In this document: in pieces, positions 1-32,249 of the stretch | Layout: every line of letters starts with the position of its first letter | How positions within the stretch are numbered: position 1 is the first letter of the stretch | Source: Candidatus Roseilinea sp. | GTDB taxonomy: Bacteria; Chloroflexota; Anaerolineae; J036; Brachytrichaceae | Direction of reading: 5' to 3' | DNA: 32,249 bases | Assembly (NCBI GenBank): GCA_025055235.1 | Contig: JANWYN010000101.1 | Location: forward strand, 1-32,249 | The notes under the pieces: model-generated | Told to the model about the DNA's origin: nothing | The model's input: the letters and a program-made list of their open reading frames with translations, nothing else | Database searches by the model: none | Made by a program: the position numbers and the translations under genes

Positions 1-19
1 ACTCTGTTGCAGGCGATCG

Positions 20-172
20 GGGTGCATTTCCCGCCGGGGAGGGCAAAACGCCCGGCGACCGAAGTCGCGGGCAACTTGCAGCAAAGCCGGCCGTGCGCCG
101 GCTTTGCCATGCGTTGCGCGTGGATTCATCCGCTGCGCAACTCCGCGCGATGCCCCCGTTAGAAATGCACCC
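20..172. other. multi-branched palindromic element, possible structured RNA
   Basis: No convincing gene lies in the first 180 bases, but nearly all of it can pair. An outer 11-bp perfect stem joins 20-30 (GGGTGCATTTC) to 162-172. A second stem joins 35-39 to 154-158. Inside are four hairpins: 41-44/50-53, 55-59/64-68, 81-91/97-107 (perfect 11 bp, 5-nt loop) and 113-119/135-141. Read on the minus strand, hairpin 55-68 has the very stable C-UUCG-G tetraloop, and the element lies directly 3' of the minus-strand aminotransferase gene. It could be a structured 3' UTR, a small RNA, or a palindromic mobile repeat with 11-bp terminal inverted repeats. The pairing is seen; the function is unknown. Confidence 0.45.
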
Positions 173-180
173 GTGCAGGC

Positions 181-1341
181 TCACCCATGCCGCTGCATGA
201 ACCGGTGGATGCGTTCGAGCGCCTGCTCAATCTTCTCGTACGACTGGGCATAGGCCATGCGCACGTAGCCTGCGCCGCCCGCACCAAACGCGCTGCCCGG
301 CACGACGGCGACCTGCTCCTCCATCAGCAACTTCTCGGCGAACTCCTCGTCGCTCATGCCGGTCTTGGCGATGGACGGGAAGGCATAGAACGCGCCGCGC
401 GGCTCGAAGCAATCCAGCCCGAGCGCGTTGCAACCGCTCACGATCAGCTTGCGCCGCCGGTCGTATTCGGCCACCATCCGCTGCACGTGCTCCTCGCCCT
501 CCTTGAGCGCGACCAGCGCGGCGTGCTGGCCGGTGGTCGGCGCGGACATGATGGTGTATTGATGCACCTTGCGCATCGCAGCCAGCAGCTCCGCCGGCGC
601 CGCCGCATAGCCGATGCGCCAGCCGGTCATCGCGTAATCCTTGCTGAAGCCGCCCAGTAGGATCGTGCGCGCCTTCATGCCCGGTAACGCAGCGAAGCAC
701 ACGTGCTCGACGCCATACACCAGCCGGTCGTAGATCTCGTCGCTGATCACGACCAGGTCGTGCTTCTCCGCCAAGTGGGCGATCTCCATCAGCCGCGCGC
801 GGCTCATCACCGCGCCGGTGGGGTTGTTGGGATAGCCGATCAGGATGGCCTTGGTCTGCGGCGTGATGCGCGCCTCGATCTCCTCGCCCGTCACCTGAAA
901 CTCGTGCTCGACGCGCGTTGGGATGGCGATGGCCGTGCCGCCGGCGAAGACCACCTCCGGCGCGTAGGACACGAAGCACGGCTGCGGCACAATCACCTCG
1001 TCGCCCGGGTCCACGATCGCCGTCAGGGCCAAGTACATCGCCTCGCTCACGCCGACGGTGATCAGCAGTTCGGTCTCCGGGTCGTACTCTACGCCGTAGA
1101 GCCGGGCGAGGTGCGCGCTGAGCGCGCGGCGCAGCTCGATCGTGCCGGAGTTGCTGGTGTAGGCCGTCTCACCGCGCTTGAGCGACGCGATGCCTTCGTT
1201 CAGGATCGGCGCCGGCGTGACGAAGTCCGGCTCGCCGATGCCCAGCGAGATCACATCGGGCATGGTGGCTGCGATGTCGAAGAAACGCCGGATGCCGGAA
1301 GGGGGAACAGACGCGACGCGTTGGGAGATGAAATTGCGCAT
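181..1341 (-). CDS. class I/II PLP-dependent aminotransferase
   Basis: A 386-residue fold-type I aminotransferase of the aspartate aminotransferase Igamma kind. It shows the N-terminal LGIGEPDF motif, the central YPNNPTG motif, the SDEIYDRL strand, the GGFSKDYAMTGWRIGY segment whose Ser-Lys carries the PLP Schiff base, and a C-terminal GSAFG. The start at 1341 gives MRNFISQRV, the usual family N-terminus; an upstream in-frame extension to 1440 would run across the promoter. It is the last gene of the aromatic cluster, 139 bp after the anti-sigma gene and with its own -10 box. A role in transaminating prephenate, phenylpyruvate or 4-hydroxyphenylpyruvate is an inference from context; the family also includes aspartate and other aminotransferases. 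Confidence 0.93.
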   Translation of the reverse strand: MRNFISQRVASVPPSGIRRFFDIAATMPDVISLGIGEPDFVTPAPILNEGIASLKRGETAYTSNSGTIELRRALSAHLARLYGVEYDPETELLITVGVSEAMYLALTAIVDPGDEVIVPQPCFVSYAPEVVFAGGTAIAIPTRVEHEFQVTGEEIEARITPQTKAILIGYPNNPTGAVMSRARLMEIAHLAEKHDLVVISDEIYDRLVYGVEHVCFAALPGMKARTILLGGFSKDYAMTGWRIGYAAAPAELLAAMRKVHQYTIMSAPTTGQHAALVALKEGEEHVQRMVAEYDRRRKLIVSGCNALGLDCFEPRGAFYAFPSIAKTGMSDEEFAEKLLMEEQVAVVPGSAFGAGGAGYVRMAYAQSYEKIEQALERIHRFMQRHG

Positions 1342-1360
1342 GATGAAACCTGGATGCTTG

Positions 1361-1393
1361 ACAGGCCAGACCGCTCGGAGCAGCCTGACCTGT
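1361..1393 (-). promoter_or_regulatory. hairpin in the aminotransferase 5' leader
   Basis: Bases 1361-1369 (ACAGGCCAG) pair with 1385-1393 (CTGACCTGT) over 9 bp with one G-U wobble. It lies between the -10 box and the start codon, so it would form in the 5' UTR. No T-run follows, so it is more likely an mRNA structure than a terminator. Confidence 0.3.
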
Positions 1394-1407
1394 GATGAGC
1401 TGGCCGG

Positions 1408-1413
1408 ATTATA
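1408..1413 (-). promoter_or_regulatory. -10 box for the aminotransferase gene
   Basis: A perfect TATAAT on the minus strand, 66 bp upstream of the start codon in the only sizeable gap (139 bp) between the anti-sigma and aminotransferase genes. No good -35 is seen at 16-18 bp spacing. Confidence 0.4.
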
Positions 1414-1480
1414 GAAGCGCTCGCACGCGAAAACGATCACGATCAGGCGAAAGGAGGATGCAACTCGGCATACAGCCGCG

Positions 1481-2224
1481 TCATCGCCTCACCCAGCCTA
1501 GCAGGCCCAGGACAACAGCAGCGAGCAATGCAAGCACGGCCAACACGCGCGCCGGTGTGATCGGCCCGGCGGCCGGCGGGGCAGGCGGTTGCCGCGCCGG
1601 CTCAGCCGCGGCGACGGTCGCTGCCGGTTCGCTCATCGCCCGGCGCGATGGTTGCGCCGCATCCGCGCCCGCAGGCGCGGCATCCAGCGCACCGGCGGCC
1701 TGGATCTGATCAGCCGGCAACGCCTCGCTCTGCATCGGCGTCACCAACAATGCCGCCGTGCCCGTCACGATGAGCATCGGCGCCATCTCGACTGCCGGCT
1801 GTGCCGGTGCAGCCGCGGGCAACTCGCGCTGCGACGACATCTGTGCAGCCGGCGCGGCCGCCGGGACAGCCGCAGGCGCCGCTGCAAAGGGCGCCGGGCG
1901 TAACCACTCGAACGCCACCAGCGAGACGAAGATCAGCGTCGCGGCCAGCGAGCCCAGCCGGAAGATCCACGGCGAGAACGAAGACCGGCGCGGCTCGGGC
2001 GCGGCCTGCTTACGGCCGGCGTCGAGCGGCAGGATGAAGTTGCGCGGCGGCTGCACGGCCGGCAACGCGCGCGCCTCGCGGACGAGCAGGCGCGTCGCTG
2101 CAACGCGGCGGCGCAGCGCAGGGTCCTGCACCATCCGCGCGTCGAACGCGGCGCGCTCGGCCTCGCTCAGCCTGCCGTCCACATACGCGGAGATCAACTC
2201 GTCTTCGGTCATCGTCCTTCCCAT
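1481..2224 (-). CDS. membrane-anchored anti-sigma factor
   Basis: A 247-residue protein whose N-terminus (about residues 6-55: EDELISAYVDGRLSEAERA, then a DPALRRRV helix) matches the anti-sigma-factor N-terminal domain. A transmembrane helix follows at about residues 88-110. Next comes a long Ala/Pro-rich stretch, and a second hydrophobic helix ends the protein just before WVRR. The Cys/His zinc motif of ZAS anti-sigma factors is absent, so it would bind sigma without zinc. The start at 2224 overlaps the sigma stop (TAATG), the expected arrangement for a cognate pair; a second ATG at 2212 follows GGGAAGG and is also possible. It probably holds the ECF sigma factor at the membrane; the signal is unknown. 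Confidence 0.75.
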   Translation of the reverse strand: MGRTMTEDELISAYVDGRLSEAERAAFDARMVQDPALRRRVAATRLLVREARALPAVQPPRNFILPLDAGRKQAAPEPRRSSFSPWIFRLGSLAATLIFVSLVAFEWLRPAPFAAAPAAVPAAAPAAQMSSQRELPAAAPAQPAVEMAPMLIVTGTAALLVTPMQSEALPADQIQAAGALDAAPAGADAAQPSRRAMSEPAATVAAAEPARQPPAPPAAGPITPARVLAVLALLAAVVLGLLGWVRR

Positions 2225-2811
2225 TACTGACGAAACTCGTCGGGCAGCAGTTCCTCGTGCGCCAGCAGCGCATCGCGCAACTTGGCGCGCGCCCGGCTCA
2301 GCCGGCTCTTCACCGTGCCGAGCGACACTTGCATCGCTTCGGCGATTTCTTCGTAGCTCAAGCCCTGAATATCAGACAGCACGAACGTGATGCGCTGATC
2401 GGGCGGCAATTGCAACGCGGCGCGCGCGATGAACCGGCGCAGGTCGCTGCGCTCGGCGGCATCCACCGGGTTTTCATCGGCAGCGGGCAGCACGTCGGCC
2501 AGGCTGCGACCCTCGTCGGCCTCGTCGCCTTCGAGCGAGGTGGCCGGCCGGCGCTTCTCGTAGCGCAGCGCATCGTAGCAGGCGTTGGTCACCGTGCGCA
2601 GTAGCCAGCTCTTGAACGAGCCGCCGCGATAGTCGGTGATGTGCGTGAACGCGGAGAGGAACGCCTCCTGCGTCGCGTCGGCGGCTGCGTCCGGCTCGCC
2701 CAGGATGCGATAAGCGACGTTGTAGACCTGCGCCTGGTAGGCCAGCACCAGTTGGTTGAACGAGGTCACATCGCCGCGCTGCGCCGCGCGAATCAACGCC
2801 GCTTCATCCAT
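2224..2811 (-). CDS. RNA polymerase ECF sigma factor
   Basis: A 195-residue sigma-70 family, group 4 (ECF) factor. Region 2 covers about residues 10-85 (core-binding [11 protein letters not shown], then [19 protein letters not shown]). Region 4 covers about residues 125-180, ending in the helix-turn-helix [25 protein letters not shown] (given here only as landmarks). There is no region 1.1 or 3, as expected. Its start overlaps the aroQ stop by 8 bp and its stop overlaps the anti-sigma start, so all three are translationally linked. An ECF/anti-sigma pair inside an aromatic biosynthesis operon is unusual. It may simply be co-transcribed, or it may tie envelope stress to aromatic supply; the sequence does not say which. 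Confidence 0.93.
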
Positions 2812-3265
2812 CGGCTGGATTGTGATGTTGCTCGGCCAAGATGTCCAGCAATGCCGCCAGACCCAGCGTGTAGCTGCGCCAGCCGAAGCCGGCGATCACA
2901 CCCACCGCCACCGGCGAGATGAACGAGTGGTGCCGGAAAGGCTCGCGTTTGTGCACGTTCGAGAGATGCACCTCGACACAGGGCAAAGCCACGGCGCTGA
3001 TCGCATCGCGCAGGGCCACGCTGGTGTGCGTCAGGCCGCCGGGGTTGATCAGGATGCCATGCGCCCATGTGCGCGCGTCGTGGATCGCGTCAATCAACAC
3101 GCCCTCGTGGTTCGACTGCGTGATGCGCAACTCGGCGTTGCGCTGTGCCGCGAGATCGCGCAAGCGTTGGTTGATGTCGTCGAGCGTCACGCGGCCATAC
3201 ACATCCGGCTCGCGTAGGCCGAGCAGGTTCAAGTTGGGGCCGTGGAGGATGAGGATGTTTGGCAT
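2804..3265 (-). CDS. aroQ: 3-dehydroquinate dehydratase, type II
   Basis: A 153-residue type II dehydroquinase, third step of the shikimate pathway (3-dehydroquinate to 3-dehydroshikimate). The N-terminus [19 protein letters not shown] carries the substrate loop and catalytic Tyr. Then come QSNHEG, the [16 protein letters not shown] phosphate-loop region with the catalytic His neighbourhood, and EVHLSN. Length and motif order are normal for the family, which forms dodecamers. No Shine-Dalgarno precedes the ATG, because the upstream sequence is a 7-bp repeat array. The last codons overlap the ECF sigma start (ATGGATGA). Confidence 0.97.
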
Positions 3266-3270
3266 TTTGG

Positions 3271-3349
3271 ATGATTGATGATTGATGATTGGAGATTGAT
3301 AAACGGCAATCTCTAATCTCTAATCTCCAATCTCCAATCTCTAATCTCT
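3271..3349. repeat. 7-bp tandem repeat array A (aroKB/aroQ gap), inverted
   Basis: Strict 7-bp periodicity: ATGATTG x3 and GAGATTG (3271-3298), a 9-nt spacer, then AATCTCT/AATCTCC x6 (3308-3349). The two arms are largely complementary, so the array can fold as a hairpin. It fills the gap between aroKB and aroQ, replaces the aroQ ribosome-binding site, and contains the aroKB stop codon (3341-3343). Confidence 0.85.
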
Positions 3350-4999
3350 AACCAGCCGCGCAAGCATCAACCGCGCCAAATCTGCATCCACCTCATCGCA
3401 CACGAAGGCGTCGCCGGGCGCGCGCAACAGGATGAAGCGCAGCTTGCCGGCGCGCTTCTTCTTGTCGCTCATCATGTAGCTCAAAACTGCATCCGGCGCG
3501 AACGCCAGGCCGGCGAGCGCATCGCGCACATCGTCGAGCGCCGTGGGCAGGCCGACGCTGCACAACAGGCCGACCACTTCGCGCACCAGCGCATCGCTGC
3601 ACACGCCCATCGCCTGCGACAGCTGCACTGCGCACACCATGCCGAGCGACACCGCTTCGCCATGTTTGAGCCGGTAGCGGCTCCACGCCTCGATGCCGTG
3701 GCCGAACGTATGACCCAGGTTCAACAACGCGCGCCGGCCGCGTTCGAACGGATCTTCCTGCACGATCGCGCGCTTGAGCAGGATGGCGTCGGTCAGCGCG
3801 CCGATCAACGCCGGTGCACATCCATCGCTCAACGCGCCGCGCGCAGCAGCATCGCACAACCGCGCGTAAGCAGCGCCGCCGCTCAGCAGCGCCGCCTTGA
3901 TGATCTCGGCCAAGCCGCAGCGCAGCTCGCGCACCGGCAACGACGCCAGCGCGCCGACATCGGCTATGACGAGGTCGGGCTGCTTGAACGCGCCGACCAG
4001 GTTCTTGCCGAAGTCGGTGTCCACGCCCACCTTGCCGCCGATGCTGGAATCGGCCATCGCCAGCAGCGACGTAGGCACCTGGACGAGCGGCACACCGCGC
4101 AGGAAGGTGGCCGCGGCGAAGCCGGCCGTGTCGCCCACCACCCCGCCGCCCAGGGCGATCACCGCGCTCGTGCGCTCCATGCCATGCGCGCTGAAGGCGC
4201 GATACATCGCCTCGACGCTGGCAAGCGTTTTGTGCGCCTCACCGGCAGGCATCGCGTGCAGAAAGCTATGCAAGCCGGCGCGCTCCAGCGCATGCAGCAC
4301 GCGCTCGCCGTAGCGCGCGGCGACGACCTCATCGCTCACCACGGCAAACGGCGGCGTCCATCCGCGCCCGGCCAGCATGAAGCCCAGCGCGTCCAGCAGG
4401 CCTTCGCCGATGGCGATGTCGTAGCGCGCGCTGGCAGCCGGGATGTCCACCGGGATGCGCGCGTACTCGCGCCGGTAGAGGTCGCAGACCAGCTCGGCGA
4501 CTTCTTCGGGCGTGCGCTGCGAGGTGTCCACCCAGTAGTGCATCTGCGCATACTTGGGCGCGCGCTCGCGCAGCAGATGCGCGATGCGGGCGGCCACATC
4601 ACCGCCGTGCAGCATCGGGCGCTCGGCAGCCGCCGCTTCGCCGCCCACACGCTGCAGGATCACCTCCGGCGTTGCCGTCAAGCACACGCCGACGCCGCTG
4701 CCGAGCAGCGCCGCGCGGTTGTCGTCGTTCACGATCATGCCGCCGCCTGTGGCGATGACGCAACCTCGGCGGTCGCTCAATTCGGCGACCAGCGCGCGCT
4801 CACGGTCGCGAAAGTAGGCCTCGCCGCGCGACGCGAAGATCGCCGGGATCGGCATGCCTTCGCGCCGGCTGATCTCCTCGTCGGCATCCACGAAGTCCAG
4901 CCCCAGGCGTTGGGCGCACAGCCGTCCGACGGTGCTCTTGCCCGTGCCCATGAAGCCGGCCAAGATCAAGTTGCGATGAGCAGCGATGTGGTCGGCCAT
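3341..4999 (-). CDS. aroKB: bifunctional shikimate kinase / 3-dehydroquinate synthase
   Basis: A 552-residue fusion. Residues 1-175 are shikimate kinase: Walker A GFMGTGKST (15-23), the DxD shikimate/Mg site (38-40), the substrate Arg in YFRDRE and the GGG motif (85-87), and a lid around HLLRERAPKY. Residues about 182-552 are 3-dehydroquinate synthase: GGGVVGDTAGF, VPTSLLAMADSSIGGK, the zinc-ligand regions NLGHTFGHG and HGEAVSLGM, and the C-terminal KKKRAGKLRFI. Both halves look catalytically intact, so one polypeptide performs steps 2 and 5. AroK-AroB fusions are known in a few bacteria such as Thermotoga. The last two residues and stop codon come from the 7-bp repeat array. The gene sits 9 bp after aroC. 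Confidence 0.96.
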   Translation of the reverse strand: MADHIAAHRNLILAGFMGTGKSTVGRLCAQRLGLDFVDADEEISRREGMPIPAIFASRGEAYFRDRERALVAELSDRRGCVIATGGGMIVNDDNRAALLGSGVGVCLTATPEVILQRVGGEAAAAERPMLHGGDVAARIAHLLRERAPKYAQMHYWVDTSQRTPEEVAELVCDLYRREYARIPVDIPAASARYDIAIGEGLLDALGFMLAGRGWTPPFAVVSDEVVAARYGERVLHALERAGLHSFLHAMPAGEAHKTLASVEAMYRAFSAHGMERTSAVIALGGGVVGDTAGFAAATFLRGVPLVQVPTSLLAMADSSIGGKVGVDTDFGKNLVGAFKQPDLVIADVGALASLPVRELRCGLAEIIKAALLSGGAAYARLCDAAARGALSDGCAPALIGALTDAILLKRAIVQEDPFERGRRALLNLGHTFGHGIEAWSRYRLKHGEAVSLGMVCAVQLSQAMGVCSDALVREVVGLLCSVGLPTALDDVRDALAGLAFAPDAVLSYMMSDKKKRAGKLRFILLRAPGDAFVCDEVDADLARLMLARLVRD

Positions 5000-5008
5000 G
5001 TCTCGTGA

Positions 5009-6193
5009 TCACTCATAGCCGAAGCGCCAGGGCACGGCGTCCATCGGCAAATCTTCCAGTTTCAGCCGGCGCAGCGCTTCGAAGCGCGGGCGCATCTCGT
5101 CCAGCGAGTCGCCGCCCAGCTTCTCGATCAGCGCATCGGCCAGCACGAAGCACACCATCGCCTCGATGATGGGCACGGCGCGCGGCACCTGGCAGAAGTC
5201 GCTGCGCTCATACTTTGTCTTCACCATCTGGCCGGTGGCCAGGTCCACCGAATCGAGCGGGTTGAGCGTGGTGGCGATGGGCTTGAGCGCGGCGCGCACG
5301 ACGATCGGCGCGCCGTTGGTGATGCCGCCCTCCAAGCCGCCGGCGTGATTGGTGCGCTGGCGAATGACGCCGTCGGCGAGGTAGAGCTGATCTTGTGCCT
5401 GCGTGCCGGGCCGCTGCGTCTCGGCGAAGCCATCCCCGATCTCGACGCCTTTGACCGCATGCACGCTCATCACGGCCTGCGCCAGCCGCCCGCTCAGCCG
5501 GCGGTCCCAGTGCACGTGGCTGCCCAGGCCAGGCGGGACGTTGAGTGCAACGACTTCGATCACGCCGCCCAGCGTGTCCTTCGCCTCAATGATCTCGCGG
5601 ATGCGGGCGCGCATGCGCTCGGCGGTCGCCAGGTCGTAACAACGCACATCGCTGTCCTCGGCCCGAGCGAAGCGCTGCAGGTAGGTCTCGGCGTCAACAG
5701 CCGAGGCGTGATCGGGTGTCTCGACCTCGCCGATGCTGAGCACATAGCCGCCGACGACGATGCCGAATTGCCGGAGCAGCGCGCGGCAGGCCGCGCCGAC
5801 CGCGACACGCATGGTGGTCTCGCGCGCCGAGGCGCGCTCCAGCGCCAGGCGCAGCTCGCGATAGCCGTATTTCACCGCGCCGGTCAGGTCGGCGTGCCCG
5901 GGGCGCGGGATGGTCATCGGCTCGACATCGCGATCCTTCCACTTGGCATGATCCAGATTCTCGACGATGAAGGCGATCGGGCCGCCGGTGGTCTTGCCGG
6001 CCATCACGCCGGCGGTGATGCGGGCGTGGTCACGCTCGATCTTCATGCGCCCCCCGCTGCCGTAGCCCTGTTGCCGGCGGGCGAGGTCGCGGTCAATGTC
6101 TTCAGAACACAGCGGCACGCCGGCGGGCATGCCTTCGAGGATGGCAGTCAGCGATGGGCCGTGCGATTCGCCGGCGGTGAGGAACCTAAGCAT
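5009..6193 (-). CDS. aroC: chorismate synthase
   Basis: A 394-residue chorismate synthase, the last shikimate step (EPSP to chorismate, using reduced FMN). Seen are the N-terminal LTAGESHGPSLTAILEGMPAG, the RRQQGYGSGGRM segment, ASARETTMRVAVGA, and the C-terminal segment from VPRAVPIIEAMVCFVLADAL to LGGDSLDEM. The start at 6193 gives MLRFLTAGESHG, the standard N-terminus; the upstream in-frame extension encodes only basic low-complexity residues. It is followed after 9 bp by aroKB and preceded, after 34 bp, by the PIN-domain gene. Confidence 0.97.
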   Translation of the reverse strand: MLRFLTAGESHGPSLTAILEGMPAGVPLCSEDIDRDLARRQQGYGSGGRMKIERDHARITAGVMAGKTTGGPIAFIVENLDHAKWKDRDVEPMTIPRPGHADLTGAVKYGYRELRLALERASARETTMRVAVGAACRALLRQFGIVVGGYVLSIGEVETPDHASAVDAETYLQRFARAEDSDVRCYDLATAERMRARIREIIEAKDTLGGVIEVVALNVPPGLGSHVHWDRRLSGRLAQAVMSVHAVKGVEIGDGFAETQRPGTQAQDQLYLADGVIRQRTNHAGGLEGGITNGAPIVVRAALKPIATTLNPLDSVDLATGQMVKTKYERSDFCQVPRAVPIIEAMVCFVLADALIEKLGGDSLDEMRPRFEALRRLKLEDLPMDAVPWRFGYE

Positions 6194-6227
6194 GATCCGA
6201 CGTCGTCTCTTGCAGTGATGTGACGCT

Positions 6228-6662
6228 TCACTTGAGCAGTCGGACGAAACCCGCTTGCTCAAAGTGACGATCCGATGTCAACGCTCGATCGAAACCGCGA
6301 AGCTGCATGACGACAAAGCTTACGCAGTCCGTCAGGCTCCACGTCTTGTCCATTCGACTCGCCAAGAGTTGCCATGCTCGCGCATCGAGTTCTGCATCTA
6401 CGTACACAATCTCGACCGCGCTGGATCGCTTAATCGCGTTGACGAACGCTACGATCTTTTCTCGCTGAACGCGCAGCGGACTGGTCATCAGAGCCACCAA
6501 CTCAACGAGGATGTAATTGGTTGTCACGAGCTTATACCCTTCGCGTTGAGCTGACAGATAGAATCGCAATGCGTCTTCATGAAACGGTTGAGTCGCGTCG
6601 GCCAGATTTCCCCACCCTGACGTATCAACGAGTATCGCCTTGGACATCTCCTTCGCCAGCAT
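6228..6662 (-). CDS. PIN-domain ribonuclease toxin, VapC-like
   Basis: A 144-residue PIN-domain protein, probably the toxin of a type II toxin-antitoxin pair. The acidic metal-binding residues are in order: Asp13 (ILVDTSGW), Glu54 (TTNYILVE), Asp112 (SLTDCVSF) and Asp131 (ALTSDRHFEQAGF). The family cleaves RNA, often tRNA, with Mg or Mn. The start at 6662 follows GAGGGAG and overlaps the upstream gene by 38 bp. An internal ATG at 6647 follows AAGGAG directly, which is too close to be a good start. It sits inside the aro operon between the antitoxin and aroC, in the same direction. The target is unknown. Confidence 0.85.
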   Translation of the reverse strand: MLAKEMSKAILVDTSGWGNLADATQPFHEDALRFYLSAQREGYKLVTTNYILVELVALMTSPLRVQREKIVAFVNAIKRSSAVEIVYVDAELDARAWQLLASRMDKTWSLTDCVSFVVMQLRGFDRALTSDRHFEQAGFVRLLK

Positions 6663-6948
6663 CGCTCATGCGCTCCCTCAGTGTCTGGCCGATGTAATAA
6701 TCATGTTGCTCGGACCAATCCGGCACGTCGCTCCGAATCGCGCCGATGAACGGCACCACAGGATCGCTCAACGCGATGCGCACGAGGTCGAGGAAGTGGA
6801 CGAGATAGCCGGTATGCTGTGCAGTGCGAATCGCAGCCAACAGCCATGCTTGAGCAGCCTCCTCAGGAGTTTGACCCGCAATATGCGCAGCGCTGGCGAG
6901 CACTTGATAATCGTCTTCGCCAAGCGTGAGTTCTAACCGGTGTTGCAT
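6625..6948 (-). CDS. putative antitoxin partner of the PIN toxin
   Basis: A 107-residue acidic protein. The N-terminal half (LELTLGEDDYQVLASAAHIAG, then a TPEEAAQAWLLAAIR helix) looks like the ribbon-helix or helical region of a small antitoxin. The C-terminal half is hydrophobic, then acidic (DWSEQHDYYIG), and could wrap the toxin. I do not recognise the family. The assignment rests on its size, the overlap with the PIN gene and the order antitoxin-toxin. It has a strong ribosome-binding site, AGGAGG, 6 nt before the ATG, much better than most aro genes here, and lies 24 bp after aroE. Confidence 0.65.
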   Translation of the reverse strand: MQHRLELTLGEDDYQVLASAAHIAGQTPEEAAQAWLLAAIRTAQHTGYLVHFLDLVRIALSDPVVPFIGAIRSDVPDWSEQHDYYIGQTLRERMSDAGEGDVQGDTR

Positions 6949-6972
6949 GCCCGACCTCCTGAATGACCGATG

Positions 6973-7821
6973 TTACGGTTGTGCGATTGCTTTCCGCATG
7001 ATAGCCGAAACGCGCGCCGCCGGCACGCCCGTCCACTTCTCGAACGCCGCTGCGCCCTGCTCGGCCAGCATGCCGATGCCGCCGATCGCGCGCGCGCCGG
7101 CAGCCTCCGCATGACGCATCAGCTTCGTCACGCGCGGCTTGTATACCAAATCGTAGAGCACGGCCCCGGCAGGGAATGGCACATCATCCGGCCACGGCGA
7201 GCCGTCCTCGTGCGGCCACATGCCGGCGGACGTGCAGTTGACGATCAAGTTTGCCTCTCGACAAGCCGGCTCTACCGGCGACGCGACGACGGCGCAGTTC
7301 TCGCGAATCTCGCGCAAATAAGGCGAATTCGCCAGATCGTCCAGCAGCGCATACGCGCGCGCCGGCGTGCGATTGTGCACCCACACGCGCGCGCCCCGCG
7401 ACGCCAGGGCATAGACGATCGCCCGCGCCGAGCCGCCTGCGCCGAGCACCAGCGCTCGCGTCTCCTCGTTGACGTCCACGCCGTGAAACGCCAGGTCGGC
7501 CAGGAAGCCGGTCCAGTCGGTGTTGTCGCCCAGCAGGTAGCGCCCGCGCTTGAAGATGGTGTTCACCGCGCCGATGGCGCGCGCATGCTCGCTGACCACG
7601 TTGAGATAAGGCATCACTGCCTGCTTGTGCGGGATGGTCACATTGCAGCCGGCGACGTCCTCGCGCTCGCTCAACGTGCGCATGCGCGCCGGCAACATCT
7701 CCGGCGGCGTGTCCCACAGTTCGTAGCGCCAATCGCTCAGCCCAACATGGGCGAACGCTGCGTTCTGCATCTCTGGGCTTTTGCTGTGCGCAACCGGGTG
7801 GCCGATCAGACCGATGAGCAT
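6973..7821 (-). CDS. aroE: shikimate dehydrogenase (NADP+)
   Basis: A 282-residue shikimate dehydrogenase, step 4 (3-dehydroshikimate to shikimate). The N-terminal GLIGHPVAHSKSPEMQN binds shikimate. NVTIPHK carries the catalytic Lys and GDNTDWTGF the catalytic Asp. The Rossmann motif VLGAGGSARAIVYAL is followed by VHNRTPARA, where the Asn-Arg-Thr favours NADP. The C-terminus has GIGMLAEQGAAAFEKWTG. Length is normal. Upstream is a 190-bp gap filled by the longest repeat array in the window; no clear ribosome-binding site is seen. Confidence 0.97.
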   Translation of the reverse strand: MLIGLIGHPVAHSKSPEMQNAAFAHVGLSDWRYELWDTPPEMLPARMRTLSEREDVAGCNVTIPHKQAVMPYLNVVSEHARAIGAVNTIFKRGRYLLGDNTDWTGFLADLAFHGVDVNEETRALVLGAGGSARAIVYALASRGARVWVHNRTPARAYALLDDLANSPYLREIRENCAVVASPVEPACREANLIVNCTSAGMWPHEDGSPWPDDVPFPAGAVLYDLVYKPRVTKLMRHAEAAGARAIGGIGMLAEQGAAAFEKWTGVPAARVSAIMRKAIAQP

Positions 7822-7839
7822 GGGTGGTTCTTGGAGGCG

Positions 7840-8031
7840 TTGGTAATTGGTAACTGGTAATTAGTAATTGGAGATTGGAGATTGATGATGATTGATGATT
7901 GATGATTGACGACTTGATGACCTCGACGGCCAACGATTCGATCCACGATCCACGATCTACGATTCACGATCCACGACCAGACACCAGCGACCAACCACCG
8001 GCGACCGGCGACTAGCAACCAGCGACCAGCA
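7840..8031. repeat. 7-bp tandem repeat array C (aroA/aroE gap), two blocks
   Basis: The longest array. Block 1 (7840-7909) has ten 7-mers drifting from TTGGTAA through TTGGAGA to TGATTGA. A 31-nt irregular stretch follows. Block 2 (7941-8031) has thirteen 7-mers drifting from ATCCACG to ACCAGCG/ACCGGCG. The phase is kept within each block while the unit changes gradually, as expected from repeated local duplication plus drift. The array supplies the aroA stop codon (8012-8014) and fills the whole gap to aroE. Confidence 0.87.
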
Positions 8032-9331
8032 GCGACAAATCGCGGAAGAACGCCGGGTAGGTCTTGGCTACGCATTCCGCGCCGAGGATCGTCGTCTTGC
8101 CTTCGGCGCACAGCCCAGCGACAGCCAATGCCATCGCCACGCGGTGATCGCCCAGACTATCCACGACCGCGCCGCGCAGGCGCGCCGGCCCTTCGACGAC
8201 GAAACCGTCCGCCGTCGCCTCGATCCGCGCGCCCAACTTGCGCAGCTCGCCGACGAACCCCTCCAGCCGGTTGCTCTCTTTGACGCGCAATTCCTCCGCA
8301 TCGCGGACGACGGTGACGCCGTGCGCCTGCGTCGCCGCCACGGCGAAGATGGGGAACTCGTCAATCATGCGCGGCGTCAGTGCGCCGCCCACCTCGACGC
8401 CGCGCAGCTCACCGCCGGCCACTTCCAAGTCGCCCACTGGCTCGCCGCCCTCCTCGCGCAGATTGTTCACGCTGATCGCCGCGCCCATCGCGCGCAACGC
8501 GTCGAGTAGGCCGGTGCGCGTTGAGTTCAGGCCGACTTCCACCAGCCGGACGCGCGCGCCCGGTGTGATCGCCGCTGCGACTATGAAGAACGCTGCCGAC
8601 GAAAAGTCCGCCGGAACCAGCATGTCCAGCGCGCGCAGCGGCTCGTGCGGCGGATGCACCGTGATGCGATTGGCATCGCCTTCGGCCTCCGCAACCACTT
8701 CGACGCCCGCAGCGCGCAGCATGCGCTCGGTGTGGTCGCGCGTCGGCGCCGGCTCGCGGATGGTCACCGGAGCGCCGGCGTATAGCCCGGCCAGCAGCAG
8801 CGCGCTCTTCACCTGCGCGCTGGCGATGGGCATGTCGTAGGTCAGGCCATGTAGCGGGTTGCTGGCCGCGCGGATGACCAACGGCGCACCGCCGTCCGTG
8901 TCCTCGATTTGCGCGCCCATCCGGCGCAGCGGCTCGGTGACGCGACGCATCGGGCGGCGGCGCAACTGCTCGCTGCCGTCCAACACCGAATCGAACGCCT
9001 GGCCGGCCAGGAAGCCGGCCAGCAACCGCATCGTCGTGCCGGATGAGTTGCAGAACAGCGGCTGGGCCGGCGCACGCAAGCCGCGCAAGCCCAGGCCGGG
9101 GATGCACAGGCCAAGCGGGTCGCAGCCGCCGAGCGGAGCGACCTGCACGCCGAGCGCTGCCATGCAGCCCAGTGCGGCGTTCGTGTCGTCGCTCTCCAGC
9201 GGCTCGCGGATGCGGCTGACGCCTTCGGCGATGCCGGCCAGGATCGCTGCACGCACCGTGATGCTGCGGTCGCTCGGAACGCGCAGCACACCGCGCAACG
9301 CACGCGCCGGTTGGATGATCTCGGTGGTCAT
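8012..9331 (-). CDS. aroA: 3-phosphoshikimate 1-carboxyvinyltransferase (EPSP synthase)
   Basis: A 439-residue EPSP synthase, step 6 (shikimate-3-phosphate plus PEP). Conserved elements are [80 protein letters not shown] and KTYPAFF. Two departures stand out. The usual P-G-x-K-S near the N-terminus reads PSDRSIT, with Arg where the substrate-binding Lys (Lys22 of E. coli) normally lies. The usual GNSGT reads NSSGT. The last residues (about LLVAGC) and the stop codon come from the 7-bp repeat array. It overlaps tyrA by 4 bp (ATGA), so the two are translationally coupled. Confidence 0.95.
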
Positions 9332-10179
9332 CGAAAGTGCGCCTTGCGCGCTTGAGCCGCAGCAGTGAGGAAGGCACGCAGCCCCTCCTCATCACGGCGC
9401 TCCAGCAGCGCGGTGAATTGGTCCAGCGTGAATTGCAGATCGCGCACTGCGCCGAGCACGGCATCGGCGTTGGTAAGCAAGATGTCCAGCCACATAGTCA
9501 CATCGCTGGCCGCCACGCGCGAGGTGTCGCGAAATCCGCCGGCCATCACTTCCCACACCTCCGGGTGATTCAGGCTGAACTGGTCGGTCGCCGTCACCAG
9601 CGCGACGGCCAGCGCATAGGGCAGGTGACTGGCGAAAGCGAGCAGCGCGTCGTGCTGCGCGACGCTGACCTCGCGCGGCGCGGCGCCGACGTGCTCGGCC
9701 AGGGCACGGACAACGGAGAGCGATTCGTCATCGGTGCGTTGTGTGCGGGTGAGCAGCCAGGGTGCACCGCGATACAGCGACGCTTCGGCAGCGTCTATGC
9801 CGGCGACCTCCTTGCCGCACATCGGGTGCGAGCCGACGGCGCGCAGGTGCGCCGGCAGCGCATCCATGGCCCGGACAATCTCGGTCTTGGTGCTGCCCAT
9901 GTCGGTGATGATCGCGCCGGGCCGGCAGATACCGGCAAGCTGCTCGATCTGCGCGATCAGCACACGCACCGGCGTGCACAGCACGACAACGTCGGCCTCG
10001 CGCGCAGCGCTGAGTTCTGGCGAAAGGACATCAGCGATGCTGCGCGCTTGCGCCTTGCGCAACGTCTCGGCGCTGCGCGAGACGCCGATCAGCCGGCCGT
10101 GATAGCCATTCGCCCGCAGCGCCAGGGCGAACGACGCGCCCATCAAGCCCAGGCCGACGATGCAGAGGGTGTGTGTCAC
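9328..10179 (-). CDS. tyrA: prephenate dehydrogenase
   Basis: A 283-residue monofunctional prephenate dehydrogenase (prephenate to 4-hydroxyphenylpyruvate, tyrosine branch). It has the Rossmann motif GLGLMG (9-14), [16 protein letters not shown], the active-site region [10 protein letters not shown] with its catalytic His, and ASHLPYALA in the helical dimerisation domain. There is no ACT domain after residue about 270 and no chorismate mutase domain, so tyrosine feedback through an ACT domain is not expected. The start is GTG at 10179. Its upstream region is repeat array B, whose CAGGAC units may act as a poor ribosome-binding site. Confidence 0.95.
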
Positions 10180-10180
10180 G

Positions 10181-10236
10181 TCTTGCGTCCTGCGTCTTGC
10201 GTCCTGCGTCCCTCGTCCTGCGTCTTGCGTGTCGCG
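10181..10236. repeat. 7-bp tandem repeat array B (upstream of tyrA)
   Basis: Eight exact-period 7-mers: TCTTGCG and TCCTGCG alternating, with TCCCTCG and TGTCGCG as variants. It begins 2 bp upstream of the tyrA GTG and ends 29 bp before the stop of the upstream DAHP synthase gene. It is direct only, with no inverted arm. Confidence 0.85.
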
Positions 10237-10265
10237 TGCGCACTATGGGATACGCAATGCGCAAA

Positions 10266-11291
10266 CTATACCGTGCGATCCACAGCAGCGGCCACGCGAC
10301 GCACCTGCTCGAACAACTCGCAGTATCGCTGTGGGGTGAGCGTCTGCGCGCCGTCGCTCACGGCCTTCGAGGGGTCGGGATGCACCTCGATAATCAACCC
10401 ATCGGCGCCGGCAGCAACAGCAGCTCTGGCGATTGGCGTGACGTATTCCCACTTGCCCGTGCCGTGCGACGGATCTACGATCACCGGCAGGTGCGACAGC
10501 TCCTTCAACACCGGCACGGCATTGATGTCGAGCGTGTTGCGCGTGTATTTCTCGAAGGTGCGAATGCCGCGCTCGCACAGCATCACATCGTAGTTGCCGT
10601 GGGAGAGGATGTATTCGGCAGCCATGAGCAGCTCTTCCATCGTCGCGCTCAGCCCGCGCTTGAGCAGCACCGGCTTGTGCGCCTCGCCCACGGCGTGCAG
10701 CAAGGGGAAGTTCTGCATGTTGCGTGCGCCGACTTGCAGGATGTCGGCGTACTTCGCCACCAGCGGCACCTGCTCCGGCGACATCACCTCGGTGACGATG
10801 GCCAAGCCGTATGCATCGCGCGCCTCGGCCATCCACTTCAGCGCCTCTTCGCCGTGGCCCTGGAAGGAATACGGCGACGTGCGCGGCTTGAACGCACCCC
10901 CGCGCAGGATGGTTGCGCCGGCTTCCTTCACGGCGCGCGCGCTCTCCATGATTTGCTCGCGGCTCTCCACCGCACACGGGCCGGCCATCATCGCCAGGTG
11001 CGTGTTGCCGATAGCGATGGTGCGACTTTTCACGCGCAGTTGAATGACTGTGTTTTGCTTTTTGAAGTCGCGGCTGGCCAGCTTGAACGGCCGCAGGATC
11101 GGCAGCACGCGCTCGACGCCGCTCAACAGCTCGAGCGGCGCCGGGTCTATCGGGCGTTCATCGCCCACCATGCCGATGATCGTGCGCTCTTCGCCTTCGG
11201 AAAGGTGCGCGCGCATGCCGATGGATTCGATGTGCTTGATCACGCCGGCGATCTCGGATGCGGACGCGCCGGCCTTCATGACGATGACCAT
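10266..11291 (-). CDS. aroF: DAHP synthase, type I-beta with N-terminal regulatory domain
   Basis: A 341-residue 3-deoxy-7-phosphoheptulonate synthase, first step (PEP plus erythrose-4-phosphate). Residues 1-75 form the ferredoxin-like/ACT-like domain ([20 protein letters not shown]) typical of the Thermotoga-type I-beta enzyme, through which Tyr or Phe inhibits. The barrel follows: [58 protein letters not shown] and VDPSHGTG. There is no fused chorismate mutase. The start at 11291 follows GGTGGGAAG and gives the normal N-terminus. It is the second DAHP synthase in a row, 54 bp after the first. Confidence 0.95.
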
Positions 11292-11345
11292 ACTTCCCAC
11301 CATTACAAAACTAGAAGCCAGGACGCTCGACCTCTACGGGCCGCG

Positions 11346-12455
11346 CTACGTGACCATCACCTTCCCGTTCACGCGCTCGGACGCATGCAGGAATGGCGTT
11401 GAACTGTGACGCCGGACGCGCACTGCTTCGGCCAGCCGGTCGAGCACGCGCTCGGTATCCTCCCATCCGATGCACGCGTCGGTGATGCTTTTGCCGTATT
11501 CGAGTGGCTGGCCGGGGATGAGATCCTGCCGGCCGGCGACCAGGTGCGATTCCAGCATCACGCCGGCGATGGCGCGCTCGCCCGCTTCGATTTGCTGTGC
11601 CACATCCTCCGCCACGAGGAGCTGATTCTCATGCTTCTTGTTGCTGTTGCCGTGCGAGCAGTCAATCATCAAACGCGGCGACAGGCCGTCGCGCAGGAGC
11701 GCCTCTGCCGTCGCGCGCACGCTGGCATTGTCGTAGTTAGGCGCCTTGCCGCCGCGCAGCACGATGTGGCAGTCGTCGTTACCGGCGGTGTGCACGATGG
11801 CACTGATGCCACCTTTGGTTACGGAGAGAAAATGATGCGGCTGGCGGGCGGCTTTGATCGCGTCAATCGCGATCTTGATGTTGCCATCGGTGCCGTTCTT
11901 GAAGCCGACCGGACACGACAGGCCGCTGGCCAGCTCGCGATGCACTTGCGACTCGGTCGTGCGCGCGCCGATGGCGCCCCAAGCGATCAGATCGGCAACG
12001 TATTGCGGCGAGATCGTGTCGAGGTATTCGGTGGCCGCCGGCACGCCCAGCTCGCTAATGTCCAAGAGCAGCTTGCGCGCCAGCCGCAGCCCCTTGTTGA
12101 TGCGGAACGAGCCGTCGAGGTCGGGGTCGTTGATCAACCCCTTCCAACCCACGGTGGTGCGCGGCTTCTCAAAATACACGCGCATGATGATCTCCAGCGC
12201 GTCGCGGCAACGTTGGCGCACGGGCTTCAGCCGCGTCGCATACTCGAAGGCCGCCTGCACATCGTGCACACTGCACGGCCCCACCACGACGAAGATGCGA
12301 TCGTCATCGCCGTGCAAAATGTGATGCACGGCGCGCCGGGTCTCGTAGACCAGCTTCGCCACCTCGTGCGTGATGGGGAACTCGCGCATCAGGTGCGCTG
12401 GCGGGGCCAGCTCTTTGATCTCTCGGATGCGAACGTCATCGGTTTGGTAAATCAT
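11346..12455 (-). CDS. aroG: DAHP synthase, type I-alpha (AroG/F/H-like)
   Basis: A 369-residue DAHP synthase of the enterobacterial AroFGH kind, and the first structural gene of the operon. Landmarks are GPCSVHDVQ, MRVYFEKPRTTVGWKG, DPDLDGSF, GARTTESQVHRELASGL, GFKNGTDG, SVTKGG, LRGGKAPNYD and MIDCSHGNSNKKHENQ. These supply the PEP, metal and erythrose-4-phosphate sites. The N-terminal extension before residue about 50 is the part that binds feedback inhibitor in E. coli homologues. The start at 12455 has AAGGA 7 nt upstream; an in-frame TTG at 12482 lies in the terminator tail. Expression is predicted to be controlled by the upstream attenuator. Confidence 0.95.
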   Translation of the reverse strand: MIYQTDDVRIREIKELAPPAHLMREFPITHEVAKLVYETRRAVHHILHGDDDRIFVVVGPCSVHDVQAAFEYATRLKPVRQRCRDALEIIMRVYFEKPRTTVGWKGLINDPDLDGSFRINKGLRLARKLLLDISELGVPAATEYLDTISPQYVADLIAWGAIGARTTESQVHRELASGLSCPVGFKNGTDGNIKIAIDAIKAARQPHHFLSVTKGGISAIVHTAGNDDCHIVLRGGKAPNYDNASVRATAEALLRDGLSPRLMIDCSHGNSNKKHENQLLVAEDVAQQIEAGERAIAGVMLESHLVAGRQDLIPGQPLEYGKSITDACIGWEDTERVLDRLAEAVRVRRHSSTPFLHASERVNGKVMVT

Positions 12456-12473
12456 TGCGTCATCCTTTGGGTT

Positions 12474-12510
12474 AAAAATCAAAAGCGCGGAGCTTACCAG
12501 CTCCGCGCTT
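12474..12510 (-). terminator. intrinsic terminator of the aro leader (attenuator hairpin)
   Basis: On the minus strand a perfect 12-bp stem, AAGCGCGGAGCT (12510-12499), pairs with AGCTCCGCGCTT (12494-12483) around a GGTA loop. It is followed at once by TTGATTTTT (12482-12474). It lies between the promoter and the first structural gene, 19 bp before its start codon, so by default it would stop transcription of the operon. Confidence 0.8.
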
Positions 12511-12577
12511 CTACCTGACCTGCGACTGCTACTTTTGGTTACCTGCCGGTCGTCTCGAACCCGCGCGCCAGTAAGCT
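12491..12577 (-). promoter_or_regulatory. predicted anti-terminator pairing in the aro leader
   Basis: Segment B, AGCTTACTGGC (12577-12567), can pair over 11 bp (two G-U wobbles) with segment D, GCTGGTAAGCT (12501-12491), which spans the terminator loop and part of both arms. That pairing would destroy the terminator. B lies inside the leader ORF downstream of the aromatic codons, so it is free when a ribosome stalls there. A competing 12-bp perfect pairing joins segment A (12614-12603, over the Tyr-Phe-Trp-Phe codons) to segment C (12540-12529). A:C encloses B and would block B:D. A 7-bp hairpin, 12580-12586/12590-12596, lies between. Confidence 0.65.
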
Positions 12578-12637
12578 GCCTTTGCCCACGGCAAAGTAGC
12601 TAAACCAAAAGTAGCCGAAAAAGCGCACGGATGCCAT
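12539..12637 (-). CDS. aromatic-rich leader peptide of the aro operon
   Basis: A 32-residue ORF starting about 10 nt after the predicted transcription start and ending in TAA 83 nt before the first structural gene's start codon. Residues 5-15 read RFFGYFWFSYF: five Phe, two Tyr and one Trp within ten positions, all three end products of the pathway. Four of these five Phe codons are TTT despite the high GC. The run of codons for Tyr9, Phe10, Trp11 and Phe12 is itself half of a 12-bp inverted repeat. A ribosome slowed by shortage of any charged aromatic tRNA would stall here. The peptide has no other recognisable domain, so its role should lie in being translated. Confidence 0.8.
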   Translation of the reverse strand: MASVRFFGYFWFSYFAVGKGSLLARGFETTGR

Positions 12638-12653
12638 GTCCGAGATGGCCGAC

Positions 12654-12682
12654 ATACTAAGCCATGATGCGCGAGTTGTCAA
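12654..12682 (-). promoter_or_regulatory. sigma-70 type promoter of the aro operon
   Basis: On the minus strand TTGACA (12682-12677), a 17-bp spacer and TAGTAT (12659-12654): a full -35 match, a near-consensus -10 and ideal spacing. Transcription should start near 12647, giving a leader of about 190 nt. A palindrome, AATTCGAATT (12687-12696), lies 4 bp upstream of the -35 and could be an operator. Confidence 0.8.
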
Positions 12683-12914
12683 ATGCAATTCGAATTCACT
12701 CGAACGAATCCCGACTCCCCCAAGTCGCGGGCGCAGCGAGGCCGTGCCGCGCCAAAAGTTCGCGCCACATCGGGTGCGGGTGCACGCGCAACGATTTTCG
12801 ATAGAATTTGCGGGCAAGGCGAACGAGAGCGCCGCTCTCCCTGTGCCAGTCGGTATCGCGCTCCGGGACGAGGAAATAGTGCCTTTTAGGTTCCAATTCA
12901 AAAGGAGGGTTCCC
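12683..12914. other. divergent intergenic region between aro operon and transporter operon
   Basis: No gene is seen. It holds the AATTCGAATT palindrome (12687-12696) by the aro promoter. On the plus strand there is a possible -10, TAGAAT (12802-12807), without a clear -35. A strong ribosome-binding site, AAAGGAGG (12901-12908), serves the binding-protein gene. A long plus-strand reading frame crosses the region without a stop, but its start would lie inside the opposite aro leader and its sequence is not protein-like. Confidence 0.5.
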
Positions 12915-13985
<1,071 letters not shown>

Positions 13986-13997
13986 CTTCGCCCGACC

Positions 13998-14030
13998 GGC
14001 CCTCGCGGGTCACTCGAACCCGCGAGGGCC
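13998..14030 (+). terminator. 13-bp perfect hairpin between binding-protein and ATPase genes
   Basis: GGCCCTCGCGGGT (13998-14010) pairs perfectly with 14018-14030 around a 7-nt loop. It starts 12 bp after the stop of the binding-protein gene. The tail ACCTTTGTCC is not a proper T-run. It is best read as an intercistronic stabiliser or partial terminator that keeps the binding protein more abundant than the membrane parts. Confidence 0.6.
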
Positions 14031-14049
14031 ACCTTTGTCCGCAACCATC

Positions 14050-14847
14050 ATGGCATCGTCCACTCCCTGCGTCGCTCTGCACGACGTATCAGTGGTCTAC
14101 CAGGGCGACGATGGGCGCGAGGTGCACGCGCTGGAGGGCGTGTCGTTGTCCATCGCCCAGGGCGAATTCGTGGCCATCGCCGGCCCTAGCGGCTGCGGCA
14201 AGACCACCATCCTTAAGCTCGTCTCCGGCCTGATGCCGGCCACGCGTGGCCGGGTGCTGATTGACGGCGCGCCGGTGCGCGGGCCACAGAAGAACGTCGG
14301 CATGGCCTTTCAGAACCCAACGCTCCTGCCCTGGCGCAACGCGCTGGAGAACGTGCTGCTGCCGCTGGAAGTGGTCGAGCCACACCGTCGCGCTTTTCGC
14401 CAAAAGAAACGCGAATATGAAGGGCGCGCGTTGGAACTTTTGAAGCTGGTAGGGCTGGACGGCTTCGCCAACAAACCGCCCTACCAGCTCTCCGGTGGCA
14501 TGCAACAGCGCGTCTCGCTCTGCCGCGCGCTCATCCATGAGCCGGAGATCCTGCTGCTGGACGAGCCCTTCGCCGCGCTCGACGCCTTCACCCGCGAGGA
14601 GCTGTGGGGCGTGCTGCAATCGCTCTGGCAGGCACGGCGCTGCACGGTCATCCTGGTGACGCACGACCTGCGCGAGGCGGTCTTCCTGGCTACTACGGTG
14701 TACGTGATGAGCAAGCGGCCCGGCCGGCTGACGCACGTCACGCACATCGAGTTGCCGCGCCCGCGCGCGCCGGAGCACATGTTCGAGCCGCGGTTCAACG
14801 ACTACGTGCATGACATCTACACCCGCATCGGCGAGGTGCGCATATGA
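14050..14847 (+). CDS. ABC transporter ATP-binding protein, SsuB/TauB-like
   Basis: A 265-residue nucleotide-binding subunit. Walker A is GPSGCGKTT (45-53), then the Q-loop AFQNPTLLPW, signature LSGGMQQRV (about 147-155), Walker B ILLLDEPFAALD and the switch His in VTHDLREA. The C-terminal part after residue about 215 (MSKRPGRL) is the normal NitT/TauT-family tail. The ATG at 14050 is used; an in-frame TTG at 14035 would add five residues. No clear ribosome-binding site is seen, because the hairpin lies just upstream. Its stop overlaps the permease start (ATGA), so the two are co-translated and should work together at the inner face of the membrane. Confidence 0.95.
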   Translation: MASSTPCVALHDVSVVYQGDDGREVHALEGVSLSIAQGEFVAIAGPSGCGKTTILKLVSGLMPATRGRVLIDGAPVRGPQKNVGMAFQNPTLLPWRNALENVLLPLEVVEPHRRAFRQKKREYEGRALELLKLVGLDGFANKPPYQLSGGMQQRVSLCRALIHEPEILLLDEPFAALDAFTREELWGVLQSLWQARRCTVILVTHDLREAVFLATTVYVMSKRPGRLTHVTHIELPRPRAPEHMFEPRFNDYVHDIYTRIGEVRI

Positions 14848-15602
14848 AACCTGCTTCTCCGCTGCGGCGCATCCTGCCGCCGGTCGTTGCCATCATCCTG
14901 TTCTTCTTGATCTGGGAAGTGGGCTGCCTGGTGCTAGGCGTGGATGAGTTCATCCTGCCGCGCCCCAGCGTCGCGATTGCCGCTTATTTCCAGTGGCAGG
15001 AGGCGATCTGGCCGAATGCGCTGCAGACGTTATTCACCACCCTGGTCGGCCTGGGGCTGGCCATCTTGGCCGGCACAGTGATCGGCGCGCTGATCGGCTA
15101 CTCAGCGCTGATCTACGATGCGTTGTATCCGCTGCTGGTCGCATTCAACTCGATCCCGAAGGCGGCGCTGGTGCCGGTGTTCGTGATCTGGTTCGGCGTA
15201 GGCACGCTGCCGGCGGTGCTCATCGCCTTCCTGATCTCGTTCTTCCCCATCGCGGTCAACGTCGCCACCGGCATCGCCACGGTAGAGCCGGAGCTGCGCG
15301 ACGTGCTGCGTTCGCTGGGTGCCAGCAAGCTCGACTTGTTCTTGAAAGTCGGCTTCCCGCGCACGCTGCCGTATTTCTTCGCCTCGCTCAAGGTGGCGGT
15401 GACGCTGGCCTTTGTCGGCTCAGTCGTCGCGGAGTTGGGCGCGTCCAACCGCGGCATCGGCAATATGATGGTGATCGCCAGTTCGCGCTTCGACGTGCCG
15501 CTGGTGTTCGCCGGCTTGATGGTCGTTGCGCTAATGGGCATCGCGCTCTATGCCGCTTTCGCCTTCCTAGAGCGTCGCGTGGTAAGTTGGGCGTATCGCT
15601 AG
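14844..15602 (+). CDS. ABC transporter permease, SsuC/TauC-like
   Basis: A 252-residue integral membrane permease with about six hydrophobic helices, the first at residues about 11-32 (PPVVAIILFFLIWEVGCLV). The EAA-type cytoplasmic loop that contacts the ATPase is seen around LRDVLRSLGASKLDLFLKV. The conserved FNSIPKAALVPVFVIWFG segment is typical of the nitrate/taurine/sulfonate family. A single permease gene implies a homodimer. It overlaps the ATPase gene by 4 bp and is followed after only 3 bp by the dehydrogenase FAD subunit, which ties transporter and enzyme into one transcript. Confidence 0.95.
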   Translation: MKPASPLRRILPPVVAIILFFLIWEVGCLVLGVDEFILPRPSVAIAAYFQWQEAIWPNALQTLFTTLVGLGLAILAGTVIGALIGYSALIYDALYPLLVAFNSIPKAALVPVFVIWFGVGTLPAVLIAFLISFFPIAVNVATGIATVEPELRDVLRSLGASKLDLFLKVGFPRTLPYFFASLKVAVTLAFVGSVVAELGASNRGIGNMMVIASSRFDVPLVFAGLMVVALMGIALYAAFAFLERRVVSWAYR

Positions 15603-15605
15603 CAC

Positions 15606-16499
15606 ATGAGCTGGAGTCACTACCTGATGCCGGAAACGCTGGAGGAGGCGGTGCGTTTGCTGGCCGCATACGATGGACGCGCGCGCGCCGTCGGCGGCGG
15701 CACTGACTATTTCGTGGACGAAGCGCACCAGCCGGCACCGGAGGTGCTGGTGGACGTGACGCGCATCGCCGGTTTGCGCCGCATTTGGGAGCAAGACGGC
15801 TACATCGTCATCGGCTGCGGCGCGTCGCACGCGCAGATCGTCGCATCGCCCGTGGTGCAGGCGCACGGCACGGCGCTGGTCGAGGCCTGCGGGCAGATTG
15901 GCGGGCCGCAGGTGCGCAACGTCGCCACGCTGGCCGGCAACATCGCCCATGCCCTGCCGGCAGCCGATGGCTCCATCGCTTTGCTGGCGCTGGACGGCGA
16001 GGCACTGGTTGCCTGGGCCGAAGCCGGCGCTTTGATCCAAGCGTGGCGGCCGCTGACGCAACTCTTCCGCGGGCCGGGGCAATCGGCCATAGACAGCACG
16101 CGCCAAGTGCTGGCAGCGGTGCGCTTCCGCGCTCGCGCAGCGATGGAAGGTTCGGCCTTCGCCCGCGTGATGCGCCCGCAGGGCGTGGCGCTGCCGATCA
16201 TGGGGCTGGCTGTGCGCGTGCGCCTGGGCGACGATGGCGTCATTGCCGACGCGCGCATTGCGCTGGGCCCGGTCGCGCCGACACCGTTCCGCGCCCGAAG
16301 GACCGAAGACTTCTTGCGCAGTCGGCAGCCTGATGCGCTCACGCTGCGCGAAGCGACAAATACGCTCTTGAGCGAAACACACCCGCGCACCAGCCCACAC
16401 CGCGCCACCGCCGAATACCGGCGTGAGGTGATCCCGGTGTTGTTCGAAGAAGCGATCGGCAAAGCGCTGCAGCGTGCCGGCGCAAAAGTGGCCGCATGA
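15606..16499 (+). CDS. molybdopterin dehydrogenase FAD-binding (medium) subunit
   Basis: A 297-residue FAD subunit of a xanthine dehydrogenase/CO dehydrogenase-type molybdenum hydroxylase. The N-terminal YLMPETLEEAVRLLA is followed by AVGGGTDYFV, the first FAD pyrophosphate loop. GGPQVRNVATLAGNIAHALP with PAADG is the second. The C-terminal CO-deh_flav_C domain begins near RVMRPQGVALPIMGLAV. It passes electrons from the 2Fe-2S clusters to NAD+ or another acceptor. It starts 3 bp after the permease and ends 31 bp before the catalytic fusion gene. Confidence 0.94.
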   Translation: MSWSHYLMPETLEEAVRLLAAYDGRARAVGGGTDYFVDEAHQPAPEVLVDVTRIAGLRRIWEQDGYIVIGCGASHAQIVASPVVQAHGTALVEACGQIGGPQVRNVATLAGNIAHALPAADGSIALLALDGEALVAWAEAGALIQAWRPLTQLFRGPGQSAIDSTRQVLAAVRFRARAAMEGSAFARVMRPQGVALPIMGLAVRVRLGDDGVIADARIALGPVAPTPFRARRTEDFLRSRQPDALTLREATNTLLSETHPRTSPHRATAEYRREVIPVLFEEAIGKALQRAGAKVAA

Positions 16500-16530
16500 C
16501 GTTCGTGAGAAACGAGGGAGGATGAATCAG

Positions 16531-19347
16531 ATGACGCAGGCGACAATGAACGGACTGACGACGCGCACGGCGCAGTTGGCGTTTACGGTGAACGGCCGGC
16601 CGGTGACTGTGGACGTGCGGCCTTCGGCCTTCTTGGCCGATGTGCTGCGTGAACAGCTCGGCCTGACCGGCGTGAAGATCGGCTGCAACGAGGCTGAATG
16701 CGGTATTTGCACCGTGCTGGTGGACGGCATGCCGGTGAATTCTTGTATCTACCCTGCTCTGAAAGCCAACGGCGCACGCGTGGAGACGATCGAGGGCTTG
16801 GCCTGCGACGGCCAACTTCACCCACTGCAGCAAGCCTTCATCGAGCAGGGCGCCGTGCAATGCGGCTTCTGCACGCCGGGGCTGATCATGACGGCCAAGG
16901 CGCTGCTCGACGCCAATCCCCACCCCAGCGACGACGACATCAAGCACGCGCTGAAGGACACCTATTGTCGCTGCACCGGCTACGTCAGCGTGATCGCTGC
17001 GATCAAGCAGGCTGCCGGCCAAAATGGACATCTGACATTACCGGAGACGCGCCCGGCGCTGAATGTGGTCGGCAAGCCGCTGCCGCGCCCCGATGCCATC
17101 GCCAAAGTGACCGGCGCGGCCAAATACACCGACGACTACACCTTCCCGGACATGCTGCACGCGTGCACGCTGCGCGCCGGCATTCCCCACGCGCGCATCG
17201 TGCGCATCGAAACGTCGAAGGCGAAAGCGCTGCCCGGCGTGGTCGCTGTGCTCACCCACGAAGACGTGCCCGGCGCGAAGAATCACGGCCTGGTGTATCA
17301 AGATTGGCCGGTGCTGTGCTACGACAAGGTGCGCTACGTCGGCGATGCCGTCGCCATCGTCGCTGCGGAGACGCGCGAGATCGCCGAGCAGGCGCTGCGC
17401 CTGATCGAGGTCGAATACGAGCCGCTGCCCGTGGTGGACGACCCCGTGACGGCGCTCTCTCCAGATGCGCCGAAGGTGCATGCGCAGGGCAACTTGCTCA
17501 AACACATCCATGTCGAGAAGGGCGACATCGAGCACGGCTTCGCCGAGGCCGACGTGATCGTCGAGGGTGAGTACGAGACGGCGACGACCGAACACGCCTT
17601 CCTAGAGCCGGAGTGCGCGATTGGCCGCCTCACGGACGACGGGCGCATCGAAGTGTATGTCGGCTCGCAGATCCCCTACGCCGACCGCAAGCAGATCGCC
17701 GCGGCGCTTGGCGTGCCCGAATCGCAGGTGCGCGTGATCGGCACGTTGATCGGCGGCGGGTTCGGCGGCAAAGAGGACATCGCCGGGCAAATTCACGTGG
17801 CATTGCTGGCGCGCGCCACCGGCCGGCCGGTCAAGATGCTCTACCGGCGCAGCGAGTCGCTCATCTTCCACCCCAAGCGCCACGCCGTGAAGTTTAAACT
17901 CAAGGTCGGCGCGAAGCGTGACGGCACGTTCACCGCCATGCGCATCGAGCTGTGGGGCGACACCGGCGCATATGCCAGCCTGGGCGATAAGGTGATGACC
18001 CGCGCTGCCACGCACGCCAGCGGCCCTTACGAAGTGCCGCACGTTAAGATTGATTGCTACGCGGCCTACACCAACAACGTGCCGGCCGGCGCCTTCCGCG
18101 GCTTCGGCGTCACGCAGTCGTGCTTTGCCATCGAATCGGCCATTGATGAACTGGCGCACAAGCTGAACTTGAACCCGATCGAAATCCGGCGCAAGAATGC
18201 GCTGCGGGTGGGTTCGACCACCAACACCGGCGCACTCATCCGCGAAAGCTGCGGCCTGCTGGAGTGCATCGAGAAGGTGGAAGGCGCGCTGAAGCACGAC
18301 CTGAGTCAAGTCGAAGGTTGCGGAGGCGCGCCGTGGGTCTTCCGCCGTCCCGACAAACCCGACTGTGTCTACGCTTGGGGCTTCGCTGCCGCCTACAAGA
18401 ACACCGGCCTTGGCGGTGGAGCGAACGATTGCTCCACGGTCGAGGTCGAAGCGTTCGGCGATGGCAGCGTGGAGGTGCGCACCAGCGCCGCAGAGATCGG
18501 TCAGGGGCTGGTAGCCGTGCTCGCCAGCATCGCCGCCGAGGAGTTGGGCCTACCCTACACCCAAGTGCACGTGCTGCTCTCCGACACCGACTTGACGCCG
18601 GACGGTGGGCCAACCACAGCCTCGCGCCAGACCTATGTGACCGGCAACGCAGCGCGCTTGGCCAGCATCAAGCTGCGCCAACAACTGGCCGCCGTGGCCG
18701 CGGAGATGCTGGACGCGCCGGCAGAGTCGCTGACCTTCCGCGAGGGGCAGGTACGCGCCGGCGACCGCGCCATCAGTTTTGCCGAGGTCGTGCAACAAGC
18801 GCACGCCGAGGGGCAATCCACGCGCCTGAGCCATCTCTACGAAGCACCCAAGACGCAGCCCTTGGGAACCGGCGGCGACATGCACGTCGCCTTCAGCTAC
18901 GCCGCCCAGGCCGCGCTGGTGGAGGTGAACGAGCGCACCGGCGAGGTCGCCTGTCTGAAGGTGATCAGCGCCACCGACGTGGGCCGGGCGATCAACCCGC
19001 TCGCCCTGCAAGGGCAAATTGACGGCGGCATCGTGATGTGCATCGGCAACGCGCTGACCGAGGAGTTCATCCAGGAGAAAGGCATCCCCTATACCAACCG
19101 GCTGGCGCGCTACAAGATGCCCAGCATCCGCCACACGCCGGAGATCGTCTCGTTCATCGTGGAAGACCCGGCCGCCGACGGGCCATACGGAGCCAAGGGC
19201 GTGGGCGAAATCTCCAGCATCCCCACCACGCCGGCCATCACCAACGCCATCTACACCGCGACCGGCGTGCGCGTGCGGCGTTTGCCGGTGGATCAGGACT
19301 GGCTGCTGCAAGCGATGAAGCGCCGGCACCAAACACACACGTCATGA
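16531..19347 (+). CDS. xanthine dehydrogenase-family fusion: 2Fe-2S subunit plus molybdopterin catalytic subunit
   Basis: A 938-residue fusion. Residues 1-165 form the iron-sulfur subunit: the plant-type cluster at Cys52, 57, 60 and 72, and the second cluster at Cys111, 114, 146 and 148 (QCGFCTPG, CRCTGY). Residues about 180-938 form the molybdopterin subunit: GAAKYTDDY, GGGFGGKED (about 408-416), AFRGFGVTQ, EIGQGL, ATDVGRAINP, and KGVGEISSIPTTPAI with the catalytic Glu893. Hydroxylation of an aromatic N-heterocycle or aldehyde is expected from the family; the exact substrate cannot be read. The start at 16531 has GAGGGAGG 9 nt upstream; an ATG at 16522 abuts that site. With the FAD subunit it makes a complete enzyme. 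Confidence 0.94.
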   Translation: MTQATMNGLTTRTAQLAFTVNGRPVTVDVRPSAFLADVLREQLGLTGVKIGCNEAECGICTVLVDGMPVNSCIYPALKANGARVETIEGLACDGQLHPLQQAFIEQGAVQCGFCTPGLIMTAKALLDANPHPSDDDIKHALKDTYCRCTGYVSVIAAIKQAAGQNGHLTLPETRPALNVVGKPLPRPDAIAKVTGAAKYTDDYTFPDMLHACTLRAGIPHARIVRIETSKAKALPGVVAVLTHEDVPGAKNHGLVYQDWPVLCYDKVRYVGDAVAIVAAETREIAEQALRLIEVEYEPLPVVDDPVTALSPDAPKVHAQGNLLKHIHVEKGDIEHGFAEADVIVEGEYETATTEHAFLEPECAIGRLTDDGRIEVYVGSQIPYADRKQIAAALGVPESQVRVIGTLIGGGFGGKEDIAGQIHVALLARATGRPVKMLYRRSESLIFHPKRHAVKFKLKVGAKRDGTFTAMRIELWGDTGAYASLGDKVMTRAATHASGPYEVPHVKIDCYAAYTNNVPAGAFRGFGVTQSCFAIESAIDELAHKLNLNPIEIRRKNALRVGSTTNTGALIRESCGLLECIEKVEGALKHDLSQVEGCGGAPWVFRRPDKPDCVYAWGFAAAYKNTGLGGGANDCSTVEVEAFGDGSVEVRTSAAEIGQGLVAVLASIAAEELGLPYTQVHVLLSDTDLTPDGGPTTASRQTYVTGNAARLASIKLRQQLAAVAAEMLDAPAESLTFREGQVRAGDRAISFAEVVQQAHAEGQSTRLSHLYEAPKTQPLGTGGDMHVAFSYAAQAALVEVNERTGEVACLKVISATDVGRAINPLALQGQIDGGIVMCIGNALTEEFIQEKGIPYTNRLARYKMPSIRHTPEIVSFIVEDPAADGPYGAKGVGEISSIPTTPAITNAIYTATGVRVRRLPVDQDWLLQAMKRRHQTHTS

Positions 19348-19368
19348 GCGCAGCGACTCCGATAGATT

Positions 19369-20424
19369 TCATCGTCTGATGACGAGTTCCTGTCCCGGCC
19401 GGATCAGACAGTTGGCGGTGAGGTTGTTCTGGCGGATCAGGGCATCCACCGAGATGTTGAACCGCGTGGCGATCGCCCAGCACGAATCACCCTGCTTCAC
19501 GGTGTAGGTCATCGCACTAGTTTGAGCTGCCGGCGTGTCGGTAGGTTGCGGCGCGGGCGTCTCCGTCGGCGGAGGCGGCGTGTCGGTCGGCAAGGGCGAA
19601 GGCGATGGCTCGCTCGTCGCCGTGGCAACCGGTGGTGCGGTTTGGGTCGCTGTGGCTACTGCCGCAGGCAACACATCGGTCGCCGGCTCGGTAGCAATGA
19701 TCGGCGTCGGCATGACCGGCCGCGCCGACGAATCGCGGATCGCGCCGGAGCCGGCGATGGCAATCGCCAGCAAGGCTGTAACGCCAAGCACCGTCCCCAG
19801 GATGAGCGCCAGGCTCAACAGGCCACGAGAGCGCGAGCGCGAAGCCGAGATGGCGATCGGGCGCTTCGCCGTGCTCGCCTTTGGCTTGTATGGCGCAGCA
19901 GGCTTGGATGCAGAGGTGGGCCGAGGCCGCGGCTGATAGGCCGCGCCCTGCGATCTGGGCTTGAACTCCGCTTTGGGCGTTGAAGCGGCACCGGTGGCGC
20001 CTGGTGCACTGAATGAGCGCTGCACTGTGGACTCATGCCCTTCTTCTGGTGTGACGCGCTCAGTGGCCGGTGCGTCCGGCGCTTCACCCACGACCGGCGG
20101 CGGGGAAGCGGGCTCGACCGGCGCAGCGCGCGCCTCATCCGCCGGCTCGGCAGGCGTCGCAGGCGAGGCAACCGGAGGAGGCGACGGGGGCTCAGAATGC
20201 GAGAGCGGTTGTGGCGACGACTCAGGAGGTGGGGTCGCGGGTGGCTTGGGCTGCGCGGGCTTCGCAGGCTGGGCGGGGGTGGGCCGGAAGGAGATCGCTC
20301 GCTTGGACGAGCCGGCGTCGGACGGGCCAAACACATAGCCGCAAATGTCGCAACTCGTCGCATTTGCCGGATTGGTCGAACCGCAGGACGGACAACGCCG
20401 CTTCTGTTTGGGCTGTGAACTCAC
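19369..20424 (-). CDS. zinc-ribbon / membrane / LysM protein (one LysM)
   Basis: A 351-residue protein of unknown function. The N-terminus has a zinc ribbon, CPSC-x10-CDIC (Cys11, 14, 25, 28). A long Pro/Ala-rich region follows, then basic residues and one transmembrane helix at about 200-225 (LLSLALILGTVLGVTALLAIA). Next is a Pro/Thr-rich stalk, and a single C-terminal LysM (last 46 residues, TVKQGDSCWAIATRFNI to PGQELVI). The layout implies a cytoplasmic zinc ribbon and an outside LysM that could bind peptidoglycan or glycans. The LysM carries two Cys (GDSC and ANCLI) that may form a disulfide. The start is GTG with GGAGG 8 nt upstream. It is a paralogue of the next gene and converges with the dehydrogenase gene, 21 bp apart. 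Confidence 0.85.
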   Translation of the reverse strand: MSSQPKQKRRCPSCGSTNPANATSCDICGYVFGPSDAGSSKRAISFRPTPAQPAKPAQPKPPATPPPESSPQPLSHSEPPSPPPVASPATPAEPADEARAAPVEPASPPPVVGEAPDAPATERVTPEEGHESTVQRSFSAPGATGAASTPKAEFKPRSQGAAYQPRPRPTSASKPAAPYKPKASTAKRPIAISASRSRSRGLLSLALILGTVLGVTALLAIAIAGSGAIRDSSARPVMPTPIIATEPATDVLPAAVATATQTAPPVATATSEPSPSPLPTDTPPPPTETPAPQPTDTPAAQTSAMTYTVKQGDSCWAIATRFNISVDALIRQNNLTANCLIRPGQELVIRR

Positions 20425-20474
20425 GTCGCTTTCCTCCTTGCGTCAGCAGGCCACCGAGGATGCTGCCATCCCGT

Positions 20475-21779
20475 TCATGGGCTGGGCGTCGCCGTGCTGG
20501 CAGGTCGCCGGCGCCAAACGAAAGCGCGCGCGGCGCTGGGCGGGCTGACCTCGACATACACGCGCTGGCCGGTGCCTGGCTCGATGCCCACAAACCGCTT
20601 CACCTGCACCCACCAGGCGATCTCGCGCTCTTCCCAGTCGCCGAGGATGTCCTGTGTGAGCTTGAGCGAAGTCGCCTTGGTCTCGAAGATCGGCACGGTG
20701 ATCGCGCCCGACGGCTGCACCTGCACGACATACCATTCGTTCTCCTGGAGCAGCCCGACCGTCAACCATTGTAGCGTCACGATCTCTTGCGTGCCACTGA
20801 TCTGCGCGCCATCCGCCGGTAGCATGACGATGGGAGCGTTGTAGCCGGCGCGCGGCGTCGGCGTCTGCAACACGAACGGGGTGGGAACCAAGGTCGGCGT
20901 CGGCGTGGCGAAGGTGATCGTCAGCACCTGGTTCATGCGAATCAGACAGTTCGTGTCCAAGTTGTTTTGCTGCATCAGCAGCTCGACCGTTACGTTGAAC
21001 TTCTGGGCAATCTCGCTGCAGGTATCGCCGCCCTTCACCACGTACACGATCTGCGCCGGCAACGTCGCCGTGGGTTCTCCGGGAGCGGACGCAGCCGTCT
21101 GAGGCGGCGCCGCGCCCGGCAGCAGCGTCGCAGTGGGGAGCGGCGTGGGCGAGGGCACAGGGATCAGCAACTTGTCACCAGCGCGAATCAGGCAGCGCTC
21201 GGTATCGAGGTTGTTGAGCGCGGCGAGTTCGTCCAGCCGGACGGTGAAGCGCTGCGCGATGCCGCTGCACGTGTCGCCGAACTGCACGGTGTATTCGCGC
21301 GGCGGGATCGGCGTGGGTGACGACGCCGGCGTCGCGGTCGGCGGCTCGGCGGTGGGCGTCGGCGTAGCGGGCAATTGCGGCCCGCCGGCGATCACACCGT
21401 TCTCCGTGGCCGCCGGATCCTGAATGACGACCTCGACAGTGGGCTCGGGCGAAGCTTGAGTCAGTCCGATGCCCTGCGCAAGCAGCAACGCACCGACGAT
21501 GACAAAGGCGATGACGGCCACCACGCCGATCACGCCCCAGGGAATCTGCGCCAGGGGCGAGCGTGTGTGCTGCTGCGCGAGCCGGCTCGTGCTGGAGGGA
21601 CGCGGGCGGTTTCGGGGCGGGCGCTGCTCAGCAACTGATCTTGCCTCCAATTGCGCGCGCGGGATGGCCTGCGTGGTGCCGAACTCGTGACCGCAGATCT
21701 CGCACACTTGCGCATCTTCTGCGGCGCGCGAGCCGCAAGAAGGGCAGCGTTTGTAACGTGATTTCGGAGGGCTGCTCAT
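20475..21779 (-). CDS. zinc-ribbon / membrane / LysM protein (two LysM plus beta-sandwich domain)
   Basis: A 434-residue paralogue of the downstream gene. It has a zinc ribbon CPSC-x10-CEIC (Cys12, 15, 26, 29), then a transmembrane helix around residues 83-107 (PWGVIGVVAVIAFVIVGALLL). Two LysM domains (YTVQFGDTC... and YVVKGGDTC...) are separated by Pro/Thr stalks. A C-terminal beta-rich domain begins near PIVMLPADGAQISG and includes WYVVQVQPSG, and may be Fn3/Ig-like. Each LysM has the same Cys pair as its paralogue. The ATG at 21779 is preferred to an in-frame TTG at 21788. Cell-wall attachment of a membrane sensor or scaffold is a reasonable inference; no function is known to me. Confidence 0.85.
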   Translation of the reverse strand: MSSPPKSRYKRCPSCGSRAAEDAQVCEICGHEFGTTQAIPRAQLEARSVAEQRPPRNRPRPSSTSRLAQQHTRSPLAQIPWGVIGVVAVIAFVIVGALLLAQGIGLTQASPEPTVEVVIQDPAATENGVIAGGPQLPATPTPTAEPPTATPASSPTPIPPREYTVQFGDTCSGIAQRFTVRLDELAALNNLDTERCLIRAGDKLLIPVPSPTPLPTATLLPGAAPPQTAASAPGEPTATLPAQIVYVVKGGDTCSEIAQKFNVTVELLMQQNNLDTNCLIRMNQVLTITFATPTPTLVPTPFVLQTPTPRAGYNAPIVMLPADGAQISGTQEIVTLQWLTVGLLQENEWYVVQVQPSGAITVPIFETKATSLKLTQDILGDWEEREIAWWVQVKRFVGIEPGTGQRVYVEVSPPSAARAFVWRRRPASTATPSP

Positions 21780-21816
21780 AGGGAGCAACCGGCAACCGGC
21801 CCAAGCCGGCGGCCGG

Positions 21817-22404
21817 TCACTTTACTCCATCCAATCCTAGGGCGGCTGCATTCCCCTGCATGGCCGCCAGGACGATGCCGATGTGCTCATCGAGCGGGAC
21901 GCCGAGCGCTGCCGCGGCGCGCTCGATCTCGTCGCGGTGCACGCCAGCGGCGAAGGCCTTCTCCTTCCACTTCTTCTTCACCGACGACACCTGCACATCG
22001 GCGATGTTCTTCGTCGGACGCACGAACGTGACCGCAGCGATGAAGCCGGTCAGCTCGTCCACGGCGACCAGCGCGCGCTCCATGTCATTCTCGGGCTGAA
22101 CGCCGGTCAATTCGGGCGCATGGGCGGCGATGCCGTGCAGGATCACCTCCGGCCAGCCCTGTTCGCGCAAGTAAGCGATGCCGACGTTCGGGTGACCCCG
22201 GCCGTCCAGGTTGGGATGCCGCTGGTAGTCGAAGTCGTGAATCAAACCGAGCAGCCCCCACAGCTCTGGGTCGCCGCCGAAGCGCGGCGCGTAGGCGCGC
22301 ATGGCGGTCTCGACGGACAGCATGTGCCGGATCAAGGCAGGGTCGGTCGTCCACTCCGTGACGATGGCCCAGGCGGCATCGCGGTTATATCGAGAATCGC
22401 TCAT
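21817..22404 (-). CDS. HD-domain metal-dependent hydrolase
   Basis: A 195-residue HD-superfamily protein. Metal ligands are visible as His27 (IRHML), the His56-Asp57 pair (LIHDFDYQRHP), His90 and His95 (ILHGIAAHAPEL) and an Asp in VAVDELTGF. This fits the small HDIG/predicted-hydrolase group, often annotated as phosphohydrolases. The substrate is unknown. The start at 22404 gives MSDSRYNRDAAW, and the upstream in-frame extension runs into the next gene. No ribosome-binding site is seen; TACACT 11 nt upstream could be a -10 box giving a very short leader. A GC-rich hairpin (21796-21809) lies just after the stop. Confidence 0.88.
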   Translation of the reverse strand: MSDSRYNRDAAWAIVTEWTTDPALIRHMLSVETAMRAYAPRFGGDPELWGLLGLIHDFDYQRHPNLDGRGHPNVGIAYLREQGWPEVILHGIAAHAPELTGVQPENDMERALVAVDELTGFIAAVTFVRPTKNIADVQVSSVKKKWKEKAFAAGVHRDEIERAAAALGVPLDEHIGIVLAAMQGNAAALGLDGVK

Positions 22405-22439
22405 GGTGAGGCAGAAGAGTGTAGCAGATTCACCGGCGG

Positions 22440-23069
22440 CTAAATGATCGGCAACGGCTCGCCCAGCACCGGCAGCGGCCGGGCGACGAACAGATCCCAG
22501 AACGCCTTCAACGTCGCGCCGATCTCCCGGATCTGAAACCAGGGCATGCGGGCGTAGCGGCGCTCGTCGGCGGGGTAGCCGACGGCGGCCACGCCGAGCG
22601 CGCTGCAGGTGAAGATCGCGCGGTCGAGGTGATACGCCTGCGTCACCAATACAGCGTTGCGCAGGCCGAAGATGTAGCGGGCGCGATAGCACGTGTCGTA
22701 GGTGCTACGGCCGGCGTAATCGAGCACGATGTCCGCGTCCGGCACACCTAGTTCGCGCGCCGTCCGGCGCATGACCTCCGGTTCGTTGTAGTTGGCGAAG
22801 CGGTTGTCGCCGCTCATCAGCAGCTTATCCACCACGCCGGCCTTGTAGAGCGCCACCGCCGACGCGATGCGGTCATACAGCACGGCGCTGGGCCGGCCGT
22901 TGCGCACCTCTGCCCCGAACACGATGGCCACGCGATGATGCGGCACTGCCTCGGGCGCAGCGTAGATCCGGCTTCGCGCGAATGCCATCGTGAACCCGCG
23001 CGCCAGCAGCGGAACAGCGATCAGCAAAATTGCAGCCAGCAAAACTATGCGCCTGATCACAAACCGCAT
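22440..23069 (-). CDS. SanA/YdcF/ElyC-family membrane protein (DUF218)
   Basis: A 209-residue protein with an N-terminal signal anchor (residues about 6-25, RIVLLAAILLIAVPLLARG) and a DUF218 domain from about residue 46. The domain is marked by AIVFGAEVRNGRPSAVLYDR, LLMSGDNR, EPEVMRRTARELGVP, RSTYDTCYRA and VLVTQAYHLDRAIF. The family includes E. coli SanA (vancomycin resistance at high temperature) and is linked to envelope integrity. The exact reaction is not established. SanA-type proteins face the outside of the membrane. Length is close to E. coli SanA. Repeat array D begins 11 bp upstream of its start. Confidence 0.9.
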   Translation of the reverse strand: MRFVIRRIVLLAAILLIAVPLLARGFTMAFARSRIYAAPEAVPHHRVAIVFGAEVRNGRPSAVLYDRIASAVALYKAGVVDKLLMSGDNRFANYNEPEVMRRTARELGVPDADIVLDYAGRSTYDTCYRARYIFGLRNAVLVTQAYHLDRAIFTCSALGVAAVGYPADERRYARMPWFQIREIGATLKAFWDLFVARPLPVLGEPLPII

Positions 23070-23080
23070 TGTATGCGACG

Positions 23081-23157
23081 CTCACCACTCCCCCACTCCC
23101 GACTCCCCACTCACCCCCACCACTCACAGCTCATAGCTCACAGCTCATAGCTCACCG
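23081..23157. repeat. 7-bp tandem repeat array D (cdd / sanA-like gap)
   Basis: Eleven consecutive 7-mers: CTCACCA, CTCCCCC, ACTCCCG, ACTCCCC, ACTCACC, CCCACCA, then CTCACAG/CTCATAG alternating, ending CTCACCG. The period is unbroken while the unit drifts. The last unit contains the cdd stop codon (23152-23154). Confidence 0.85.
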
Positions 23158-23535
23158 CCGCTTCGCCAGCTTGTCGGGCGTGAACGCATCCGGCAGCAGC
23201 TCGCCGACGGTGGTGAGCGTGTAATTGCCCCGCGCGTCGGCTTGGATGACGATGGTGTCCAGGCTGAACTCGCCCATGAACTGCCGGCATGCGCCGCATG
23301 GTGAACCACCGTTGTCGGTGACGACGGCGATGGCGATGAACTCGCGCTCGCCTTCGCTGATCGCTTTGACGTAGGCCGTGCGCTCGCTGCAGATGGCCAG
23401 GCCGTACGACGCGTTCTCCACGTTCACGCCGCTGTAGACATTGCCCGAGCCGGCCAGCAGCGCCGAGCCGACGCGGTAGCGCGAGTAGGGCGCGTGAGCA
23501 TACTTCCGCGCGCGATTAGCCACCTCGATGAGCAC
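23152..23535 (-). CDS. cdd: cytidine deaminase
   Basis: A 127-residue homotetrameric-type cytidine deaminase (cytidine or deoxycytidine to uridine, pyrimidine salvage). Motifs are HAPYSRYRVGSALL, NVENASYGL, the zinc and catalytic site AICSERTA (Cys and Glu), and GGSPCGACRQF with the other two zinc Cys. The open frame extends far upstream, but that part overlaps the CorC-like gene and is Ser/Arg-rich. A GTG at 23535, 13 bp after that gene's stop, gives the normal family length. The stop codon lies in repeat array D. Confidence 0.92.
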   Translation of the reverse strand: MLIEVANRARKYAHAPYSRYRVGSALLAGSGNVYSGVNVENASYGLAICSERTAYVKAISEGEREFIAIAVVTDNGGSPCGACRQFMGEFSLDTIVIQADARGNYTLTTVGELLPDAFTPDKLAKRR

Positions 23536-23548
23536 GCGGATGACTTCT

Positions 23549-24952
23549 TCAGGCAGCCCGCCCTGCAGCGGCGTTGTTGATGGGGTTGGGGAGTTGCTTG
23601 TGCTCCGGCGGCGCGTCGTCCGCCGCGCGGAGTCGCTCTTGCGTTGCTTGCTGCTGCGCGTCTGGCTGGCGCGGCGCATGTGTCACCTTCACTTTCAATA
23701 TTCGCCGGTCGTTGACGGCAAGCACTTCGAAGACAAATTCGCCGTACTCGAACTTCTCACCGGCGACCGGCACTTTGCCCAATTGGTCGTAGATGAAGCC
23801 GCCCAGCGTGTCGCTTTCGCCCTTGGGCAGCTCGATCCGGAGCAGCTCGCCAGCGTCCTCGATGTTCATGCCGGCGTCGAGGATGTAGCCGTTGCCCTCC
23901 GGCAGCGGCACGATATCCGGCTCCTCGGCGTCGTATTCGTCCTGGATCTCGCCGACGATCTCTTCCAGGATGTCCTCGATGGTCACCAGGCCAGCCGTGC
24001 CGCCGTACTCATCCACCACAATGGAGACGTGCACGCGGCGCTTCTGCAGTTCGTGCAGCAGCTCGATCACGCGCTTGGACTCCGGCGTGAAATACACCGG
24101 GCGCAGCATCTTCTCCAGCGGCGGCTTCGCGCCGTCGCGCAGCGCGGCCAGCATGTCCTTGGCGTAGAGGATGCCGATGATCTCGTCAATCGTGCCACGA
24201 TAGACAGGGATGCGCGAGTGACCGGCGGAGATGACTACATCGAGCGCTTCGTCAAACGGCGTGTTGACCTCCAGCGCTACCATCGCGATGCGCGGCACCA
24301 TCACCTCGCGCGCGACGGTGTCGCCGAAATCCAGCACCGAGAGGATCATCTCCTTCTCGCCTTCCTCGATCAAGCCCTCCTCTTCGCCGGCGTCCACCAT
24401 CGTCTTGATCTCTTCCTCGGTGACGAGCGTGGCGCCTTCGCGCTTCTGGCCGCCCATCGGGATGGAGAGCAGGTTGCTCAACACCACGGCGAAGCGCACG
24501 AACGGCGCGAGCACCACGCTCATTACCTGCATCGGGCGAACCAGCGCCAGCGCGAGCGGCTCGGTGTAGCGCAGCGCCAACGCTTCCGGCACCAGCCGGC
24601 CAAAGACGAACAGGAAGAGCGCAGCGGCGAGGGCAACGATCAGAAAGGCGATGACTTGCGCTGCCTCCGGCGGCAACTCAGCGAAGGTCGTGGTCAGCCA
24701 GCCGAGCACCGGCGGCGTGAACCCGAGCGCAGCGATGCCGGCGGCGAGCACCAGCCCCAACAGCGCACCCACCTCCGCCGTCGCCAACAGGCGGCCGGAA
24801 TTCTCGGTGAGCTGCTGGATCGCCCGCGCAGAGGTGACTCCCTTCTTCTCCAGCTCGACCAAGCGCGGGCGACGCATGTTGATCAGCGCACTGCGGGCGA
24901 CGGCGAAGAATGCCCGCACTGCAGCGGCCAACACGAACAGTAAAACGACCAT
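23549..24952 (-). CDS. CorC/HlyC-family CNNM-CBS transmembrane protein
   Basis: A 467-residue protein with an N-terminal CNNM/DUF21 membrane domain (residues about 1-170, with hydrophobic helices at 1-20, 60-80 and 95-120). A tandem CBS pair follows at about 205-330, with VMVPRIAMVALEV, SRIPVYRGTIDEIIGILYAKD, and HVSIVVDEYGGTAGLVTIEDILEEIVGEI. The C-terminal CorC_HlyC domain covers about 350-430, with GMNIEDAGELL and SDTLGGFIYDQLGKVP. The family is tied to Mg2+ or Co2+ export or homeostasis, and CBS domains usually bind adenine nucleotides. The hemolysin label of older annotations is not supported. The C-terminal 40 residues are low-complexity. Confidence 0.93.
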   Translation of the reverse strand: MVVLLFVLAAAVRAFFAVARSALINMRRPRLVELEKKGVTSARAIQQLTENSGRLLATAEVGALLGLVLAAGIAALGFTPPVLGWLTTTFAELPPEAAQVIAFLIVALAAALFLFVFGRLVPEALALRYTEPLALALVRPMQVMSVVLAPFVRFAVVLSNLLSIPMGGQKREGATLVTEEEIKTMVDAGEEEGLIEEGEKEMILSVLDFGDTVAREVMVPRIAMVALEVNTPFDEALDVVISAGHSRIPVYRGTIDEIIGILYAKDMLAALRDGAKPPLEKMLRPVYFTPESKRVIELLHELQKRRVHVSIVVDEYGGTAGLVTIEDILEEIVGEIQDEYDAEEPDIVPLPEGNGYILDAGMNIEDAGELLRIELPKGESDTLGGFIYDQLGKVPVAGEKFEYGEFVFEVLAVNDRRILKVKVTHAPRQPDAQQQATQERLRAADDAPPEHKQLPNPINNAAAGRAA

Positions 24953-25013
24953 GGCGACGACTCTCTACACTACTCCGTCCGAACGCGAACCGACCCGAAT
25001 TTCGCTTCGGGCT

Positions 25014-26402
25014 CTACGCCTTCGGATCCCCCAATTTGCGGATCACGCGCGCCGGCACGCCGACGGCCAGCGTCGCGTCGGGCACGTCTTTGGTGACGAC
25101 CGCGCCGGCGCCGGTGCGCGCGCGCTCGCCCACGGTGACCGGCGCCACAAGCATCGTGTCACTGCCGATGAATGCATGGTCACCGATGACCGTCCGGTTC
25201 TTCTTCACGCCGTCGAAGTTGCATGTGATTGTGCCGGCGCCGATGTTGACGTGTTCCCCTACGGTGGCGTCGCCCAGATAGCTGAAGTGCCCCATGTGGC
25301 TACCGGCGCCGAGGGTGCTGTTCTTGATTTCTGCGAAGTTGCCGACATGCGCGCCTGCGCCGACGTGCGCGCCGGGCCGCAGGTGCGAGAACGGCCCAAT
25401 GTGCACGTCGTCCTCCACGCGCGAATGCTCGATCATGGACTGCACGATTTGCACGCGGTCGCCGATCTGCGACTCGACGATGTAGGAGTTCGGCCCGATC
25501 TGGCAGTCGCTCCCGATGCGCGTGCGGCCGACCAGGTGGGTGTTGGGCAGGATGACGGTATCTGCGCCGATCTCCACACCCTCCTCGATGTAGGTGGTCT
25601 CAGGATCGGCGATGGTCACGCCGTTGAGCATATGCTGGCGGGTGATGCGCCGGCGCAACGCACGCTCGGCGTCGGCCAAATCCACGCGCGTGTTGATGCC
25701 GATGCATTCATCGCGGTCGTCTGTGGTCAGGGCACGCACCTCGCGGCCATCGGCGACGGCAATCTCGATCAGGTCGGTGAGGAAGTATTCGCCTTTCTGC
25801 GGATTGGGGCGAATGCGCTTCAAGGCATCCCACACCCATGCGCCGTCGAAGCAATACGCGCCCACGTTTAGTTCGCGAATGGCGAGCTGCGCCGGCGTGC
25901 ACGACACCTCTTCGACAACCGCCAACACCCGCTCGCCCTGCGCATCGCGGATCACCCGTCCAAACCCACGCGGATTGTCCGAGATCAAGGTGAGCATCGC
26001 GATTGCTGCGCCGCTGCGCTCGCGCAGATCCATGAGACGGCGCAGCGTCTCGGGCCGCAGGAGCGGCATGTCGCCATAAGTGACGACGATCTGTGTTGCG
26101 CCGGCGGCGCACGCTTCGGCGTGCATCACGGCGTGGCCGGTGCCCAGTTGTTCGGCCTGCAGCGCGAAGATGGCACGTTCGCCAACTGCGGCGCGCACCG
26201 GCTCGGCGCCATGCCCGATGACGACGACGGGCGTCGTTCCCGTAGCGCGAGTGGCAATCGTAATGCAGTGATCTATGAGGGGGCGGCCGGCCAGGCTATG
26301 CAGGATTTTGGGGCGCTTCGATTTCATGCGCGTCCCCATGCCGGCGGCGAGCACAACAGCGCGGGTGTTGGCGTGCGGATGGTCCGGTTCGTCAGACATC
26401 AT
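25014..26402 (-). CDS. glmU: bifunctional UDP-N-acetylglucosamine pyrophosphorylase / glucosamine-1-phosphate acetyltransferase
   Basis: A 462-residue GlmU, the last two steps to UDP-GlcNAc for peptidoglycan and glycans. The N-terminal uridyltransferase (about 12-240) shows VLAAGMGTRMKSKRPK, QLGTGHAV, YGDMPLL, GFGRVIRD, EEVS and the NVGAYCF strand. The C-terminal left-handed beta-helix (about 260-455) has hexapeptide repeats and the acetyltransferase residues in HLRPGAHVG, NFAEIKNS, HMGHFSYLGDA and GAGTITCNFDG. Two ATG codons in tandem start the gene (26402 and 26399). No ribosome-binding site precedes them, because the gap to tRNA-Gln is filled by repeat array H. Co-transcription with the tRNA is likely. 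Confidence 0.96.
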   Translation of the reverse strand: MMSDEPDHPHANTRAVVLAAGMGTRMKSKRPKILHSLAGRPLIDHCITIATRATGTTPVVVIGHGAEPVRAAVGERAIFALQAEQLGTGHAVMHAEACAAGATQIVVTYGDMPLLRPETLRRLMDLRERSGAAIAMLTLISDNPRGFGRVIRDAQGERVLAVVEEVSCTPAQLAIRELNVGAYCFDGAWVWDALKRIRPNPQKGEYFLTDLIEIAVADGREVRALTTDDRDECIGINTRVDLADAERALRRRITRQHMLNGVTIADPETTYIEEGVEIGADTVILPNTHLVGRTRIGSDCQIGPNSYIVESQIGDRVQIVQSMIEHSRVEDDVHIGPFSHLRPGAHVGAGAHVGNFAEIKNSTLGAGSHMGHFSYLGDATVGEHVNIGAGTITCNFDGVKKNRTVIGDHAFIGSDTMLVAPVTVGERARTGAGAVVTKDVPDATLAVGVPARVIRKLGDPKA

Positions 26403-26406
26403 CTGA

Positions 26407-26468
26407 ATTGAAAATTGAGAACCGAGAACCAGGCGCCGTCCGGTGCCCGGTCCTCGATTCTCAATTCT
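26407..26468. repeat. 7-bp repeat hairpin H between tRNA-Gln and glmU
   Basis: Left arm 7-mers ATTGAAA, ATTGAGA, ACCGAGA and ACC... (26407-26430) face right-arm 7-mers CGGTCCT, CGATTCT, CAATTCT (26448-26468). The arms match over 17 bp with two A-C mismatches. The array starts 5 bp before the glmU ATG and ends 1 bp from the 3' end of the tRNA, so it occupies the whole gap. Confidence 0.7.
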
Positions 26469-26469
26469 A

Positions 26470-26541
26470 CTGGGGCGGCTGGATTCGAACCAACGAATGT
26501 CGGATCCAGAGTCCGATGCCTTACCACTTGGCGACGCCCCA
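26470..26541 (-). tRNA. tRNA-Gln(CTG)
   Basis: A full cloverleaf on the minus strand, 72 nt. Acceptor TGGGGCG pairs with CGCCCCA, including the weak U1-A72 pair typical of bacterial tRNA-Gln, with discriminator G73. The D-arm region reads GCCAAGTGGTAAGGC. The anticodon stem TCGGA/TCCGA holds loop CTCTGGA with anticodon CTG. The T-arm GTTGG-TTCGAAT-CCAGC closes. CCA is not encoded and must be added after transcription. Confidence 0.96.
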
Positions 26542-26792
26542 TTGTTGCGCTGCTGTGCAGCGCAAATATTCTACCATCGGCGACGGTGAAGCGCCTAATG
26601 CGAGGTGCATTTCGCGAATAGGGGCAAACCGCCGCACGGTAGGGCACGGACGCCGTTCCGTGCCCTCTGTTCCGTGCCCGTGCGCGTCGGCGCGCTGCGG
26701 TAGCCCATGCAGGCCATTCAGAGCGCGCCCTATAGCCCCCCGCTGACGAACGCGACCCCTAATGCGCTCCGAGCGCGTCAGGCGCTACTCGC
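26542..26792. other. intergenic region between rtcB and tRNA-Gln with three hairpins
   Basis: No gene is seen. A 9-bp perfect hairpin TTGCGCTGC/GCAGCGCAA (26545-26553/26557-26565) lies immediately upstream of the tRNA. On the minus strand TAGAAT (26573-26568) could be its -10. A 10-bp perfect hairpin AGGGCACGGA/TCCGTGCCCT (26641-26650/26657-26666) is followed by a third copy of TCCGTGCCC (26671-26679). A short GCGCT/AGCGC hairpin (26764-26776) lies 17 bp after the rtcB stop and may end its transcript. Confidence 0.5.
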
Positions 26793-28010
26793 TCAAATGT
26801 CGCGCGGGTCATCGGTCATCATCACCAAGCGCGGCTTGAAGCGCGCGATGATGTCCACCAAGTCGCTCTGAGCGGCCATCACTTCGTTGATGTTCTTGTA
26901 GGCTTGCGGCGCTTCGTCCAGCCCGCCACCCAGCAACTTGACACCGCGCTCGCGCAGATACTCGTCGCGCATCTTTTTGGTGATGCTCTTGAACGCCTCG
27001 TTGCGGCTCATCTGCCGGCCGGCGCCGTGCGAGGCACTGTTCAGCGAGGCCGGGTTGCCCTTGCCGCGCACCACGTAGCCCACGTCGCCCATTGTGCCCG
27101 GGATCACGCCCAGCACGCCTTTGCCGGCCGGCGTCGCGCCCTTGCGATGCACGTAGACGCGCCGGCCATCGGGCAGCGTCTCCTCCCAGGCAAAGTTGTG
27201 GTGGTTCTCCACCGTAGCCAGCACCTCCAGGCCGGCGGCCTTGGCGATTTGCTTGTGAATGATGCGATGGTTGGCCGAGGCGAAGCGCCCCGCCAAGTTC
27301 ATCGCCACCCAGTACTCCTGGCCGGCTTCGCTGTCCATGTCCAGCCAGGCCAGATGCGCCAGGTCTTTGCTCAGCTCCGGGTGCAACTGGCGCGCCAGCT
27401 TGCTGTAATGTTCGGCGATCTGAAAGCCCACGCCACGGCTGCCGCTGTGCGAGAGCAGGGCCAGGTACTTGCCGGGCTGCAAGCCTAATTGCGGATCGAA
27501 CTCCACCACCTCAAGCTGGCCGAACTCGACGAAGTGGTTGCCGCTGCCGGACGTGCCGAGCTGCGGTATGCCCTTGGTCTCTTTCAAATGTCGCAGCAGC
27601 GGCGTGGCCTGCCAGTCCGGGTCATCCAGGATGGGATCTTCGCGCGGCGGCTTCCACTCCGCGCCGGCGCCGAAGCGCGTGTTCTCGCGCAGCACCTTCT
27701 CGAAGCGCCCTTCCTGCTGGTCGAGCAGGTTCGGCGGCGCGTCGAAGACGCTCAGTCGCATGCGGCAGGCGATGTCCACACCCACCGCATACGGGATGAC
27801 GGCGTCTTCCGTCGCCAGCACGCCGCCGATAGGCAAGCCATAGCCGACGTGCGCGTCGGGCATGAGCGCGCCGGCCACGCTGACGGGCAGGCGCATCGCG
27901 TTGTCCATTTGCGCGCGCGAGCCGGCGTCAATGTGCTCCTCGCCCCACACCGCGTAGGGTAGCGGCGTCTGTCGAACCTCACCCTTGGTCTTTACTTTCG
28001 TCACGTTCAC
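26793..28010 (-). CDS. rtcB: RNA-splicing ligase RtcB
   Basis: A 405-residue RtcB family ligase that joins 2',3'-cyclic or 3'-phosphate RNA ends to 5'-OH ends using GTP and Mn. Motifs are MPDAHVGYGLPIGG, VGVDIACRM (metal Asp and Cys), GTSGSGNHFVEF, LLSHSGSRG, ENHHNFAWE, HRKGATPA, VIPGTMGDVGYVV and SASHGAGRQMSR, whose His is the guanylated residue. DIACRM instead of DIGCGM marks a divergent RtcB subgroup. The start is GTG at 28010 with no good ribosome-binding site. No archease or RtcR regulator lies beside it. The tRNA-Gln next door has no intron, so the natural substrate, probably RNA repair, is not evident. Confidence 0.95.
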   Translation of the reverse strand: MNVTKVKTKGEVRQTPLPYAVWGEEHIDAGSRAQMDNAMRLPVSVAGALMPDAHVGYGLPIGGVLATEDAVIPYAVGVDIACRMRLSVFDAPPNLLDQQEGRFEKVLRENTRFGAGAEWKPPREDPILDDPDWQATPLLRHLKETKGIPQLGTSGSGNHFVEFGQLEVVEFDPQLGLQPGKYLALLSHSGSRGVGFQIAEHYSKLARQLHPELSKDLAHLAWLDMDSEAGQEYWVAMNLAGRFASANHRIIHKQIAKAAGLEVLATVENHHNFAWEETLPDGRRVYVHRKGATPAGKGVLGVIPGTMGDVGYVVRGKGNPASLNSASHGAGRQMSRNEAFKSITKKMRDEYLRERGVKLLGGGLDEAPQAYKNINEVMAAQSDLVDIIARFKPRLVMMTDDPRDI

Positions 28011-28318
28011 TATCGTAACTCAATTTGCACGGCAAGGGGTGTGTGAGCCGCCACGACCTACTGGGCGCTCTTCCGTCACCTCAGCCTGCCGCAGCAATGT
28101 TTATACTTCTTGCCGCTGCCGCTCTCGCCAAGTCGTATGCGTGGTGTCAACTTGCATGCGCCACCTTCTTTTCAGAATTAGCCACGCCCGTTCCGGGCGC
28201 CGAAACGTGCGCCAAGCGCTTTCGTATCGAAAGCATCTGGAATGTTTGTGCGTCCGTGAGAATCAGCGCTTCGCGGGAGTGGTCGCTTCATCCAGGGCGT
28301 TCGATGCGCCTACGAATC
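28011..28318. other. intergenic region between mfd and rtcB
   Basis: 308 bp with no intact gene. Two small hairpins, CGCCCG/CGGGCG (28185-28190/28194-28199) and GCTTTCG/CGAAAGC (28218-28224/28228-28234), could end the mfd transcript. The part nearest rtcB holds the SEC-C-like remnant listed separately. No promoter with both boxes is seen. Confidence 0.45.
28076..28150 (-). pseudogene. SEC-C zinc-motif remnant or micro-ORF
   Basis: A minus-strand frame from a TTG at 28150 to TGA at 28078-28076 encodes 24 residues ending in GSGKKYKHCCGRLR. That is the second half of the SEC-C zinc motif (normally CPCGSGKKYKKCCG) found at the tail of SecA and other proteins. The first two Cys are lost (LGESGSG), and stop codons lie in the same frame just upstream, so no zinc site can form. 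It is most simply the decayed end of a lost SEC-C gene. A translated micro-protein is a less likely alternative. Confidence 0.4.
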
Positions 28319-31300
28319 TCACCAGTCATCCTGCGTCATCGGCGGCAAGCGCGGCGCCTCCTCCGCTTCAACGGCGGCCATCGTTTCGCGCGCCGGCGAT
28401 GCAGGCAACGCCGGCTCCGGTGGCAGCGTCGCCTTGATCTCGGCGAGCTTCCGCAGCGCATCCATCAGACGCTGCTTCCATTGATCCGGCGTCCCGCTGC
28501 GCAGAAAGGACACTTGCGTCCGGCCGATCAGCGCGTCGTCGCCGATCGCGCGGCGCACGCGGCGCAAGTCCATCCGGCCGATGGCGTCGGCGCGAATGGT
28601 GAAGCGGTTGCCGTCGGTGGTGATGCTCTGCGCGCCGAGTGCGTTGGCGAGTAGCTTCAGGCGCAGTTGATAGGTCAAGTTGCGCGCGGCTTGCGGCAGC
28701 TTGCCGAAACGATCCTCCAGTTCTGCCTCGAACGCGCGTATCTCCTCTTCGCTGGTCAGGCTGGCGGCGCGGCGATACAACTGCACGCGCAGCGTCGCAT
28801 CGCCAATGTAGCTCTCCGGCAGGCCCACGGTGAGCGGCAAGTCAATCGTCACGGCCTTCGGCTCCGGCGGCGGAGGAGGCGCGCCGTCGCGCAGGGCGCG
28901 CAGTGTCTGCACCTGGTTGGCCAGCAGGCGCATGTACAAGTCGAAGCCGATCGCGGCGATGTGGCCGCTCTGCTTCGCGCCGAGCAGCTCGCCCGCGCCG
29001 CGCAGCTCCAGGTCGCGCATAGCGATGGAGTAGCCGGCGCCGATGCCGGCCGCTTCGCGCAGCGTCGCCAGCCGCTCGCGCGCTTCGGGCGTCATCTGCG
29101 ATTGGCGGTCGTGCAAGAAGTAGGCGTAAGCCTGTACGGTCGAGCGCCCGACGCGCCCGCGCAATTGGTACAGCTCGGCCAGCCCGAAGTGATCGGCGTG
29201 ATCCACGATGATGGTGTTGGCGTTCGGGATGTCCAGGCCACTCTCGATGATGTTGGTGCACAGCAGCACGTCTATCCGATCCGGCGCAGCGCTGCCTTCG
29301 GCGAAGCGCGCCATCACCTTCGCCAGGTCGCGTTCGTTCATCTGGCCATGGGCCACGGCGATGTTGGCCTCCGGCACGAGCCGGCGCAGCTTCTGCTCGA
29401 CGAGGTGAATGGTCTGCACGCGGTTGTGCACGAAGAACACCTGGCCCTCGCGATCGAGTTCGCGGCGGATGGCCTGCTGCACGATGGCATCGTCCCACGG
29501 GCCGATGAAGCTGATGATGGGCAGGCGCTCTGCCGGTGGCGTCTCGATGCGGCTGATGGCGCGCACACCGCTCAGCCCTAGGTACAACGTGCGCGGGATG
29601 GGCGTGGCGGTCAGGGTGAGCACATCCACCTCGGTGCGCATGCGCTTCAACTTCTCCTTGGCGGCTACGCCGAAGCGATGCTCTTCGTCAATGATGAGCA
29701 GGCCGAGGTCTTTGAACTTCACTTCCTTGCCGAGCAGCGCGTGCGTGCCGATCACGATGTCCACCGTGCCGTCGCGCAGCCCTTCGAGCACTTCGCGCTT
29801 CTCCGCCGGCGTGCGAAAGCGCGACAGCACCTCGATGCGAATTGGATACGACGCCAGCCGCTGCGTGAAGGTGTTCCAGTGCTGCTGGGCGAGCACCGTC
29901 GTCGGCACGAGCACAGCGACCTGCTTGCCGTCTTGCACGGCCTTGAACGCCGCCCGCAGCGCGACCTCGGTCTTGCCGAAGCCCACATCGCCCACCACAA
30001 GCCGATCCATCGGCTGCGGCTTCTCCATGTCGGCTTTGACCTCGCGGATCGCTTGAAGCTGGTCGTCGGTCTCGATGAAGGGGAAGGCCGACTCCATTTC
30101 GATCTGCCAGGGCGTGTCTTTGCTGAACGGCGGACGCCTGGCCAGCTCGCGCTCGGCGTAGAGCTGCAGCAGCTCGCGTGCCAGCTCGGCGGCCGCGCCG
30201 CGCGCCTTCTGCTTCTCGCGCTCCCACTGGCCGCTGCCGAGTTTGTCGAGGCGCGGCGGCGCGTCGTCGCTGCCCACGTAACGCGTCACTCGGTCGAGCT
30301 GGTGCAGCGGCACGTAGAGCCGGTCGCCGTCGGCGTATTCGAGCAGCAAGTATTCGCGCTCGCCCTCGACCGGATGGGCCGCCGTGCCGGTGTTGACGGT
30401 GAGCCGTACTAGCCCGCGGTAGATGCCGATGCCATAGTCCTCGTGCACCACGGCGTCGCCCGGTTGCCAGTCGGAGAACGCCTTCTCCGGCGCGGCCTTG
30501 CGCGCGCGTGTGCGCAGAAACCACTCCGGTCGCACGTAGCCGTAGATCTCTGCGTCGGTCAACAGAATGAATTGAAAATTGAAAATTGAAAATTGAGAAT
30601 CGTCACCGTCCTCTTTTTCAATTTTCAATTTTGCATTTTCAATTTCGAAGAGGAAGCCTGCGGGCAGCGCGGCGCCGATGAAGGTAAGCGCGCCCTGCGG
30701 CGGTTCGTCGAGCGCAGTTTGTGCAGCGATGGCTGTGTGTCGCTCTGACCACAATTCGGCCAATCGCGCCGCCTGCCGAGAAACCACAATCGTTTTCACC
30801 CGGTCGCCTTCGCTGCGCTGCGTCTTCAGGTAGTCCAGCAGCGGGGTGATCTGGCCGGCGAAGTGTGGGGGTTGGGCGAATTGCCTGGCCAACGGGTGCG
30901 CGCTCAGCGCGCCGGCTTCGCTTTGGCCGAGCACGAGCGTTTGAACGCGATCGCGCGCCGTCGCGAATTCATCCCAGGTGATGTAAGGCGCGCGCGCGTT
31001 GACAGCCATACCAGATTCAGCCAGCGTCTCGCGCTCGCGCCGGGCTCGCTCCTCTAGCGCACGCCACGCATCGCGCAGCTCTTCTTCGTCGTCAACTACC
31101 AGCAGCGCTTGGTCGTCGAGGTAGTCGAGGAGCGATTGGAGATTAGGAGATTGGAGATTGGAGATTAGAGATTCACCCTCAATCTCCGATCTCCAATCTC
31201 TAATCTCTCCCATGTCCAGCGGCGTGATGACCACGCGCTCCAGCGACTCGCTGCTGCGCTGTGTGCCCGGGTCGAAGGTGCGGATCGAATCGGCGACGTT

Positions 31301-31903
31301 GCCGAATAGCTCGATGCGCACCGGCAGCGGGTGCGCCGGCGACCACACATCTACGATGCCGCCGCGCCGGCTGAACGCGCCGATGCGTTCGACCACCGGC
31401 TCGCTCTCGTAGCCGATCTTCACCCAGTGCTCGAGCATGGCGTCCAGGTTGATCGTTGCGTCGCGCCGGATGACGCGCGTGTTCAACTTGAATGCTGACG
31501 CCGGCAGGACGGGATGCATCAGCGCGCGCGGGCTGGTGATGATGATTGATGATGAATGATTCGTCGCTCGACCCAGCGCAGCAAGAACGACCGATCGCTG
31601 GGCGATCACGTCACGCACCGGTGGGACGCTGTCGTAAAACGCGGTGTTCGGTTCGGCGAAGCGCAGCGGTGGCACATCGGCCAGGTTGCTCAGGGCGTCG
31701 GTCGCGATGCGCGATGCCTCGACCGAGGTGGTGACATAGACGATCGGCCGCTGCAAGTGGCGGTGCAAGGCAGCCAGGACGAACGGCCGCGCGGCGCGAG
31801 GTAGGCCGAGGCTACGCGGCGCGTGGCCCAGGCGAACGTCCTCGGCCAGGGCTTGCAGCGCCGGCGAGCCGGCGATGATCTCGGTAAGCCCGCGCAGCGA
31901 CAT
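28319..31903 (-). CDS. mfd: transcription-repair coupling factor
   Basis: A 1194-residue Mfd, which removes RNA polymerase stalled at DNA lesions and recruits UvrA. It has an N-terminal UvrB-like module (about 1-400). The CarD-like RNA polymerase-interacting domain begins at about 472 (WQPGDAVVHEDYGIGIYRGL). The RecG-like motor has Walker A GDVGFGKTEVALRAAF (about 640), box II IIDEEHRFG, TATPIPRTLY and GRVGRS, and the C-terminal TRCF domain follows. It is about 45 residues longer than E. coli Mfd. The extra length coincides with three in-frame 7-bp repeat insertions (residues about 113-123, 232-256 and 418-444). TACAAT (31917-31912) 8 nt before the ATG may be its -10, implying a very short leader. 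Confidence 0.97.
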   Translation of the reverse strand: MSLRGLTEIIAGSPALQALAEDVRLGHAPRSLGLPRAARPFVLAALHRHLQRPIVYVTTSVEASRIATDALSNLADVPPLRFAEPNTAFYDSVPPVRDVIAQRSVVLAALGRATNHSSSIIITSPRALMHPVLPASAFKLNTRVIRRDATINLDAMLEHWVKIGYESEPVVERIGAFSRRGGIVDVWSPAHPLPVRIELFGNVADSIRTFDPGTQRSSESLERVVITPLDMGEIRDWRSEIEGESLISNLQSPNLQSLLDYLDDQALLVVDDEEELRDAWRALEERARRERETLAESGMAVNARAPYITWDEFATARDRVQTLVLGQSEAGALSAHPLARQFAQPPHFAGQITPLLDYLKTQRSEGDRVKTIVVSRQAARLAELWSERHTAIAAQTALDEPPQGALTFIGAALPAGFLFEIENAKLKIEKEDGDDSQFSIFNFQFILLTDAEIYGYVRPEWFLRTRARKAAPEKAFSDWQPGDAVVHEDYGIGIYRGLVRLTVNTGTAAHPVEGEREYLLLEYADGDRLYVPLHQLDRVTRYVGSDDAPPRLDKLGSGQWEREKQKARGAAAELARELLQLYAERELARRPPFSKDTPWQIEMESAFPFIETDDQLQAIREVKADMEKPQPMDRLVVGDVGFGKTEVALRAAFKAVQDGKQVAVLVPTTVLAQQHWNTFTQRLASYPIRIEVLSRFRTPAEKREVLEGLRDGTVDIVIGTHALLGKEVKFKDLGLLIIDEEHRFGVAAKEKLKRMRTEVDVLTLTATPIPRTLYLGLSGVRAISRIETPPAERLPIISFIGPWDDAIVQQAIRRELDREGQVFFVHNRVQTIHLVEQKLRRLVPEANIAVAHGQMNERDLAKVMARFAEGSAAPDRIDVLLCTNIIESGLDIPNANTIIVDHADHFGLAELYQLRGRVGRSTVQAYAYFLHDRQSQMTPEARERLATLREAAGIGAGYSIAMRDLELRGAGELLGAKQSGHIAAIGFDLYMRLLANQVQTLRALRDGAPPPPPEPKAVTIDLPLTVGLPESYIGDATLRVQLYRRAASLTSEEEIRAFEAELEDRFGKLPQAARNLTYQLRLKLLANALGAQSITTDGNRFTIRADAIGRMDLRRVRRAIGDDALIGRTQVSFLRSGTPDQWKQRLMDALRKLAEIKATLPPEPALPASPARETMAAVEAEEAPRLPPMTQDDW
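30571..30649. repeat. 7-bp repeat hairpin E, in-frame inside mfd
   Basis: ATTGAAA x3 and ATTGAGA (30571-30598), a 16-nt loop, then TTTTCAA x2, TTTTGCA, TTTTCAA, TTTCGAA (30615-30649). The arms are complementary. It is very AT-rich against the GC-rich gene and encodes Mfd residues about 418-444 (Lys/Glu-rich, then SIFNFQF), shortly before the CarD-like domain. Confidence 0.85.
31135..31208. repeat. 7-bp repeat hairpin F, in-frame inside mfd
   Basis: ATTGGAG/ATTAGAG units (31135-31170, one unit of 8 bp) face AATCTCC/GATCTCC/AATCTCT units (31181-31208) across a 10-nt loop. The arms are nearly perfectly complementary. It shares its unit with array A. It encodes Mfd residues about 232-256 ([17 protein letters not shown]). 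Confidence 0.85.
31536..31563. repeat. short 7-bp repeat G, in-frame inside mfd
   Basis: Four units, GTGATGA, TGATTGA, TGATGAA, TGATTCG, encoding Mfd residues about 113-123 (NHSSSIII). It is shorter and less regular than the other arrays but uses the same GATTGA words. Confidence 0.55.
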
Positions 31904-31911
31904 GGAGAGTG

Positions 31912-31917
31912 ATTGTA
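31912..31917 (-). promoter_or_regulatory. possible -10 box for mfd
   Basis: TACAAT on the minus strand, 8 nt before the mfd ATG, in the 160-bp divergent gap with secA. No convincing -35. A start of transcription nearly at the ATG would give a leaderless or near-leaderless mRNA, which agrees with the missing ribosome-binding site. Confidence 0.35.
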
Positions 31918-31992
31918 GTCACTTTCGAGCTTCTCCTCGCTACTTGCCGCGCGAAACGTTGCCCTCTTGCGAGCCGCGCCCACTCATCCCCT

Positions 31993-31998
31993 TATAAT
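31993..31998 (+). promoter_or_regulatory. -10 box for secA
   Basis: A perfect TATAAT 65 bp upstream of the secA ATG. TTGCGA at 31967-31972 could be a -35, but the 20-bp spacer is long, so only the -10 is claimed. Confidence 0.5.
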
Positions 31999-32063
31999 CA
32001 CATCTTGCTACCGTTCGAACGCTATTTCCAGAACTCGGCGAACCCGATTCTGATTGCTCAACC

Positions 32064-32249
32064 ATGTTCAAAAATCTTTTGACGAGACTCGTCGGCAGCG
32101 ACAGTGACAAGGCCCTGGCGCGGCTCGGCCCGTTGGTCGAGCGCTGCAATGCGCTGGAGCCGGAGATGATGAAGCTGACCGACGCCGAGCTGCGCGCGAA
32201 GACCGACGAATTCAAGGCTCGCCTGGCCGACGGCGAAACGCTCGACGAC
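32064..32249 (+). CDS. secA: preprotein translocase ATPase SecA, N-terminal fragment
   Basis: The first 62 residues of SecA; the gene runs off the window. It begins MFKNLLTRLVGS, followed by LARLGPLVERCNALEPEM and the very typical KLTDAELRAKTDEFKARLADGETLDD, the first helices of nucleotide-binding domain 1 in all SecA proteins. SecA drives Sec-dependent export at the membrane. It is divergent from mfd with its own -10 box. Whether it ends in a SEC-C motif cannot be seen here. Confidence 0.93.
   Translation, partial: MFKNLLTRLVGSDSDKALARLGPLVERCNALEPEMMKLTDAELRAKTDEFKARLADGETLDD

Follow-up and report, generated by a model that had tools for sequence, protein, structure and literature searches.

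A predicted ribosome-mediated attenuator ahead of the shikimate operon of a Candidatus Roseilinea genome has relatives across the Anaerolineae

The locus described here raises the question of whether the short region in front of a shikimate operon in Candidatus Roseilinea sp. (Chloroflexota, Anaerolineae) allows translation of a small peptide to govern transcription of the pathway. The window, by which we mean the whole stretch analyzed, is the 32,249-nucleotide contig JANWYN010000101.1 from an assembly of 151 contigs (GCA_025055235.1). An initial annotation, made from the sequence alone, had read the region as an attenuator with aromatic control codons, and had proposed that relatives be searched for a conserved aromatic run, a conserved promoter, and compensatory changes in the stems. 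Relatives, covariation, and folding all lend that core reading strong support. We consider it highly probable that the element is a ribosome-mediated transcription attenuator of the shikimate operon, in which a hairpin, P1, acts as the protector and the pairing of two segments, B and D, acts as the antiterminator.

The genes downstream were said to form a complete shikimate operon, and they do: all seven steps to chorismate, together with TyrA, are encoded on the minus strand from 12455 to 2804, as follows.

11346..12455, minus strand: aroG, DAHP synthase class I-alpha (NF006723, TIGR00034)
10266..11303, minus strand: aroF, DAHP synthase class I-beta (TIGR01361, PF18152)
9328..10179, minus strand: tyrA, prephenate/arogenate dehydrogenase (PF02153)
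8012..9331, minus strand: aroA, EPSP synthase (TIGR01356)
6973..7821, minus strand: aroE, shikimate dehydrogenase (TIGR00507)
5009..6262, minus strand: aroC, chorismate synthase (TIGR00033)
3341..4999, minus strand: aroK-aroB fusion, shikimate kinase and 3-dehydroquinate synthase (PF01202, TIGR01357)
2804..3265, minus strand: aroQ, type II 3-dehydroquinase (PF01220)

The true start of aroC is probably near 6190. The stretch between aroE and aroC carries, on the same strand, a gene for a PIN-domain protein (6228-6662) overlapped by a small ORF (6625-6948); the two (6228-6948) look like a toxin-antitoxin pair inserted in the operon. At the other end, an ECF sigma factor gene overlaps the end of aroQ and is followed by a zf-HC2 zinc-finger (anti-sigma-like) gene (1481-2811, minus strand).

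For the order to which the window belongs there are 28 genomes, and a single family accounts for all of them. R2, a covariance model trained on 12 leaders, detects the leader element in 26 of these genomes, and 14 of the finds are independent of model building; R1, a model from the whole upstream alignment, was excluded from the results. The two genomes missed are G009, in which no DAHP synthase was found, and G014, whose operon is apparently cut at contig ends. The aromatic run sought among relatives recurs across the family. In the window, the element consists of the following parts.

12654..12682, minus strand: promoter TTGACA-17-TAGTAT, read from the sequence and from relatives
12539..12637, minus strand: leader ORF of 32 codons, MASVRFFGYFWFSYFAVGKGSLLARGFETTGR
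12605..12615, minus strand: segment A of the initial annotation, whose pairing with C is chiefly a feature of the window's genus
12593..12613, minus strand: control codons Tyr9 Phe10 Trp11 Phe12 Ser13 Tyr14 Phe15, at which stalling lets B:D form in the folding simulation
12569..12607, minus strand: hairpin P1, in which 12607-12590 (codons 11-16) pairs with 12586-12569 (15/15 pairs in the window)
12567..12577, minus strand: segment B, the 5' strand of the antiterminator, AGCTTACTGGC, which pairs with D and covaries with it
12528..12538, minus strand: segment C of the initial annotation, right after the leader stop, which pairs with A
12491..12501, minus strand: segment D, the terminator apex
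12474..12513, minus strand: intrinsic terminator hairpin and T-run, from the terminator scan and covariation

The order of promoter, leader ORF, terminator, and operon on the minus strand matches the initial annotation, as do the promoter elements themselves (TTGACA at 12682-12677, a 17-nt spacer, and TAGTAT at 12659-12654). This promoter is the better of two promoter-like sites between 2000 and 12800, where shuffled sequence gives 1.3; since the count is barely above that of the shuffles, the promoter call rests on conservation in relatives, in which an exact TTGACA at the matching place, with a TAxxxT box 12 to 20 nt before the leader ATG, is present in 24 of the 26 family leaders. The ORF likewise lies where it had been placed (12637-12539, 32 codons), with its ATG 16 nt past the -10 box. 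Upstream of the ATG, its reading frame continues without a stop for a long way, giving 189 codons from a TTG at 13108, and the start at 12637 was therefore assigned from the promoter and the relatives. By the usual promoter spacing, the predicted transcript start would leave a 5' untranslated region of approximately 5 to 15 nt, and a pattern search of the 26 family leaders found none preceded by a Shine-Dalgarno-like motif; translation of the leader is assumed, from a predicted near-leaderless mRNA. A divergent gene for an NMT1/THI5-like ABC transporter binding protein (12636-13985, plus strand) has an ORF that overlaps the leader promoter, and its real start is probably further inside that ORF.

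Residues 6 to 15 of the leader contain five Phe, two Tyr, and one Trp, as had been claimed, so that eight of the nine aromatic residues of the peptide fall within this stretch. The window has 501 ORFs of 12 or more codons, and the one in the leader frame is alone in having eight aromatics in 12 residues; the next-best values are six and five, with one ORF each.

The terminator hairpin (12513-12480) has 15 pairs followed by ATTTTT, and is the strongest of 12 terminator-like sites between 2000 and 12800 (shuffle mean, 6.4). It lies between the leader ORF and the first gene, as expected of an attenuator, with AAGGA and then the aroG ATG (12455) downstream. An 11-bp helix joins segment B (12577-12567) to D (12501-12491), the length given in the initial annotation; two of its pairs are G-U. 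Segment D spans the end of the terminator 5' arm, the loop, and the start of the 3' arm; B:D thus covers the apex alone, and about nine basal terminator pairs could still form. The longest pairing of the window leader with the terminator 5' arm is 6 bp, compared to 11 bp with the apex. The 3' strand of P1 (12586-12569) includes most of segment B. The A:C helix, given previously as 12 bp, is indeed perfect; however, it is 11 bp long outside the stop codon (12 or 13 bp counting stop-codon bases). It belongs to the predicted whole-leader fold. The leader folds with a z score of -4.6 relative to dinucleotide shuffles, and the helix energies are -14.6 kcal/mol for P1, -14.7 kcal/mol for B:D, -24.6 kcal/mol for the terminator, and -15.1 kcal/mol for A:C. 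An Rfam search of the whole window gave no leader or riboswitch family (Trp, Phe, His, and Leu leaders, T-box) at the gathering score; its sole match is a tRNA gene (26470-26541, minus strand).

Class I-alpha AroG is encoded in 15 of the 28 family genomes. The 26 family leaders lie directly before the DAHP synthase gene in 18 cases (eight genus members being entered as aroG-first from earlier locus searches) and before the chorismate mutase gene, aroH, in the other 8; therefore, the leader is not tied to AroG, and it is probably the older of the two in this lineage. In the class as a whole, few genomes encode a class I-alpha AroG (19 of 396 at an E value of ≤1e-60), and among the best 80 relatives listed, those outside the family are mostly from Betaproteobacteria, with at most 71% identity. 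From these sequences, it is probable that aroG was gained laterally under a pre-existing leader, beside the class I-beta AroF. Cotransfer of the leader with aroG from Proteobacteria was rejected, because the same leader precedes chorismate mutase and class I-beta genes in genomes without AroG.

Beyond the family, R2 matches 36 further class genomes, giving 62 of 396 with the 26 family members (E ≤ 0.01). Twenty of these 36 out-of-family matches were fetched: 14 precede aroH-aroF (chorismate mutase-DAHP synthase) operons, and the other 6 do not precede the operon and resemble chance terminators. A second test was independent of the leader model. The aroH gene was found in 89 of 130 class genomes, and the upstream regions of 87 of these loci were examined; the loci left out were those of G114 (gene at the contig start) and G112 (77 nt upstream). 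An ORF with an aromatic run (at least 6 aromatics in 12 residues) lies upstream of 75 of the 87 loci, compared to a mean of 1.6 and a maximum of 6 in 30 shuffles, and in 68 of the 75 a terminator follows it. By the same criteria, no aromatic run was present at the remaining 12 loci, although one of these, in G037, was scored as a miss despite a leader found by R2. A few of the hits may be due to chance, as in G044, with a run of six and no terminator. In a search of the phylum, R2 matched 10 of 400 genomes, of which 8 are family members; the other two are a partial match within the class (G053) and a weak one outside it (G625; E = 7e-4). Since R2 fails on class genomes in which an aromatic leader was found otherwise (G086, G113, and G134), this search cannot establish absence outside the class.

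Which amino acids are sensed was addressed with a set of 39 leaders, comprising the 26 from the family and 13 from outside it; the starts of the latter were picked by script and are uncertain, and the leader of G214 was dropped as identical to that of G275. The aromatic run contains Tyr in all 39 and Phe in 38, while Trp occurs in 22 of the 26 family leaders and 7 of the other 13. At the 75 class aroH loci with a run, Phe and Tyr are present in every case and Trp in 33. The earlier claim that a single leader reads all three aromatic amino acids holds insofar as the codons are present in the window, but Trp is the least conserved signal. A sensor of Phe and Tyr, or of Phe alone, in which the Trp codon carries no regulatory weight, is a serious competitor, although we judge it somewhat less probable than its opposite. 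These frequencies speak for it, as does a review (PMC11802643) that, in its available text, gives Tyr availability no effect in the Corynebacterium glutamicum system. However, Trp is kept in 9 of 9 genomes of the window's genus and in 17 of the 18 family leaders directly before a DAHP synthase gene, compared to 5 of the 8 before chorismate mutase. That Trp tracks the first enzyme is suggestive (Fisher P = 0.07, from one family whose leaders are not independent).

Covariation was assessed in an alignment of the 26 family leaders (A5) against 500 shuffles; because these sequences share ancestry, the shuffle counts should not be read as probabilities. The B:D helix has 90.3% of its cells paired, with 7 pairs and 13 cells showing double changes, and each of the five measures exceeds every one of the 500 shuffles; in the terminator, 98.4% of cells are paired and 6 pairs and 29 cells show double changes, values equaled in none of the shuffles. 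Compensatory changes in both helices had been anticipated, and they are present: an alternative antiterminator overlaps the terminator and covaries with it, as expected of an attenuator. Among the 12 nearest leaders, three B:D pairs carry changes in both partners, a number reached in 6 of 500 shuffles. At class level, apex pairing sets a limit on the model: of 67 aroH loci (one of 68 having been removed by script filters), 26 have a terminator apex matched by the leader with a P value of ≤0.05, and 10 have the remainder of the 5' arm so matched. The P1 hairpin also has 90.3% of its cells paired over the 26 sequences. None of the 500 shuffles attains its 20 double-change cells or its covariation score, but 13 of 500 equal its 5 covarying pairs.

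The initial annotation had instead assigned the termination-forcing role to A:C, and it is unlikely, in our view, that the same attenuator is driven to termination by this helix with P1 being incidental. Within the window's genus the assignment has merit: all 11 pairs are kept in 6 of 9 genomes, with 9, 10, and 7 in the other three; the duplex is stronger than in shuffled leaders (P ≤ 0.03) in G000, G021, G023, and G024; and the helix is part of the predicted fold of the window leader. Three A:C pairs have both partners changed among the 12 nearest leaders, a count that 6 of 500 shuffles reach, and over all 26 sequences there are 13 double-change cells, with 3 of 500 as high. Outside the genus, however, the helix is largely lost while P1 and B:D are kept: 70.2% of A:C cells are paired (a share that 8 of 500 shuffles reach), 221 of 500 shuffles match its count of 5 covarying pairs, and its duplex energies have a median P value of 0.49 over the 39 leaders. 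At a P value of ≤0.05 against shuffled leaders, B:D is significant in 29 of the 39, the P1 hairpin in 13, and A:C in 5. On pairing, covarying pairs, and duplex energies, A:C was thus rejected as a general switch outside the genus, and P1 is the likelier protector.

Folding as a function of ribosome position bears on B:D and P1. The edge of the ribosome was assumed to lie 13 nt past the first base of the A-site codon, with free downstream RNA up to D, and B:D was scored as formed at 70% or more of its maximum. On these terms, 290 of the 306 aromatic codons in the 39 leaders are positions at which B:D forms. The permissive window closes 1 to 3 codons past the last aromatic codon in 35 of the 39 (median, 2; exactly 2 in 26), and 4 leaders fall outside this range; since the setup omits RNA upstream of the ribosome, the closing represents the ribosome covering B. 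When the ribosome occupies the final aromatic codon, B:D has a mean of 10.9 pairs, versus 3.5 with the rest of the leader shuffled, and the real leader tail beats 20 of 20 shuffles in 26 of the 39 leaders. In the window, a ribosome stalled at codons 9 to 15 masks the P1 5' arm wholly or in part while B stays free. B:D also forms with the ribosome at codons 5 to 8, positions that leave P1 entirely or nearly so uncovered, codons 6 and 7 among those at which it is free; therefore, P1 does not block B:D through energy alone. When upstream RNA is kept and the ribosome is at the stop codon, B:D has fewer than four pairs in 20 of the 39 leaders, with a mixed result in the window (4.0 pairs), and in ribosome-free RNA ending at D, the same is true in 14 of the 39 (window, 4.6). 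These stop-codon-state results weaken the support for the P1 step: P1 is present and covaries, yet it does not clearly win over B:D in folding, a point in favor of A:C. In the complete free transcript, the terminator is preferred in 39 of 39 leaders.

At the level of sequence, the parts of the element are in place and conserved, P1, B:D, and the terminator covary, and the aromatic codons are in register with P1 and B. An attenuator with P1 as protector would work as follows. RNA polymerase would start a few bases before the leader ATG, and translation of the leader would begin at once. When Phe-, Tyr-, or Trp-tRNA is scarce, the ribosome would halt at codons 9 to 15, covering the P1 5' arm; the freed B strand would pair with D at the apex of the growing terminator, the hairpin could not nucleate, and polymerase would read into the shikimate operon. 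This stalled, antiterminated state is well supported by the modeling. With charged tRNAs, the ribosome would move on, first covering B, and once it had gone, P1 would refold and hide B, the terminator would form, and transcription would stop near 12474. We infer the translation of the leader, termination and read-through, and the response to each amino acid. That P1 would win over B:D after passage of the ribosome needs folding in order during transcription; the terminated state may need either P1 forming first as the RNA emerges or ribosome cover of B. Apex pairing would presumably be enough to block the terminator, through a kinetic block of hairpin nucleation.

Action in trans by the leader peptide or the short terminated RNA, or an ORF that senses general translation speed, appears very improbable. 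A trp leader peptide has activity in trans in Sinorhizobium, according to the available text of PMC7298713, and the C-terminal half of the leader is, like the aromatic run, conserved within the window's genus. However, the simulations place the aromatic run where stalling exposes B, and the part of the leader that bears B covaries with the terminator apex, as expected of an RNA element acting in cis. That the ORF arose by chance beside a simple promoter-terminator pair, GC-rich DNA commonly holding short ORFs and hairpins, is scarcely credible and is refuted by its standing among the window ORFs, by the element in 26 of 28 family genomes, by the frame, run, promoter, and terminator shared across the family, by the B:D covariation, and by the aromatic-run ORFs at 75 of 87 class aroH loci.

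Leaders of a similar kind precede aroG elsewhere. After one locus (L074) was dropped from 80, 79 aroG loci had enough upstream DNA, and 41 of them have an ORF with an aromatic run, against a mean of 1.1 and a maximum of 4 in shuffles; one of the 41 is that of G012, which leaves 40 of 78 outside the Anaerolineae. These leaders (L020 to L098) lie approximately 140 to 280 nt upstream of aroG, are mostly proteobacterial (Burkholderiales, Oxalobacteraceae, Xanthomonadales, Bradyrhizobium, and Devosia), and most have CCGCC/GGCGG terminators. A terminator is present at 38 of the 41 loci, and in 29 of the 38 the leader pairs over at least 7 bp with the 5' arm, a length without a shuffle control; the pairing often runs through Pro-Leu-Ala codons. 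No prior report of proteobacterial aroG leaders was found in full-text searches of open-licence PubMed Central papers. They resemble the window in having a Phe/Tyr/Trp-rich ORF and a terminator before the same enzyme class, but they pair with the terminator 5' arm, whereas the Anaerolineae element targets the apex, and because of this difference the two probably arose independently. Over the 11 proteobacterial loci searched, the matches given by R2 were all weak, the best having an E value of 0.005 at 17.5 bits.

Leader-peptide attenuation is known above all from Proteobacteria and Actinobacteria. A 2004 survey by Vitreschak and colleagues reportedly covered attenuators of this kind in Proteobacteria and in a handful of other groups. 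A 2010 survey, in its available text, holds that leader-peptide systems had been shown only in Proteobacteria and Actinobacteria, besides ermC and its own Firmicutes cases (PMC2965389), and in Actinobacteria, leader-peptide attenuators for Phe or Tyr were not seen, according to the available text of PMC1262725. Putative attenuators before aromatic supraoperons (aro/tyrA), for example in Vibrio and Thermus, are listed from Merino's database in Table 7 of PMC1173090; the available part of that table gives no leader peptide and has no Chloroflexota entry. In the available text of PMC4833913, the Chloroflexi are mentioned solely as a group with too few genomes. Among the papers listed by full-text searches of the open-licence PubMed Central literature, we recognized none that reports leader-peptide attenuation in Chloroflexota, whether ahead of chorismate mutase operons or elsewhere. 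The novelty proposed for a single aromatic leader ahead of the whole pathway must be drawn more narrowly, since C. glutamicum aroR is published and proteobacterial aroG leaders exist; within these searches, the phylum is new.

The Anaerolineae branch of leader-peptide attenuation is well supported, is wider than the initial annotation saw, and is probably older. We tentatively propose, at a confidence a little short of even, that a class-wide attenuator responding to Phe and Tyr, and in some lineages also to Trp, is ancestral to the Anaerolineae and forms a distinct near-leaderless subtype, which captures the apex and so blocks terminator nucleation rather than sequestering the 5' arm, and which persisted when a proteobacterial-type DAHP synthase replaced chorismate mutase as the first gene under its control. 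The element appears to be a widespread and probably ancient means of controlling the aromatic pathway, in a class whose phylum has few genetic tools, and it predicts when the mostly uncultured Anaerolineae would express that pathway. The class also offers many natural variants of one switch, tracking each other through covariation, with which the apex-capture design becomes testable.

The nearest known system is aroR of C. glutamicum (Neshat et al. 2014), in which a Phe-Tyr-Phe leader precedes aroF, ribosome stalling raises operon transcription, and Phe limitation, not Tyr limitation, is inducing, as given in the available text of PMC11802643 and PMC4046766. Like aroR, the window has an aromatic leader peptide ahead of a DAHP synthase gene. 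Unlike aroR, for which that text names Phe-Tyr-Phe alone, its leader has nine aromatics, including Trp, and belongs to another phylum; this comparison is of leader peptides and not of structures. The window would share with E. coli trpL and pheL the three-state logic of a protector containing the control codons, an antiterminator, and a terminator. However, trpL and pheL each respond to one amino acid and govern terminal branch operons, whereas in the window aromatic codons stand before the shikimate operon. In the usual attenuator design, the antiterminator takes the terminator 5' arm; unlike this trpL/pheL-type design, segment B of the window pairs across the terminator apex. What is new, in addition to the phylum, is the class-wide spread, the antiterminator aimed at the apex, the predicted near-leaderless start, and the retention of the leader through a swap of the first enzyme.
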